From the NCBI RefSeq assembly GCF_000421765.1, contig NZ_ATXQ01000002.1, positions 248,001 through 312,000 on the forward strand: DNA of 64,000 bases. The letters run 5' to 3'. Source of the DNA: Denitrificimonas caeni DSM 24390. Lineage in GTDB: Bacteria; Pseudomonadota; Gammaproteobacteria; Pseudomonadales; Pseudomonadaceae. The notes below the pieces were generated by a model. The model was not told the DNA's origin. It saw nothing but the letters and a program-made list of their open reading frames with translations, and searched no databases. The position numbers and the translations under genes are program-made. How positions within the stretch are numbered: position 1 is the first letter of the stretch; every line of letters begins with the position of its first letter. Positions 1 to 64,000 of this stretch are shown in pieces.

Positions 1-1149
1 TTGATTGAACAGCAAGTAGCCGTCGATCTAATTACTGCCAGCAAAATCGGCCGCCAAGGCAATGAGTGCTTGGGGGCTTATGTGCTAGACCGTGAAACTG
101 ATGAAGTGGATACCTATGCCGCACGCTTTGTCGTCCTCGCCACTGGTGGTGCAGCCAAAGTGTATTTGTATACCAGTAACCCTGACAGCGCCTGTGGTGA
201 TGGTATTGCCATGGCTTGGCGCGCTGGATGCAGCGTTGGCAATTTAGAATTCAATCAGTTTCACCCCACTTGCTTATACCATCCGCAAGCGAAAAACTTT
301 TTAATCACCGAGGCCTTGCGTGGTGAAGGCGCACATCTAAAGCTGCCAAACGGTGAGCGCTTTATGACGCGCTTTGATGAACGTCTCGAACTGGCACCGC
401 GTGATATCGTGGCCCGTGCCATTGACCACGAAATGAAGCGCTTAGGTATTGATTGTGTGTATTTGGACATCAGCCACAAATCCGCTGCTTTCATCCAAGA
501 ACACTTCCCCACGGTCTATGAGCGTTGCTTGGCCTTTGGTATTGATATTACCCAGCAGCCTATTCCTGTCGTACCGGCAGCCCATTACACTTGTGGCGGC
601 GTAGTTGTCGATCAACACGGCCACACTGATATTGCTAATTTATATGCCATTGGCGAGACCAGTTTTACTGGCCTGCACGGTGCCAACCGCATGGCCAGCA
701 ACTCATTACTGGAGTGTTTTGTCTATGCCCGTTCGGCGGCTGCAGATATAAGTTGTCAAGTAGCGCACGTAAACCTCCCTGATCAGCTCCCGCACTGGGA
801 TGCAAGTCTGGTCACAGACTCTGATGAAGACGTGATTATCGCCCACAATTGGGATGAGCTTAGACGCTTTATGTGGGACTACGTGGGCATTGTGCGTACC
901 AATAAGCGCTTATTGCGCGCACAGCACCGAGTACGTCTGCTACTGAGCGAAATTGATGAGTTCTATAGTAATTATCGTGTCAGTCGCGATTTAATTGAAC
1001 TGCGTAATCTTGCTCTGGTGGCGGATCTGATTATTCGCTCAGCCATGCTGCGTAAAGAAAGCCGTGGCCTACATTACACGTTGGACTACCCAGAGCTTGC
1101 AGAATTAGCTGAGGATACTATCTTACGGCCCGCCAGCGTTGACGGCTGA
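1..1149 (+). CDS. nadB: L-aspartate oxidase, C-terminal part (5' end outside window)
   Basis: FAD-dependent oxidation of L-aspartate to iminoaspartate, the first step of de novo NAD synthesis, in the cytoplasm. The frame is open from base 1, and the 382 visible residues match the last two thirds of the roughly 540-residue family, so the N-terminal FAD-binding Rossmann part lies upstream. Visible family motifs are [11 protein letters not shown] near residue 44, EFNQFHPT at 83, TEALRGEGA at 103, PAAHYTCGG around 193 and [15 protein letters not shown] around 228. The C-terminal helical domain is present and ends in a normal stop. It runs convergently into ygfX with a 32-bp overlap of the 3' ends. 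The nadB, ygfX, sdhE, ygfZ neighbourhood is the one usual in pseudomonads. Confidence 0.96.
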
Positions 1150-1591
1150 ATTTTAACCGCACCCGCAAGCGTCGATAGCTGTCTGCAGGCAAACTATCAG
1201 TACCAACCAGTAAGGTGCGATAAAACCATTGATCAGCACTACGGTAACGCAGCAGCACCAGCGCTGGAATAGCCATGCTATCAGCACGCAGCTGCACTGA
1301 CTGCCAACCCCGCTGCGCGTCCCACACTTGCCAGCCATTAGCAGTGCAACGCAGGCCTCGGCGCTGGGTTGGCTGCTGTAATCGAAGCAACTGCGTCAGT
1401 TGCCAGATGATCTGGCCAAGCAACAAGGTCAAAACCCCAAGTTTCCAAGCCCATTCCACAGCCGACAAGACCACAGCCACACACGCCAGCACAGAAAACA
1501 ATACAGCTAACACTGACAACCTCAGCGACGGCTGCCAGTGGCAAGCAAATGTATTACTTCGGCCGTGCATGATCCAAAACCAATGCAACAA
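1118..1591 (-). CDS. ygfX: YgfX/CptA-like inner-membrane protein
   Basis: Small membrane protein of the YgfX type. It has two hydrophobic segments near the N-terminus (about residues 27-43 and 48-66) followed by a soluble C-terminal part with Trp/Arg-rich strands such as [13 protein letters not shown]. The family partners with SdhE/YgfY; in E. coli it has been described as a toxin of cell division and shape. Identification rests on size, topology and its place directly downstream of sdhE, because sequence conservation is weak. The start may instead be the ATG at 1570; both starts overlap the end of sdhE, which suggests translational coupling. Its 3' end overlaps the convergent nadB by 32 bp. 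Confidence 0.75.
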
Positions 1592-1808
1592 TGCGCTTTA
1601 AATCGTCACTGTCCGGCTCGGCGCGACGCATAAACCAGCCAAAAATATCCTGATCTTCACAATCCAGAAGTAAACGATAACGCTCTCGATCGGCTTCATC
1701 GAGCTCTAAATAGCGCTCTTCAACAAAAGGCACCAGCAACTGATCCAGCTCCCACATACCGCGACGACTGTGCCAATAAAGACGTTTAACTTCTGTTTCG
1801 ATAGACAT
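1554..1808 (-). CDS. sdhE: FAD assembly factor SdhE
   Basis: Flavinylation factor that helps attach FAD to succinate dehydrogenase and fumarate reductase flavoprotein subunits. The 84-residue product has the diagnostic RGxxE motif (residues 16-20, in RRGMWELD) and the typical small helical fold with [17 protein letters not shown]. The start chosen is the ATG at 1808 rather than the one at 1820, because a GGAG lies at the correct distance before it. It overlaps ygfX downstream and diverges from ygfZ, matching the arrangement in other gammaproteobacteria. A functional link with neighbouring nadB, another flavoprotein, is possible but only inferred. Confidence 0.93.
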
Positions 1809-1928
1809 GACACACTCCAAAAAAAGAATAAACTAAGTATAAGACAGCTGTTACCGAACAACACACGCTGACAAGATCTCTTTAGCCCTCTATGATAGTC
1901 CCACGCTTTATTTACCAGTGAGACAGTC

Positions 1929-2870
1929 ATGACTGATTGTGCAAGTTTTACCCCGTTAAACCACGAAGGCATTCTTGCCGTACGTGGCCCCGATGCAAAA
2001 ACCTTCCTGCAAGGGCAAATCACCTGCCACCTTGGTTACGTTAGCGATGAGCGTAGCAGCTTAGGTGCGCGCTGCACGCCTAAAGGACGCATGTTATCAA
2101 GTTTTCGTGTGCTTTTAGAAAATGACGGCTATTTACTAGCCATGGACCAAGATATTTTAGTCGCACAACTGGCCGAGTTGCAAAAATTTGCCGTTTTTTC
2201 TAAAACCAAGTTGACTGATGATAGCGCGCTCTGGAGCCGCTTTGGCTTATACCAAGGTGATGCAGCACTGACTGCGCTCGGCATTGAACTGCCGGCAGAA
2301 ACCAATAGCACTGTGCACCATAACAATATGATTGCGGTGCGCGTGTCTGCCGAACTGACTGAATTATGGGTGCATGCCGATGAAGGCCCATGCTTGCGTA
2401 AACGCTTGCTGGGGCACCTGAGCGAGGCGCCACTCAATACTTGGTTGCTGGCACAAATCCGTAGCGGTATTGGCCACGTCACCATGCCAACCCGTGAGCA
2501 ATTTATTCCACAGATGCTCAATTTGCCTGCCCTTGATGCCGTGAGCTTCAAAAAAGGCTGCTACACCGGGCAAGAAATCGTCGCTCGCATGCAGTATCTG
2601 GGCAAGTTAAAACGCCACATGTACCGTTTTCAATTGGCCACAGAAAACATTCCAGCAGCAGGTACAGCGCTACTGTCGCCGGTGCACTCAAGCTCCGTAG
2701 GCGAAGTTGTCAGCGCAGCGCGCAGTGAGTACGGTATAGAACTATTAGCTACCGCCTTAGATGATGCGGTTGGTGATGGACGTATTTACTTAGACGGCGA
2801 TGAAAAAAACTTGCTGGAGCAACTTGAACTGCCCTACGCATTAGATACTGATCGTGAAATTTTGCGCTGA
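1929..2870 (+). CDS. ygfZ: YgfZ/GcvT-family folate-binding Fe-S maintenance protein
   Basis: Tetrahydrofolate-dependent protein that supports assembly or repair of iron-sulfur enzymes such as MiaB. The 313-residue product has the family signature KKGCYTGQE near residue 208, which includes the conserved cysteine, and the N-terminal GcvT-like fold (LQGQITCHLGYV, LGARCTPKGRML). Length is close to the E. coli protein (326). It is divergent from sdhE. The following HDOD gene starts 33 bp downstream on the same strand and could be co-transcribed. Confidence 0.93.
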   Translation: MTDCASFTPLNHEGILAVRGPDAKTFLQGQITCHLGYVSDERSSLGARCTPKGRMLSSFRVLLENDGYLLAMDQDILVAQLAELQKFAVFSKTKLTDDSALWSRFGLYQGDAALTALGIELPAETNSTVHHNNMIAVRVSAELTELWVHADEGPCLRKRLLGHLSEAPLNTWLLAQIRSGIGHVTMPTREQFIPQMLNLPALDAVSFKKGCYTGQEIVARMQYLGKLKRHMYRFQLATENIPAAGTALLSPVHSSSVGEVVSAARSEYGIELLATALDDAVGDGRIYLDGDEKNLLEQLELPYALDTDREILR

Positions 2871-2903
2871 TCAACTGATGAGCAGCATTAAAGGAGTATG
2901 TGC

Positions 2904-3743
2904 ATGAGCACATTAGCAGAAAAAGTTCAAAACGAACTACTAGAAGCAATTGAAAATGATGAGTTAGTTTTACCAACCTTACCTGAGGTTGCTTTACGAG
3001 TGCGTGAAGCAGCTGAAGACCCTAACATCAGCATTCCGGCGCTGAGTAAAGTCATTGGTAATGATGCGGCACTGACTGCACGGCTAATTAAAGTTGTTAA
3101 CAGTCCGCTGCTACGCACCAATAAAGAAATCACCGACTTAAATATGGCGATCAGCCGTTTGGGCATCAATTACACTGCGAACTTAGCTACCGGTTTAGCT
3201 ATGGAGCAAATGTTCCAAGCTACCTCGGATGTAATTGACAGTAAAATGCGTGATGTCTGGAATCGAAGCACTGAAATTGCTGGAATCTGCCATGTTCTTT
3301 GTCGCCATTTTACACGTCTGCAACCTGATCAAGCGACACTCGCTGGGCTTGTGCATCAAATCGGTATTTTACCTATTTTGACTTATGCCGAAGCAAGTGA
3401 GGCTCTGTTAAAAGACTCAATCAGTCTGAACCATATTATTGATCGCATTCATCCTGTTTTAGGTGAGCGTATTTTACGTGCTTGGGACTTCCCCGAACAA
3501 ATCTCTGCGATACCAGCAAACTATCTCGATTTTGGGCGTCAATCAAAATCCGTTGATTATATTGACATTGTGCAAGTAGCCACCCTGCAGAGCCACGCAG
3601 ACAGCGATCATCCATTATCTCAAGTGGATTGGAGCCAGGTTGCTGCATTCGCGCAACTGGGCTTAGACGTGGAAACCCGCATCAATGATGATGAGGACTT
3701 ATCAGCGTCGATGGAAGCCGCCATGCTAATGCTGCAAGCCTGA
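2904..3743 (+). CDS. HDOD-domain signalling protein
   Basis: Single-domain HDOD protein of 279 residues. HDOD domains are HD-related folds without the metal-binding HD pair and act in regulatory or signalling complexes, often linked to c-di-GMP or motility networks. Visible hallmarks are LPTLPEVALRVREAAEDP near the N-terminus, a run with KVVNSPLLR and ISRLGI, and the histidine-containing AGLVHQIGILPIL. The ATG at 2904 is preferred over the ATG at 2898, because AAGGAG is seven bases from the former and only one from the latter. A second HDOD gene lies at 18308-19171. The ligand and target are unknown. Confidence 0.88.
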   Translation: MSTLAEKVQNELLEAIENDELVLPTLPEVALRVREAAEDPNISIPALSKVIGNDAALTARLIKVVNSPLLRTNKEITDLNMAISRLGINYTANLATGLAMEQMFQATSDVIDSKMRDVWNRSTEIAGICHVLCRHFTRLQPDQATLAGLVHQIGILPILTYAEASEALLKDSISLNHIIDRIHPVLGERILRAWDFPEQISAIPANYLDFGRQSKSVDYIDIVQVATLQSHADSDHPLSQVDWSQVAAFAQLGLDVETRINDDEDLSASMEAAMLMLQA

Positions 3744-3891
3744 TACTGTCACCCTGAAACCTGCTATATCACGCCTGATAACCGTCAGCCAATAGCAGGT
3801 TTATTCCCAACTTGAAAACCTAACTCATCCCCCCTTTATTATTTTTATTGTTGCTGCCTGCAGATAAGAATAAAAAGTCACTCCCTCATAA

Positions 3892-3905
3892 TTGACCTCC
3901 ATCAA
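3892..3905 (+). promoter_or_regulatory. Putative Anr/FNR box upstream of ubiUVT
   Basis: TTGACCTCCATCAA matches the FNR/Anr consensus TTGAT-N4-ATCAA at nine of ten defined bases. A TAGATT at 3928-3933 could serve as -10 element. That would give a start near 3940 and centre the box at about -41.5, the classic class II activator position. The E. coli ubiUVT genes are known to be activated by Fnr. Confidence 0.6.
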
Positions 3906-3995
3906 GGCTTCCTTGCGTCAATCTGCTTAGATTGCAGCAGTTAAATTGGACCTGCCAACTGATGCTTGTGTCCATGCCTGAAGTGAGGAGTTCCC

Positions 3996-4991
3996 ATGCA
4001 ACTGGTTTGTCCTGCCGGTAGTTTGCCCGCCCTAAAAGCCGCTGTTCGCCAAGGCGCAGATGCTGTCTACGTTGGTTTTCGTGATGATACCAATGCGCGC
4101 CACTTTGCTGGTTTAAACCTAGATGACAAGCAACTGGAAAGCGGTGTGGCTTTTGCCCATCAACACAACAAACACGTCTATATTGCCGTCAACACCTACG
4201 CCCAACCCGAAGGTTGGAGCCGCTGGCAACGCGCTGTTGATCAAGCTGCTGATTTAGGTGTAAACGCCTTAATTGCGGCAGACCTTGGCGTTTTAGCCTA
4301 CGCAACGAAACACCACCCACAACTTAATTTGCACCTTTCGGTGCAAGGCTCAGCCACCAATGCGGCGGCACTGGCCTTTTATCAAGAACGTTACAACATC
4401 AAGCGCGCTGTTTTGCCGCGCGTTTTGTCACTGGCGCAAGTTAAGCATGTCGCCAGTCAAAGCCCAGTACCGATTGAAGTCTTTGCTTTTGGCAGCCTGT
4501 GCATTATGGCCGAAGGTCGCTGTCATTTATCTTCCTACCTCACCGGTGAATCACCCAATCTATGCGGTGTTTGCTCGCCCGCTAAAGCAGTTCGCTGGAG
4601 CAATGAAGACGGTGAACTGACCTCACGTCTTAATGAAGTCTTAATTGATCGCTACAGTGAAGGCGAATCAGCAGGTTATCCCACCTTGTGCAAAGGCCGC
4701 TTTATGGTCAACGGTCAGCGTTTTCATGCTTTAGAAGAACCGACCAGCCTCGATACCATGGATTTGATTCCTGAACTGGCCAAAATTGGCGTCAGTGCGG
4801 TAAAAATCGAGGGCCGCCAGCGCAGCCCAGCTTACGTTGAGCAAGTTACTCGCGTCTGGCGCGCAGCCTTAGACAGCCATCGCCAAGCCCCCGAACAGTA
4901 CAAGGTCGAGCCCATTTGGCGACAAACCTTGGCGGGGCTATCAGAAGGCAGTCAAACCACTCTCGGTGCTTACCATCGCGCATGGCAATAG
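3996..4991 (+). CDS. ubiU: UbiU, O2-independent ubiquinone hydroxylation, U32 peptidase family
   Basis: With UbiV it forms a 4Fe-4S heterodimer that hydroxylates the ubiquinone ring without oxygen, allowing ubiquinone synthesis under anoxia. The 331-residue product belongs to the U32 'peptidase' family. Cysteines occur at 169, 176, 193 and 232, the same numbering as the four cluster ligands of E. coli UbiU (an extra Cys is at 190). The N-terminus LVCPAGSLPALKAAV is typical. It is the first gene of ubiU-ubiV-ubiT, with ubiV 11 bp downstream and an Anr/FNR-like box upstream. This suggests respiration on alternative acceptors such as nitrate; that is inference. Confidence 0.96.
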   Translation: MQLVCPAGSLPALKAAVRQGADAVYVGFRDDTNARHFAGLNLDDKQLESGVAFAHQHNKHVYIAVNTYAQPEGWSRWQRAVDQAADLGVNALIAADLGVLAYATKHHPQLNLHLSVQGSATNAAALAFYQERYNIKRAVLPRVLSLAQVKHVASQSPVPIEVFAFGSLCIMAEGRCHLSSYLTGESPNLCGVCSPAKAVRWSNEDGELTSRLNEVLIDRYSEGESAGYPTLCKGRFMVNGQRFHALEEPTSLDTMDLIPELAKIGVSAVKIEGRQRSPAYVEQVTRVWRAALDSHRQAPEQYKVEPIWRQTLAGLSEGSQTTLGAYHRAWQ

Positions 4992-5002
4992 AGGCAATCA
5001 TT

Positions 5003-5893
5003 ATGAAACTTTCTTTAGGCCCAGTTTTATTCTTCTGGGATCGCGACATCTTGATGCAGTTTTATGCCGATATGGCAGAGCAACCGCTCGACATTATTTA
5101 CATGGGTGAAACCGTTTGCTCAAAACGTCGCTCATTATCACTGGACGACTGGCTCGGTTTAGCCCGCGACATGCAGCAACAAAGTCAGGCGCAAGTCGTA
5201 CTCTCGGGACTGACTTTAGTGGAAGCAGCGTCCGAACTGTCCAGTTTGAAGCGCATGTGTGGCAATGGCGAGTTTTTGGTTGAGGCCAATGACATGTCAG
5301 CGGTGCATTATCTGAGCCAGCAAAACGTGCCTTTCGTGGGTGGCCCTGCCCTCAATATTTACAATGGCCAAACACTTGCCGAATTTATCAAGTGTGGCAT
5401 GACACGCTGGTCGCCACCGGTTGAGTGCTCAGCGCAAATCATTTCAGCAGCACTCAAACAGCTTGATGAGCTGGGTGTGGCACGCCCTGAAGTTGAAGTC
5501 TTTGCTTACGGTCATTTACCTTTAGCCTATTCCGCACGCTGCTTTACTGCCCGCTCAGAAAACCGTCCAAAAGATGATTGCGATCTGTGCTGCATTAAGT
5601 ACGAAGAAGGTATTCCACTGCTCAGCCAAGAAGGCCAAGCCCTGTTTACCATTAACGGTATTCAAACCATGTCTGCGGAAATCAATAACTTGTTGGCTGA
5701 TTTCCCCTCGCTACAAGCAGCTGGAACTGATATTGCACGCTTAAGTCCACGCGCCCAAGGCATGAGTGAGATCATTACTGCTTGGGACAGCGTACGCCAA
5801 GGTCATCTGCCACCGCTTGCTGTACAAGGTTGTAACGGCTACTGGCATGGCCGCCCAGGCATGGTCAGCGTTGAGGAGGTCGGCTTATGTTAA
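5003..5893 (+). CDS. ubiV: UbiV, O2-independent ubiquinone hydroxylation partner
   Basis: Second subunit of the UbiU-UbiV 4Fe-4S hydroxylation complex. From the ATG at 5003 the product is 296 residues, and cysteines fall at 39, 180, 193 and 197, exactly the cluster ligands of E. coli UbiV. That agreement, together with a GAGG eight bases upstream, supports this start over longer in-frame alternatives beginning inside ubiU. U32-family features include YMGETVCSKRR and FAYGHLPLAYSARC. The stop codon overlaps the ubiT start by seven bases, so translation is probably coupled. Confidence 0.96.
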   Translation: MKLSLGPVLFFWDRDILMQFYADMAEQPLDIIYMGETVCSKRRSLSLDDWLGLARDMQQQSQAQVVLSGLTLVEAASELSSLKRMCGNGEFLVEANDMSAVHYLSQQNVPFVGGPALNIYNGQTLAEFIKCGMTRWSPPVECSAQIISAALKQLDELGVARPEVEVFAYGHLPLAYSARCFTARSENRPKDDCDLCCIKYEEGIPLLSQEGQALFTINGIQTMSAEINNLLADFPSLQAAGTDIARLSPRAQGMSEIITAWDSVRQGHLPPLAVQGCNGYWHGRPGMVSVEEVGLC

Positions 5894-6372
5894 ACCGCGC
5901 AGCGCCTTTTTTATTATCGGCAGGCGATCGCGTCTTGCCTTTGGCCACCCACATGCCTTTTTTCTTACAGCGTTTTGCTTTGCAGCGCAGTTTAAATCAG
6001 GTATTTGCGCAAGCCATGCAAGATGGCTTATTCGATATTTTAGAGCGACGCTGGATGCGTTTACGGGTCAATGACTTGAACCTGTCCTGGTGTTTAAGTA
6101 AAGATCCGCACAGCAATCGTTTACTGATTCAAGAGCGTGCCGCGGTTGAAGTAACCATTAGCGGCAACTGGCGCGAATTCTTATTACTGGCCAGCCGTCA
6201 AGAAGACCCTGACACACTATTCTTTCGTCGCCGCTTACAAATTGATGGCGATACCGAATTGGGTTTAGCGGTGAAAAACATGATCGACAGCCTTGATTCT
6301 GATGACTTGCCGCACTGGCTCTGGCAAACCATTGAAACCTTAGGCAAACAAGCGCTGCCGACGAGCAACTAA
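5887..6372 (+). CDS. ubiT: UbiT, SCP2-domain lipid-binding ubiquinone accessory factor
   Basis: SCP2 sterol-carrier-domain protein of 161 residues, thought to bind prenylated ubiquinone intermediates and required for anaerobic ubiquinone synthesis together with UbiU and UbiV. SCP2 features are WCLSKDPHSNRLLI, AAVEVTISGNWREFLLLA and DPDTLFFRRRLQIDGDTELG. It is preceded by a strong GAGGAGGT ribosome-binding site inside the end of ubiV and overlaps that gene by seven bases. It is the last gene of the operon. Confidence 0.94.
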   Translation: MLNRAAPFLLSAGDRVLPLATHMPFFLQRFALQRSLNQVFAQAMQDGLFDILERRWMRLRVNDLNLSWCLSKDPHSNRLLIQERAAVEVTISGNWREFLLLASRQEDPDTLFFRRRLQIDGDTELGLAVKNMIDSLDSDDLPHWLWQTIETLGKQALPTSN

Positions 6373-6443
6373 TCCCCGGTCAGCACCTTGAGCATTACTC
6401 AGCCAAGCTCTATTATCCATTTAAATATTGATGGAGCTTGGTA

Positions 6444-6749
6444 ATGCCGACCCTACTGCAAATTGATTTCCCATTTACTGGACCATTTGGTGAAGAGATG
6501 CATCAAGCGATGCAGCCTCTGGCCGAGTCAATCATCGAAGAACCTGGCTTGATCTGGAAAATCTGGACTGAGAATACTGCCTCGCAAGAAGCTGGCGGTG
6601 TTTACTTGTTTAGTGATGCAACTGCTGCACAAAACTACCTTGAAATGCACAGCGCACGTTTAACCGCCGGTGGCGTAACTGGCATTCGCGCTAAACTCTT
6701 TTCAGTAAATAACCCGCTGAGTTTAATCTGCAAAGGACCCATTCAATGA
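6444..6749 (+). CDS. ydhR: YdhR-family putative monooxygenase
   Basis: Dimeric ferredoxin-like (ABM-fold) small protein of the YdhR family; the biochemical role is unsettled, with a proposed aromatic monooxygenase activity. The product is 101 residues, the same as E. coli YdhR, with the motif EEPGLIWKIWTEN and EAGGVYLFSD typical of the family. The ATG at 6444 is used because GGAG lies seven bases upstream; an in-frame TTG at 6438 is unlikely. Its stop overlaps the yajD start (ATGA), so the two genes form an operon. Confidence 0.88.
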   Translation: MPTLLQIDFPFTGPFGEEMHQAMQPLAESIIEEPGLIWKIWTENTASQEAGGVYLFSDATAAQNYLEMHSARLTAGGVTGIRAKLFSVNNPLSLICKGPIQ

Positions 6750-7099
6750 CTACCAGTAAGCTCGATAAAATTCTCGCGCAGTCCTATCAAGAGCGTGAAA
6801 GCGGCTACCGTCACAAAGCGTTAAAAATGTACCCACACTTTTGTGGTCGTTGCAGTCGTGAGTTTAGCGGCAAAGGCCTTAGCGAACTGACAGTGCATCA
6901 CCGCGACCATAATCATGATAACAACCCTTCTGACGGCTCAAACTGGGAGCTGTTATGCTTGTACTGTCATGACAATGAACATCAGCGCCAAGTTGATATG
7001 CATTATCAGAAAGAAGAAAGCGCCGGCCAAAAAGGCCCACAACAAACCTTTAAAGGCTTAGCTGGGTTAGCTGATTTGCTTAAAAAACAAGATTCTTAA
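6746..7099 (+). CDS. yajD: YajD-like HNH nuclease
   Basis: Short HNH endonuclease-fold protein of 117 residues. The zinc-binding pair CGRC (near residue 34) and the second pair CLYC (near 72) flank the catalytic LTVHHRDHNHDNNPSDGSN. The order of motifs and length match E. coli YajD, whose cellular role is not known. It overlaps ydhR by four bases. It is not next to any restriction or phage gene, so I treat it as a housekeeping HNH protein. Confidence 0.9.
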   Translation: MTTSKLDKILAQSYQERESGYRHKALKMYPHFCGRCSREFSGKGLSELTVHHRDHNHDNNPSDGSNWELLCLYCHDNEHQRQVDMHYQKEESAGQKGPQQTFKGLAGLADLLKKQDS

Positions 7100-7165
7100 T
7101 GCTCTTTAAAACTTCCCTGCGCTGCCCCCCCACAGAGCATAGGGATCATGCATTGATATCAGCAA

Positions 7166-7615
7166 CTAGCCTGATCTAAAAATCAGATGCTTTTCCCAAT
7201 CATCTTCATGCACATCCATTTCACTGACCATACGGCCTAACTGTGAAACACGTTCTGTGTGCACCGCATCGCGATTCCCACACACCAAATGATGCCAGAC
7301 AAATAAGTCTTTACCTTCATGCACCAAACGGTAGGCACAGGTGGTTGGCAACCAGCGAAACGCATCTGCTTGATCTGCGGTTAACTGAATACAATCCGGC
7401 ACGAATTTTTTGCGACCTGGATAGTTACTGCAACGCGCGGTATCTAAATCCAATAGCTTGCAGGCAATATTGGTGTAGAACACCGAGCCATCATCTTCAT
7501 CTTCAAGCTTTTGCAAACAACATAAACCACAGCCATCGCACAATGACTCCCACTCTTCCTGATCAAGCTCAGCAAGCGTTTTGCGTTTCCAAAAACCCTG
7601 AACAATTGCCGCCAT
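7166..7615 (-). CDS. ycgN: YcgN/UPF0260 family cysteine-cluster protein
   Basis: 149-residue protein of the UPF0260 (YkgJ/YcgN-type) family, predicted to bind zinc or iron through conserved cysteines. Visible are [17 protein letters not shown] near residue 23, [20 protein letters not shown] and a later PTTCAYRLV. Function is uncharacterised. It is convergent with yajD. The start ATG at 7615 yields the usual N-terminus with [15 protein letters not shown]. Confidence 0.88.
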
Positions 7616-7660
7616 ACCCTGATCTACCCTTACTCAACACTCATCTTTATTGAGTTAAGC

Positions 7661-7978
7661 CTAATCTTGCTTACACTCAACCTGAACACGCATTTTAATC
7701 ACAGTGTTATTAAAGCGTGCAGTTAAATGCGCCGTCTCGCCAGCAGCTACACGCGCTCGGCGAGTACGCGGAGCTTCAGGACCATTACGAAAACGAACCT
7801 TACAAACCGCAGCTCGCGCACCATAGTTGGAGAGCGACACTGAAGGCATATTATTGCCTAAATCTAAGGTATCAACTGCTATTTCTGCACCATTCAGCTG
7901 TTTCTCCACTTCAAATGGAAAAGCTAAAGCGACACCAGGTAAGACTAGAAGTAGAACTGCCAGCATTTTTTTGATCAT
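7661..7978 (-). CDS. Small secreted protein of unknown function
   Basis: 105-residue protein with a clear signal peptide (MIKK followed by a hydrophobic LAVLLLVLPGVALAF stretch, cleavage probably after ALA). The mature part is Arg-rich with strands suggestive of a small beta-sandwich (MPSVSLSNYGARAAVCKVRF). It has two cysteines, in AVCKVRF and VECKQ, that could form a disulfide in the periplasm. I do not recognise a named family with certainty. It lies 45 bp upstream of ycgN on the same strand and may be co-transcribed with it. Confidence 0.7.
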   Translation of the reverse strand: MIKKMLAVLLLVLPGVALAFPFEVEKQLNGAEIAVDTLDLGNNMPSVSLSNYGARAAVCKVRFRNGPEAPRTRRARVAAGETAHLTARFNNTVIKMRVQVECKQD

Positions 7979-8132
7979 TTTATCACCTACTTAACGACAT
8001 CCGCAGTGTAGCGCAAAGCTGTTACTTTTACCCGTAAGTACGAATTGAAAAAGGGATAGCAACCGGCAGTAAAATAAGCAAGAATATAAAAAACCATACT
8101 TCCGCCATTTAAGTTCACTTTATGCAACGCGT

Positions 8133-8161
8133 AAAAAAGCCACCGCGAGGGTGGCTTTTTT
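8133..8161 (-). terminator. Rho-independent terminator after argG
   Basis: A 12-bp hairpin with arms AAAAAAGCCACC and GGTGGCTTTTTT around a short loop, followed by a T-run when read on the minus strand. It sits 30 bp after the argG stop. Confidence 0.85.
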
Positions 8162-8190
8162 AACACTAGAGATAAACTAGCTATCCCCTC

Positions 8191-9408
8191 TTACAACAAC
8201 TTGCGGCCTTTGGTGGCAGCAATGCGTAAGCGTAGTGCGTTGAGCTTAATAAAGCCTGCAGCATCCGCTTGGTCGTAAGCACCGGCATCGTCTTCAAAGG
8301 TGGCAATCGCCGCATCAAACAGTGAGTCGTCTGATTTACGGCCGATAACTACAACGTTACCTTTGTACAGTTTCAAACGAACCACGCCGTTGACGTTGGC
8401 TTGTGATGCATCAATCATCTGTTGCAGCATCACGCGCTCTGGGCTCCACCAGTAGCCGTTGTAGATCAACGAGGCATACTTAGGCATCAACTCATCTTTC
8501 AGGTGAGCAACTTCACGGTCGAGGGTGATTGACTCAATCGCACGGTGCGCGCGCAGCATGATGGTGCCGCCTGGGGTTTCGTAGCAACCACGGGCTTTCA
8601 TGCCCACGTAACGGTTTTCGACGATATCAACACGGCCGATACCATGCTCACCACCAATGCGGTTCAGCTCAGCCAAAACTGTGGCTGGTGACATATCAAC
8701 GCCATCAATCGCGGTGATATCACCTTTACGGTAGGTCAGTTCAATGTACTGTGGGGTGCTAGAGGCTTCTTCAAGCGACTTGGTCCAACGCCACATGTCT
8801 TCTTCGTGCTCAGTCCAGGTATCTTCCAACACACCGCCTTCGTAGGAGATGTGCAGTAAGTTGGCGTCCATTGAGTATGGTGATTTTTTCTTGCCGTGAC
8901 GCTCAATCTGGATGTTGTGCTTTTCTGCGTAATCCATCAGCTTTTCGCGCGACAACAAATCCCACTCACGCCAAGGCGCAATGACTTTTACACCGGGCTT
9001 CAGGGCATAAGCACCCAGTTCAAAACGCACTTGGTCATTACCTTTACCAGTTGCGCCGTGGGAAATAGCATCCGCACCGGTTTCATTGGCAATTTCAATC
9101 AAGCGCTTAGCAATCAAAGGACGCGCGATTGAAGTACCGAGTAAGTACTCACCTTCGTAGATGGTGTTGGCGCGGAACATCGGGAAGACAAAGTCACGAA
9201 CAAACTCTTCGCGTAGATCGTCAATGTAGATTTCTTTAACACCTAGGGCTTGTGCTTTTGCACGTGCAGGTTCTACTTCTTCACCTTGACCAAGGTCGGC
9301 GGTAAAAGTAACAACTTCACAGTTGTACGTATCTTGCAGCCACTTAAGAATGACCGAAGTGTCCAAGCCACCGGAATAGGCGAGAACCACCTTCTTGACG
9401 TCTGACAT
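8191..9408 (-). CDS. argG: Argininosuccinate synthase
   Basis: Joins citrulline and aspartate with ATP to form argininosuccinate in arginine biosynthesis. The 405-residue product begins [19 protein letters not shown], with the N-type ATP pyrophosphatase loop SGGLDTS. The downstream motif [15 protein letters not shown] and the C-terminal SPERVMLQQ region are typical. The ATG at 9408 is chosen because it gives the normal N-terminus just before the P-loop and has a GGAG eight bases upstream. It is a single-gene unit with a strong terminator. Confidence 0.98.
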
Positions 9409-9603
9409 GCCTTCAACTCCACGAGAATTATGCGATAAAGGCGTTATTCTACTGCTGACCGCCAATAATTTATAGTGTCAACATGGCTTGCAATAGAATA
9501 TTCACCCTGAAAATGACGCAGACTGAGGAAAACTTGGAGCCTATGTCTTCATCAGTCTGCGTAGGTTGCTCAAGTCGCGCAGCGGCAACTCAAACGGGAT
9601 AGC

Positions 9604-9945
9604 TTAGGCTTTCTTCATGAACTCTGATTTGAGCATGATTTTCATGCCATCGACACGGCAATCGAGATCATGGTCGCCATCAACAATTTTGATATTGGTG
9701 ACACGGGTGCCCATTTTAATCACCGTCGAGCTGCCCTTAACTTTTAAATCTTTGATTAAAACAACTGTGTCGCCATCGGCTAACGGCGTGCCATGCGCAT
9801 CGCGCACAACTTTAGCATCGCTGTCTTCGGTCACTTCAGAACCATCCATAGGCCACTCATGACCACAGGTCGCGCACACGTAATTCTCGCGATCTGGGTA
9901 GGTGATCTCTTCCTGACACGCAGGGCATGCTGGCAAATCTGACAT
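9604..9945 (-). CDS. yjdM: YjdM/PhnA-family zinc-ribbon protein
   Basis: 113-residue protein of the PhnA/YjdM family. The N-terminal zinc ribbon has two Cys pairs (CPAC near residue 6 and CATC near 24) followed by GHEW. The C-terminal domain has DGDTVVLIKDLKVKGSS and CRVDGMKIMLKSEFMKK, both characteristic. The role is unclear; despite the name it is not needed for phosphonate breakdown. The start at 9945 was chosen because the family begins directly with the zinc ribbon. It is monocistronic between relA and argG. Confidence 0.92.
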   Translation of the reverse strand: MSDLPACPACQEEITYPDRENYVCATCGHEWPMDGSEVTEDSDAKVVRDAHGTPLADGDTVVLIKDLKVKGSSTVIKMGTRVTNIKIVDGDHDLDCRVDGMKIMLKSEFMKKA

Positions 9946-10031
9946 GCAATAGCATCCTTCTAAACAGTAATGGGCTGCTAAGAATAGCGAACCCAACTCA
10001 TTAAGGCCAATTAGCCCTTTAGTCTGCGCGG

Positions 10032-12275
10032 TTAATGCCGCTGACGGCGCACCTCAATGATATTCGGCAACTGCGAAATACGCCCCAGTAAACGCCCTAA
10101 CTCATCTAAACCTGGAACTTCCACGGTTAAATTGAGCGTTGCGGTATTGTCTTCTTTACTGGTGCTGGTTTGCAGCGCTACAACGTTCATTTTCTCATTG
10201 AGCAGCACTTGCGAGATGTCGCTGATTAAGCCTGAGCGATCATAAGCGCGCACCAAGACATCAACCGGATAGGTTTTAATCGGCTCAGTGCCCCACCCCA
10301 CTTGAATCATCCGCTCAGGTTCACGGCTGCGCAATTGTAAGGCCGTTGGACAATCTTGACGGTGAATGGTGACGCCACGGCCAATGGTAATGTAGCCCAC
10401 GATCGGCTCGCCCGGCACCGGCTGACAGCAACCAGCCATCTGCGTCAATAAGTTACCGACGCCATGAATACGTATTTCATCGCGCTGCGCGCTGCTGTAC
10501 TGCGTCGGTTTGCGTGGAATCAGATCCAGCTGCTGGACACTGCGTTCATGTGGATCGAGCAGCTGTTGCGCCAGTCCTACGGCATGGGCTAAACGCACAT
10601 CACCGGCACCTAAAGCGGCGAATAAGTCTTCGCTGCCTCTTAAATTACACTTATCAGCAAGGCGTTCATAATTAACCGGACCAATTGCCAAGCGCGCCAT
10701 TTCGCGATCAAGCATTTGCTTACCGGCTGCAACGTTTTGATCACGGGCTTGCAACTTAAACCAATGCACCACTTTGGCGCGGGCACGGGTGGTGTTGATA
10801 TAGCCTAAGTTGGTATTGAGCCAGTCACGACTGGGCGCGCCATTTTTGCCAGTAATCACCTCAACTTGCTCACCTGTTTTCAGGTTGTAGTTGAGCGGCA
10901 CAATGCGTCCATTGACCTTGGCACCACGGCAATTGTGACCAATTTCAGTATGCACGCGGTAGGCGAAATCGAGCGGCGTTGAGCCTTGTGGCAAATCAAT
11001 CGCATGGCCGTCTGGAGTAAAGACATAAACACGGTCGGGCTCAATATCGACGCGAATTTGATCAGCAAGGCCGCCAATATCGCCAAGTTCTTCATGCCAC
11101 TCTAAGACTTGTCTGAGCCAAGCAATTTTTTCTTCATAGTGATCAGACTGCGCATCAACATCGGTGCCTTTGTAACGCCAGTGTGCACACACACCCAGCT
11201 CGGCTTCTTCGTGCATGGCTTGGGTGCGAATCTGTACTTCCAACACTTTGCCTTCTGGGCCAATCACCGCCGTGTGCAATGAGCGGTAGCCATTTTCTTT
11301 CGGGTTGGCGATATAGTCATCGAACTCACGGGCAATATGGCGCCAGCGCGTATGCACAATGCCCAGCGCGGTATAACAATCACGCACCTCGGGGACGAGA
11401 ATACGCACGGCGCGCACATCATAAATCTCGCTAAACTGCAGACCTTTTTTCTGCATTTTGCGCCAGATTGAATAGATGTGTTTGACTCGCCCACTGACGT
11501 CGGCGTCAACCTGCGCGTCTTTCAGCTCGTCGCGTAATTGCTGCACAACGTTGCGAATAAATTGCTCTCGGTCGATACGTCGTTCATGCAGCAAACCGGC
11601 AATGTGCATGTACTGATCAGGCTCAAGGTAACGAAAGGACAGATCCTCCAGCTCCCATTTGATATGACCGATACCTAGGCGATGCGCCAGCGGTGCATAA
11701 ATATCAAAGACTTCACGGGCAACACGATAGCGTTTGTGTTCTGGGGCGTTTTTCACCGCACGAATCGCGCAGGTGCGCTCAGCCAGCTTAATCAGCGCCA
11801 CACGCACATCATCGACCATTGCCACTAACATGCGGCGCAGGTTTTCCACTTGGGCTTGCGAGTTAAGTACCACGCTTTGCCTTGGGTTGAGACTGGCACT
11901 GATCGCCGCCATACGCAGTACGCCGTCGATCAACTTGCTGACCACAGGGCCAAACAGCTTCTCAATCTCAGTTAAAGGCGCTTTACCCTCACGCACAGTG
12001 CGGTACAGAATCGCCGCGATCAGGGTTTCTTGATCGAGTTTTAAATCAATTAAGATTTGCGCAATTTCTAAGCCAATTTGTAAGCTTGACGTGCCTTCTG
12101 CCCAGATATTGTCTGCAGCCTTGGCTTTTTGCTCAGCATCACGGGCAAACTGACAAGCACTGAGTAAGCCTTCGGCATCCAACTGCGGATCAATCGCGAC
12201 AATTTGCGCGACCCAACTTTGCAAATCAATACTGCCATCTTGGCTAACCGGCTGCTCTGTTCTGACCTGTACCAT
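10032..12275 (-). CDS. relA: (p)ppGpp synthetase RelA
   Basis: Ribosome-associated stringent-response enzyme that makes pppGpp/ppGpp when uncharged tRNA enters the A site. The 747 residues include an N-terminal pseudo-hydrolase domain lacking the HD dyad (ILYRTVREGKA replaces the active motif), the synthetase domain with ENGYRSLHTAVIGP and EVQIRTQAMHEEAELG, a TGS domain (VYVFTPDGHAIDLPQGST), a zinc-finger region with CCQPVPGEPIVG and a C-terminal ACT domain. The missing HD motif distinguishes it from SpoT. The ATG at 12275 has AAGGA seven bases upstream and gives the usual pseudomonad N-terminus MVQVRTEQP. It lies downstream of cysM and rlmD on the same strand. Confidence 0.97.
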   Translation of the reverse strand: MVQVRTEQPVSQDGSIDLQSWVAQIVAIDPQLDAEGLLSACQFARDAEQKAKAADNIWAEGTSSLQIGLEIAQILIDLKLDQETLIAAILYRTVREGKAPLTEIEKLFGPVVSKLIDGVLRMAAISASLNPRQSVVLNSQAQVENLRRMLVAMVDDVRVALIKLAERTCAIRAVKNAPEHKRYRVAREVFDIYAPLAHRLGIGHIKWELEDLSFRYLEPDQYMHIAGLLHERRIDREQFIRNVVQQLRDELKDAQVDADVSGRVKHIYSIWRKMQKKGLQFSEIYDVRAVRILVPEVRDCYTALGIVHTRWRHIAREFDDYIANPKENGYRSLHTAVIGPEGKVLEVQIRTQAMHEEAELGVCAHWRYKGTDVDAQSDHYEEKIAWLRQVLEWHEELGDIGGLADQIRVDIEPDRVYVFTPDGHAIDLPQGSTPLDFAYRVHTEIGHNCRGAKVNGRIVPLNYNLKTGEQVEVITGKNGAPSRDWLNTNLGYINTTRARAKVVHWFKLQARDQNVAAGKQMLDREMARLAIGPVNYERLADKCNLRGSEDLFAALGAGDVRLAHAVGLAQQLLDPHERSVQQLDLIPRKPTQYSSAQRDEIRIHGVGNLLTQMAGCCQPVPGEPIVGYITIGRGVTIHRQDCPTALQLRSREPERMIQVGWGTEPIKTYPVDVLVRAYDRSGLISDISQVLLNEKMNVVALQTSTSKEDNTATLNLTVEVPGLDELGRLLGRISQLPNIIEVRRQRH

Positions 12276-12332
12276 TACCAATCCTTCGAGCCAAAGACTC
12301 TTCAACCCCATCGACTACACTCGGTAGACCGC

Positions 12333-13700
12333 TTAGTTCTTTACAACTTCTTTCTTTACAAATAGAGCCATCGCTTCGGTGTGCCCTGTTTGTGCAAACA
12401 TATCCAGCACGCAGGCTTTGTGTAGACGATAACCGCGGGCAATCAACACTGCCGCATCACGCGCCAAAGTGGCTGGATTGCACGACACATACAAAATACG
12501 CGCAACTTTCATTTTAGCTAAATCAGTCACTGCCGCTTGTGCGCCTTCACGTGGCGGATCCAGTAAGGCCGCCGCATAAGTTTGCTTTGACCACTCTTTG
12601 TCACGCAGCGATGTAGACAGATCCGCATGGAAAAAGTGCACATTACTTAGCTGATTCGCCTGAGCATTTTCATTGGCGCGTGCCAACATCGACTCAACAC
12701 CTTCGACCGCCACCACTTCTTTAACTTTCTGCGCCAATGGCAAAGCGAAATTACCTAAGCCGCAAAACAAATCCAATACGCGCTCATCCGCTTGCGGCGC
12801 TAGCCAATCCAAGGCTTGCGCAATCATTGCTTCGTTCATCTGCGCATTAACTTGAACAAAATCGCCCGGCTGATACGCAATATCTAAACCAAACTCTGGC
12901 AATTGATAACTGAGCGTCTGCCCTGCTTGATCCGGCTGCGGCTCACCAATGCCCTGCAACCACAGTTGTGCATTATGCCCTGCGCAGTAAGCGCGCAGTT
13001 GCTGCAGATCATCTGCATGCAAGGCTTGGGTATGACGCAGTAGCAAGGCATTGCTGCGACCGCTAAACAACTCTACATGACCCAGCGTTTGCGGCTGTTG
13101 GAAAGCATTGAACAAGGTAGTTAACCCAGCAAACAGTGGCTGTAAATCTTCGACTAAAATAGCGCAATTTTGCACTTCGACAATCGCCGTAGTGGCTAAA
13201 CCGCGAAAGCCCACCTCCACATGCTTTTGCTTGACCTCATAACGCACTGAAACACGGGCGCGCCGGCGGTAAGCAAAAGCCGGCCCAACTAGCGGCTCGG
13301 CCCAGGCGAGCGGCGTCACGCCTTCACGATTTAATTGTTCAACCAAGTTGTCGTGCTTAAGCGACACTTGCTGCGCATGGCTGATGTGCTGCAAGGTGCA
13401 GCCACCGCACTGTCCAACCCACTGGCACTCAGGCGTGATGCGCTCTGGGCTGCTGGTTTGGATGGCGACAACTTGCGCCTCGACGACTTTACTGCGCGCC
13501 GATAACACTTGAACCTGTACTTGCTCGCCAGGTAACGCGCCACTGACAAACCAAGTGCGCCCCTCTAGGAACGCGATACCTCGACCGTCATGGGCTAAAC
13601 GCTCAATGTTCAGCACTTGTTTTTTGCCCACTGGCAACGAATTACGCTCACCACCCGCAGGTTGAAAGCGTAATGTTTTTGGTGCTTTAGGGCGACTCAT
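12333..13700 (-). CDS. rlmD: 23S rRNA (uracil-1939-C5)-methyltransferase RlmD
   Basis: SAM-dependent methyltransferase that makes m5U1939 in 23S rRNA. It has an N-terminal TRAM domain (LNIERLAHDGRGIAFLEGR), an Fe-S cluster cysteine set (PECQWVGQCGGCTLQH) and a Rossmann methyltransferase domain with LDLFCGLGNFALPLA. The catalytic motif VSCNPATLARD and ALLDPPREG are also present. The 455-residue product from the ATG at 13700 matches the family, and a CGGAG precedes it. Its start overlaps the cysM stop by four bases, so cysM and rlmD are translationally coupled. Confidence 0.96.
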   Translation of the reverse strand: MSRPKAPKTLRFQPAGGERNSLPVGKKQVLNIERLAHDGRGIAFLEGRTWFVSGALPGEQVQVQVLSARSKVVEAQVVAIQTSSPERITPECQWVGQCGGCTLQHISHAQQVSLKHDNLVEQLNREGVTPLAWAEPLVGPAFAYRRRARVSVRYEVKQKHVEVGFRGLATTAIVEVQNCAILVEDLQPLFAGLTTLFNAFQQPQTLGHVELFSGRSNALLLRHTQALHADDLQQLRAYCAGHNAQLWLQGIGEPQPDQAGQTLSYQLPEFGLDIAYQPGDFVQVNAQMNEAMIAQALDWLAPQADERVLDLFCGLGNFALPLAQKVKEVVAVEGVESMLARANENAQANQLSNVHFFHADLSTSLRDKEWSKQTYAAALLDPPREGAQAAVTDLAKMKVARILYVSCNPATLARDAAVLIARGYRLHKACVLDMFAQTGHTEAMALFVKKEVVKN

Positions 13701-14593
13701 ACTGACTCCGGTGCATAAATACCGCTGGATAGGTAGCGATCTCCACGATCGCAAATAATGGCAACTAACACCGCGTTTTCGACGGTTTTTGCCACTTGTA
13801 ACATGGCTGCGACAGAACCACCGGAAGAGACACCACAGAAAATGCCCTCTTCGCGGGCTAAGCGGCGCATGCAATCTTCGGCTTCTTGCTGGCCCATATC
13901 GATCACTTGATCAACACGGCTGGCATCAAAAATACTGGGTAAATAGGCTTCAGGCCAACGGCGAATTCCAGGAATCGCAGCGCCTTCTTTGGGCTGCAAA
14001 CCAACAATTTGCACATTGGGGTTTTGCTCTTTCAGGTAGCGCGACACACCCATAATAGTGCCGGTTGTGCCCATCGAACTAATAAAATGAGTGATTTGCC
14101 CTTGGGTTTGCTGCCAGATCTCCGGCCCTGTTGTGCTGTAGTGCGCAGTTGGATTGTCTTGATTGGAAAACTGATCCAACACCACGCCTTGACCTTGCGC
14201 TTGCATCTCTAACGCCAAGTCGCGGGCAGCTTCCATTGATTCAACTAAAATCAATTCAGCGCCGTAAGCCGTCATCGCAGCTTTACGTTCGGCAGTTGAG
14301 TTGTCTGGCATAATCAGCAGCATCCGATAGCCCTTGATCGCTGCGACCATGGCCAAGGCAATCCCGGTGTTACCTGAAGTTGCTTCAATCAACGCGTCGC
14401 CAGGCTTAATGCGGCCGCTAAGCTCGGCCCGCTCAATCATCGCCAAGGCTGGACGGTCTTTCACCGAACCGGCTGGATTGTTGCCTTCCAGCTTTACCAG
14501 TAAAGTGTTGGAGCTGTCACCCGCAAGACGCTGTAAACGGATTAACGGAGTATTGCCGATGCAGTCGGCCAAGGTTGGATAGTGAACGGTCAT
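13697..14593 (-). CDS. cysM: Cysteine synthase B (O-acetylserine sulfhydrylase)
   Basis: PLP enzyme forming cysteine from O-acetylserine and sulfide or thiosulfate. The 298-residue product has the PLP-lysine motif NNPAGSVKDRPA near residue 40, the substrate loop EATSGNTGIALA and the phosphate-binding SSMGTTGTIMG. Length and motif variants fit CysM rather than CysK. The start at 14593 gives the standard N-terminus MTVHYPTLADCIGNTPL; no strong ribosome-binding site is evident. It leads a cysM-rlmD-relA group as in Pseudomonas and diverges from gacS, which is also the usual arrangement there. Confidence 0.96.
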   Translation of the reverse strand: MTVHYPTLADCIGNTPLIRLQRLAGDSSNTLLVKLEGNNPAGSVKDRPALAMIERAELSGRIKPGDALIEATSGNTGIALAMVAAIKGYRMLLIMPDNSTAERKAAMTAYGAELILVESMEAARDLALEMQAQGQGVVLDQFSNQDNPTAHYSTTGPEIWQQTQGQITHFISSMGTTGTIMGVSRYLKEQNPNVQIVGLQPKEGAAIPGIRRWPEAYLPSIFDASRVDQVIDMGQQEAEDCMRRLAREEGIFCGVSSGGSVAAMLQVAKTVENAVLVAIICDRGDRYLSSGIYAPESV

Positions 14594-14745
14594 GATAAGC
14601 AGCGGCATCAAAATAAAAAGAAGCCTATGATAGCGCCAAATGCCTAGAGTCCATAACTCACGAAGGTATCAATTTATAACTCTAGGTTATAAAGCCGCGC
14701 TATTTTTGCCGTGATAATTGTTTTTATTGTTTGGAGAATCAAAGC

Positions 14746-17517
14746 ATGCTGACCAACCTTGGCATTAAAGGACGCGTTTTACTGCTGACATTGGTGCCAT
14801 CTGGGGTGTTTGCCGGGTTATTGGGCGCATGGTTTAGCTATTCTCAGCTCAACGACCTGCAGCAACAACTGTTACAGCGCGGCGAGCTGATTCTCAATCA
14901 ACTGTCACTGGCCGGTGCTCAATCTTTAGATAGCGACAGAAGTGAACAGCTGATTCGCATTGCGCAAGATGCCATTGAGCTTAAAGACGTTCGCTCCATT
15001 CGTATTGTCGCTGCACCGGATCGCGTCATCGTGCACAACGGCCCGTCCATGCGTAAGCAGGACTTCAGTGCGATAACCAAACTCACCACTTTTTCTACAG
15101 ATGCAAGCTCACAGCTGATTTTGCCACTCTACCCGCGCTCATCCAACAGCGCAAATGGCGCTCTAGAAGACGCAGCGAAGCAGGCTCCGATTGGTTGGAT
15201 CAGCTTGGAATTGTCGCATCACGCGAGTTTGTTAGAAGGCTACCGCAGCGTTTTTATTACGATTTCAATGATTCTTATTGGTTTAATGATTACCGCTCTT
15301 TTAGCTTTACGCCTCAGTCGCACTATCAATATCCCCTTGGATAATATTAAAAAAGGTGTCGCCCGCATTCGTGACGGCCACCTTGATACGCGCCTTGATT
15401 CACCCGGTAGCCATGAGTTAGATGACTTGGTAAACGGGATTAATTTGATGGCGCAGTCGCTGCAACATGCCCAAGAAGAGTTACAAAGCAACATTGATCA
15501 GGCCTTAGATGATGCGCGGCATAATCTAGAAACCATCGAAATTCAAAATATCGAGTTGGATTTAGCCCGCAAAGAAGCCATTGAAGCCAGCCGTATCAAG
15601 TCAGAATTTCTCGCCAATATGAGCCATGAGATTCGTACGCCACTCAACGGCATTATTGGTTTTACTCAGCTATTGAAAAAAAGCGATCTGACCATTCGCC
15701 AAGAGGACTACCTCAACACCATTATTAATTCGTCTGAAAGCCTGCTTAATATCATTAATGAGATTTTAGACTTTTCGAAAATTGAAGCTGGCAAGCTGGT
15801 GTTGGATCACGCACCGTTCTATCTGCGTGATTTAATTCAAGACACCCTAACCTTGCTTGCTCCAGCGGCGCACCAAAAACATCTAGAACTACTCAGCCTC
15901 GTTTACCGTGATACCCCTCGCACGCTGATGGGCGATGCACAACGTATTAAACAAATCCTCACCAATCTGACGGGTAATGCGATTAAGTTTACTCGCGAAG
16001 GCAGCATTGTTGTACGCGCCATGCTGGAAGATGAAAATGAAGAGTTTGCGCAACTACGGATCAGCGTGCAAGACACCGGAATCGGTATGCATGATGTTGA
16101 ACAAAGCACGCTTTTCCAAGCCTTCAGTCAAGCCGACCACTCGCTGACTCGACAAGCTGGCGGCACAGGTCTAGGACTTGCAATTTCCAAACGCCTCGTT
16201 GAACACATGGGCGGAGAAATCGGCGTTAACAGCGTGCCTGGCGAGGGCTCTGAGTTCTGGTTTAGTTTGCGCTTAGCAAAAACCTATAGCAGTGACCTTA
16301 ATGCAATCGAAGCCAAAGCATTAACCCACCGTGCTGTGTTGCATGAGCCGCACCCTCTCGCTCAGCAAGCCATTGCTCATCAATTAGAAGATTGCGGCTT
16401 GCACGTTGATAGCATCAACAGCTTAGACGCACTGCTGGTACAGGTGCAGCAAGCAGCAGGCACGGCGCAGCCATACCATATCGCCGTGCTGGGCATTAAC
16501 ACTCAGCAGCACCAACTGCACAAACTTAAAGAGCTGCTCAATGCCTTGCAGCAATTAAATTGCGAAGTTTTGTTGGTTTGCAGCACCAGCGACTTTACCG
16601 TTTTCCAAAATAATCTCGGCAGACCTTTTTGTGAGCAAATGCTCAGCAAACCTACTTGCCATCGCCGTTTGCAACATGCAGTAAACGACTTACTTTGCAT
16701 CGACACCAGTCCTGTTGCACCACCACAAATAGAGCTTGGTTTAAACGCGGCGCATGCGCTATGTGTTGACGACAATCCCGCCAACTTATTGCTGATCAAA
16801 ACACTCCTAACCGATATGGGCGCGCGAGTCAGTGTCGCCGACAACGGACACTCAGCATTGGCTCTGTTTCAGCAGCAACCTTTTGACATTGTGTTTATGG
16901 ATATTCAAATGCCGGTGATGAGTGGCCAGCAGTGCACTGAAGCCATGCGCACTTGGGAGCGCAATCAACAATTGGAAGCCACACCTATCATCGCGGTAAC
17001 CGCTCACGCATTGCCACACGAGACTCATCTTTTTCTGCAAGCGGGTTTAAATGATTGTTTAAGTAAACCAATCAGTGAGCAATCATTGGCCCAGGCCATT
17101 GCGAAATGGACAGGCATTTTCATCGGCAACCAAAGCACATTTACACTATCGCAGGAGCAAATCACCCAGCATCAACAACTGCCCATTATTGACCTGCAAG
17201 AAGGCCGAGCTTTATCCAACGGCAAAGAATCTTTAGCCAAAGAATTGCTACATCTGCTCGCCGAATCATTGCCCAGCGACCGCTTGTACTTGCAGCAAGC
17301 GCGTGCACAACAAGATCGCAATGCCTTGCTGGAGCGTATTCACCGCATTCATGGCGCCACCCAATATTGTGGTGTGCCGCAGTTACGCGCCATCTGCAAA
17401 ACCTGCGAAATCTTGATTAAAGAAAATGTAGCGCAGATTGATCCAGCGCTGGATGAACTGGACGCAGCGATTGCCCGTTTACTGGCTCACTTATCTCAGC
17501 AAGCAGGCGCGCAATAA
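14746..17517 (+). CDS. gacS: Hybrid sensor kinase GacS/BarA
   Basis: Membrane hybrid histidine kinase of the Gac/Rsm cascade that, through GacA, switches on small RNAs which titrate RsmA/CsrA. In order there are TM1 (about residues 12-30), a periplasmic domain, TM2 (about 168-190), HAMP, HisKA with H294 in [10 protein letters not shown], HATPase_c (TGLGLAISK), a degenerate receiver-like stretch, a receiver with Asp719 in VFMDIQMP, and a C-terminal Hpt with His869 in [13 protein letters not shown]. The 923-residue length and N-terminus ([14 protein letters not shown]) match pseudomonad GacS. The ATG at 14746 follows GGAG. It lies divergent from cysM and ends only seven bases from the convergent ung. 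Confidence 0.95.
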
Positions 17518-17524
17518 TCGCGTC

Positions 17525-18247
17525 TCAGAGCGATAAATCTGCCTGTTCGCTCGTAGTAAGCTCCGGCAAGCGCCAATTAATCGGTATTTGTCCGGTGCGC
17601 AGCAAAAACTTATTGCACTGACTGAAGTGACCATTACCTAAAAAGCCGCGATAAGCAGACAAAGGCGAAGGGTGTGCCGAGGTCAGCAGCAGGTGTTTGC
17701 TGGCATCAATGCGCTCGCCTTTACTGCGTGCATGCGCGCCCCACAGCATAAATACCACGTGCGCTTGCTGCTGACTGACACAGTCAATAATGTGATCAGT
17801 GAAACGCTGCCACCCGGCTTTTGCATGCGCCCCCGCCTGTCCTCTTTCAACCGTTAACGTGGTATTGAGCAATAGCACACCTTGCTCAGCCCAGCTCTGT
17901 AAACAGCCATGCTTAGCAATAGGAATATTTAAATCGCGCTGCAGTTCTTTGTACATGTTTAACAATGACGGCGGTACGGCGATGCCTTCTGGCACCGAAA
18001 AGCTCAAACCATGGGCTTGTCCAGGACCGTGATAAGGGTCTTGACCGAGAATGACGACTTTCACCGCAGGTAAAGGCGTTAAATTAAGCGCATTAAAAAT
18101 CAGCGAGCCTGGCGGGTAAATTTCTTTGCCTTGTTGTTTTTCGTCGCGCAAGAAATTCGACAATTGCTGCAGATAAGGTTGTTCAAACTCAGCAGATAAA
18201 GCCTCTTTCCAGCTACTTTCCAGCTTAATACGGTTATACTGCGTCAT
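17525..18247 (-). CDS. ung: Uracil-DNA glycosylase
   Basis: Removes uracil from DNA at the start of base-excision repair. The 240-residue family 1 enzyme carries the water-activating loop [17 protein letters not shown] (catalytic Asp) near residue 68 and the leucine-intercalation loop with the catalytic His, [16 protein letters not shown]. The uracil-specificity motif [12 protein letters not shown] is also present. It is convergent with gacS with almost no spacer and divergent from the HDOD gene at 18308. Confidence 0.97.
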
Positions 18248-18307
18248 TATCTAAACCTGTTATACATATAAAAACCAGCACCCTAAGAAAGCCAGGATAA
18301 CTTGTCA

Positions 18308-19171
18308 ATGAGTGACACACATACAACACAAAACTCAGCCCGGCAGGCATTGCATTATTCGTTGCTAAGCGCTTTTCTAAAAGGCACTGCTAAAACTCCG
18401 CAAATGCCAGAAAACGCATTACGCATTCGCAGCTTGTTAAAAAACCCTAATACTTCCTTAGAACATCTAAGTCGGGTCATTAATAGCGATCCGCCATTAG
18501 CTGCTTACTTAATGCAGTTTGCTGACAGTCCTCTATTGAAAAGCGCACGCCCGTGTCGCACGCTGCGAGATGTTTTAGCACGCCTAGGCACTGATAAACT
18601 CAATAACTTAGTTTTAAGTTTTTCAGTACGCAACTTATTTATTAGTAAAGAATTGGCATTACAAAAAATCTTTCGCGCCCGCTGGAATGCCTCTTTAGTG
18701 CGTGCTGCTTGGTCTGTCTGTATAAGCAGTTCAGTTCCAAACCTGAGCGCAGACGATGCATTACTGGGTGGGCTTTTCCAAGACATTGGCAGTTTGCCGC
18801 TACTGGCGGAACTCGAGAACTGGCCGCAACTATCACGCGAACCAGAAAACTTAAATAACCTCTGCGATCAACTGTCTGCACAAATCGGCACGGTGTTGCT
18901 TTCTGCTTGGAAGCAACCTAGCCATCTAGTCGATTGCGCTCGCTATCGTTGCAGCAGCACAAAGCTATCAAATGAAACACCTTCACAACTCTATCAAGTG
19001 GTACAAATTGCCGAAGCGATGCAACAAGCTGATCGCGAACAAGCATTATCAAAGCTACCACTGGCTCAGCAATTATTTAACGATTTAGACTCTGAAAGCG
19101 TTGTGCAATCCTATAAACAACAGGTTAATTTGTGGCTTGTATTGCTCGGTGTCAAAACTCGAGTACTTTGA
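18308..19171 (+). CDS. HDOD-domain protein (second copy)
   Basis: 287-residue HDOD-domain protein, more diverged than the one at 2904. Family landmarks are TPQMPENALRIRSLLKNPN near the N-terminus, VINSDPPLAAYLMQFADSPLL, LARLGTDKLNNL and GGLFQDIGSLPLL. As in that class the HD metal ligands are absent, so an enzymatic role is unlikely. The ATG at 18308 is preferred to the TTG at 18302; an AGGA lies ten bases upstream. It stands alone between ung and a periplasmic binding protein. Target and signal are not evident. Confidence 0.82.
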   Translation: MSDTHTTQNSARQALHYSLLSAFLKGTAKTPQMPENALRIRSLLKNPNTSLEHLSRVINSDPPLAAYLMQFADSPLLKSARPCRTLRDVLARLGTDKLNNLVLSFSVRNLFISKELALQKIFRARWNASLVRAAWSVCISSSVPNLSADDALLGGLFQDIGSLPLLAELENWPQLSREPENLNNLCDQLSAQIGTVLLSAWKQPSHLVDCARYRCSSTKLSNETPSQLYQVVQIAEAMQQADREQALSKLPLAQQLFNDLDSESVVQSYKQQVNLWLVLLGVKTRVL

Positions 19172-19316
19172 TAAGACTAGACTGCCGAGTCAAATATTGC
19201 GTTGCGCGCAAAACCAATACTACGACTACGACTAAAATACAGTTCCCTATAATCAGGTATCACTGCACAGTCACCCACTACTCAATCCCTTTATGCTCCA
19301 AGATAAGGAGATCTTC

Positions 19317-20564
19317 GTGATCCGTATGCTTATTGCTCTGACCTTATGGGTCGCCACGACTGTTTCAGCACTGGCTGCTGATCCTATACTTATCGGTCTC
19401 AATTATCCGCGCACAGGGCATTATAAGGAAGAAGGGTTAGCGCAAATGCGCGGCGCCTTGTTGGCTATTGATGAAATCAACGCGCAAGGTGGTTTACTCG
19501 GCCAACCCATTAAGCTATTAACTCGCGACACCGCTTCACGCCCTGAAAAGGCGATTCGCAACGTAGAAAAGCTCGTTGAAGAAGGCGCAGTGATGCTATT
19601 CGGCAGTGTATCCAGCGCGGTTGCGATTGCTGCTAGTGAACGCGCACGCCAACTCAATACGATTTACTTTGCCACCATTGGTTACTCAAACGATGTAACC
19701 GGCAAAAATGGCCACCGCTATGTCTTTCGTGAAAGCACTAGCGCAACAATGACAGGGCGTGCACTGGGCAAATATTTATCAGAAAAATTCCCAAATAAAA
19801 CCTACTTTTACGTGACCGCAGATTACACGTGGGGCCACAGCTCAGAGCAAGCTTTACGCGAAAACACCAACACCAGCGACACCAGCAAGCACAAAGGCGT
19901 ATTACTGCCCTTCCCCACTGCAAAACAATCAGACCACAATTCAACGCTTAAACAAGCACAAGACAGTGGCGCTGATATCATTGTTCTGGTGCTTTATGGA
20001 CACGATTTAGTCCGCGCGATGCGAACAGCTGAAACGATGGGATTGACCAAAAAAGTGCAGATTATTGCGCCAAACTTGACCCAATCAGTCATCGAGCAAG
20101 CAGGTCCGGGACTTATGGCTGGCGTGATTGGCACTGAGCATTGGTTATGGCGTGCACCTGAACTGGAAAAATCAGAAGCAGGTATGGCTTTTGTTAAAAA
20201 CTTCAATAAAGCCTATGAGTTATATCCGCCTAGTGCTGCTGCTTCTGCTTACACCGTTGTAAAACAGTGGGCTGATGCGGTAACTCGCAGTAAAACCACC
20301 AACAGCGAGGCCGTCATCAAAGCACTGGAAGGTCATGATTACACACTGCTAAAAGATGCTGCACAATGGCGTGCGTTTGATCATCAAAACATACAAACAG
20401 TCTACGTGGTACAAGCCAACTCTCGTAATGACGTTATGGCTCACCCTTCGAAGCAAGACTACTTCACGATTCTTGAGCGTGTCGAAGCCAGCCAAGCTGC
20501 GCAAAGCCAAGAACAGTGGCAAGAAGACCGCGCTAAAGCAGGGAAACCCAACAGACTTCAATAG
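19317..20564 (+). CDS. Periplasmic ligand-binding protein, branched-chain amino acid/urea ABC type
   Basis: 415-residue periplasmic binding protein of the Peripla_BP_6 (LivJ/UrtA-like) family. A signal peptide (hydrophobic LIALTLWVATTVSALA, cleavage before ADP) precedes PILIGLNYPRTGHYKEEG, the bilobed-fold start, and ALLAIDEINAQGGLLGQPI. The start is taken as the GTG at 19317, because AAGGAG lies seven bases upstream; the ATG at 19293 would put eight extra residues before the signal peptide. No permease or ATPase is adjacent, so it may serve a distant transporter or act as a sensor partner. The gene ends in a strong terminator. Substrate cannot be assigned. Confidence 0.88.
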   Translation: MIRMLIALTLWVATTVSALAADPILIGLNYPRTGHYKEEGLAQMRGALLAIDEINAQGGLLGQPIKLLTRDTASRPEKAIRNVEKLVEEGAVMLFGSVSSAVAIAASERARQLNTIYFATIGYSNDVTGKNGHRYVFRESTSATMTGRALGKYLSEKFPNKTYFYVTADYTWGHSSEQALRENTNTSDTSKHKGVLLPFPTAKQSDHNSTLKQAQDSGADIIVLVLYGHDLVRAMRTAETMGLTKKVQIIAPNLTQSVIEQAGPGLMAGVIGTEHWLWRAPELEKSEAGMAFVKNFNKAYELYPPSAAASAYTVVKQWADAVTRSKTTNSEAVIKALEGHDYTLLKDAAQWRAFDHQNIQTVYVVQANSRNDVMAHPSKQDYFTILERVEASQAAQSQEQWQEDRAKAGKPNRLQ

Positions 20565-20587
20565 GGTTAAGCTATAAAGTGTTAAAG

Positions 20588-20618
20588 AAAAGCCGCGCCA
20601 GTAAAAGCGCGGCTTTTT
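20588..20618. terminator. Bidirectional Rho-independent terminator
   Basis: Hairpin with arms AAAGCCGCGC and GCGCGGCTTT and T-runs in both directions. It lies between the binding-protein gene and the convergent queF. Confidence 0.85.
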
Positions 20619-20665
20619 AATGTCTGCTCATTTATTTCCTAGACAAACAACGTCAACATTAGCAG

Positions 20666-21496
20666 CTACTGCCGCGCCGAACGTAGGTTAGTCGTCGTTG
20701 CCTGTGCAGTGCTGCGATACGGATTAATATCCAGCCCTCCACGGCGCACATAACGTGCGCTTACACTTAAAAAGTCGGGTTCTAGCAAGCGCTGTAAATC
20801 TAAGAAAATCCGCTCAACACATTGCTCATGAAAATCTTGATGTTGACGAAAGCTAACCAAGTAAACCAATAAGCTTGCATGATCAACGGCCTTTCCGCGG
20901 TAATGCACTTGCACCGTACCCCAATCAGGTTGTCCAGTGACTGGGCAATTGGATTTGAGCAAATGACTGTAGAGCTGCTCTTCAACCCGCTCAGCACTGC
21001 ATGATAAGAGTTGCGCTGAAGGATGATCATAACGACTGATACTGACATCAAGCTCGTCAATACACATGCCCTGCGGCGCATGTAAGCCCTCTGTCACAAC
21101 ATCCTCAAGCGTCTTCAACTCAACCAATACTGGCGCGCCAGCCACTTTGGATAAATCAGCAGTTAATCGCGCTCGTACATCAGCAAAACTTGCAAACTCA
21201 CTTTGGTTGAACGAGTTTAAATAAAGCTTAAAAGATTTTGATTCAATAATATTAGGAGAGTTGGCCGGCACGATAAACTGCCCGATTGCCACCACCGGTT
21301 TACCGGACGGCAGCAACCACGACAACTCATAGCAATTCCAAATATCGACACCAACATAGGGTAAATTATTTGCGCTAAAACCTAACTCATTCCATTTGGT
21401 CGCTCGCGCAATCCCAAACAATAAGCTGGCATCATACTGACTTAAGTAAACACTACTTTTACCGAGGGGGGAATCTTGCGCCGGATGCTGATGCAT
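20666..21496 (-). CDS. queF: NADPH-dependent 7-cyano-7-deazaguanine reductase
   Basis: Reduces preQ0 to preQ1 in queuosine tRNA modification. The 276-residue product is the long, tandem T-fold (YqcD-type) QueF. Seen are the substrate motif [14 protein letters not shown], the catalytic cysteine in [13 protein letters not shown] and the NADPH-site region ending [16 protein letters not shown]. The ATG at 21496 has GGAG eight bases upstream; longer starts lack one. It is convergent with the binding-protein gene. Downstream of fleQ on the same strand, it is probably a separate unit. Confidence 0.96.
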
Positions 21497-21579
21497 GAAT
21501 GCCGCTCCATAAATAAATAAAGAGCAGCATTGTAAAGAAACTGAGCTCAACTCGCAGCCTTAACTCATGACACAGATGT

Positions 21580-23037
21580 TTAATCTTCGTCTTTACGGCC
21601 CATTCCGTATTTGCGCATCTTTTCAACCAATGTTGTGCGACGGATATTAAGTCGCTCAGCCGCGCGCGCCACCACACCATCCTCTTCATCCAGCGCTTGT
21701 TGGATGAGATCTTGCTCGAGCTCGGCTAAGTATTCACGCAAGTCCATACCTTCAGACGGTAATTGTGTCGAGCTCGTCGGTACCTCAACTGTGGGCGCTA
21801 ACAAGGCAGCGCGCTCACTGAGTTCTTCTCGCATCTCTTGAATACCATTATCTTCTTCGATGTAACGAAATTTATTTGGTAGCTCACTGATGCCAATCAC
21901 ACCGTGCGGATACATGATCGCCATGCGCTCAACAAGGTTTGCCAGTTCTCGCACGTTACCCGGCCAGCTGTGCTGACACAAAGACATAATGGACGCCGCA
22001 TTAAAACGCACCGAACCACGTTTCTCATGCTCCATCCGCGACACCAACTCATTAATGAGCAGAGGAATATCTTCTGTGCGCTCACGTAACGGAGGCATTT
22101 CAATGGGAAAGACGTTTAAACGATAAAATAAATCTTCACGAAAATCGCCTGACTCAATCATGTCTTCAAGATTTTTATGGGTTGCCGCAACAATGCGTAC
22201 ATCTGCGGTTAATGAACTATTACTACCAATGCGCTCAAAAATGCGCTCCTGTAACACTCGTAATAACTTAACTTGCATAGTCAGCGGCATATCACCGACT
22301 TCATCAAGAAACAGCGTCCCGCCCTTAGCCAGCTCAAAACGTCCAGCACGCGCACTGATAGCGCCGGTAAAAGCGCCTTTTTCATGACCAAACAGCTCAC
22401 TTTCCAATAACTCAGCCGGAATTGCTCCGCAGTTAATGGGTACAAACGGTCCATCACGGCGTTTCGAGTTGTAGTGTAAATTGCGCGCAATGACTTCTTT
22501 ACCAGTGCCTGACTCACCGAGAATCAGCACACTGGCTTCCGTCTCAGCAACTTGCTGCATCATTTGCCTAACATTCTGAATGCAACGGCTGGCACCGACC
22601 AAACTACGAAACAAGTTCGGTTCACGCTGCGTACGACGCTCAGCAGCTTGATCATAAATCTCGCGGTACACCTGGGCACGATGCAAAATATCCAATAATT
22701 TGGTGTAACTGGCAGGCATTTCTAAACGCGTTAGAACCGCAGCTTTCACATCAACCGGTAATGGCGGAGTCTCTTCGCTCTCAAGCAAAATAATGGGCAT
22801 AAACTCATCCCACTCGGCCAACTCTGTAATCACTTCAGCCAAACGCGGAGCTTTATTGATACCCCCCAAAAGCACACACAACACACCACGACTGGACGTT
22901 AACTCTGAGACAGCCGTACGCCAATTTGCACTTTCGCACACCAGATGATTTTCATCTAAGAAAGTGAGGATGTTAGCAAACTCTTTACGCTGTTCAGCTT
23001 GATCGTGAATCAGCAGGATTTTCGTTTCTCGCCACAT
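21580..23037 (-). CDS. fleQ: Flagellar master regulator FleQ, sigma-54 activator
   Basis: Enhancer-binding AAA+ activator at the top of the pseudomonad flagellar cascade; FleQ also senses c-di-GMP and controls biofilm genes. The 485-residue product has an atypical N-terminal receiver-like domain (starts [13 protein letters not shown]) without a clear phospho-acceptor pocket, the AAA+ domain with GESGTGKE (Walker A), the sigma-54 contact loop GAFTGA and [12 protein letters not shown] (Walker B), and a C-terminal Fis-type HTH ([18 protein letters not shown]). A terminator and its own sigma-70-like promoter separate it from the upstream fli genes. Confidence 0.95.
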
Positions 23038-23097
23038 AAGGACTACTTAACTCAAAAAACAAAGGACGCCAACTTGGCATAACGGCAAACTGCCACT

Positions 23098-23126
23098 AGT
23101 AAAGTCAAAAATAACCACCTTGTCAA
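23098..23126 (-). promoter_or_regulatory. Sigma-70-like promoter of fleQ
   Basis: On the minus strand TTGACA and TTTACT are separated by 17 bases, about 60 bp before the fleQ start. A vegetative promoter fits FleQ being the class I gene of the cascade. Confidence 0.6.
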
Positions 23127-23177
23127 TTTTATGACGCATATTTTTAAAATGCCATGAAACTTTCGCCTAGCCAAAAC

Positions 23178-23215
23178 AAAAAAACCCCAAGCACATACTG
23201 CACTTGGGGTTTTTT
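23178..23215 (-). terminator. Rho-independent terminator after fliT
   Basis: Stem AACCCCAAG/CTTGGGGTT with an 11-base loop and a run of Ts on the minus strand. It lies just after the fliT stop and upstream of the fleQ promoter. Confidence 0.88.
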
Positions 23216-23227
23216 ATATTCCTTAGC

Positions 23228-23527
23228 TCAACCAAACATTTGGTACACTTTTGCACTTTGTTTAGATTGATTGATTTGCCGCAACTCGCCAGCAATGCGT
23301 TGCTGCTCGGCTTGGCATACACCCACTAGCTCACGGTACAAGTCCAACAGTTCTTGCATACGCGCGCGCAACTCATCCGTCTGCTGATGAGGATTAGCCA
23401 TTGCGCAGTCAACAGCCTGACGGCACTGTAGATCCAACTCACCAACCGCTTGCCAGTCTTGCTGTGCCAGCGCATCACGCAGTGCGGTACTCGTATTTTG
23501 AAGCTGCTCAACAGTGCTTGTACTCAT
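23228..23527 (-). CDS. fliT: FliT-like flagellar chaperone
   Basis: 99-residue, almost entirely helical protein, rich in Gln, Leu and Glu (VEQLQNTSTALRDALAQQDW, ELLDLYRELVGVCQAEQQRI). It occupies the position of fliT/fleP between fliS and fleQ in pseudomonads. FliT-type proteins chaperone the filament cap FliD. Sequence conservation in this family is low, so the call leans on gene order and helical character. It ends the fli unit, followed by a terminator. Confidence 0.72.
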   Translation of the reverse strand: MSTSTVEQLQNTSTALRDALAQQDWQAVGELDLQCRQAVDCAMANPHQQTDELRARMQELLDLYRELVGVCQAEQQRIAGELRQINQSKQSAKVYQMFG

Positions 23528-23552
23528 GATCCTTGCCTCTTATCTATGCTGC

Positions 23553-23933
23553 TTATGCCGCAATAGCATCCCAACCGGTCTTTACTTCGCGTAACAGATC
23601 AGAGACTTCTTCTAAAATCGCTGGATCGTTTTTTAGGTTGGCTTCCATTAAACGAGTGGTCATGTAAGCGTATAAATTATCTAAATTGACCGCCAGCTCA
23701 CCGCCCTGCTCTACGTTTAGACCTTGACGCAAACCACCCACAATAGCGATGGCCTTGCTGACTAATTCACCTTTAAGAGCCGTTTGATTACGCTCCATAG
23801 CGCCACGTGCTTGAGCTAAACGGGTTAAGCCACCTTCCATCAACATTTGGATGAGACGGTGCGGGCTGGCCTCAATCGCTTGCGCTTGATTATTGACTGA
23901 CTGGTACTGACGCATAGCGGTCATTGCATTCAT
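23553..23933 (-). CDS. fliS: Flagellin export chaperone FliS (paralogue 2)
   Basis: 126-residue FliS-family chaperone that holds flagellin C-termini before export. Typical features are MRQYQSVNNQAQAIEASPHRLIQMLMEG near the N-terminus (cited here only as a region), RGAMERNQTALKGELVSKA and LDNLYAYMTTRLMEAN. It is the more canonical of two FliS-like genes here. The start at 23933 is chosen because GGAG is nine bases before it, whereas the ATG at 23948 overlaps that GGAG. It lies between the other fliS and fliT. Confidence 0.9.
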   Translation of the reverse strand: MNAMTAMRQYQSVNNQAQAIEASPHRLIQMLMEGGLTRLAQARGAMERNQTALKGELVSKAIAIVGGLRQGLNVEQGGELAVNLDNLYAYMTTRLMEANLKNDPAILEEVSDLLREVKTGWDAIAA

Positions 23934-24003
23934 AACATCGTGCTCCATAAGCGTTTCTACTAATACCTATATCGCCAACGACCGTGGTTTCTTTAGCCTT
24001 TTC

Positions 24004-24390
24004 TTACAATTCTTTTGGCTCTTGCGCAGGATCAATCTGTGACCAGCCTTCACGCAGCTGTAAAACGATGCTTTGAACTTCTTCTAAGCTGTGTGCTGTT
24101 TTATCGACAGCCACACCTGCTAAGCGGCGAATCATGTAATCATATAAAGCATCAAGATTTTCAGCGAGTTCGCCGCCTAAGCTTTTATCCAAACTGTCTT
24201 GCAGTAAACCAATAATAGTTAGCGTAGTACCTACCGCCTCACCACGCTGGGAAGGATTATTTTCCTGCTGAGCAATAATGGCAGTAGAGATACTTTCCAA
24301 AGCACCGTCAAGCAACAGTTCTACCGCTTGATATGGGGTTAAATCTTGACCCGCTGCTACAGAGTTATAAGTTTGCATAGGTTTACTCAT
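24004..24390 (-). CDS. FliS-like chaperone (paralogue 1)
   Basis: 128-residue FliS homologue directly after fliD (three-base gap). Shared features with the canonical neighbour include an N-terminal TYNSVAAGQDLTPYQAVELL, LLDGALESISTAI and LDALYDYMIRRLAGV. The C-terminal tail DPAQEPKEL is charged. Two tandem FliS-type genes also occur in some pseudomonads, where they may serve different export clients. Which client this one binds cannot be told from sequence. Confidence 0.82.
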   Translation of the reverse strand: MSKPMQTYNSVAAGQDLTPYQAVELLLDGALESISTAIIAQQENNPSQRGEAVGTTLTIIGLLQDSLDKSLGGELAENLDALYDYMIRRLAGVAVDKTAHSLEEVQSIVLQLREGWSQIDPAQEPKEL

Positions 24391-24393
24391 TGG

Positions 24394-25797
24394 TTATTTA
24401 TCCTTACGAACGAATCCGGGTAAGTTTTCTAAAGATTGCAGCAAGCTAGCACTGGTGTTATTTAACTGACTTACCAGAGCATCCATTGCATTAAACTGCT
24501 TGAATAAACGCGCTTCAATTGTCCCTGAGCGACGAATCAGCGCTTCACGCTGAGTATCGATCTTTGTGGTGGTTTCGGTATAACCTTTAATACGCTGTTC
24601 TAGAACGCCACCAGTTTCGACATAACCATTGATGCGCTTATCCATACGGGTCATTAAGCCATTGTCACCAGCGACAAACTGAGCGACCGCGTCAAAGTTA
24701 CTTTCTAACGCTTTACCAAGCTTTTCATCGTCAATTTTCAGTGTGCCATCTTTCTGTGTGGTAATACCTAAATCAGCCAGCACCTGTAAACCTTCAACAC
24801 CTGAAGCATTGGTTAACTCATTACGCATGCCGCTAAGCAAGGTACGCACTGTTGAGTCACCCACCAAGCCACCGACGACTGGCGCTTTATCATCACCAAC
24901 TTTGGTGACACCGGTTAACTCACTGGTGACTTTGATCAGCTCATTATAAGAATCAACAAACTTTTGCAGTTGTGATTTAACCCCAGAGTTATCTTGACCT
25001 ACAGTGACCGTAAGTGGTTTATTTTCTTCTGTTTTACCTTTTAAAGTAAAACTGACATCGGGGATAGCATCGTCAATGGTATTGCTGGCACTTTCTAGCG
25101 CTAGGCCATCAATGGTAAATTTCGCATTGCTAGCTTTCTCTAAATACCCACCGACACCTATTGTAGGTGCGCTTGCACCATCGATATTTAAATCACTCAG
25201 ATTGCCACCCGCACCTACTATCGAAATATCCTTACCGTCACCGGTTGCTTCAGCACTCAAGACTAATTGAGGCTGCTTAGTACTTGGATTATTAACGATG
25301 TTAGCGCTGATACCTTTATCTTTAAGCTGTGCATTTAATGCATCACGGATTTCAATTAAAGAAGCACCATTTTCAACATTGACAGTAACTGGACTCTCAT
25401 CGTCGCTACCTAAGCTGACTGTCAAAGTACCTGCAGCATCTGCGGAAAAGTCTTTAGCTAATGCAGCGGTTGCCACTTTACTGCTGCTAGCCAATTGCTG
25501 CACAGCAACACTGTAGCTGCCTGATAAGGCTGTTTTACTGGCGCTCGCAGTTAAGGCACTGGTATTTGAAGAAACAGCGGTGCGATTTTCAAACAAAGAC
25601 ATTTTATTTAAGTCTTTCATGGTGGTTTGAAAATTACTTAACGCACCTTTTAAACTGCCCAATGCTGAAATCTTGGTGGTGGTGGTTTTTTCAAGGCGAG
25701 ACAACTGCGCAGCTTTGGGAGCCGTTTCCGCCTCAACCATTGCTTTAACGATGTTGTTAATATCAAGGCCGGAGCCAATGCCTGTAATACCTGCCAT
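24394..25797 (-). CDS. fliD: Flagellar filament cap protein FliD
   Basis: Hook-associated protein 2, which caps the growing filament and promotes flagellin polymerisation. The 467-residue product starts MAGITGIGSGLDINNIVKAM, the standard FliD N-terminus, and has helical ends that form D0/D1 (SRLEKTTTTKISALGSL; ARLFKQFNAMDALVSQLN) around a beta-rich core. The start at 25797 follows GAAGGTGG; the alternative at 25812 adds five atypical residues. It precedes the two fliS genes. Confidence 0.95.
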   Translation of the reverse strand: MAGITGIGSGLDINNIVKAMVEAETAPKAAQLSRLEKTTTTKISALGSLKGALSNFQTTMKDLNKMSLFENRTAVSSNTSALTASASKTALSGSYSVAVQQLASSSKVATAALAKDFSADAAGTLTVSLGSDDESPVTVNVENGASLIEIRDALNAQLKDKGISANIVNNPSTKQPQLVLSAEATGDGKDISIVGAGGNLSDLNIDGASAPTIGVGGYLEKASNAKFTIDGLALESASNTIDDAIPDVSFTLKGKTEENKPLTVTVGQDNSGVKSQLQKFVDSYNELIKVTSELTGVTKVGDDKAPVVGGLVGDSTVRTLLSGMRNELTNASGVEGLQVLADLGITTQKDGTLKIDDEKLGKALESNFDAVAQFVAGDNGLMTRMDKRINGYVETGGVLEQRIKGYTETTTKIDTQREALIRRSGTIEARLFKQFNAMDALVSQLNNTSASLLQSLENLPGFVRKDK

Positions 25798-25924
25798 GCT
25801 AACCACCTTCACCCGTCATCGGATGCTTAATTATATGTTGAGTCGAGCCCGTTAGGCTGCTCTAACAAACTCAGAGTTTAACTCTAAGCTTTAAAATACC
25901 TCTGCGTACTTAGGTACGCTCATA

Positions 25925-26329
25925 TTATGCCTGCGCAGTAAATAACAAGCTACGCATCTCATCTAAGCTTTCGGCCAAGCGCAGCGCTTCTTCAGTCGGT
26001 AACTGACGAATGACCTCACCTGAGACTCGATCTGTCACTTCAACCACAGTACGCCCAGTGCTTTCGTTGATCGAGAAGTTTAAATTACGTTGAATATTTT
26101 GGGTGAAATCCTGCAAATTGGAGACTGCTGTTTCTAGCGTATCTCGCTCTGCTTTCGCATCTTTTACTGCTGTATTCAACGTTTCAGCATCACTCTCAGC
26201 TTTAGTCACTGCTTGCAATGTTGTTGCTTTCTCGTTTAACGCAGCTGTATTGCCCACTGTTTGCGCTGGTACTTTAACGTCGCCAACGGTGATTGCGGGA
26301 GGCAAGCGGTACTCTGTTTTAATATCCAT
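25925..26329 (-). CDS. flaG: FlaG family protein
   Basis: 134-residue FlaG-type protein found between fliC and fliD in polar flagellates; it influences filament length in some species. The conserved C-terminal half is NIQRNLNFSINESTGRTVVE with VIRQLPTEEALRLAESL. The N-terminal half is a low-complexity helical segment rich in Ala, Thr and Lys. It lies about 75 bp after fliC and is separated from it by a hairpin. Confidence 0.9.
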   Translation of the reverse strand: MDIKTEYRLPPAITVGDVKVPAQTVGNTAALNEKATTLQAVTKAESDAETLNTAVKDAKAERDTLETAVSNLQDFTQNIQRNLNFSINESTGRTVVEVTDRVSGEVIRQLPTEEALRLAESLDEMRSLLFTAQA

Positions 26330-26353
26330 ACTTCACCTCATTACAAGCCAAAA

Positions 26354-26382
26354 CAGGGGTCAGTGTTAAACACTGCCCCCTG
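26354..26382 (-). terminator. Hairpin downstream of fliC
   Basis: Near-perfect stem CAGGGGGCAGTG/CACTGACCCCTG on the minus strand with one mismatch, a five-base loop and TTTT after it. It may terminate most fliC message before flaG. Confidence 0.6.
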
Positions 26383-26405
26383 AGTATGCCACTAACGACT
26401 ATTCA

Positions 26406-27890
26406 TTAGCCTAACAAGCTAAGCACTGCTTGTGGCAACTGGTTGGCCTGCGCAAGAATCGCGGTACCAGCCTGTTGCAAAATCTGGTTTTTACTCAGAT
26501 TCGCAGTTTCTGCAGCGAAGTCAGTATCTTGGATACGACCACGAGCAGCTGAAACGTTTTCACTGATGTTTTGCAAGTTAGAGATGGTGTTCTCAAAGCG
26601 GTTTTGTACCGCACCGAGCGCGGAACGGTCGCTGTCAATCTGTGATAAAGCTGCATCAATTACCGCAATTGCACTTTGTGCGCCGTCTGTGCTGCTGATA
26701 TCAATTGCACTAACAGTGTCTTTAGTTGAACCAGTAGAAGCAGCTGGAACAATAGTTGCTGTATCTGATATCACTGAGAAACCGTTTCGCGAATTAAAAC
26801 TTATATCTCCTGTGACAGTCGCGGTTGCTGCTAAATCAGTTAACGTGACAGCAGTTGCATTAGCAGCACCTTTAATATCATAAGCTGTAACTTTTGCTAA
26901 ATTCCCTGTCTCAGTTCCAATTTTAAAAGTATCAAGCTTTATGTCTTCACCAGTTTTCGATAAAAAACTTAATGAACCTTTATCATCAATTTGCGCAGTA
27001 ATACCTGTTGTCGACGTTTTAGAATTCACTGCATCTCGTAACGCAGTCAAGTCTGTTTTATCGCTAATATTTGCACTAATTAAGGCTGTTTTAGAACCTG
27101 TAAGATTAAAACTAACTTGCCCAGCATTCTTTAATTCTGTAAGTGTTGCTTTTGTGCTTGCTTCAGCTTGAACACCCGTACTTGAGCTCATTGCATTAAC
27201 TGCAGCTGCTATATCTTTAGCGGAAGCACCTGCTGCTATGGTCCCTACTTCACCAGACGCAGGTGTCGCTTTCTGCCCTTCAGGACCGGTGATTGTAAGT
27301 ACGCTAGCTGTTACTCCGTTAGCTGCAGTAGCTTTACCTAATGTACTGCCCGTCTGGGCTGATGCAACAATCTTATTGTTACCTAAGTCTGTTGCTGCTG
27401 CACCACTGACATTGACACGAATGGTCTCATTCGCATTTGCACCAACCTGGAAGTCAACACCAGTGAAAGAACCATCAAGCACTTTACGACCACCAAAAGT
27501 AGTGGTTTCAGCAATACGGTTCATTTCAGACTTTAAAGTATTCATTTCATTTTGCAGTGCTTTACGGTCAGTCGCATCGTTAGTACCGTTGGCAGACTGC
27601 AAAGACAGATCACGCATACGCTGCAGAATATTAGTCGACTGCTGCAACGCACCTTCAGCGGTTTGCGAGATTGAAATACCATCGTTTGCGTTACGTACTG
27701 CGACGCCTAGGCCATTAATCTGACTGGTCATACGGTTAGAGATTTGCAAACCAGCCGCATCATCTTTTGCTGAGTTGATGCGCGAACCAGTCGACAAGCG
27801 TTGTAATGAAGTTGCCAGCGCATTGGAAGACGAGCCTAAGTTGCGCTGAGTGTTAAGGGACGCAATGTTTGTATTAACTGTAAGTGCCAT
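26406..27890 (-). CDS. fliC: Flagellin
   Basis: Filament subunit of 494 residues. The conserved N-terminal D0/D1 region begins [18 protein letters not shown] and includes [17 protein letters not shown] and [17 protein letters not shown]. The C-terminal D1/D0 has [18 protein letters not shown] and ends [17 protein letters not shown]. The centre (about residues 170-400) is variable, rich in Ala, Thr and Ser and low in aromatic residues, as for surface-exposed D2/D3 domains. The ATG at 27890 follows GGAGG. A sigma-28-like promoter lies about 100 bp upstream. Confidence 0.97.
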
Positions 27891-27988
27891 GGTATATGCC
27901 TCCAATGGGCTATAATCAAAAATCTAACTGGGTGCGAGCCTTGGGTTGTGTAGCTCTAAGTGACCCAGTTATTTCGCATTCACTATAT

Positions 27989-28015
27989 GTATCGTCTGTG
28001 TCACAAATAACTTTA
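27989..28015 (-). promoter_or_regulatory. Sigma-28 (FliA) type promoter of fliC
   Basis: Minus-strand TAAAGTTA, 11 bases, then GACGATAC matches the consensus TAAAGTTT-N11-GCCGATAA at 13 of 16 positions. It implies a leader of about 90 bases for fliC. Confidence 0.75.
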
Positions 28016-28113
28016 ATTTTTTTTAAACTCTTTTATGGCTATCCAATATCACAGTTTTCTAACCTCCTTATTCCCTATCAAATACAAGCTATTAGTGCAT
28101 ACAGGCTGCGTTA

Positions 28114-29385
28114 CTAGCGCAATTTATCAAACAAATTCAACTGACTGATCTTCACAAAACTCTGCTGCGCGGCTTCTAGCACCACACTTTGAAATGCCAG
28201 TCGCGACAAGGCTTCAGGGTAATCGACTTCACGCAATTCAGCTTGGACGCTTTTGTTCACCAGCGCGACGTCTTCATTGTCAGCCAAAGAAGTCTCGATA
28301 ACGTTCATCCGTGCGCCAATATTACCTCGCGTGCTATCAATGGTAACCATCGCGTGATCAATATTAGTCAACGCCGCAGCGACTGCATCGCGGGTGGCGC
28401 GGTTGCCTGCAGGGCTATCAGGGTTGTCCTCTAAAGCCATGCGTAATTGGTGAATGGTATCCAGCACGCCTTGCTTTTCGCGAGTCGGATCAGCTGCAAT
28501 ACTGATGCTTTCACCGCCTGCAGGTACGCCATCAAAGTGCACCACTACACCACGAAACACTAAAGAATCCTGGCGTTTATCGTCATCGTCCATCGTGCCA
28601 CTTTGCAGCACTGGGTCACCCACAGTAAAAGGACTGGCGAATATTTCATAACTTTTCGGATCGCCTGCAGGAACTGCTGCAGGATCGCCAAAACGTATCA
28701 CCACTCCAGTAGCCGGAAACGCAGGGCTACCAGCAAAAGCGACTTCATCCTGCACCAGCGGCGTAGAGACGGCCAAGGTAGAACCGGCAGTTGGCGTGAG
28801 TGTGGCATCTAAGCGCGCCGCATTGGTAACGTTCTGGAATACTTTTTTACCGTTATCGCTGATGGCAACATCCAGTGAGCTGCCAATTTGTAACTTACGC
28901 TGGCCTTCATCACCTTCATAAGAAAAGCTGCCATCGGCTTGGCGGACAAAGGGCTGAGTTTTACCTTGGAAGCCAGCAAATAAATACTCACCACGGGCAT
29001 TGCGGGTGTTCATTAAGCTTAGCAGCTCATCTTCACGCTCTTGCAGTTCGGATGCAATTGACTGGCGATCGCTTTGACTGAGAGCACCATTTCCCGCCTG
29101 CCCGGCTAGCTCACGCACACGCTGCATAATAGTATTAACCGAATTAAGCGTCGACTCTTCTTGTACCAAACTATTATTAGCGGCAGTCAGGTTAGCTTTG
29201 TATTGGCCAAGCATATTTTGCTGTTGCTCAAGTTGCATTAAGCGCACAGACGCAACTGGGTCATCTGCTGGCGTCAAAATGCGATTGCCTGAGCTGATTT
29301 GCTCTTGCGTGCGAATGGCCGCGGCATAGTTACGCTGCAGTCCCTGCACGCCATTGTTAAATGCTTGTAGGCTAGAAATACGCAT
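28114..29385 (-). CDS. flgL: Hook-filament junction protein FlgL (HAP3)
   Basis: Flagellin-like junction protein of 423 residues joining FlgK to the filament. The N-terminus MRISSLQAFNNGVQGLQRN and the D0/D1 segment ISSGNRILTPADDPVAS are diagnostic; the C-terminus AAQQSFVKISQLNLFDKL completes the coiled D0. AGGAG is seven bases before the ATG. It follows flgK with a 46-bp gap and ends the flgF-flgL unit, with fliC next under its own promoter. Confidence 0.95.
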   Translation of the reverse strand: MRISSLQAFNNGVQGLQRNYAAAIRTQEQISSGNRILTPADDPVASVRLMQLEQQQNMLGQYKANLTAANNSLVQEESTLNSVNTIMQRVRELAGQAGNGALSQSDRQSIASELQEREDELLSLMNTRNARGEYLFAGFQGKTQPFVRQADGSFSYEGDEGQRKLQIGSSLDVAISDNGKKVFQNVTNAARLDATLTPTAGSTLAVSTPLVQDEVAFAGSPAFPATGVVIRFGDPAAVPAGDPKSYEIFASPFTVGDPVLQSGTMDDDDKRQDSLVFRGVVVHFDGVPAGGESISIAADPTREKQGVLDTIHQLRMALEDNPDSPAGNRATRDAVAAALTNIDHAMVTIDSTRGNIGARMNVIETSLADNEDVALVNKSVQAELREVDYPEALSRLAFQSVVLEAAQQSFVKISQLNLFDKLR

Positions 29386-29431
29386 GGCCTGACTCCTAAT
29401 CTCTCCGTCTGCTCAAACGCGCAGGCAAAGC

Positions 29432-31531
29432 TTATCTAAATGTATTAATGAGTGTATCGAACAATGAGCGCGCAACTTGAATAATCTGTGCCGACGCATT
29501 GTAATACTGCTCAAACTTAATCAAATTTGCAGCTTCTTCGTCTAAGTTAACCGCAGACAGTGAATCGCGATTATCAGTCGACTGTTTAAGGATCGCGCCG
29601 GTCGCCACCTCATCTTGTCTTGCTTGAGCCGTTAATGTACCAACCCGCTCAACCATGTCACCATAACCATCAGTAAAGCTGACACCCGTAGTGACATCTT
29701 TAACATTGGCATCGACGCCCACTACTTGCTTGTTCTGCAAGTCAGCGAGTTTTAATGCGTTACGGTTATCTGAGACACCGTTCTGGTTAAAACCAACGGT
29801 AAACTGATCATTGTTTTGCGGACGGCCACTGATGGTTTGCTTGATGGTGAAGCTCTGCGCCACACCACCACTCACAACCTCAATCGCATAGCTCAGCTGA
29901 TTGGTTTGTCCAGGTATAATTGGCAAGCCTGTGATGGTACCCGGTGCGGGCTGACCTTCAACAGGAATTGCAGTTATGGTGACACCAGCTGGTAATGGTG
30001 TGTTAAACACCATAGAGCCAGAGGCTTCATCGTAGCGTAAACCAATGTTGCCAACAGCTTTGAGGTTATCCAGTCTTAAATCATCAGCAACAAAATTTGC
30101 CTGCGGCAAGCTGTTTGGATCAAGCACCATCTCGACCGAGGGCTGACCAATGGCGCCGTTCCCTTTATTTTGCAATTCAGCACCGGCTTTAAATGGACCA
30201 GCGAAAGCCAGCTGATCAGCCTGATCCAGCACCACAGAAATATCCGTTGCGCCGCGACGCGTAGGTTCCAGCACAAAACGATCACCGGCCGCTGGCGTAA
30301 CAGTCATCTGCAAGGTAAAACCTTGGTCGCGCCCTGCATTATCAGCAAAGCTCAGCACACCTGCATTATTGGTGACCGTCATCACGGCACCATCACTTAA
30401 TCGTCGCGCCGTATAATTAGCACCATCAAAGTCCAGCTGATAATCGCTCGTGGTCAGCAACTTGGTGTTAGTAATATTCATAGCACCACTGGCATTACTG
30501 ATGTTGTCTGCCAACGGGCGGACACGCAAAGCAGCCAGTTTCGGGTCATTCATATTATTAAAGAGATCAGCACCCACCCGCCCTTTTAGGTCCAGGCCTT
30601 GGCCAAGTTGGCTATTAATCTCGGAGCTGATACTCAGTGCTAAACGTCCCAGCGCATTCACTGTAGGGTCTAATACTTCTTCGCGATAACGCAATAAACC
30701 ACCCACTTCACCGCCACTGATACTGCCGGTGATATTTTGACGTGAGCCGCCGCTGATGAAGTCAATCTCAAATTTATTCGGATCACCACGCCCCGGCACA
30801 GCTTGCAACTGATTAACCGTACCGCCCACAACCAAGGGCTGACCGCTACCAATTGAGAGGTTAAAGCTGTTGTCGTCTTGCACCACCACAGTCACACCAA
30901 TAAAAGTCGACAACTGGCGTACGGCTTCATCTCGCGCGTCTAATAAATCATTAGGTTGTTGACCATTGGTACCTGCGCTGGAAATCGCCGCATTGAGACT
31001 GCCTACGGTTTGCGCTAAACGGTTAATTTGATCAGTAGTAGTCACCAACTGCTTATTGATAAAACTGTTTTGCGAGGTGATGTTGTCGTAAATATTATTA
31101 AAGCGCCGAGTTAAGCCTTCAGCCTCGGCCAATACCAATTGCCGCGCCGGAATATTGGCGGGGTCTTCAGCAGCGGTTTGCATCGCTGAAAACAGCGCTT
31201 GCAAGGATGGCGTAACTCCAGTGGTGGCGCCGGCCAATAAGCCATCAAGCTGATCAATTTGGCTTTTATACGCTTTAACATCGCTATTGAGCGCTGTGCT
31301 GGAACGCAACTGCGTGGTTAAAAACTCATTATAGCTGCGACGGATATCGGTCAGGCTGGTGCCTGAGCCAATATAACCGGCTCCGCTAAACTGCGGGGTA
31401 CGTGTAGCCTGCACCGTATCTTGGCGTGTATAGCCCGGTGTGTTGATGTTGGAAATATTGTGCCCAGTCACCGATAGATTGGTTTTTGCAGCACTTAATC
31501 CCGATAATCCAATATTTAATAAGTCAGCCAT
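29432..31531 (-). CDS. flgK: Hook-associated protein FlgK (HAP1)
   Basis: 699-residue hook-filament junction protein. The N-terminus MADLLNIGLSGLSAAKTNL with TGHNISNINTPGYTRQ is the classic axial-protein motif. The C-terminus NLDEEAANLIKFEQYYNASA followed by IIQVARSLFDTLINT closes D0. It is longer than the Salmonella protein (553), with an expanded central domain, as is common in pseudomonads. GAGG precedes the ATG. It sits between flgJ and flgL. Confidence 0.95.
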   Translation of the reverse strand: MADLLNIGLSGLSAAKTNLSVTGHNISNINTPGYTRQDTVQATRTPQFSGAGYIGSGTSLTDIRRSYNEFLTTQLRSSTALNSDVKAYKSQIDQLDGLLAGATTGVTPSLQALFSAMQTAAEDPANIPARQLVLAEAEGLTRRFNNIYDNITSQNSFINKQLVTTTDQINRLAQTVGSLNAAISSAGTNGQQPNDLLDARDEAVRQLSTFIGVTVVVQDDNSFNLSIGSGQPLVVGGTVNQLQAVPGRGDPNKFEIDFISGGSRQNITGSISGGEVGGLLRYREEVLDPTVNALGRLALSISSEINSQLGQGLDLKGRVGADLFNNMNDPKLAALRVRPLADNISNASGAMNITNTKLLTTSDYQLDFDGANYTARRLSDGAVMTVTNNAGVLSFADNAGRDQGFTLQMTVTPAAGDRFVLEPTRRGATDISVVLDQADQLAFAGPFKAGAELQNKGNGAIGQPSVEMVLDPNSLPQANFVADDLRLDNLKAVGNIGLRYDEASGSMVFNTPLPAGVTITAIPVEGQPAPGTITGLPIIPGQTNQLSYAIEVVSGGVAQSFTIKQTISGRPQNNDQFTVGFNQNGVSDNRNALKLADLQNKQVVGVDANVKDVTTGVSFTDGYGDMVERVGTLTAQARQDEVATGAILKQSTDNRDSLSAVNLDEEAANLIKFEQYYNASAQIIQVARSLFDTLINTFR

Positions 31532-31539
31532 AATTCACC

Positions 31540-32745
31540 TCAAGCCCGCACATTTGTACGCGGCATCTCAACATTTGCCACTTGTTGATAGGTATGCAAG
31601 TTCCGTGCAATCTGTGAAATCTTTTTTGCATAGTTTGGATCTGTGGCATAACCGGCCTGCTGTAGCTCACTTACAAAGCGCTCAGGATTGGCTGTAGATT
31701 GCAGCGCCTGCTTGTAACGGCCGTTGTTTTCTAAGAAGCTGACGTAGTCATTAAAACTTTGTTCAAATGAATCGTAGCTACGAAAATCTGCTTTTTCTTT
31801 AACTTTAGCGCCTTGCACAAACTCTGAAGTGGTCACCTTGGTAGAAGCACCATCCCAGCCATGGGCTTTAATACCAAATAAGTTGTGGCTGCTACCGCTT
31901 TCACTTCCACGAATAATGGATTTACCCCAGCCAGTCTCTAATGCAGCTTGCGCAACTAAGTAGCGTGGATCAACACCGAGTTTTTTTGCTGCTTGCTCAG
32001 CCATCGGCATCATGGTGGCGACAAACTCTTCTGGAGAAGCAAAAGTCTTACGGTTCAAATCAGCTTCTGTTGCGGTAACCGATGCAATGGCTTTACCCGT
32101 AATTTCTAAAGCATGTTCGCGTGGCGCTGGATAGCTGCGCGCGGCTTGCCAATCTTGACGTACTGGGTTGTTCTGCTGCGCTAAACCATTGGCTAAAGTC
32201 TCTTGAGCTGCAGCACCAATGCCAGCCAGCGAGCGCCCTGCCGCAGTGGCTGGTAAGGCTAAACGGCGTTGGTTAAGTAACGCAGTGTCATCACGCTGAC
32301 TATTTAGGGACACATTGTTAAATTTAGGCTGCAGTGCGTTGAGGAGTGGAGCGGCTACCGGTTTTTCTGCAGCTGTCACTGGTGCAATCGCTTCTTGAGT
32401 AAAAGGATTCGCGGTACTGGGCTTGGGTGCTTGCGACAATTGGCGGGTTAAGACATCAGCCATACCCATGCCTTTACCTTGCGATAAGGTCACCGACAAC
32501 TGTTGATCATACATATCGCGATAGGTTTTGCTTTCGTTAGTATTCATGAAGTTGTCATCCGCCAACACATCACCTGCAGCACGCATGGCTTTCATCATTT
32601 CGCCAAGAAACAATGATTCAAACTCTTGCGCGACCTTGCGAATATTGGCTTCACTGTCACGTCCCTCACCCACCTTAAGTTGGTGCAGACGGTTTAAGTC
32701 AGTATAAGCGCCGCTATCGGCTACGCTGGTGTTGTTGAAGTTCAT
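31540..32745 (-). CDS. flgJ: Rod-assembly peptidoglycan hydrolase FlgJ
   Basis: Bifunctional 401-residue protein. The N-terminal rod-capping domain has VAQEFESLFLGEMMKAMR and MYDQQLSVTLSQGKGMGMAD. A Pro/Ala-rich linker (about residues 105-230) follows, and then a C-terminal glucosaminidase-type hydrolase domain with AQAALETGWGKSIIRG (catalytic Glu) and NLFGIKAHGWDG. It opens the cell wall for the rod. It is one of the run flgF to flgL. Confidence 0.95.
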   Translation of the reverse strand: MNFNNTSVADSGAYTDLNRLHQLKVGEGRDSEANIRKVAQEFESLFLGEMMKAMRAAGDVLADDNFMNTNESKTYRDMYDQQLSVTLSQGKGMGMADVLTRQLSQAPKPSTANPFTQEAIAPVTAAEKPVAAPLLNALQPKFNNVSLNSQRDDTALLNQRRLALPATAAGRSLAGIGAAAQETLANGLAQQNNPVRQDWQAARSYPAPREHALEITGKAIASVTATEADLNRKTFASPEEFVATMMPMAEQAAKKLGVDPRYLVAQAALETGWGKSIIRGSESGSSHNLFGIKAHGWDGASTKVTTSEFVQGAKVKEKADFRSYDSFEQSFNDYVSFLENNGRYKQALQSTANPERFVSELQQAGYATDPNYAKKISQIARNLHTYQQVANVEMPRTNVRA

Positions 32746-32755
32746 AGCAACGTCC

Positions 32756-33856
32756 TCAAATCACAATCAGGTCAGCTTGTAGCGCGCCTGCTTGTTTAAG
32801 GGCTTCAAGAATCGCCATCAAGTCAGAAGGCGCAGCGCCCACTTGATTCACCGCACGGACAATTTCATCCAGCGTGGTGCCTGGGCCAAACTTAAACATC
32901 GGTTTGGCTTCTTGCGCTGCACTCACTTTAGAGCGCGGCACAATGGCTGTTTGGCCTTGTGAAAAAGGCTCTGGCTGACTAACAATTGGATCTTCCGTAA
33001 TCACTACCGTCAAACTGCCGTGCGTCACTGCGGCTGGCTGTACGCGCACGTTTTGACCAATGACAATGGTACCGGTACGTGCATTAATAATGACTTTCGC
33101 AACAGCTTGGCCAGCTTCAATTTCTAAGTTTTCAATAATCGATAAATAATCCACGCGTTGAGTTGGATCTATCGGCGCAGAGACACGAATTGAACCTGCA
33201 TCCATCGCCTGAGCAACGCGTGGGCCAAGCATGTCATTGAGTTTATCGACGATATTTTTAGCAGTAGTGAAATCTGGACGATTTAAATTCAAGGTTAAAT
33301 AATCACCTTGGTTAAAACCGCTTGGTACTGCACGCTCAACCGTAGCGCCTGAAGGAATTCGACCTGCGGACGGAACATTGACGGTGATACGCGAACCATC
33401 AGCACCGCTGGCATCAAAACCGCCGACGACTAAGTTACCTTGCGCAATCGCGTAGACATTGCCATCAATCCCTTTTAGTGGAGCCATCAGCAAACTACCG
33501 CCGCGTAAGCTTTTCGCATTACCAATCGAAGACACCGTAATATCGATGGTTTGTCCTGGTCGTGCAAATGGCGGTAAGTCAGCATGAATCGAGACTGCTG
33601 CAACGTTTTTCAACTGTACGTTGCCGCCTGGTGGAACTTTAATGCCGAATTGCGCCAGCATGTTGTTAAAGGTTTGCACAGTGAAAGGGGTTTGCGTGGT
33701 CTGGTCACCGCTGCCGTTTAAACCTACGACCAAGCCATAGCCAATCAACTGGTTACTACGCACACCTTGGATACTGGCTAAATCTTTTAGCCGTTCTGCT
33801 TGAGCAAAGCTGCTAAAAAGCAGGGTTACAAGGCAGGCAATTAAATACTTAGGCAT
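32756..33856 (-). CDS. flgI: Flagellar P-ring protein FlgI
   Basis: 366-residue periplasmic P-ring subunit. A Sec signal peptide ([17 protein letters not shown]) precedes [20 protein letters not shown], the conserved start of the mature protein. The start is set at 33856 because AGGA lies six bases upstream; the ATG at 33862 would abut it. [20 protein letters not shown] near the C-terminus is typical. It starts just after flgH. Confidence 0.95.
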
Positions 33857-33870
33857 AATCATTCCTACCT

Positions 33871-34590
33871 TTAGAAAGGCCACAACGGACTAAGAAAGAA
33901 GCGGTCCAACCAACCCGGCTGACTGGCGTTAGCAAACGCGCCAGTACCTGAGTAAGTGATGCGTGCATCGGCGATGCGTGTTGAAGAGACCATGTTGTCG
34001 GTGCTGATATCGTCCGCACGAACAATTCCAGAAATACGCACCAGTTCATCACCGGTATTCAAGGTCAGCCACTTTTCTCCGCGCACGGCAAGCACGCCAT
34101 TCGGGAACACTTCAGCAACAGTGACAGTGATGGAACCAGACAAACTGTTACTTTGACCTGTTTGCCCTGAACCTTTGGTTGAGCGCTTGGCGTCATAACC
34201 GGCTTCTAAGCTTAGATTATCGTTTGTCATACCCAGCGCACTAAGACCTGCCAAAGGGTTTTTCGGTGCCACAGCCATACCCAGAATATTGGGCACACCA
34301 ATATCGACACTGCTGTCTTTTTGAATCTGTGAGTTGGCGTTTTTGCTGGCCTGGGTGCGTTCATTTAAGCTAATCGTAATGATATCGCCAACGCGAAACG
34401 CTTTACGGTCAGTGAAGTAGTTAGTGTCAAAGTCCGCTTGATAAATGGCACCATTGGTTTGCGTGGCCGGCAACGGAGTACGCGGCAGTACTGGCGCATA
34501 ATAAGGATCATTCGGCTTCGGCGGCACTTGTACGCAGCCTACTAAAATCGAAGCCAAAACAGCACTAACCAGCATCATTGAACGTTTCAT
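33871..34590 (-). CDS. flgH: Flagellar L-ring lipoprotein FlgH
   Basis: 239-residue outer-membrane L-ring lipoprotein. The signal peptide ends in a lipobox LVGC (Cys near residue 19). Conserved blocks are [38 protein letters not shown] and [12 protein letters not shown]. The ATG at 34590 has GGAG eight bases upstream. It lies between flgG and flgI. Confidence 0.95.
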
Positions 34591-34612
34591 CAAATCACTC
34601 CACATCACTGTT

Positions 34613-35398
34613 TTAAAGCTGCTGAGTAATAAAGGACAGCATCTGGTCAGCGGTTGAAATCACTTTTGAGTTCATTTCATAGGCACGCTGGGTGGTGATC
34701 ATATTCACCAACTCTTCAACCACACTGACGTTGGAGTTTTCCAAAGTATTCTGCAGCACGGTGCCTAGACCATTCAGACCTGGCGTGCCGTTTTGCGGCG
34801 CACCACTAGCGGCTGTTTCTAAAAACAAGTTATTACCAATGGCTTCCAAACCAGCCGGATTAACAAAATCGGTAATTTGAATATTTCCAACAATTTGCGC
34901 TTGCGGATTTCCAGCTGTTGTTACTGTCGCAGTGCCATCCTCCCCCACGGTAAAGGTGCGCACTTCTGGTGGTAAAACAATCGCAGGCTCAAGGGCAAAA
35001 CCACTGGAGGTGACGACCTGCCCATCTGAACTGAGATGAAAGCTACCGTCACGACTATAGGAGACTGTGCCATCTGGCATTAATACTTGAAAAAAGCCAC
35101 GGCCATTAATTGCCATATCCAGCGGTTGTTCAGTGGTTTGTAAACTACCAGGAGTAAAAATTTTCTGTGTACCAACGATGCGTACACCGGTACCCAACTG
35201 CAAACCACTCGGCAACTCACTGTCTTGACTGGATTGACCGCCTGGTTGACGGCGAATTTGATAGAGCAAGTCTTCGAACTCGGCACGATCACGCTTAAAG
35301 CCAGTAGTAGACACGTTGGCTAAGTTATTCGAAATCGTTGTGAGGTTCATATCCTGTGCGGACAAACCTGTTTTAGCGACCCAAAGTGCTGGAAGCAT
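34613..35398 (-). CDS. flgG: Distal rod protein FlgG
   Basis: 261-residue distal rod subunit. N-terminus [19 protein letters not shown] with [19 protein letters not shown]-terminus [19 protein letters not shown] then [14 protein letters not shown], both hallmark axial motifs. The ATG at 35398 is at proper distance from GGAG; the upstream ATG at 35404 is too close. Gap to flgF is 56 bp. Confidence 0.96.
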
Positions 35399-35454
35399 GA
35401 TCATTCTCCTCGAGCGTCGACTTTATGACGCTACAAACCAAAATTGGCTAATTA

Positions 35455-36195
35455 CTAACTTAACTGCATAACTCGTGCCACAGCTGATGAATTGTCCTCA
35501 GCCGTGCGCATCATTTTCACATGCAGCTCAAATTGACGTGATAACGACAGCATTGCCGTCATTTCTTCCACCGCATTGACGTTACTGGCCTCAGTAAAAC
35601 CCGAGATTACTCGTGCATTGGCATCAGCTTCAAAAGGCTGCCCATCACGTGCGCGCACCAAACCATCAGCACTCTTTTCAAGCTGCTTAGGATCAGGCAA
35701 CACCAACTTCAAGCGATCCACTTCAGCCATAACACTCGGCGCTTCACCTAATGCACGAATACTGATTGTGCCGTCTTGGCCAATTTCGACTTTCTGCTCT
35801 GGCGGAACAGCAATAGGGCCGGCATTGCCCATCACAGGCAAGCCAGACGCTGTGCGCAGCATGCCTAAAGCGTCAATCTGCAGACTGCCAGTGCGCACAT
35901 AGGCTTCACTGCCATCAGCGGCTTGCACAGCCAGCCAAGCATCACCAACTGCCGCCACATCAAGGTCGCGCCCCGTTTCTTGTAATGAACCCGAGGTAAA
36001 ATCTGTACCGGGTCGCTCACTCATGGCATAGGCTCGAGCGGGCAAACCATCACCAAACACTGGCATCGAACGGGCTTGGTCAAAGTCTCGTTTAAAGCCA
36101 CTGGTGGAAACGTTGGCCAAATTGTTGGCATGCGCTTGTAACGCTTTTGTATTGTGGCTTGCGCCTGTCATGGAGATATAGAGCATCTTATCCAT
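35455..36195 (-). CDS. flgF: Proximal rod protein FlgF
   Basis: 246-residue rod protein beginning MDKMLYISMTGASHNTKALQ with NLANVSTSGFKRDFDQA, and ending EASNVNAVEEMTAMLSLSRQ then FELHVKMMRTAED. It is the first gene of flgF to flgL. A sigma-54-type promoter is 54-69 bp upstream. flgBCDE, which usually sit just upstream in pseudomonads, are not next to it; mdtI is there instead. Confidence 0.95.
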   Translation of the reverse strand: MDKMLYISMTGASHNTKALQAHANNLANVSTSGFKRDFDQARSMPVFGDGLPARAYAMSERPGTDFTSGSLQETGRDLDVAAVGDAWLAVQAADGSEAYVRTGSLQIDALGMLRTASGLPVMGNAGPIAVPPEQKVEIGQDGTISIRALGEAPSVMAEVDRLKLVLPDPKQLEKSADGLVRARDGQPFEADANARVISGFTEASNVNAVEEMTAMLSLSRQFELHVKMMRTAEDNSSAVARVMQLS

Positions 36196-36248
36196 GGTAA
36201 ATCCTCCGCGATGGGCAATTGACGCCCGTAGCTATGTATAAGGATTAA

Positions 36249-36264
36249 AGCAAGGAGTGTGCCA
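36249..36264 (-). promoter_or_regulatory. Sigma-54 promoter of the flgF operon
   Basis: Minus-strand TGGCACACTCCTTGCT fits the RpoN consensus TGGCACG-N4-TTGCT with a single difference, including the invariant GG and GC with correct spacing. It suits FleQ/RpoN control of class II-III flagellar genes. Confidence 0.85.
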
Positions 36265-36307
36265 ACTAAAAGCGGTCAGGAATCGACGAATAACGCCTAG
36301 AAATAGA

Positions 36308-36331
36308 AAAGCGGCAAGAGCTTGCCGCTTT
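36308..36331 (-). terminator. Rho-independent terminator after mdtI
   Basis: Palindrome AAAGCGGCAAG/CTTGCCGCTTT with a two-base centre, followed by TTTTC on the minus strand, 46 bp after mdtI and before the flgF promoter. Confidence 0.75.
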
Positions 36332-36376
36332 ATAGAGATGAAACAGTTCTGGGTGAGGACTTAATAAACGTATTTT

Positions 36377-36691
36377 TTAGAGCTGCATCGCAACGATACC
36401 AGCGACGATGCACGCCACACCAATCATGCCTTGTCTACCTAAACGCGAGTTAAATAGCATACGGTCTAACAGCACCGTACCTAGTACACCCATGCCGCCC
36501 CACACTGAATAGGCAATGCCTAGCGGGATGTCGCGCACAACAAAACTTAATAGAACAAAGGCGCTGATGATAGCCAGCAAACCGGCTAAGCCCCAAATGA
36601 CTTTTTGAAAGCCTTTCGAGCGTTTAACGCAATAACAGGCCAATAGATCAAGGGACACTGAACCGATCAGTAAAGAGACTGGAACGATCAT
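36377..36691 (-). CDS. mdtI: Small multidrug resistance subunit, MdtI-like
   Basis: 104-residue, four-TM SMR-family protein pairing with the upstream MdtJ-like subunit; the E. coli MdtJI heterodimer exports spermidine. Signature region IPLGIAYSVWGGMGVLGTV corresponds to the conserved TM3 AYALWGG motif. Unusually, the conserved TM1 glutamate is replaced by aspartate (SVSLDLLACYCVKRSKG). It overlaps mdtJ by four bases (ATGA), as expected for a heterodimer pair. Substrate could also be another cation. Confidence 0.82.
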   Translation of the reverse strand: MIVPVSLLIGSVSLDLLACYCVKRSKGFQKVIWGLAGLLAIISAFVLLSFVVRDIPLGIAYSVWGGMGVLGTVLLDRMLFNSRLGRQGMIGVACIVAGIVAMQL

Positions 36692-37128
36692 AGTGCCACC
36701 TCGCCTAAAGTTGAGCGGTGCGCAGGTTTAACTTGCATTCGGGCAACTTGCGCAGGCTTGTGTTTGTTTGCCTGTACAACAGGGAATGCTTCATCAGCGT
36801 CAGCTTTTTTACCCTTATCAAAGGTCACTAGCAGTAAACCCACTAGCATTAAAGCAATCGCAAACATTTCACCTAACGACAGATACTCGCCAAACAACAC
36901 GACACCGGCAATACCAATCAGGAACAGACCTAGGCCTTCCCAAATCGCATAAGACACCGCCAATGGGATGTGCACAACAGCGCGTGAAAACGCATAAAAC
37001 GAGAAAGAAATCATTAGCGCCATTACCAGATAACCAAAGATTGGCGAGCTAGTTGCAGCGTATTTCATACCTACTGTGCTTACCACCTCAGCAACGACGG
37101 CTAAAGCTAACATAAACCAGTAATACAT
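36688..37128 (-). CDS. mdtJ: Small multidrug resistance subunit, MdtJ-like
   Basis: 146-residue SMR protein with four TM helices. The TM1 glutamate is intact (LALAVVAEVVSTVGMKYA) and TM3 carries LAVSYAIWEGLGLFL, the MdtJ-type variant. A hydrophilic C-terminal tail of about 40 residues (GKKADADEAFPVV and on) is longer than the usual ending. AAGGGG precedes the ATG. It leads a two-gene operon behind a leader with competing hairpins and a possible small upstream reading frame. Confidence 0.85.
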   Translation of the reverse strand: MYYWFMLALAVVAEVVSTVGMKYAATSSPIFGYLVMALMISFSFYAFSRAVVHIPLAVSYAIWEGLGLFLIGIAGVVLFGEYLSLGEMFAIALMLVGLLLVTFDKGKKADADEAFPVVQANKHKPAQVARMQVKPAHRSTLGEVAL

Positions 37129-37159
37129 TTTGAAACCCCTTAGGGATTCTCTGAAAAAG

Positions 37160-37262
37160 CACTTAAGTCATTGAATCAATTGACTTATAAGCAGCAGCTC
37201 TTTTAGAGCGTCCATAACTTCTAGATACAGCTATTCGCTTAAGCTTATAAACAGCTTAAGTG
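37160..37262 (-). promoter_or_regulatory. mdtJ leader with mutually exclusive pairings
   Basis: Three segments can pair in alternative ways on the minus strand. Segment 37253-37262 (CACTTAAGCT) pairs either with AGCTTAAG at 37238-37245 or with CTTAAGTG at 37160-37167. The latter also overlaps the right arm of a hairpin AAGTCA/TGACTT. This looks like an attenuator or RNA switch ahead of mdtJ; no known riboswitch class is recognised. Confidence 0.35.
37168..37215 (-). CDS. Possible 15-residue leader peptide upstream of mdtJ
   Basis: A short frame encodes MDALKELLLISQLIQ and lies inside the competing-hairpin leader. The ribosome-binding site is weak. E. coli mdtJI is preceded by a regulatory leader frame (mdtU), so the arrangement is suggestive, but the sequence is not similar enough to call it a homologue. 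Confidence 0.25.
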   Translation of the reverse strand: MDALKELLLISQLIQ

Positions 37263-37505
37263 ACTCTTTTATTAAAACTTATTAAGACATCGAGAGATGT
37301 GAGAGTTAAACCAGCTACAGACCGCCGCGCCAGCATTTCTCAAAGAGATAGAGCATAAAGAAGGGGGTGAAACTTGAACGCAAGGTAAACATTAAACCAC
37401 TTTTGGGCGACTTCGATGCACGTAGTGTAGCATAAAAGCCCAGCCCCACCTAATTTAAAGTCAGATTTGACGCGTTTAGCCGCCGCCTAGAACGACTAAA
37501 CCCTG

Positions 37506-40500
37506 TTAGAAGTTGCGTTTATAGAACAAATCCAATGAGTTAGCCAAACCACTGGCGGCTTCTAAATATAAGCGTTTGGTCAGCTCATAGCGCAGCGCCA
37601 AGGTACTGGCTGGCTCAAACACACCAACACCATAACGTAAGCTAATACGCTCACTGATACGCCCGCTGGCAACCACACTTGAGGTTAGACCACTGCCTTC
37701 ACTTTCTAACAAAAAGTCCTGCACGCCAAAAACTTCCGCCACTTTATTGGTAATCGGCGCAGTACCCATTAAACCTAAAGCTAATGCAGCTTGGGCCATC
37801 ACGTTACCGTCATCGCCGCCGCCTTGCAGTGGTCGTCCCAGTAGTAACCAAGACAAGGCTTGCTCTTGGCTCATCGCTGGTTTAGAAAAAATCTCACTGC
37901 GCGGTTGCGCAGCAGGGCCTGTTAACCGCAAACCTGCAGTGACATCACCGGTCACCCGCACCGCTTCAATGTCTAGAAAGGGCTGACTCAAAGGGCCGGC
38001 AAACAGCAAGCGTGCACGGCGCAACTCTAAACGTTGCCCATAGGCCCGATAGCGACCGTTGAGCAACTCCAGCATGCCTCGGCCGGCCAAATTGTCACCC
38101 ACTTGCAAGCGCCCACGCAGATCCGCATTTAAACCAAAGCCTGAGAACCGCAAACGCTCGGCACCCACATTTAACACAATATCCATCGCCACTTGTAAGC
38201 CTGCTTCTGGCTCTGCTTGGCCAATCACCCGCGCATCAGGCGAGATGCGCACTGCCTGTTCAGGTAATTGCGGAATGGTGATTAAACCTTTAGGCACCGC
38301 AACTTCACCACTGATAAACAAACGCTGATCTTTTAAGCTCAGATGCAAATCAGGAGCAACCTCGATATTGGCATAAGGCTCCACCTGTAAAGGCAACTGC
38401 TGCCCCTTGATGTCTACATCAACCAACAACTGCTGCGCCCATTCCAGACGGCCATTGATAGTGCCTGAGCCATTCTCACCGCTGCGCCAGCCACCGTTTA
38501 ACTGTAACTGCTCTCCCTTGATATCAGCGCGCAACTGCAGCTGCTCAAATGGCACCGGCAACTCACCACCACTGAGCTCAGCATCACGTACTTGCACAAA
38601 ACCTGTGATATAAGGCGCCAACAAAGTACCGGCCAAGCTGCCACGGCCTTCCAGCACACCCTCCAGGGTTTCTACTTGAGCAATAAAGGGACGTAACGCT
38701 GATAAATCAACGTCTTTGATTAAGAAATGCCCACGCAATTTTTTCTCTGTCGAACGCGGATCAATTTCAGCAAGCAGTTCCAACTGACCGCTGTCGACAC
38801 CTTGCACTAGCAGCTTAGAAACAATGTTTTGCGCGGTTAAGTCACTGCTAAGCTGCAGCGTTTGCCAAGCAAAGATTTGCCATTCTTCGTTATTTTTAAC
38901 ACGCAACTGGCCTTGTCCTGCGTCCAGTTTAACGGTGCCGAGCGGACCTTTATCCAGCAATTCAAGTTGGAAATCACCATTGACCTTGCCATCGACTTGC
39001 GCATCCTCTGGTAGCCAAGGCTGCAAGGTTGCCAACGGAAAATTCAGCAGATGGTAATCAATTTTAGTCTGTGGCAATAAGCGCTGCTCACCGGCACACA
39101 GACTTGACTGCCGATCTCTTAAGCAGTGCGCGGCGACTGTCAGTTCACCGTTTTTACGATAGTGAATTGCAGCTGGTTTTGCTAAAGCCCAGTTTTGCTC
39201 ATGACTGCTTAACAGTAACTGCTGCAACTGCCCAAGCCAGTTGCCGTCTTGTAGCGCACCGCTCAACTTGAGCTGAGTTTCCAGCAAAGGGCCAGCCAAA
39301 GATAACTCACCGCTATGCGCCTCGAGCGAGCCCTGGCCGTCAATGTGCAACACACCCAATTCATTGTCACCCAGCCAAATGCGTTCAGCATCGACACTGA
39401 GCTGTGCGTGCTGCTTGGGCAATAGTTCGCCATGCAGGTTAATTTTGCCTACCCGGTTACCTTGATAAGCAATGCCACTGCCCTGCAGCTGCGCCACCGC
39501 TAAAGGCTCAGTCAAAGTTCCGGATAGTTTAATCTCACCATTGGCTTTACCAGCCAGGCCTGGCCAGATTTGCACAAGACGTGGCAATTCAATCTGTAGC
39601 TCGCCAGCCAAACGCTGATCAATCTGCGCACTGCCATAAATTCGGTTATCGCCAAAGCGCAGATCAGCACGTTCTAGCAGCCAAACAGCAGTCTCTTGGT
39701 CTTGTTGCACACCCTGCAACTCAAGCGCCAACTGCGCTAAAGAGCCGCGCAACTTGCCATTTAAATCAGCCTTGGCATCGACTTGCAGCTGTTGATCGCG
39801 CAGAAAACCTTGGCTATGAATCTTGCCGGCCAGCTCACCAGGTAATTCCGCCACCCAATACGCCGGATTAAGTTTGCTAACAATGACATCCGCCAGCCAG
39901 TCAACACCGTCGACAAAGCCAACAGTTGCTGTGCCCTGCAAACGCCCTTGTCCAGCCTCTACCAGCAACTCGCTTAACTGAACCTGCTGAAGGTTACCGT
40001 CAAACGCTGTGGTTACGGTAAAAGCACCCGCAGGCCCAGTTAAATCACCATTGAGCTGGCCTTGATAATCCCCTGCTTTATAGCTGACCTGACCTGCTAA
40101 AGTTTGCAGTTGCACCGGGATATCTTCTTGTTCAAGCAAGCTGTACCAAGGGAAATCCTGCCACTGCACCTGCGCTTCAGCCTCTATCTCTCGCTGCCAA
40201 TTCACCGCTCCTGCAAGCGCAACAAACGCTTCCTCGCCAGCGCTTAAACGCAAAGCACGCAACTCTGCGCCACTGGCCTTAAGCAGTGCAGCAATGGTCA
40301 AGCGCATCTGTTCGGGCGTATTGGGCAACTGCGCCAGTCCAGCAATTTGATAGCCTTGTTGCAAGTCGCCGTTTAACTGCAGCAGCACATCAGCCAAAGT
40401 TAAGCTTGCAGGTAAATCTGCTACGGCTTTAAAAGATGGCACTTTAATAGATAACTGCGCCGGCAGGTTCGCATCGAGCGGCTGCAACTGCCCCTGCAGC

Positions 40501-41186
40501 TGTGCAACAAGATAACCCTGCGTTGTCGCATCGAGGATCAGCGCATGCAGACTGCCGCTCAGCTGCGCTTGCACATTGAGGTCTTCTGCATCAGGCATCG
40601 GCAGTTGTGCGCTGAGTTGTAAAGCCACTGGCCAATCACCGTTTGGCGTGATTTGACCTTTAGCTTGCAACGCATAGTCTTGGTACTTAAGCGCAATCTC
40701 GCCAACATCAATCACACCGTCCTGCCACTGTGCGCGCAAACCGGTATCACTGAGCAAGGACTCGCCATTGAGAATAAACTCACCCACCTGCACACGCTGT
40801 AATTCAATCGCAAAAGGCAGCTCTAGGCTGGGTAATTCAAGCGTGGCGGACGGCTCATCTTCAGCTTGTGCTGGCGGCAGAGTCAGTTCAAAACGCGCCA
40901 CTTCGAGCACATCCAAACATAAGGTGCTGCGCAACAAGCAACTGGGGCGAAACTGCATGTGCGCATCGTTAAGTTGCACGAATAGATCGTCTTGTTGCCA
41001 TTGCAATTGCTCAGCACGCCACTGCGTCAGCACGGCGCCTTGCCAACCTTGCACAGTCAAGCCTGGCACTTGATTGAGCAACCAACGGCTACCGCTTTGC
41101 GTCACCAGTAAGCTCACAGCCAAACCGAGCAGCAGCACAACCAGCAACAGCATACTCAAGACAATGCGAAGACTGATGTGCCTCAT
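37506..41186 (-). CDS. tamB: Translocation and assembly module subunit TamB
   Basis: 1226-residue AsmA-like inner-membrane-anchored protein that bridges the periplasm to TamA; linked to autotransporter assembly and to phospholipid transport to the outer membrane. An N-terminal TM helix (about residues 8-28) is followed by a long repetitive beta-strand region and the conserved C-terminal DUF490 domain, with GRLQVGDNLAGRGMLELLNG and a final ALRYELTKRLYLEAASG. It overlaps tamA by four bases. Length is close to E. coli TamB (1259). Confidence 0.94.
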   Translation of the reverse strand: MRHISLRIVLSMLLLVVLLLGLAVSLLVTQSGSRWLLNQVPGLTVQGWQGAVLTQWRAEQLQWQQDDLFVQLNDAHMQFRPSCLLRSTLCLDVLEVARFELTLPPAQAEDEPSATLELPSLELPFAIELQRVQVGEFILNGESLLSDTGLRAQWQDGVIDVGEIALKYQDYALQAKGQITPNGDWPVALQLSAQLPMPDAEDLNVQAQLSGSLHALILDATTQGYLVAQLQGQLQPLDANLPAQLSIKVPSFKAVADLPASLTLADVLLQLNGDLQQGYQIAGLAQLPNTPEQMRLTIAALLKASGAELRALRLSAGEEAFVALAGAVNWQREIEAEAQVQWQDFPWYSLLEQEDIPVQLQTLAGQVSYKAGDYQGQLNGDLTGPAGAFTVTTAFDGNLQQVQLSELLVEAGQGRLQGTATVGFVDGVDWLADVIVSKLNPAYWVAELPGELAGKIHSQGFLRDQQLQVDAKADLNGKLRGSLAQLALELQGVQQDQETAVWLLERADLRFGDNRIYGSAQIDQRLAGELQIELPRLVQIWPGLAGKANGEIKLSGTLTEPLAVAQLQGSGIAYQGNRVGKINLHGELLPKQHAQLSVDAERIWLGDNELGVLHIDGQGSLEAHSGELSLAGPLLETQLKLSGALQDGNWLGQLQQLLLSSHEQNWALAKPAAIHYRKNGELTVAAHCLRDRQSSLCAGEQRLLPQTKIDYHLLNFPLATLQPWLPEDAQVDGKVNGDFQLELLDKGPLGTVKLDAGQGQLRVKNNEEWQIFAWQTLQLSSDLTAQNIVSKLLVQGVDSGQLELLAEIDPRSTEKKLRGHFLIKDVDLSALRPFIAQVETLEGVLEGRGSLAGTLLAPYITGFVQVRDAELSGGELPVPFEQLQLRADIKGEQLQLNGGWRSGENGSGTINGRLEWAQQLLVDVDIKGQQLPLQVEPYANIEVAPDLHLSLKDQRLFISGEVAVPKGLITIPQLPEQAVRISPDARVIGQAEPEAGLQVAMDIVLNVGAERLRFSGFGLNADLRGRLQVGDNLAGRGMLELLNGRYRAYGQRLELRRARLLFAGPLSQPFLDIEAVRVTGDVTAGLRLTGPAAQPRSEIFSKPAMSQEQALSWLLLGRPLQGGGDDGNVMAQAALALGLMGTAPITNKVAEVFGVQDFLLESEGSGLTSSVVASGRISERISLRYGVGVFEPASTLALRYELTKRLYLEAASGLANSLDLFYKRNF

Positions 41187-42964
41187 AACTCAGGCCCCAT
41201 GGAGAAGTGGATGCGCCAGCCTTTGTCTTCATCGAAGGCATGAGCTAAGTCAAGGCGTAGCGGCCCAACTGGAGACACCCAGCGCACACCAAAACCAGCA
41301 CCTGTGTTCATTTTGTCGCCAAGCGAATTAAACGCATTACCTTGATCAACAAAAGTAGCGATGCGCCAACGCTCAGCAATGCTGTACTGGTACTCAAGGC
41401 TGCCAGCAAACATATAGCGACCACCTTCCCGATTACCTTGATCATCGCGTGGCGATAACGTCTGATAATCATAACCGCGCACGCTTTGGTCACCACCGGC
41501 AAAAAAGCGCAGTGATGGCGGAACCTTGTCATAACTATTCGTGCCAATTGCACCAACTTGCGCACGTCCCAGCACTCGGTGTTTATCGGCAAAAGTTAAC
41601 AAGCCTCGCGCAAGAGCAGTGACGTGCAGCACATCGGCATCGGCAACAAAGTCTTGTTTAGCGCCGCGCACATCCCACTGTAAACGGTAACCTTGGCTGG
41701 GATCTAAAGGCGAATCACTGCGCAACACCGAAAAACCAACACCTGGCATTAAAAAGCTGCTACGACCACTTTTGCCGTTTCGACCGAAATCATAATCCTC
41801 TTGTTCCCAGCGCAGCGAGACCACTCTGAGCCACTCACTGGGTAAACGCGCATGCCACTGCACACCAAGATTGATTAAGCGACTCTCAGCATCCACCAAT
41901 TCTTCACGCTGATAACCGCTAGAAAAGCGCAGGTAGTCGGTTAAAGGAGCAGCCAAAGGGATTTGATACCAAGTAGAAACGTTTTGCCGCGGCTTGGATA
42001 TTTCACTATCAAAACCGAGTTTATGCCCACTTGAGTTAACTCGGTGCCGCTCCCAACCTAAACGCCCACGCGGGCCAACATCGGTAGAAAAACCCAGACC
42101 AACACTGACAGTGCGCGGTTTGATCGCCTCTAAACTGACCTCAACAGGAATCTCGATAGGACCATCAGCGCTGCCGACTGCATCCACTCGCACCTGTTCA
42201 AAATAGCCCGTGGACTGCAGGTTTTGACTGAGCTTCGCAACTAACGCCGAGTTGTATGGCGTGCCTGGCGTAAAGGGCAGCAGACGCTCGAGCACATCTG
42301 GATCAATCTTGGCATGCTCAGAAAAACGGACTTCACCTAAGCGATAACGCGGACCACTTTCAAAGACTAAATGGATATCGGCAGCGCCGATTTGCGGATC
42401 AATGAGCAACTCACTTTTAGTGAAATCGGCAGCAAAAAAACCAAAACGCAGTGCCTGATTTTGCAACATGCTTTTCACATCGTCATAGGCGCTGTGATCA
42501 AGACGTGCACCGACCTTTAAGCGCTTATCATCTGGCACAGCAAAGGCTGGCAAATCGGCCGCTTCACCATTGACCTGAATATTAACTGTACGCAACCGCA
42601 CTGGCTCGCCACGCTCAACCTCGACATACAAAACCGGCTCATCGCCTTCACTGATGCGCACCACAATCTGAGTTTGATAGTAACCAAGCGCCTGACTGGC
42701 TTTTTCGGCTTGCTGCTGAACTACTCGTTTCGCCGCTTGCAAAGTTTTAACATCGCCTTGCGAAAGGTTGGCTATATAGGCCTCAATATTTTTTTTCAGT
42801 AGCGCACTTTTAGGCGTAACCTGCACCTCTACACGGTTTGCTGCATAGACCACTGAGCCCAGTATTGAAATCGCGCTACAGAATAAAACAACCCAGAAAA
42901 AACGCAGATAGTGAAAAAAAATACAACACAATACACTCTGGGCTCTCGTTTCTAATCTACTCAT
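41183..42964 (-). CDS. tamA: Translocation and assembly module subunit TamA
   Basis: Omp85-family outer-membrane protein of 593 residues. A signal sequence (hydrophobic FFWVVLFCSAISILGSVVYA) is followed by three POTRA domains (about residues 45-290) and a 16-strand barrel with the surface-antigen motifs FFAGGDQSVRGYDYQTL and GFGVRWVSPVGPLRLDLA. The N-terminal extension before the signal is somewhat long, so the true start may be later. It is 11 bp after the diguanylate cyclase and overlaps tamB. Confidence 0.94.
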   Translation of the reverse strand: MSRLETRAQSVLCCIFFHYLRFFWVVLFCSAISILGSVVYAANRVEVQVTPKSALLKKNIEAYIANLSQGDVKTLQAAKRVVQQQAEKASQALGYYQTQIVVRISEGDEPVLYVEVERGEPVRLRTVNIQVNGEAADLPAFAVPDDKRLKVGARLDHSAYDDVKSMLQNQALRFGFFAADFTKSELLIDPQIGAADIHLVFESGPRYRLGEVRFSEHAKIDPDVLERLLPFTPGTPYNSALVAKLSQNLQSTGYFEQVRVDAVGSADGPIEIPVEVSLEAIKPRTVSVGLGFSTDVGPRGRLGWERHRVNSSGHKLGFDSEISKPRQNVSTWYQIPLAAPLTDYLRFSSGYQREELVDAESRLINLGVQWHARLPSEWLRVVSLRWEQEDYDFGRNGKSGRSSFLMPGVGFSVLRSDSPLDPSQGYRLQWDVRGAKQDFVADADVLHVTALARGLLTFADKHRVLGRAQVGAIGTNSYDKVPPSLRFFAGGDQSVRGYDYQTLSPRDDQGNREGGRYMFAGSLEYQYSIAERWRIATFVDQGNAFNSLGDKMNTGAGFGVRWVSPVGPLRLDLAHAFDEDKGWRIHFSMGPEL

Positions 42965-42975
42965 TTAAACAACCA

Positions 42976-44541
42976 TCACGACGCTATCGTTGCACTGTCA
43001 TGCACCCGATTACGCCCAGCTTTTTTTGCAGAGTAGAGGGCAAGGTCTGCACTGTTCGTCACTTCAGTAATACTTGCTTGCCCTGGTATCCAGCTCGACA
43101 CACCAAATGAGAGGGTGACAGCTTGCCCAATACTCGGACAAACATCACCGGCAATACGTAGGCGCAGTCGCTCAGCAGCGCTCTTCGCAAGATTCAAGTC
43201 GGTATGGGGTAATAACAGCATAAATTCTTCACCGCCAACGCGACAGACAAGATCACCTTCACGAGAGGATTCAAGCATATGCTTGGCGACAAACTGCAAA
43301 ACTTGATCACCTATAGCATGACCAAAGGTATCATTCACCTGTTTAAAATGATCAATATCACACATAATTACCGAAAAAGGCTGTCGCTCAGCCTCCCATT
43401 CATTCAGCGTCGCTTGCATGCCGCGTCGATTTATCAAGCCGGTTAAGGGATCGGTAATATTTTCCATGCTCAGCTTACCCATCTTTTTATTCAGACCGGC
43501 CAAGCCCCTCAGCAACGCACGCCGCAGCTGTGACGCTTCAAAATACCACGCATGAATGCTAGCAATCTGTGCATTCATATTGGGCTTATCTAAAGATTCT
43601 GCGCTGCGTGCCAACTGCCAAAGTGGTCGAGAAATCCACTTTGACATCACCCATACCACGAACATAATCAGTAAAAAAAACGGGAAACTGTATTTCGCCA
43701 CAGATAACATCTGTTGATTCATCCCCGACAACGTGGCATTCAAGGTGCGTTGCGTCACCACGCCCCAGCCAGCACGGGGTACCGAAGCATAGCCCGCTAA
43801 CATCGCAATGTTTTGTGAGTTATTAAGCTGCATGCTACCAGACTGACCGGAAATCACCTGCTCTATCACAGGGTTACCTAAAACAATCTCACCCACGCGC
43901 TCAGATTCTTGGTGATAAATCAGCTTAGAGCTTTGATCAACCACATAAATATAAGCTTCATTAGAATGATAGTGTCGACCTATTAGAGACTGTAAGATGC
44001 TTTCTTCATGCAGATAAATGGTCCCACCAATAAAACCTAAATACTCATCTTTTGCATCAAATACAGGATGAGAAATAAATATCAATAAGCGACCTGTTAC
44101 TGAAACATAAGGTGTGCTGATCAGAGGCTTACGTTCACGAAGTGCTTGCTTAGCACCTGGGCTGTCAATTTTATTGCCAAGTAAGTCTAAGGCTTTGGGT
44201 GTCACTGCAAGCGCTGTACCCTGAGTATTAATCACCCAGACCGAGTTAAAGCTGTCTGTTTGTTGTTTTAAACGAGTAACAATATGCTCAAGTTTAGCGG
44301 GATCCTGTTCAGCCAGCACCACGTCTTTTGCTGCAAAGGCTAGCTGTTGCTGCGCGGCAGACAAAAAATCCTCAATGCTATTGGCCATCTTAGCAGCGTA
44401 GGCTTGGTTGGTTTCTAACGTTTGCGCAATAAGTAGCTCACGCTGAGTTTGATGACTGGTGTAGAACGTATTCGCCAACACCAACATTGCTGTAGAGACC
44501 GTTAACAATAAAATCAATTGGCGTAAATTTAATTTCCACAT
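42976..44541 (-). CDS. Membrane diguanylate cyclase with Cache sensor
   Basis: 521-residue c-di-GMP synthase. TM1 (about 7-25), a large periplasmic dCache-like domain (about 30-270), TM2 (about 280-300), a short HAMP-like linker and a C-terminal GGDEF domain. The active site is RVGGEEFMLLLP, a functional GGEEF variant, and an RxxD product-inhibition site (REGD) stands five residues before it. DIDHFKQVNDTFGH supplies the metal and substrate residues. The sensor ligand is unknown. It lies upstream of tamA on the same strand. Confidence 0.93.
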   Translation of the reverse strand: MWKLNLRQLILLLTVSTAMLVLANTFYTSHQTQRELLIAQTLETNQAYAAKMANSIEDFLSAAQQQLAFAAKDVVLAEQDPAKLEHIVTRLKQQTDSFNSVWVINTQGTALAVTPKALDLLGNKIDSPGAKQALRERKPLISTPYVSVTGRLLIFISHPVFDAKDEYLGFIGGTIYLHEESILQSLIGRHYHSNEAYIYVVDQSSKLIYHQESERVGEIVLGNPVIEQVISGQSGSMQLNNSQNIAMLAGYASVPRAGWGVVTQRTLNATLSGMNQQMLSVAKYSFPFFLLIMFVVWVMSKWISRPLWQLARSAESLDKPNMNAQIASIHAWYFEASQLRRALLRGLAGLNKKMGKLSMENITDPLTGLINRRGMQATLNEWEAERQPFSVIMCDIDHFKQVNDTFGHAIGDQVLQFVAKHMLESSREGDLVCRVGGEEFMLLLPHTDLNLAKSAAERLRLRIAGDVCPSIGQAVTLSFGVSSWIPGQASITEVTNSADLALYSAKKAGRNRVHDSATIAS

Positions 44542-44706
44542 GCAATGCTGGCTTCCAACGCTGTTTTGGATGATTGTTCAAGATGTGACTAACAGGAACA
44601 CTTGGCGCAGCATAGCCAGATAATCGCTCAAGCTCTACGATTTAGTTATCCTTAGCGGCTTAACTTCATGCTCTACTCGTTTTTTCGTTCACCTATAAGG
44701 CGTCTT

Positions 44707-45522
44707 ATGAAACTCATTTCTTTCAACATCAATGGCCTACGCGCACGCCCACACCAATTGGCAGAGTTAATTGCAACTCATCAACCCGATGTTATCGGCT
44801 TGCAAGAAATCAAGGTAGCAGATGAGCAGTTTCCTGAACAGATGGTACGTGATTTAGGCTATGAGGTTCATTATCACGGTCAGAAAGGCCATTACGGTGT
44901 TGCTCTGTTATCACGTTTAAAACCCTTAGCCATCCATAAAGGTTTCCCAGATGACGAAGACGACGCCCAGCGCCGCTTTATTTGGGGCGTTTATGCTGAC
45001 AGTAATGGCACACCCATTACTGTGATGAATGGCTATTTTCCACAAGGCGAAAATATTAGCCATCCGACCAAGTTTCCAGACAAGATTAAATTCTATGCTG
45101 ACTTACAAAATTTGCTTGAGACCCGCTTCACCCAAGAGGATGCCTTAGTGGTCATGGGTGATTTTAATATCTCCCCGCAAGATTGCGATATTGGCATTGG
45201 CGAGCACAATGCTAAGCGCTGGTTAAAAACCGGTAAATGCAGTTTTCAACCCCAAGAGCGCGAGTGGTTACAAAAGCTTAAAGACTGGGGACTCGTCGAC
45301 AGTTTCCGTTATTTGCACCCAACTGTGGATGATCAATTTAGTTGGTTTGATTACCGTAGCCGTGGCTTCGAAGATCAGCCAAAACGTGGTTTACGCATTG
45401 ATCTGATTATGGTTAGCCCAGCTCTGAAGCCGCGTTTACTCAATGCTGGTATTGATTACCAACTGCGCAGCATGGAAAAACCTTCTGATCACGCGCCCAT
45501 TTGGTTAGAACTGCAGGCTTAA
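44707..45522 (+). CDS. xthA: Exodeoxyribonuclease III
   Basis: AP endonuclease and 3'-5' exonuclease in base-excision repair, 271 residues. Motifs include [29 protein letters not shown] (metal-binding Glu), [11 protein letters not shown] and the catalytic [12 protein letters not shown] at the C-terminus. The start at 44707 gives the standard N-terminus and follows AAGG. Monocistronic. Confidence 0.97.
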
Positions 45523-45660
45523 CTATCATCATAATGAAAATCAATAAAGCATTAACACTAATAGTGATAACAAATCTATAAGGCTTGAGGATCAACGCTT
45601 CGGCCATTAGATTAAGGGATTGAATGCTACTCAGCTATTTTATAAACATAAGGGCGAGAT

Positions 45661-46728
45661 ATGACCATTGCCGATCAAACAATCCAAGCGCGTGAAGGTG
45701 AAGAGCTTGATGCTGCAGTGATTGCACGCTACCTCAAGCCACACCTCCCTCACTTAACAGGCGAACCAACAATTCGCCAGTTTCCTGGCGGTGCGTCAAA
45801 TCTCACCTATTTACTCTCTTATCCTGAGCAAGATTTAGTCCTGCGCCGCCCGCCGCTGGGTAAAAAAGCCAAATCAGCACATGATATGGGGCGCGAGTTT
45901 CTGATTCTTAACCGTCTCAATGATGGTTTTCCTTATTGCCCAAAAGCCTATGTGCACTGCACTGACCCGTCAGTGATTGGTGATGAGTTTTATGTGATGC
46001 AGCGCGTTGAAGGCACCATCTTGCGCTCTGACATTCCTGCTGAGTTAAATTTAACGGCAGAAAAAACTAAAGCGCTGTGTGAAAGTTTCATCGACAAAAT
46101 GGTTGAATTGCACCAAGTAGACTATGAGGCCTGTGGTCTTGCAGAACTGGGCAAACCTGAAGGTTATGTTGAGCGACAAATCAGTGGTTGGAGCGATCGT
46201 TATGAAAAAGCTCTAACGCCGGATGCGCCACTCTGGACTGACGTAAAAGCTTGGCTCAATGAAAAAATGCCAGCCGACCATCCTAAGCCAGGGATTATTC
46301 ATAACGATTACCGTTTTGATAACGTGATTCTTGATCCCGATAACCCAATGCAAATCATTGGTGTGCTGGATTGGGAAATGACCACTATTGGCGACCCTTT
46401 AATGGATTTAGGCAACACCCTGGCCTATTGGATTGAAGCAACAGACCCTGCTCCAGTACAGATGATGCGGCGTCAGCCAAGCAATGCACCGGGCATGCTG
46501 ACCCGTCAAGAATTTGTCGATTACTACGCGAAAAAATCCGGGATTGAAATCCCGTACTTTGACTTTTATTACACCTACGGCTTATTCCGCTTAGCCGGTA
46601 TTGTGCAGCAGATTTACTACCGTTTTTATCACGGGCAAACCAAAGACAAACGCTTTGCATCCTTTGTACAGCTCAATGCTTTGTTAGAACAAATGGCGCT
46701 TAACGTCATAAAAAAATCAACGCTATAA
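45661..46728 (+). CDS. APH/ACAD10-like phosphotransferase-family protein
   Basis: 355-residue protein with an aminoglycoside-phosphotransferase fold of the type found in ACAD10/11 proteins, which act on hydroxyacyl substrates. Visible are GGASNLTYLLSYPEQDLVLR near residue 42, the catalytic loop IIHNDYRFDNVILDP (Asp/Asn) near 213 and the DFG-like VLDWEMTTIGDPLMDLG. It is followed 22 bp later by an SDR, a pair often seen with acyl-CoA dehydrogenases in pseudomonads. An antibiotic-resistance role is unlikely. Substrate is inferred only. Confidence 0.85.
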   Translation: MTIADQTIQAREGEELDAAVIARYLKPHLPHLTGEPTIRQFPGGASNLTYLLSYPEQDLVLRRPPLGKKAKSAHDMGREFLILNRLNDGFPYCPKAYVHCTDPSVIGDEFYVMQRVEGTILRSDIPAELNLTAEKTKALCESFIDKMVELHQVDYEACGLAELGKPEGYVERQISGWSDRYEKALTPDAPLWTDVKAWLNEKMPADHPKPGIIHNDYRFDNVILDPDNPMQIIGVLDWEMTTIGDPLMDLGNTLAYWIEATDPAPVQMMRRQPSNAPGMLTRQEFVDYYAKKSGIEIPYFDFYYTYGLFRLAGIVQQIYYRFYHGQTKDKRFASFVQLNALLEQMALNVIKKSTL

Positions 46729-46750
46729 CGCCACTTCCAAGGGGAAAACC

Positions 46751-47518
46751 ATGTCTAAAACTACAATATTTGATCTCGATGGAAAGATTGCTTTTGTCTC
46801 TGGTGCCAGTCGCGGCATCGGTGCTGCGATTGCCCAGTTACTGGCGCAACAAGGCGCACATGTGATTGTTTCCAGTCGTCGCATTGAAAGCTGTGAAGAA
46901 GTGGTTGCAACCATTACTGCTGCAGGCGGAAAAGCCACAGCGATGGCTTGCCATATCGGCGAAATGGAGCAAATCAGTGCCGTGTTTGCGCAGATTCGTG
47001 AGCAGTTTGGTCGTCTGGATATTTTAGTAAATAACGCCGCCGCGAACCCACACTTCGGTAATATTTTAGATACCGATCTCGGCGCATTCCAAAAAACCGT
47101 TGATGTCAATATTCGTGGTTATTTCTTTATGTCAGTCGAAGCTGGCAAATTGATGCGTGAGCATGGCGGCGGTAGCATTATTAACGTTGCTTCAGTCAAT
47201 GGCGTATCGCCTGGACAGTTGCAAGGTATTTACTCGGTGACCAAAGCCGCGGTCATTAGCATGACCAAAGCGTTCGCCAAAGATTGTGCGTCTTTTGGCA
47301 TTCGTTGCAATGCTCTGCTGCCAGGTTTAACCGATACCAAGTTTGCTTCAGCCCTGACTTCAAATGAAACTATTTTGAAACACGCCTTGCAAATCATCCC
47401 ACTCAAGCGTGTGGCTAATCCAAGCGAAATGGCTGGTGCCGTGCTCTACCTCGCCAGCGATGCCTCAAGCTACACCACTGGCACAACCCTAACCGTGGAC
47501 GGTGGTATGTTGGCTTAA
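46751..47518 (+). CDS. Short-chain dehydrogenase/reductase
   Basis: Classical SDR of 255 residues. NAD(P)-binding SGASRGIGAAIA near residue 17, structural NNAAANP near 92, catalytic Ser in INVASVNG and Tyr-Lys in YSVTKAAV near 158, plus the C-terminal TTGTTLTVDGGMLA. It is preceded by a good AAGGGG site and is probably co-transcribed with the phosphotransferase-fold gene. The substrate cannot be read from sequence; an acyl or hydroxyacyl compound is plausible from context. Confidence 0.9.
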   Translation: MSKTTIFDLDGKIAFVSGASRGIGAAIAQLLAQQGAHVIVSSRRIESCEEVVATITAAGGKATAMACHIGEMEQISAVFAQIREQFGRLDILVNNAAANPHFGNILDTDLGAFQKTVDVNIRGYFFMSVEAGKLMREHGGGSIINVASVNGVSPGQLQGIYSVTKAAVISMTKAFAKDCASFGIRCNALLPGLTDTKFASALTSNETILKHALQIIPLKRVANPSEMAGAVLYLASDASSYTTGTTLTVDGGMLA

Positions 47519-47545
47519 GTCATAACACAGTAGTTCTCTGCTTTT

Positions 47546-47588
47546 ATGCGTTCTAACCCACTGATATTCTGCGGTTAGAGCGCATTTT
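47546..47588 (+). terminator. Rho-independent terminator after the SDR
   Basis: A 13-bp stem (ATGCGTTCTAACC with GGTTAGAGCGCAT, one G-U pair), a 14-base loop and a TTTT tail, 28 bp after the SDR stop. Confidence 0.8.
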
Positions 47589-47615
47589 GCTTTCTAGGCT
47601 CTGGCGGACTGCGCT

Positions 47616-47639
47616 TGGGAGCGCGGGCGGCCCGCCCGC
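47616..47639 (-). repeat. GC-rich 24-bp hairpin repeat, copy a
   Basis: Minus-strand match to the consensus GCGGGCGAGCCGCCCGCGCT plus CCCA. The first part is a 7-bp hairpin GCGGGCG/CGCCCGC. Confidence 0.75.
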
Positions 47640-47688
47640 AACAGCTAACAACACCAAGCCGGCTGAAAATATTTAAGTGAGTCGCACC

Positions 47689-47779
47689 GCGCTGCAGCTG
47701 CTTTTCCGTCGATGAACCCATCCAGGGTTCAACTCCGGCGCTACGCCATCCATGGCTTCGCTCATCACAACTACAGCGC
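47689..47779 (-). repeat. Structured repeat copy 1 (type II inner hairpin)
   Basis: On the minus strand a 12-bp outer stem (GCGCTGTAGTTG with CAGCTGCAGCGC, two T-G wobbles) encloses hairpin GCCA-TGGA-TGGC and hairpin GAACCC/GGGTTC on a CCG/CGG base. Member of the eight-copy family described under findings. Confidence 0.85.
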
Positions 47780-48006
47780 AGCACTCTTTGACTATTTGCA
47801 TTGTTTGCAGAACCCTTATCTTGTGCTTGCGAGTACGCTTTCCTAAAAGCTGTCCACATAAATTGTACTGATTTTTCTATTCCGACATGAACAGCACACC
47901 CAAAGCGGGCGAGCCGTCCGCGCTCCCAGGCAGTGCAAACACAAACGATACCTGCGCAAAAAAATAGAGACATGCGCACGTCTAACGAACAACACAAAGA
48001 GTCAAA

Positions 48007-48109
48007 GCGAGCTGTACTGGGTCTGTGACAAGCGTAGCCATGGATGGCGCAGCGCCCGAATCGAGACAGGATGTCTTGCTGAGGGAAAAACAGATTCAGT
48101 ACAGCTCGC
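48007..48109 (+). repeat. Structured repeat copy 2 (type I inner hairpin)
   Basis: 19-bp outer stem GCGAGCTGTACTGGGTCTG with CAGATTCAGTACAGCTCGC, whose only departures are two G-U pairs. It encloses GCCA-TGGA-TGGC and CGAGACA/TGTCTTG (one G-U) on a CCC/GGG base. Confidence 0.88.
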
Positions 48110-48279
48110 ACTGCCAATACGTAAACCGCTTTGAACAATAAGCAAAGTCTGCAGGTGTGTTTATCACACAGCGTGTTGCGGACAAGCCGCTTGCGCTCCC
48201 AGACAGTGCAAACGCAAACGATACCTGCGCAAAACAATAGAGACATGCGCACGCCTAACGAACAGCACAAAAGGTCAAA

Positions 48280-48382
48280 GCGAGCTGTACTGGGTCTGTG
48301 ACAAGCGTAGCCATGGATGGCGCAGCGCCCGAATCGAGACAGGATGTCTTGCTGAGGGAAAAACAGATTCAGTACAGCTCGC
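48280..48382 (+). repeat. Structured repeat copy 3 (type I inner hairpin)
   Basis: Identical in design and arm sequence to copy 2, 273 bp downstream of it in the array. Confidence 0.88.
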
Positions 48383-48578
48383 ACTGCCAATACGTAAACC
48401 GCTTTGAACAATAAGCAAAGTCTGCAGGTCGCTGGCATGGCCAGCTCATACAGGTGTGTTTATCACACAGCGTGTTGCGGACAAGCCGCTCGCGCTCCCA
48501 GGCAGTGCAAACACAAACGATACCTGCGCAAAAAAATAGAGACATGCGCACATCTAACAAACAGCACAAAGGGTCAAA

Positions 48579-48681
48579 GCGAGCTGTGCTGAGTCTGTGA
48601 CAAGCGTAGCCATGGATGGCGCAGCGCCCGAATCGAGACAGAATGTCTCGCTGAGGGAAAAACAGATTCAGTACAGCTCGC
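48579..48681 (+). repeat. Structured repeat copy 4 (type I inner hairpin)
   Basis: Outer stem GCGAGCTGTGCTGAGTCTG with CAGATTCAGTACAGCTCGC. Its two G-U pairs are at other positions than at least one of those in copies 2 and 3. The inner loop reads AGAAT instead of AGGAT. It lies just upstream of the ABC exporter. Confidence 0.88.
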
Positions 48682-48845
48682 ACAGTCGCGTAGCAAGTAA
48701 GCAAAACCACACTGCAGATACACCGAAACAGCTGATAGTGCCCTTATTGAATAGCGGTAAGGTAAACTCAATCCTTGCTGCTCACATCAGCGCCCACGCG
48801 TCTTGTCATACGCCTCGTTGTTTTGTAACCGATAAAGGAACATCT

Positions 48846-50651
48846 GTGCGCCCCTCTTCCGATAGTAACTACCCTGCCCAGCACAAACCCAACTGGAAAA
48901 TTATCGCCGGTCTATGGCCCTATCTGGCCGAATTCCGAGGACGAGTCGTATTAGCAGTGAGCATGCTAATCCTTGCCAAGGTCGCCACAGTCGCCACCCC
49001 AATTGCACTCAAATACATCATCGACTATCTAGACCAAAACCGCGGCGCGGACATGCTGTTATGGATCCCGCTGGTATTGGTTGTGACCTACGGTGCGCTA
49101 CGCTTTGGTAGCACATTGTTCAGTGAGATGCGCGACGCCATCTTTGCCCGCGTCGCCGAACGCGCCATGCGCCGCGTATCTCTACGAGTGTTCCGTCATC
49201 TACACAACCGCGAACTGGCCTTTCATCTGGATCGCAAAACCGGCGGCCTCGCCCGTGACATCGAACGCGGCACCAATGGCATCAGTTTTCTGCTGCGCTT
49301 CACCTTGTTCAATATCGTCCCGACCCTGCTAGAAATCGTCATGGTCACCGGCATTTTATTGGTGGCTTTTAACGTCAGCTATGTCGTGGCCATCTTGGTG
49401 TCGGTGGTCATTTACGTAATCTTTTCCATCCGCGTCACCGAGTGGCGCACCAGCTTTCTGCGCGAAGCCAACAACCGTGACAATGAGTCAAACTCGCGTG
49501 CCATCGACAGCCTACTCAACTACGAAACGGTCAAATACTTCAACAACGAAGCGTATGAGGCCGAGCAGTATGATAAGGGTCTAGAACTGTGGGAGCAGGC
49601 ACGCCTAAAAAACCGCTTATCTATGGCGGCGCTCAACACTGGACAGGCCTTTATTATTGGCGTCTCGCTGATTGTCATTATGGCCATGGCCGTGCGCGAA
49701 GTGGCCAGCGGACAGATGACCTTAGGTGACTTCACCATGGTCAACGCCTACCTGATTCAACTGTTTATTCCGCTGAATGCGCTGGGCTTTGTCTACCGTG
49801 AAATCCGCCAGTCATTGGTGAACGTGGAACGTCTATTCGGCCTGTTAGGCGACAAGCCTGTTATTGAAGATGCCGCTGATGCGAAACCCCTAACGGTGAG
49901 CCAAGGTGAAGTCGCGTTCCGCGATGTGCACTTCAGCTACCGTCCTGATCGAGCCATTTTAAAAGGCGTGAGCTTTACCATCCCCGCAGGCCATACTCTC
50001 GCTGTAGTCGGTGCCAGTGGCGCAGGCAAATCGACTTTAGCGCGACTGTTGTTTCGTTTTTTTGATGTGGACAGCGGCAGCATCAGCATTGATGGTCAAG
50101 ATATCCGTCACATCAGCCAAGATAGTCTGCGCACAGCCATTGGCGTGGTGCCACAAGATACCGTGCTATTCAACGATACCATCTACAACAACTTGGCCTA
50201 CGGCCGTCCGAGTGCCAGCGAAGCGGAAGTTAAGTACGCTGCTCGCCAGGCGCACTTGGATGATTTTGTTAATAGTTTGCCTGATGGTTATGACACTAAA
50301 GTTGGTGAGCGCGGTTTAAAGCTCTCTGGCGGTGAAAAACAGCGAGTTGCCATCGCTCGCGTACTACTGAAAAACCCACCACTGCTGATTCTTGATGAAG
50401 CCACTTCGTCGCTCGACTCCATTTCTGAGCAAGTGATCCTCGACGCACTTAACGAAGTCAGTCGTCAGCGCACCACTCTAGTGATTGCCCACCGTTTATC
50501 CACAATCCGCGATGCAGATACCATTTTGGTTATGGAGCAAGGCGAGATTGTCGAAAGCGGCAGCCACAACGAACTACTAGCCCACGACGGCTACTACGCC
50601 AGACTTTGGCAACAACAGCAGCACAAGGTTGACGAGGTGTCTGCACTCTAA
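48846..50651 (+). CDS. Atm1-type ABC exporter (half transporter)
   Basis: 601-residue half transporter: a six-TM ABC exporter domain (about residues 20-330) and a nucleotide-binding domain with VVGASGAGKSTLARLL (Walker A), LKLSGGEKQRVAIARVLLKN (signature) and LLILDEATSSLDS (Walker B). The segment NYETVKYFNNEAYEAEQYD is typical of the Atm1/ABCB7 group, which moves glutathione-linked or heavy-metal substrates. The GTG at 48846 is preferred because AAGGA is six bases before it and upstream in-frame sequence is repeat-derived. Near-identical direct repeats flank the gene at 48579 and 50833, so it could be gained or lost by recombination. Confidence 0.9.
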   Translation: MRPSSDSNYPAQHKPNWKIIAGLWPYLAEFRGRVVLAVSMLILAKVATVATPIALKYIIDYLDQNRGADMLLWIPLVLVVTYGALRFGSTLFSEMRDAIFARVAERAMRRVSLRVFRHLHNRELAFHLDRKTGGLARDIERGTNGISFLLRFTLFNIVPTLLEIVMVTGILLVAFNVSYVVAILVSVVIYVIFSIRVTEWRTSFLREANNRDNESNSRAIDSLLNYETVKYFNNEAYEAEQYDKGLELWEQARLKNRLSMAALNTGQAFIIGVSLIVIMAMAVREVASGQMTLGDFTMVNAYLIQLFIPLNALGFVYREIRQSLVNVERLFGLLGDKPVIEDAADAKPLTVSQGEVAFRDVHFSYRPDRAILKGVSFTIPAGHTLAVVGASGAGKSTLARLLFRFFDVDSGSISIDGQDIRHISQDSLRTAIGVVPQDTVLFNDTIYNNLAYGRPSASEAEVKYAARQAHLDDFVNSLPDGYDTKVGERGLKLSGGEKQRVAIARVLLKNPPLLILDEATSSLDSISEQVILDALNEVSRQRTTLVIAHRLSTIRDADTILVMEQGEIVESGSHNELLAHDGYYARLWQQQQHKVDEVSAL

Positions 50652-50731
50652 AAAAGACTGACGCAAAACCGACTCACCATGCAATGGTTCAGCGCAAGCG
50701 GAACAGGGCCTGTGACCAGTGCCGCCACAAT

Positions 50732-51053
50732 GCGGGCGAGCCGCCCGCGCTTCCAAACGACACCAAAACTCGCAATACCTGTGTAATAAATAGAGACATG
50801 CACACATCTAACAAACAGCACAAAGGGTCAAAGCGAGCTGTGCTGAGTCTGTGACAAGCGTAGCCATGGATGGCGCAGCGCCCGAATCGAGACAGGATGT
50901 CTCGCTGAGGGGAAAACAGATTCAGTACAGCTCGCACAGCAAATACGTAAACCGCTTTGAACAGTAAGCAAAGTCAGCAGGTTGCTGGCATCACCAGATC
51001 ATAAAAAAACACGAATCCAACAGCGTGTTGCGAGCGAGCCGCCCGCGCTCCCA
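50732..51053 (+). repeat. Composite repeat unit downstream of the ABC exporter
   Basis: 24-mer at 50732-50755, 101 bp to the structured element at 50833, and another 24-mer at 51030-51053. Flanks match the array at 47906-48705 over most of their length, in the same orientation. Confidence 0.85.
50833..50935 (+). repeat. Structured repeat copy 5 (type I inner hairpin)
   Basis: Same arms as copy 4 (19-bp stem, two G-U pairs), inner hairpin CGAGACA-GGA-TGTCTCG on a CCC/GGG base. Its left flank is nearly identical to that of copy 4 for at least 50 bp. Confidence 0.88.
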
Positions 51054-51104
51054 GATAGAAGCCCCCGCATACCCAGATAGAAGTGCCATACTCCTCAGAT
51101 AGAA
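51051..51104 (+). repeat. Short tandem repeat
   Basis: Three copies of CAGATAGAA spaced 22 bp apart (51052, 51074, 51096) just upstream of the atpG 3' end. Confidence 0.6.
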
Positions 51105-51145
51105 ACTCGCGCGCACCAAGATAACGGTGCTAACAGGCCAATGAT

Positions 51146-52015
51146 TTAAGCCAAATGCCCAATCACAATATCCATCAACTCATTGGTGATTTCATCTTGG
51201 CGTACGCTGCTAAGCTCCTGCTGCACAGCCTCTAACTGCTCATCCACCGATTGCTCGGCCTGTTGCATCAAGGCTAAACGCGTCGCATTTTCCGTCACCA
51301 TGGCTTCTGCCGAAGCGCGAAACACACTAGCAAACACATGATTACGAATCAGCGAAGCCAATAAGGCCTCAGCATCCATTGTGTAATCCGGTAGCGAACG
51401 CGAGTTCCAGCGTTGTTGCGGTTGCAGCAACGCTTTATCCAAGGGCAATAAGTTACGGGTCACGGTTTCTTGATAACCATGTTCTGCGCGCTGAGTGAAC
51501 ACCAAGTTCACCGCCAAATGCGCCAGCGACTGACCACTGCCAAGCCGCTCAATGCGCATGACAATATCGCCAGCTAAACGCCCCACACCATCCGCTGAAG
51601 CAGGCGGCATCAGCACCACATCAGGGGTGAAGCCCAGCTCCAAAAGCGCATTGGCCATGCGTGAGCCAATACAGAGAATATGCTGTTTGAGTATCGGTTG
51701 AGCTTGAGTGTACTCAGCCACTTTATTGGCCAGCAGTTCATTGTAATTGCCGCATAGACCATGATCAGAACCAAACACCACCAGCAAACGCAAATTGGGC
51801 TGTACTGCTTCTGTCAGCAGACTGACACCACCTGTGCGATGCACAAAAGCAGCCAAGCCCTGTAAAAGCGTTTGCTGATATAGCTCAATCGACTGCGCTG
51901 CCTGCTCATAAGGCGCAGCGTTAATGGCCGACAAGGTTTTCATGGTATGCACAATGCCGCGAATACTGGCCAGGGTGTCATTTTTACGCGACAGATGCTC
52001 TAAGGTTTGCGCCAT
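51146..52015 (-). CDS. atpG: N-type ATPase gamma subunit
   Basis: 289-residue central-stalk subunit. The N-terminus with RGIVHTMKTLSAINAAPYEQ and the C-terminus with MQQAEQSVDEQLEAVQQELS form the long coiled coil; VVFGSDHGLCGNYNELLA is the conserved central motif. It is diverged from housekeeping F-ATPase gamma, as expected of the N-type. Last gene of the operon, eight bases after atpA; a repeat array follows. Confidence 0.93.
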   Translation of the reverse strand: MAQTLEHLSRKNDTLASIRGIVHTMKTLSAINAAPYEQAAQSIELYQQTLLQGLAAFVHRTGGVSLLTEAVQPNLRLLVVFGSDHGLCGNYNELLANKVAEYTQAQPILKQHILCIGSRMANALLELGFTPDVVLMPPASADGVGRLAGDIVMRIERLGSGQSLAHLAVNLVFTQRAEHGYQETVTRNLLPLDKALLQPQQRWNSRSLPDYTMDAEALLASLIRNHVFASVFRASAEAMVTENATRLALMQQAEQSVDEQLEAVQQELSSVRQDEITNELMDIVIGHLA

Positions 52016-52023
52016 TTACTTGC

Positions 52024-53577
52024 TCACTCCTGTCCTGCATTTGTCGCGCTAACAAGCGTCGCCAAGGCTTCCTGCGCGCAAGCAACAATCAAGGCATGAT
52101 CATCATCTTGCAGTGTTTGATTGTCAGCGATGCGTTGTTCAATCACCGCCAGTTTCTGCTGCGCTGCTTCTCGCACTAAACCCATCGCCTGACTAATCTG
52201 CTGCTCACTGAACTGATCAAACAAGCCTTCCATCGCCGCCACCAATACGGCTAACTGCTCAACTGCCGGCATCGGATCACGCTCAGCTTGGCGCAAGGCT
52301 GTACGTACGGCAGAGCCTCGGGCTAAACGCGCCCGGGTGACATCATCAAGACGCGTGCCAAAACGCGCAAAATCTTCTAACTCTTCAAATTGCGAAAGCG
52401 TCACGCGCAAGTTGCCTGACACGCCACGTAACGTGCGATTCTGCGCCTTACCACCGACTCGCGACACCGACAAACCTAAATCCACTGCGGGGAATTGGTT
52501 TTTACGCACCAACTGTGGGGACAAATAAATTTGCCCATCCGTAATAGAAATAAGGTTCGTTGGAATATAAGCCGAGAGGTTACCCGCTTGGGTTTCCACC
52601 ACGGGTAAAGCAGTAATTGAGCCGCCACCGATCTCTGCGCCAAACTGCCCAGCACGCTCTAAAAGACGCGCATGCACATAGAAAATATCGCCAGGAAAGG
52701 CTTCACGGCCTGGAGGGCGGCGCAGTAATAATGACAACTCACGGTACGCGCGCGCATGATGCGTCATATCATCAAGAATCAGTAAGACATCTTTACCTTG
52801 CGCAGAAAAATATTCAGCCATAGTCATCGCCGCATAAGGTGCGATATACGACAATCCAGGCGACTCTTCATCACCGCTACTCATGACAATACTGCGTTGC
52901 AACATGCCGCCATCTTTTAGTGCACGAATCACCCGTGCCACCGCATCACCACGCTGACCAATCGCGCAATAAATACAAATCACCTCGGTGCGTGCTTGAT
53001 TGAGCATGGTATCAATGGCAATCGAGGTTTTACCGGTTTGACGGTCACCAATAATCAGCTCGCGCTGCCCTAAACCGACAGGAATCGCCGCATCAATGGC
53101 TTTCAGTCCCGTGGCCAACGGCCTAAAGATGGGTGTGCGATTAAGAATGCTCGGTGCTTCAGCCTCAACCGGATGCTCAGCCACTGCAACAATAGGACCT
53201 AAGGTGTCGCGAGGACGCCCGATGGCATCAACAATACGGCCTAGCAGCCTAGGCCCCACCGGCACACTGACCACTTTGCGGGTGCGATAGACCGCCTCAC
53301 CTAAACGAATATGCTCCGATGGCCCAAGCAAAATAACGCCTAAACGTCCGGGCTCCAAGTCGAGCACAACACCTTGCACACCACTGGCAAAAATCAGTAA
53401 CTCATCCGCCAGCGCACGGGCTAACCCCGAGACAATGGCCACACCATCAGCCACTTCAGTCACGCTACCGGTCTCAGTCAAAAGCGCCGTCGGTGCTGGG
53501 CTGTTAACCAAGCTCTCAACCCAGCTCGCAAAGGGATCTGTAGACTCAGCAGCAGAGCTGTTATCAAGCAGACTCAC
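52024..53577 (-). CDS. atpA: N-type ATPase alpha subunit
   Basis: 517-residue non-catalytic nucleotide-binding subunit. Walker [23 protein letters not shown] before it and [20 protein letters not shown] after it are family motifs. The start is set at the GTG at 53577: AAGGAG stands six bases upstream and this just clears the atpF stop. The in-frame ATGs at 53598 and 53622 would overlap atpF. Confidence 0.94.
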
Positions 53578-53587
53578 GGTTATCTCC

Positions 53588-54358
53588 TTAGCGCTCATCG
53601 CTGCGCAGACGCACAGCCGCACTATTAGCGGCCTGCTGCGTCAATAGCTCAGCCAAACCATCCATATAGCTATCGGTGGTCCACGACACTTGCGCACCAC
53701 CGACCTGCATGATTAAACCGGGCGCCTGCTGCGCGTCAGTCGCAAAGCTTAAGCGCACCTGCGGTAGCCACTTCTGCACTTCTTCTTGCAGCAATTGTTG
53801 TGTGCTCACAGGTAAGGCGTCACGGGTGGTCACCTGCGCGTACTGGCTGCCTGCTGAGGCCTGAATCAACTCAGCTGCCATGGGCTGCAACTGCCTACCA
53901 ATATGACGCACGATAGCCTCTTCTAATGTTGCATCGGCCAACTCATGCAATGCTTTGCGAGTTAATTTCAATAACGCCTCGGCGCCTGTTTGCTGCAAAC
54001 GCGCATTAAACACCTGACGCTCATACTCAAGATGCTTGCGCCAATCTTTTTGCTCTTGCTGTAAGGTACTGCGCGCTTGCGCCAACAAGGCATCACGCTT
54101 ACTTTCAGTTGCAGCTAAGGCTTCTTTGAGCAACGCATCGTGCTCAGAAACAATTTTTGCACGCTGCTCGATGTATTGGCTTTCAGCAGCTTTAGCGTGC
54201 TGCTGCGCTTGTTCAGCATCGGCCATACGTCGGGCAATTTCTGCTTCACGGGCATCAATACCATCTAAAATCGGACGATAAAGAAAACGTTTCAGCAGCC
54301 ACAGCAACACTAAAAAGTTAGCAATTTGTGCCAGAACGGTTATCCAATCAATCGACAT
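53588..54358 (-). CDS. atpF: N-type ATPase b subunit, extended
   Basis: 256-residue peripheral-stalk subunit with one N-terminal TM helix ([20 protein letters not shown]) then a long charged coiled coil (about residues 30-150). It is roughly 100 residues longer than the E. coli b subunit. The operon has no separate delta (atpH) gene, so the extra C-terminal domain (about 160-256) may take the delta role; this is inference from length and context. Spacing to atpE is six bases. Confidence 0.9.
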
Positions 54359-54364
54359 AAGTCT

Positions 54365-54643
54365 TTACGCTCCCGCTGCTGCCTGCATGGCATCCCAAAA
54401 CGGGTTAGCAAAAATCAGAATCATCGCCACCACAAAGCAATAAATCGCCGTGGACTCAATCATCGCCAAGCTGACAAACAAGGTGCGCGATAAGGTTGGT
54501 GCAGCATCAGGCTGCTGAGCAATCGCCGCAATCGCCGCAGCAGCAGCACGGCCTTCACCTAAAGCGGGGCCAAGTGAGCCAATCGCGATAGTAAAACCCG
54601 CGGTAAAAATAGAAATGGCGGCAATCAACGCAAGGTCAGTCAT
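54365..54643 (-). CDS. atpE: N-type ATPase c subunit
   Basis: 92-residue rotor-ring hairpin. Helix 2 has the ion-binding Glu63 followed by Ser64, Thr65 and Tyr68 (MIESTAIY), the pattern of Na+-binding c subunits. Helix 1 has a second carboxylate, Glu30 in GPALGEGRA, a feature of N-type enzymes. Ion choice cannot be settled from this, since the B. pseudomallei N-type ring has been reported to be proton-specific. Its start overlaps the end of atpB by eight bases. Confidence 0.95.
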   Translation of the reverse strand: MTDLALIAAISIFTAGFTIAIGSLGPALGEGRAAAAAIAAIAQQPDAAPTLSRTLFVSLAMIESTAIYCFVVAMILIFANPFWDAMQAAAGA

Positions 54644-55337
54644 GTTTTTTATCCTTTTCAGAGGTTTTGACAGGTATTTCTGCCATCGCAGAAGAAATAT
54701 ATACAGTAGCTAAAATGGCAAAGATATAGGCTTGAATAAAGCCAGTCAGCAGGCCGAGCATGTCCATCACCACGGGAAAAAAGAATGGCGCAATGCTCAG
54801 TAAAATCGCGGCAATCACCGCGCCGCTCATCACATTGCCATACAAGCGAATGGCCAGCGACACACCCCGTGAAAACTCGCCGATGATATTAAACGGCAAC
54901 ATAATCGGTGAGGGCTCAATAAACTTGTGTAGATATTGACGCACGCCACCATTGACGATACCGAACAAAGGAATCGCCACCAGTACCGATAACGTCAGCG
55001 CTACCGTGGTTGACAAGGATGAGGTCGGCGGCGCAAAGCCAGGAATCACTGTGAGCAGATTGGATACGGCTATAAACAGAAATAAAGTTCCAGCAAAATA
55101 CAACACATGACGTGCGCCGCTGCGGGTGACTTCTTCAATCTGTCCTTGGATCATCGTGACAATCAATTCAAGCGCGCTGCGCCAGCGCCCAGGAGCTTTA
55201 TCCGCACGTAGATTACGGGTCACCAGCATCGAAATGCCGACCAACAACACCATCACAATCCAAGTATTAACAATCGTTGCACTCACTGGCCAACTGCCGA
55301 GGGTAAAAACGATGGTCTGATCGGGACTCAGTTGCAT
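54636..55337 (-). CDS. atpB: N-type ATPase a subunit
   Basis: 233-residue membrane stator subunit with five to six TM helices. The essential arginine lies in SLAIRLYGNVMSG near residue 162; GFIQAYIFAILATVYIS forms the final helix. It works with the c ring to pass ions. Between atpR and atpE in the order characteristic of N-type operons. Confidence 0.94.
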   Translation of the reverse strand: MQLSPDQTIVFTLGSWPVSATIVNTWIVMVLLVGISMLVTRNLRADKAPGRWRSALELIVTMIQGQIEEVTRSGARHVLYFAGTLFLFIAVSNLLTVIPGFAPPTSSLSTTVALTLSVLVAIPLFGIVNGGVRQYLHKFIEPSPIMLPFNIIGEFSRGVSLAIRLYGNVMSGAVIAAILLSIAPFFFPVVMDMLGLLTGFIQAYIFAILATVYISSAMAEIPVKTSEKDKKHD

Positions 55338-55652
55338 TTATACGCCCTCCTGTTTAACCAAATGCGTTGCTGGACTGATCTTTGCTCGCAACACAGCCAA
55401 AACACGCACCAACAAAAATACCAGCATATAACCGACCAAAGACCATAAGCTGTTGGTGAAGCGGATTAACACAAACGCTATCGCGAGCAACAGCGTCATC
55501 CGCACAAAAAAGCTCAGCAGCAATACACCACCTGGGCTAGTTGAAGCTAACGCCAAACGCATGCCCCAATTTAAACCGTAAAAAAACAGCACACTGATCG
55601 GCAAGCCAATGACGGCACCCAAGAGTATTGCTGTTGTATTTATCTCTATCAC
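55338..55652 (-). CDS. atpR: N-type ATPase accessory membrane protein AtpR
   Basis: 104-residue membrane protein with three predicted TM helices (about 8-28, 40-62, 66-88). It takes the place of AtpR, a small protein found only in N-type operons and thought to help c-ring assembly. An arginine or charged residue occurs within the membrane region (FFVRMTLLLAIAFVLIRF). The stop directly abuts atpB. Identified mainly by order, size and topology. Confidence 0.88.
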   Translation of the reverse strand: MIEINTTAILLGAVIGLPISVLFFYGLNWGMRLALASTSPGGVLLLSFFVRMTLLLAIAFVLIRFTNSLWSLVGYMLVFLLVRVLAVLRAKISPATHLVKQEGV

Positions 55653-55691
55653 GCACCCTCTCCTTAAAACCTGCAGCGCTTAACCACGCGG

Positions 55692-55972
55692 TTATTTATC
55701 GCGGGTTTTATCAATCCAACTCCAAGCCACCATCGCCCCGACCACCACACCACCGAGAATCAACGCAATGGGCCAAGAAAAACTTTGCGGCGCGACGCGG
55801 TTGAGCCACATACCTAAAAAAGCACCTGCAACAGTTGGCATCGCCACCGACCAGCCAATCACGCCAAATACGCCCAAACCATTTAACGGACTGTACTTTG
55901 GCTCGTTACGCGTTTGCTGCATGCGCTCAGCACGACGACGGATCGCTTTGGCCGACGCATCTTCTGATTCTG

Positions 55973-55976
<4 letters not shown>
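55692..55976 (-). CDS. atpQ: N-type ATPase AtpQ (AtpI/gene 1-like)
   Basis: 94-residue protein with a charged N-terminal tail and two TM helices (GVIGWSVAMPTVAGAFLGMW and WPIALILGGVVVGAMVAW). It is of the AtpI/AtpQ class, helping ring assembly or Mg/Ca handling. Start overlaps the atpC stop by four bases. Confidence 0.88.
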
Positions 55977-57870
<1,894 letters not shown>

Positions 57871-57886
57871 CTACTAACGTTAAGGC

Positions 57887-58588
57887 TTATTCAAAATCTG
57901 CAGCAGTCACTAAACGCACATCGTTCCACTCAATCGCTCGGCTACGCCAGTGCTCTTCAATGGATTGCGCAAAGTCTGCGCGCACCAATTTGGCCCGTGC
58001 TTCACACCACTGCTCTGAATCATGACGCATCACAATGCCTTCGGGTGTGCCTTGACGGTACTGGCTGCTAACAGTGTTGAGCAAGGTTTTTAATTCATCC
58101 AGCGTAGTCTGTCCTTGATACAACGTGGGAACCACGGCTAAACCCATTTTGGCGGCCAAGGCATTACGTCGCTCACAGCTCCAAAACTTTTGCTCGGTGC
58201 GATCGTAGACATCAAACACCACAAACCAGTCGGGCAAATTATCGTAATCCAGCGAGTGGCGCGCCGCGCACCATTCACCAAATAATATCCAATCACTTTG
58301 TAAATTATCACACAACGCATAACGATGTTGCGCCAGCCAAGAATTGAGACGCGAGAACTGCCCAGCAAACGGCTCTAATAAATACTGTCCACGGTTCTGT
58401 GCGCGCAACTCACCATTGGCACGCATGGAGATACCCAGGTTGGCACCATCGAGCTTTTCTTCGATGCGTAACGGCTGCGCTAAAATAGCGTCAACCTCAG
58501 CTGGACTAAGAACCTTGTCATCACGCGGCATGCCCTCACCGAGCCAGTCAATGTGCGGGGTATGGGGGAAGCGAAAAAAATCAGACAT
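57887..58588 (-). CDS. RNA ligase (Rnl2-like nucleotidyltransferase)
   Basis: 233-residue ATP-dependent RNA ligase-type protein. The adenylated lysine is K45 in EEKLDGANLGI (KxDG motif I); motif III is WILFGEWCAARHSL, IIIa FVVFDVYD, motif IV EGIVMRHD and motif V RAKLVRADF. All core motifs are intact, so it is probably active. No C-terminal specificity domain is present, as in minimal ligases. It begins on the base after the PIN gene stop, pointing to one transcript with the PIN and ATPase genes. A role in resealing RNA cut by the PIN protein is inferred from context only. Confidence 0.88.
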   Translation of the reverse strand: MSDFFRFPHTPHIDWLGEGMPRDDKVLSPAEVDAILAQPLRIEEKLDGANLGISMRANGELRAQNRGQYLLEPFAGQFSRLNSWLAQHRYALCDNLQSDWILFGEWCAARHSLDYDNLPDWFVVFDVYDRTEQKFWSCERRNALAAKMGLAVVPTLYQGQTTLDELKTLLNTVSSQYRQGTPEGIVMRHDSEQWCEARAKLVRADFAQSIEEHWRSRAIEWNDVRLVTAADFE

Positions 58589-59137
58589 CTACTTATTCTC
58601 CGGCATGGCAGGCGCTGGCACATGGCGCTGCCTTGGAAACTTAATTTTATGAAAGCGTTGCGCATCCGCAGCACACAAAAACTCAACCTTAACGCCCTGC
58701 TCAGCTAAGGCTGGCCACCAATCAATCCACTTACAATCTGCCGCCTGCAAAATGGTTGGTTTGTCAGGATGAACATTGGCGACAGTTGGAAAAATACGAT
58801 CAGGCGGATCAAACTCATGCTGTAGTGCTTGATCTGGAAACTCAGCATAAAAATCAATGTCGGTTAAGGTCACACTGACCATCTCAACCTGAGCAGGATT
58901 ACCCATATTGCGCAGCAGCCATTTTAAAAACACATCACCGACACCACGCGGCGGATTGATGCAAGTTTTGTGTTGATATTCGCCCAAAATAATAAAGCTG
59001 TCATCAATCACCACCACGCCGGTATTTTGGATGGCTTGCAAGCGCTCAATGCAACTGGCCACGCACTCAGTCGAAACGTCGGCATGCTGCTGATTTGCCA
59101 CCAGCAACACGTTGGTATCAATCACTACTTTAAGCAT
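58589..59137 (-). CDS. PIN-domain protein, probable ribonuclease
   Basis: 182-residue protein with a PIN-like fold. Acidic landmarks in order are D7 in VVIDTNVLLVANQQ, the stretch VVVIDDSFIILGEY with a conserved Glu, and the late Asp in LQAADCKWIDWW. PIN proteins are metal-dependent RNases, frequent in toxin-antitoxin and defence loci. No antitoxin gene is adjacent. The ATG at 59137 gives MLKVVIDTNVLL, the standard PIN start. It lies ten bases after the ATPase gene and abuts the ligase. Target RNA is unknown. Confidence 0.78.
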   Translation of the reverse strand: MLKVVIDTNVLLVANQQHADVSTECVASCIERLQAIQNTGVVVIDDSFIILGEYQHKTCINPPRGVGDVFLKWLLRNMGNPAQVEMVSVTLTDIDFYAEFPDQALQHEFDPPDRIFPTVANVHPDKPTILQAADCKWIDWWPALAEQGVKVEFLCAADAQRFHKIKFPRQRHVPAPAMPENK

Positions 59138-59147
59138 GCGCAAAGCC

Positions 59148-60518
59148 CTAGTTATTCTGCTGACGCTTACGCTGCACCGCGGCCATGGCTCTGGCGGCAA
59201 TATCAGTCATCTCATCACCAAATAAATTCTCTGGCCAATTGGCTATTTCACCGTAGGTATCGATCGCCAAGCTTTCAATTTGCGCTTGAGTGCCATCACG
59301 ACTGCAAAAATACAAAGCCACATCCTGATGACTGATCACACCTTCAGCGATACGTCTTTGTAACCTATTTAAAAAGTGCTCGGAGTGACTCTCGACAATG
59401 ATTTGTTGATTACGCGCTTGCCCGCCCTCTTTTGCTTGCACAGCAGCAATTAACATGTCAGCCAATCCAGCCTGCACCTGTGAGTGCAAATGAATTTCTG
59501 GTTGTTCAAGCCAGACTGTTGCATGTGGCGGTGCATAAAACGCCTGCACAATCACCGGCAACAATTGCGACACGCCAAAGCCTAGATCAGCCAAATTCAC
59601 CTCAGCCGCATCGGCATGGCTTTTTAGCTGCACCTGATAGTCATTGACTGTTTCTGCTAGAGGACGAATCGAAAAGTCAGTGGCCACACCCATCTGCTGC
59701 AACCAATAGGCAATGCCCTGCTGAAAATCCAACTCGGGTTGATCGACGGCAAACTGTAACTTGCGCTGCTGAGCATTAGCAGCCAGCACGGCAGTGATCG
59801 CCGCCTCGCCAGCACGCCCCACACTTGCAGGTGTTTCACCACGCCAAGCATAACGACGCTGCGGCCCTGCACGTAAAGCTGCAAGGGCTTGAAAGTCAGC
59901 CAGAATACGCTCGGTCTGCGCAGCCAGCGTGGTAAGAAAAGCGGCGGCTTGGCCTTGTGTTGCCGGCAAGCAGTAAAAGTGCTCAGGACGGGCTGCAGCG
60001 GCCAGTGCCAGTGAGTATTCAAGGGCGTGCGGTTGTTTAATACTCACCTGCAACTGAGCCTTGCTATCACTGCAATAGATGACACTGAACTGCTCAATGC
60101 CGTCCTGGAAACCCTTGTAGCAGATCGATTGCAGCTGTGGCTGCTGCGCTTGATCGGCGATGACACTAACACTTAAACACAACTCATCAATCGACAGGCT
60201 ATGCGGCGTTGCTACATCGGGCAAAACTAAAGTTTCAGACAAACGCCAGCGCAGCTCAAACTGCAAAGGCTCAGTCAATTGGCCGCCATGTAGGTTCTGC
60301 GCAAAAGAGCCTAAATCAATCAGGCTCTGACCATCACCAAAATTCAACGAGGGTTGCGCAGCAGACGAGCCGGCACTTTGTTTCAGCGCCAGCAGCAACT
60401 GCCCTAAGCTGCTTTTACCGGCACTGTTCTCACCGAAAAAAACTGTCAGCGGCGCTAACTTTATCGACCCAGTATCCTTCCATGCCTTAAAGTTCTTGAT
60501 CCGCCAAGAGGTTATCAT
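59148..60518 (-). CDS. DUF3696-type AAA/ABC-like ATPase
   Basis: 456-residue SMC/ABC-like ATPase. N-terminal IKNFKAWKDTG and Walker A FFGENSAGKSSLGQL; Walker B VWLEQPEIHLHSQVQ; then QIIVESHSEHFLNRLQRRIA with a C-terminal DUF3696-type tail (GEIANWPENLFGDEMTDIA). Such OLD-like ATPases without a TOPRIM domain are often found with separate nuclease effectors in phage-defence loci. Here the next gene is a PIN protein. The first gene of the cassette, 38 bp after the antiporter gene on the same strand. Confidence 0.88.
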   Translation of the reverse strand: MITSWRIKNFKAWKDTGSIKLAPLTVFFGENSAGKSSLGQLLLALKQSAGSSAAQPSLNFGDGQSLIDLGSFAQNLHGGQLTEPLQFELRWRLSETLVLPDVATPHSLSIDELCLSVSVIADQAQQPQLQSICYKGFQDGIEQFSVIYCSDSKAQLQVSIKQPHALEYSLALAAAARPEHFYCLPATQGQAAAFLTTLAAQTERILADFQALAALRAGPQRRYAWRGETPASVGRAGEAAITAVLAANAQQRKLQFAVDQPELDFQQGIAYWLQQMGVATDFSIRPLAETVNDYQVQLKSHADAAEVNLADLGFGVSQLLPVIVQAFYAPPHATVWLEQPEIHLHSQVQAGLADMLIAAVQAKEGGQARNQQIIVESHSEHFLNRLQRRIAEGVISHQDVALYFCSRDGTQAQIESLAIDTYGEIANWPENLFGDEMTDIAARAMAAVQRKRQQNN

Positions 60519-60556
60519 CAGTACAGTGCCCCCTTAACAATTGAGTAGTGACCTCA

Positions 60557-61876
60557 TCACAATAACATTGCTGCCGCCCAACCAAAGGCCAATAACGGCA
60601 AATTATAGTGAATAAAGGTGGGCACTACTGTATCCCAAATATGACTGTGCTGGCCGTCCATATTCAAACCCGAAGTTGGCCCGAGAGTTGAATCTGAGGC
60701 AGGCGAGCCGGCATCACCGAGCGCGCCAGCGGTACCGACAATACTAACAATAGCCAGCGGACTGAAACCCAACTGCAAAGCCAAGGGTACAAAAATCGCA
60801 GCAATAATAGGTACAGTAGAAAACGATGAACCAATGCCCATAGTGACCAGCAAACCCACCAGCAGCATCAACAACGCGCCCATCGCTTTACTGTCGCCAA
60901 TCACTGACACCGATGAGTCAACTAAGGTTTGAATTTGTCCTGTTTCGCGCATCACTTCAGCAAAGCCAGACGCCGCAATCATAATGAAGCCAATCATGGC
61001 CATCATCTTCATGCCTTCGGTGAACAAGTCATCGGCCTCTTTCCAGCGCACCACACCAGACACGGAGAACACCACAAAACCCACCAGCGCACCCATGATC
61101 ATTGAGTCCAGCCACAGCTGCACGACAAAGGCGGCAACCACAGCAGCACCCGCGGCGATTAAGCTTTTCGGGCTGTAGCTGCTGCTAGCCGAACCGACTT
61201 CACCTTCTTCAACCAACTGATACACACGTTTTTTACGATAGGTAAACAAGATAGCAACCAACAAGCCAAACAGCATGCCGGCAGCAGGAATCATCATGGC
61301 TTGCATCACGCTTAAACCGCTGACATCAACGCCTCCTTTGGCCACGTTAGCCAGCAGCACCTCTTTAAGGAAAATCCCACCAAAACCTACGGGCAAAAAC
61401 ATATAGGGGGTGATCAAGCCGAAGGTCAGCACACAGGCGATAAGGCGACGATCCAACTGTAAGCGCCCCATCACATAGAGTAATGGCGGCACTAACAATG
61501 GAATAAAGGCAATATGGATTGGCAAGATATTCTGCGAAGAAACCGCAGCGCCTAGCAGCACCGCAATCAATAACCACTTGACCATCTCAGAGCCTTTGCC
61601 TTCTTGTCGACCCACCATATTGAGGATCTTTCCAGCTAAAGCATTGGCTACGCCAGATTTACTGATCGCTACAGCAAACGCACCGAGTAAGGCGTAGGAC
61701 AACGCGACCGTAGCGCCCCCCCCAAGGCCTTTATTAAAAGCAGATAAGGTGCTGTCGATACCCAGCCCACCCATTAAACCACCGACCACTGCGCCAATAA
61801 TCAGCGACACGACAACGTGTACTCGGAGCAAACTGAGCACCAGCATTAATGCTACTGCGACAACAACCGCGTTCAT
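60557..61876 (-). CDS. Na+/H+ antiporter family (NhaC-like) transporter
   Basis: 439-residue integral membrane protein with about 11-12 hydrophobic helices. Repeated motifs such as ALLGAFAVAISKSGVANALA and VGTAGALGDAGSPASDSTLG resemble the Na+/H+ antiporter (NhaC/YuiF-like) family; relatives are sometimes named amino-acid transporters, so the substrate is uncertain. The start at 61876 is preferred because a GGGGG stretch lies just upstream. Placement beside an N-type ATPase suggests a shared role in ion balance. Divergent from pnuC. Confidence 0.85.
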   Translation of the reverse strand: MNAVVVAVALMLVLSLLRVHVVVSLIIGAVVGGLMGGLGIDSTLSAFNKGLGGGATVALSYALLGAFAVAISKSGVANALAGKILNMVGRQEGKGSEMVKWLLIAVLLGAAVSSQNILPIHIAFIPLLVPPLLYVMGRLQLDRRLIACVLTFGLITPYMFLPVGFGGIFLKEVLLANVAKGGVDVSGLSVMQAMMIPAAGMLFGLLVAILFTYRKKRVYQLVEEGEVGSASSSYSPKSLIAAGAAVVAAFVVQLWLDSMIMGALVGFVVFSVSGVVRWKEADDLFTEGMKMMAMIGFIMIAASGFAEVMRETGQIQTLVDSSVSVIGDSKAMGALLMLLVGLLVTMGIGSSFSTVPIIAAIFVPLALQLGFSPLAIVSIVGTAGALGDAGSPASDSTLGPTSGLNMDGQHSHIWDTVVPTFIHYNLPLLAFGWAAAMLL

Positions 61877-62098
61877 AACAACCCCCAACCGCTTTGAAAA
61901 TGATGTCAACACACGGGCTTGCGCATTGATTTTAAGCTGCGCAGTTTACACTGCTAAAACTAAGAATAAACCGCCGATTTGCCCTGCCGTACGTATCCGT
62001 CTTGATTTCAAGGGTTAACAGCGACTGACTTTTTGTTTATCTCGGCAAACAGCCTGCTAGTATGCGCAGCATTATTCAGCGATTGAATTGGAACATTT

Positions 62099-62671
62099 AT
62101 GCTCTCGATGACTTGGATCGAGCTGATCGCCGCAAGTTTAGGCGCACTCTCCGTCTACTTAATGACTCAGCAAAAGCCTGCCGCCTGGCCGATTGGCTTG
62201 CTGATGGTGCTGCTGTACATCTGGATTTTTTACGACGCGCGTTTGTATTCAGAAATGCTTTTGCAAATCATTTATGTGGTATTGCAGATTTACGGCTGGT
62301 GGCAATGGCTGCGCGGCGGCGAGCAACATCAAGGGCGAGCGGTGAGCCGTTTAAACAGTTTAGGCATCAGTCAAGGTTTGCTCGTGGGTGCCAGCATCAC
62401 CCTTGCTTTGGGTTTTGCCATGAGCCAATACACCGATGCCAACTTGCCTTGGCTGGATGCAGCGCTGACTGGTTTTAGCTTGGTGGCACAATATTGGATG
62501 GCGCAGAAACGCCTACAATGTTGGTTACTGTGGATTGTGCTGGATATTATTTATGTCGGAATGTTTATCACCGCAGAACTCTATCTCACCGCAATCCTCT
62601 ATGTCGCATTCACTGCGCTGGCGGTGTATGGCTGGCTTGAGTGGCGCACAAGTGAGGCGCAAACAACATGA
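62099..62671 (+). CDS. pnuC: Nicotinamide riboside transporter PnuC
   Basis: 190-residue PnuC-family facilitator with seven predicted TM helices. Motifs are LLQIIYVVLQIYGWWQWLRGG and CWLLWIVLDIIYVGMFITAE, whose Trp and Asp/Asn-rich helices line the substrate path. PnuC moves nicotinamide riboside by diffusion, driven by phosphorylation inside the cell. The next gene encodes that type of kinase and overlaps by four bases, which supports this substrate over thiamine. Confidence 0.92.
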   Translation: MLSMTWIELIAASLGALSVYLMTQQKPAAWPIGLLMVLLYIWIFYDARLYSEMLLQIIYVVLQIYGWWQWLRGGEQHQGRAVSRLNSLGISQGLLVGASITLALGFAMSQYTDANLPWLDAALTGFSLVAQYWMAQKRLQCWLLWIVLDIIYVGMFITAELYLTAILYVAFTALAVYGWLEWRTSEAQTT

Positions 62672-63243
62672 AAGTTGTGGTATTAAGCGGCCCTGAGTCG
62701 GCAGGAAAAAGCACGCTGTGCCAAGCTTTAGCCGAGCGATTTAATGCTCCGTTGGTTAGCGAATATGTCAGAGAGTTTATTGAACAGACGCAGCGTGACA
62801 CCGGCTATGCAGATATCAGTCTTATTGCCGAACAACAGCTTGCACGTGAACTGGCAGCGCGCGCCCAACAACCAGATTTACTGCTGCTCGACACACATTT
62901 ATTGAGCAATAAGCTGTGGAGTGAAACCTTATTTGGACGCAGTCCAGACTGGATTGAAAGCGCACTCAAGGCCCAGCATTACGATTTAATTGGTTTGCTC
63001 AGCCCTGACGCAATGCCTTGGCAGGCGGATGGCCAACGTTGTCAGCCGCTATTAGCTGAGCGCCAACAATTTCATCAACATTTAGCGCATTGGTTGCAGC
63101 AGCACCAGCAGCCGGTATTGCATTTAGAGGGCTCTTGGCAAGCACGTTATCAAGAACTTGAGCGTGCCATTGAACAGCTGTTAGACAACCGTTTAGAGTT
63201 ATCCCCTTATCATCAGCCGAACATTCAGAGGATTAAGCCATGA
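62668..63243 (+). CDS. NadR-type ribosylnicotinamide kinase
   Basis: 191-residue AAA_28/NadR-like kinase. Walker A is SGPESAGKSTLCQAL near the N-terminus, with VSEYVREFIEQTQRDTGY next and the Walker B-like LLLLDTHLLSNKLWSE. It corresponds to only the kinase part of E. coli NadR; the regulator HTH and NMN adenylyltransferase domains are absent. It would trap imported nicotinamide riboside as NMN. Coupled to pnuC by an ATGA overlap, and overlapping the next gene likewise. Confidence 0.9.
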   Translation: MKVVVLSGPESAGKSTLCQALAERFNAPLVSEYVREFIEQTQRDTGYADISLIAEQQLARELAARAQQPDLLLLDTHLLSNKLWSETLFGRSPDWIESALKAQHYDLIGLLSPDAMPWQADGQRCQPLLAERQQFHQHLAHWLQQHQQPVLHLEGSWQARYQELERAIEQLLDNRLELSPYHQPNIQRIKP

Positions 63244-63458
63244 CCAGCACCCACGCCCACGACCCCTTACATGGCGTTACTTTAGCTGTGGTTCTCAATC
63301 GTTTAGTTGCGCATTATGGCTGGGAAGAGTTGGCCGAATTGATACCGGTGAACTGCTTCAAAACCGACCCATCAGAAAAATCTTCGCTGAAGTTCTTACG
63401 CAAAACCGAGTGGGCCCGTGCGAAAGTTGAGGCGTTGTATATTTCGACATTTGCTTAA
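63240..63458 (+). CDS. VF530-family (DUF2132) small DNA-binding protein
   Basis: 72-residue protein with the family pattern DPLHGVTLAVVLNRLVAHYG and WEELAELIPVNCF, then KSSLKFLRKTEWARAKVEAL. Members are small helical proteins proposed to bind DNA; the role is unknown. It overlaps the kinase gene by four bases and closes the pnuC operon. Confidence 0.92.
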   Translation: MTSTHAHDPLHGVTLAVVLNRLVAHYGWEELAELIPVNCFKTDPSEKSSLKFLRKTEWARAKVEALYISTFA

Positions 63459-63506
63459 TCAGCTAGCGACAAAGAGCAGATCGCAAACAACGCCGATGAT
63501 CAACGA

Positions 63507-63607
63507 GTGCTTCGGGGTAAGTGTGACGAGCGTAGCCATGGATGGCGCAGCGCCGGAGTTGAACCCCGGATGGGTTCATCGACGGAAAAACACTTATCCC
63601 GAAGTGC
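63507..63607 (+). repeat. Structured repeat copy 6 (type II inner hairpin)
   Basis: 17-bp outer stem GTGCTTCGGGGTAAGTG with CACTTATCCCGAAGTGC, three G-U/U-G wobbles and no true mismatch. It encloses GCCA-TGGA-TGGC and GAACCC-CGGA-TGGGTTC on a CCG/CGG base. Confidence 0.88.
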
Positions 63608-63667
63608 GATATGCACAGTATGTATGCATAACGAAACGTAAAGTATTGAGCATTTTATGCGCACGCC

Positions 63668-63766
63668 GTACCGCGCTAGTATCGTTTTTCCCTCAACGAG
63701 ACTTCCTGTCTCGATTCGGGCGCTTCGCCATCCATGGCGTCGCTTGCCACGAAACTAGCGCGGTAC
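63668..63766 (-). repeat. Structured repeat copy 7 (type I inner hairpin)
   Basis: On the minus strand GTACCGCGCTAGTTTCG pairs with CGATACTAGCGCGGTAC (one U-U mismatch). HP1 is CGCCA-TGGA-TGGCG and the inner hairpin GAGAC/GTCTC on a CCC/GGG base. Confidence 0.85.
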
Positions 63767-63893
63767 TCATTGACCTAGGATGTTGTTTGCAAGTCTGTAG
63801 CACGGCACTAGAAGATAGCCGACGCACACACATCTTTGCTGCTGCTTTAGTGATTCATACTGCAATCGTACAAACAACAAAAATGATCAACGA

Positions 63894-63994
63894 GTGCTTC
63901 GGGATAAGTGTGACAAGCGTAGCCATGGATGGCGCAGCGCCGGAGTTGAACCCCGGATGGGTTCATCGACGGAAAAACACTTATCCCGAAGTAC
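63894..63994 (+). repeat. Structured repeat copy 8 (type II inner hairpin)
   Basis: 17-bp stem GTGCTTCGGGATAAGTG with CACTTATCCCGAAGTAC, a single G-U pair. Close sister of copy 6, sharing the left flank ATGATCAACGA. Confidence 0.88.
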
Positions 63995-64000
63995 GACACT

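What the first reader, a model, noticed from the sequence alone, without database searches (positions are those of the whole stretch)
47689..63994. Eight-copy family of about 100-bp elements with a compensated three-stem structure
Copies at 47689(-), 48007, 48280, 48579, 50833, 63507, 63668(-) and 63894 share the core AGCG-NN-GCCATGGATGGC-GNAGCGCC and a terminal AAAA(A)C or AAAAG. Three outer-stem sequences are completely different between subfamilies (GCGAGCTG.., GTGCTTCGGG.., GTACCGCG.., plus GCGCTG..) yet all pair over 12-19 bp. Nearly every departure is a G-U or U-G pair when read in core orientation, and none is an A-C pair; one U-U occurs in copy 7. The second inner hairpin exists in two versions (CGAGACA/TGTCTCG or GAACCC/GGGTTC) whose basal pairs covary CCC/GGG to CCG/CGG beside a constant GA/GA that could form tandem sheared G-A pairs. 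Wobbles in one strand only favour a selected RNA fold over a simple DNA palindrome. I do not recognise the family.
Basis: seen in the sequence. Interest (0 to 1): 0.82.

Follow-up and report, generated by a model that had tools for sequence, protein, structure and literature searches.

The report
Dispersed RNA-like repeats with paired GGA hairpins
A bacterial genome carries over a hundred copies of a small folded element whose two hairpin tips look like docking sites for the regulator CsrA, arranged in orderly back-to-back pairs between genes and resembling two families that were described separately before.

Summary
The window's eight copies belong to a family of at least 117 in this 3.02-Mb genome, and all 12 held genomes of its genus carry it. 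Copies fold as a three-way junction: an 18-bp outer stem P1 of variable sequence, plus two hairpins P2 and P3 with GGA loops. Covariation is strong (30 of 34 pairs with two-sided changes; 96.2% of cells paired) and strand-specific (299 G-U against 59 A-C). Copies are intergenic, mostly between convergent genes. Neighbours in opposite orientation are of the two different P3 types (134 of 135 typed pairs in two samples), as in BIMEs. R1-matching elements occur in a few Oscillospiraceae. The nearest known families are Rfam TwoAYGGAY (hits below threshold; all 7 in the window's genome fall on these elements) and the Yersinia repeat YPAL/RU-2 (83% core identity to a sibling element). My best reading: a selected RNA element carrying a pair of CsrA/RsmA-type GGA hairpins, amplified into BIME-like arrays. 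RNA-level structure is well supported. CsrA binding is inferred from loop sequence and co-occurrence. Transcription and the mobilising enzyme are unknown; a RAYT domain is absent from half the genus. New variant of a known kind.

The parts
47676..47792 (-). Element, type B (P3 base CCG/CGG), first of array <B A> A> A>
   Evidence: R1 112.6 bits; 28 WC + 6 GU of 34 pairs
48001..48115 (+). Element, type A (CCC/GGG)
   Evidence: R1 117.2 bits; identical to 48274-48388
48274..48388 (+). Element, type A, tandem copy
   Evidence: R1 117.2 bits
48573..48687 (+). Element, type A; P3 loop reads GAA instead of GGA. A mechanical ORF (GTG at 48597) overlaps it; I read that start as over-extended
   Evidence: R1 119.5 bits; ORF
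50827..50941 (+). Element, type A, downstream of the ABC transporter ORF
   Evidence: R1 119.0 bits
63499..63615 (+). Element, type B, first of array B> <A B>
   Evidence: R1 120.0 bits
63660..63774 (-). Element, type A; contains the one U-U pair
   Evidence: R1 123.4 bits
63886..64000 (+). Element, type B, cut by the window end (runs to 64002)
   Evidence: R1 121.8 bits
47793..48000 (.). Head-to-head spacer (208 bp) between divergent B and A; each 5' flank shows AACAACA-like and GTCAA-like blocks
63616..63659 (.). Tail-to-tail junction of 44 bp, the commonest size (7 of 20 in this genome)
63775..63885 (.). Head-to-head spacer (111 bp) between divergent A and B

Best explanation
Each copy specifies a structured RNA of about 115-150 nt: outer stem P1 (18 bp), junction, P2 with a CANGGAUG loop, P3 with tandem GA/GA and a GGA loop, A-rich junction. 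The two loops present GGA motifs 26-28 nt apart, the form recognised by the dimeric regulator CsrA/RsmA. When the DNA is transcribed (from its own upstream region, or by read-through from neighbouring genes or rRNA operons), the RNA would bind CsrA, acting as a dispersed decoy or as a CsrA-loaded RNA end. The element has been amplified as a divergent pair <B A> and its tandem copies, giving BIME-like arrays between genes. Shown: fold, covariation, strand asymmetry, GGA conservation, array rule, convergent placement, turnover between species, distribution. Inferred: transcription, CsrA binding, decoy function, mobility mechanism.
For: Covariation: 30 of 34 pairs have two-sided changes, 96.2% of cells paired, score 0.614 against 0.248 shuffled (0 of 500 shuffles reach it) and at most 0.134 slid. 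G-U 299 against A-C 59 in the window's genome, 303 against 28 in four congeners. 23 of 23 exact-core copies fold lower in core orientation than in reverse complement. GGA: P2 111 of 116, P3 type A 57 of 61, P3 type B 42 of 45, both 106 of 116, while the base before GGA in P2 is at most 37% one letter. P2 has CANGGAUG in 102 of 116 distinct copies, against 3 such octamers elsewhere in both strands of the window. GGA-to-GGA distance is 26-28 nt in 107 of 107 copies having both. CsrA (PF02599) is in 12 of 12 genus genomes and in 8 of 8 other genomes tested that have R1 or core-pattern hits. In Oscillospiraceae it is in 3 of 3 element-bearing genomes and 5 of 20 without a match; these 20 are the ones listed of 148 without a match (P 0.03). 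Rfam TwoAYGGAY, already proposed to bind CsrA (PMC4333381, passages), hits 7 places in the window's genome at E<=1, all 7 of them R1 copies on the same strand. All 3 of the 5S rRNA genes found in the 5 contig-end pieces scanned are followed by an array; E. coli sRNAs at rrn ends bind CsrA in vitro, and mutating three GGA (two of them in loops) lowers this (PMC8144298, abstract and section 24).
Against: No transcript or binding data. No clear sigma-70-like promoter in the conserved 5' flank consensus (read by eye). At 26 of 68 gene ends a terminator-like hairpin lies between gene and array, by a lenient scan, so read-through may be limited. In A/B arrays one type is antisense to any given transcript. 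Type A P3 is CAGGAUG in 44 of 65, one nucleotide short of CANGGAUG. Counting the two Pal332 bins once, the CsrA association falls to P 0.09. CsrA is common in Gammaproteobacteria (general knowledge), so its presence there is weak evidence. In Oscillospiraceae G067 the minimum-energy folds keep P1, but of 6 copies printed only one shows separate P2- and P3-like hairpins, and one (L350) folds slightly lower in reverse complement. Copies are absent or decayed in close relatives at several loci, so no single one of those is essential.
Confidence: 0.5

Rival explanations
1. A BIME/REPIN-like selfish DNA repeat. The folded form that is selected is single-stranded DNA recognised by a transposase; CsrA has no part in it.
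For: Dispersed high copy number, arrays with A/B strand alternation, convergent intergenic placement as recalled for E. coli REPs, presence/absence differences between related species. G-T wobble on one strand could also fit folded ssDNA.
Against: The Y1 transposase domain PF01797 is missing from 6 of 12 genus genomes, including G005, which is a single contig and has at least 65 copies. No target-site duplication is visible in the five loci aligned. GGA loops recur in Oscillospiraceae; the GNA/GNA internal loop of P2 recurs in G057, and P1 is AT-rich and of another sequence, which a recently spread transposon would not predict. The window family was not found on plasmids, phages or viral contigs with the few queries used.
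Confidence: 0.3
2. An RNA element acting on neighbouring transcripts only by its structure: a bidirectional 3'-end stabiliser or terminator between convergent genes, independent of CsrA.
For: 27 of 43 clusters with both neighbours called lie between convergent genes, against 10 of 119 element-free adjacent pairs. 42 of 68 gene ends facing an array show no terminator-like hairpin of their own. Palindromic repeats are reported as mRNA stability determinants in yersiniae and neisseriae (PMC2267715, passages).
Against: A simple stem would suffice; it does not explain near-invariant GGA in two loops, the fixed 26-28 nt spacing or the alternating types. At 26 of 68 gene ends a terminator-like hairpin already precedes the array.
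Confidence: 0.15
3. No function: relics of past duplication with chance palindromes.
For: Individual copies are missing or degraded between close species.
Against: Covariation far beyond shuffles and slid controls, G-U/A-C asymmetry, and R1 matches with two hairpins in another phylum.
Confidence: 0.03

Closest known systems
TwoAYGGAY RNA (Rfam RF01731, clan CL00106)
   Same: Long outer stem enclosing two hairpins with A-N-GGA-U loops. Published taxa are human gut, gamma-Proteobacteria and Clostridiales (PMC2864571 table, passage), like those seen here. Tandem GA reported (PMC4333381, passage).
   Different: Hits at E<=1 score 21-34 bits against a gathering score of 43. Junction strands differ in the printed alignments. 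Dispersed arrays of two alternating types are not mentioned in the passages I saw.
YPAL / RU-2 palindromic repeat of Yersinia (168 bp)
   Same: Dispersed intergenic repeat with internal inverted repeats. Folding the published sequence puts GGA in the loops of two hairpins inside a long stem, and a sibling element in this genus (L261) shares 83% identity over the 71-nt core, E 2e-15.
   Different: The window's family itself gave no significant nucleotide match to RU-2 (best of the lines shown E 0.03; that output was cut). RU-2 is reported with target duplications of 3-26 bp (PMC2229807 section 11); none was seen here.
BIME / REP / REPIN
   Same: Clustered intergenic repeats in alternating orientation with type tied to strand.
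   Different: Unit is a 115-nt three-way junction, not a 20-40 bp palindrome (size from PMC3733652 abstract start). No PF01797 match in half of the genus.
CsrA/RsmA-binding RNAs (CsrB, RsmY/Z, E. coli RrA/B/F)
   Same: GGA in hairpin loops, CsrA gene present; RrA/B/F also lie behind rRNA operons (PMC8144298 abstract), as do three arrays here.
   Different: Two GGA hairpins per unit but over a hundred units per genome; binding, expression and GacA control untested.

Membership tests
TwoAYGGAY (RF01731) | Covariance-model score at or above the gathering score of 43 | tested here: not met
   0 of 12 genus genomes over cut-off; best 34.0 bits, at a YPAL-core sibling. Window copies: none at E<=1 in the all-family scan of 47600-51100; two (50826-50942, 63652-63782) at 22-23 bits in the single-family search
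TwoAYGGAY (RF01731) | Two hairpins with AYGGAY-like loops inside a long outer stem | tested here: met
   P2 CANGGAUG in 102 of 116 (any N, so wider than Y), P3 GGA in 57 of 61 (A) and 42 of 45 (B); alignment
YPAL/RU-2 | Core sequence similarity | tested here: not met
   No significant match for the window family in the lines shown; met only by sibling L261, 83% over 71 nt; that second-hairpin pattern also lies in the window's genome at L238:2029-2054
YPAL/RU-2 | Target-site duplication on insertion | tested here: inconclusive
   Five loci aligned with relatives; intergenic DNA too diverged to see a junction
REP/BIME/REPIN | Alternating orientation with two types | tested here: met
   55 of 55 typed opposite neighbours A-B, 2 more untyped; 79 of 80 in stretches of four congeners, 2 more untyped
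REP/BIME/REPIN | Associated RAYT (Y1 transposase) | tested here: not met
   PF01797 in 6 of 12 genus genomes, none in G005; adjacency to arrays was not examined in the 6
REP/BIME/REPIN | 20-40 bp palindrome tagged GTAG or CGTC at one end | tested here: not met
   Unit is about 115 nt with three stems; the end tag was not separately tested
CsrA-sequestering sRNA | GGA in loops of several hairpins | tested here: met
   both GGA in 106 of 116
CsrA-sequestering sRNA | Binding to CsrA and expression as RNA | not testable with these tools
   needs EMSA/CLIP and RNA-seq

The most novel reading that the evidence does not exclude
A cross-phylum superfamily of self-multiplying genomic repeats (this family, TwoAYGGAY, YPAL) whose unit is a double CsrA-binding hairpin, so that repeat copy number and arrangement set the cell's CsrA-titrating capacity, with arrays behind rRNA operons coupling it to growth.
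Probability: 0.25. Interest if true: 0.85.

Novelty: new variant of a known kind. Interest (0 to 1): 0.62.

Why it matters
It ties together three things that the papers I saw treat separately: a repeat described as mobile DNA (YPAL), a candidate RNA of unknown function (TwoAYGGAY), and CsrA-type GGA hairpins. If CsrA binds these copies, a global regulator's free level would depend on repeat copy number, and this can be tested directly with short synthetic RNAs. The A/B strand rule in a 115-nt three-way junction is also an unusual example for the question of how BIME-like arrays form without a known transposase.

Tried and rejected
Rfam at gathering threshold on the window: no hit. Rfam at E<=1 on 47600-51100: two sub-threshold MIR533 miRNA-precursor matches on the reverse strand, rejected as palindrome artefacts.

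RAYT/Y1 transposase as present mobiliser: weakened because PF01797 is absent in 6 of 12 genomes, including G005. Of the Planctomycetes loci searched, ten gave R1 matches of 21.7-26.7 bits; those folded share the P2 hairpin in a different overall fold; not counted as members. The core scan also returned single loci titled Rhizobiales, Rhodovulum, Bryobacterales and Verrucomicrobiaceae, with no R1 match. Integron attC was considered because of the variable palindromic arms, but its box motifs, recalled, were not seen by eye; no formal test. Promoter: consensus of 105 type A and 93 type B 5' flanks shows conserved blocks but no clear -35/-10 by eye. Insertion site: five loci aligned with one or two relatives each gave absence or decay but no clean junction. 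Mobile DNA: one element query against plasmids and phages, a second query against plasmids, and the core pattern against viral contigs gave no match; the YPAL-like second hairpin does occur in two viral contigs. Literature: a search for the core letters returned 190 papers, the 20 listed unrelated by title; RsmA with REP, REPIN/three-way junction, genus names and CsrA with dispersed repeats listed no paper that by title or abstract start describes this element. The library holds only open-licence papers, so absence there is weak.

Counts that go against the reading: one A-A opposite pair (L295, second member 27.7 bits); 59 and 28 A-C cells; P 0.09 when the two Pal332 bins count once; unlike minimum-energy folds in G067; 40 of 57 relatives, including 21 of 24 genomes of the same family outside the genus, have no R1 match at E<=0.01. 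Dropped rows: L006 left out of A1 as identical to L005; 7 of 50 clusters have no call for one or both neighbours. 117 is a lower bound, since 150 of 1265 candidates were scored. Searches fetched 29 stretches chosen from the listed matches only. My ORF caller is crude.
Full report
WHAT IS THERE. The eight copies in the window are real. The window is G000:C2:248001-312000 of a 3.02-Mb genome. A covariance model R1 from 22 exact-core copies finds 117 copies in the genome, a lower bound since 150 of 1265 candidates were scored. All 12 genomes of the genus held have matches, 12 to at least 65 copies each, 65 being the scoring cap; of 57 genomes searched in all, 17 match, the five outside the genus weakly. 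Named relatives found by scanning the core are gamma-proteobacterial MAGs (the isolate codes suggest anaerobic digesters, my inference), one of them titled Pseudomonadaceae. Contig LFRZ01000033.1 of DTU037 has the same length as G003:C85. I take the family to be Pseudomonadaceae and the genus to be near Thiopseudomonas/Denitrificimonas; the genus name is recalled, not tested.

ANATOMY. P1 is 18 bp (all 18 pairs standard in 55 of 117 copies, 16 or more in 111). A 5-nt junction follows, then P2 = GC, an internal loop GNA/GNA (shorter in many type B copies), GCCA/UGGC and loop NGGA; usually one G; P3 = CCC or CCG, GA/GA, a variable helix and a GGA loop; and an A-rich strand back to P1. Structure statistics on 116 distinct copies: 96.2% of cells paired against 77.0% shuffled; 30 of 34 pairs with two-sided changes; covariation 0.614 against 0.248 shuffled and at most 0.134 for slid partners. 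R1 was used to align these copies, which leans counts towards the structure, but the original 22-copy MAFFT alignment already shows 24 of 34 two-sided pairs. G-U against A-C: 299:59 in this genome, 303:28 in 129 distinct copies from four congeners. In the window alone 20:0. Related copies are not independent, so these ratios are not tests in themselves.

LOOPS. GGA is kept in P2 in 111 of 116 copies, in P3 in 57 of 61 type A and 42 of 45 type B, in both in 106 of 116, although the base before it in P2 is free. P2 reads CANGGAUG in 102 of 116; the same octamer occurs 3 times elsewhere in both strands of the window. The two GGA are 26-28 nt apart in all 107 copies having both. A(N)GGA is the stated CsrA/RsmA primary motif (PMC4066749, one passage), and loop GGA the canonical CsrA site (PMC8144298 section 24).

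ARRAYS. The 117 copies form 50 clusters (13 single). Of 57 neighbours in opposite orientation 55 are typed and all are A with B; of 10 in the same orientation all are like with like. In 29 stretches of four congeners 79 of 80 typed opposite neighbours are A-B, and 21 of 21 typed same-orientation neighbours are alike; three more pairs hold an untyped member. Tandem duplication means that these pairs are not all independent. The unit is a divergent pair with A and B pointing outward; tail-to-tail gaps cluster at 44 bp, head-to-head gaps range 99-223 bp in this genome. By my ORF caller no ORF lies within a cluster; in the mechanical list one ORF start at 48597 overlaps an element, which I read as over-extended. 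27 of 43 clusters with both neighbours lie between convergent genes, 13 codirectional, 3 divergent, against 10 of 119 convergent among element-free pairs, P 6e-12 (7 of 59 for gaps of 60 bp or more, P 1e-7). Of the five contig-end pieces scanned, three contain a 5S rRNA gene; all three genes are followed by an array, with type A in sense (positions and types). In 18 stretches of G005 no rRNA was found.

TURNOVER. Nine loci were sought in two related species, G002 and G008 (they share 91% and 90% identity with G000 at the ABC transporter gene). Both flanks could be followed at some loci only. G008 shows no element at four loci (pieces L311, L317, L319, L327) and four copies at a fifth; G002 shows decayed copies at three (14.4, 27.4, 47.9 bits) and sound copies at three (alignments). 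No target duplication could be read. Plasmid, phage and viral collections gave no match to the window family with the few queries used.

RELATIVES. (a) Oscillospiraceae MAGs: the 12 Pal332 copies folded show the same junction with another, AT-rich P1 in most and GGA in most loops, but P3 closes without the GA/GA mismatch. In 150 genomes of that family 2 have matches, 21 and 9 copies; the second genome, G067, keeps the P2 and P3 loop sequences and a possible GA/GA by eye, but only one of its six copies printed shows both hairpins in the minimum-energy fold, and one folds slightly lower in reverse complement. (b) Other genomes of the same family and order have weaker matches; by eye, of 13 loci folded, most show a long P1 (up to about 33 bp) around GGA hairpins, though some minimum-energy folds merge the two. 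(c) Rfam TwoAYGGAY scores 21-34 bits, below 43, in 11 of 12 genus genomes. All 7 such hits in G000 coincide with R1 copies on the same strand; the best hit in G005 is instead a sibling element (L261) in a stretch without R1 hits (L286). (d) That sibling's core is 83% identical over 71 nt to the published YPAL/RU-2 repeat, E 2e-15 (sequence from a PMC2759123 table, passage), and the same second-hairpin pattern lies about 200 bp from an R1 copy in the window's own genome. So TwoAYGGAY, YPAL and this family appear to be one architectural class; sequence homology is shown only for L261 and YPAL.

CsrA. PF02599 is in 12 of 12 genus genomes, 8 of 8 other genomes with R1 or core-pattern matches, and in Oscillospiraceae in 3 of 3 element-bearing genomes against 5 of 20 of those listed without a match, P 0.03, or 0.09 if the two Pal332 bins count once. 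TwoAYGGAY had been proposed to bind CsrA from its loops, with validation called work in progress in the passage seen (PMC4333381).

MECHANISM. Best supported: an RNA with two CsrA-type hairpins, amplified as divergent pairs. RNA-level structure I put near 0.8; CsrA binding near 0.5. Steps not shown: transcription, binding, titration, and how copies move. The chief rival is a transposase-recognised ssDNA fold (0.3), weakened by the missing PF01797 in half the genus and by loop conservation across phyla. Both may be partly right: one concerns spread, the other what the unit does.

CHANGES ON CHECKING. The first text said that GA/GA recurs in Oscillospiraceae in general and that the fold is the same there; the calls bear this out only in part (above).

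Noticed in passing
window 47616-47639(-), 47905, 48477, 50732, 51030 (+): A second REP-like palindrome, GCGGGCGAGCCGCCCGCGCTCCCA, 5 copies with up to 3 mismatches, none in 100 shuffles; copies sit between the elements of the array at 47676-48687 and beside the one at 50827.
   Followed up: no
L238:2029-2054 (-) (G000:C6), L261:1571-1596, L286:3175-3200 (same G005 place), L068, L085, L089, L092: Elements with a YPAL/RU-2-like second hairpin (AGCCTACA-NGGA-NGTA) in this genus and in G033.
   Followed up: partly
L261:1540-1638 (-): Rfam Ysr224 (Yersinia sRNA, RF02770) matches the reverse strand of the YPAL-like sibling below its gathering score (32.1 of 70 bits): Ysr224 may be annotated opposite a YPAL-type element.
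   Followed up: no
L250, L251, L253: Arrays directly downstream of 5S rRNA in three contig-end pieces, type A in rrn sense each time.
   Followed up: partly
L106, L107, L108, L112, L128, L129 and others: Planctomycetes MAGs carry AGCG-NA-GCCATGGATGGC-GNA-GCGCC hairpins inside another large palindromic fold, several with further GGA.
   Followed up: no
L360:6229-6254(-), L361:2556-2581(-): Two viral-collection contigs hold the YPAL-like second hairpin.
   Followed up: no
window 51146-57834 (-): A run of ORFs that reads like an ATP synthase operon of unusual gene order (named from the translations by recall, no search).
   Followed up: no
L252:121-326 (-), L280:6628-6993 (+): Cobalamin riboswitch about 2 kb from an array in G000, and CrcZ a few hundred bp from an array in G005.
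   Followed up: no
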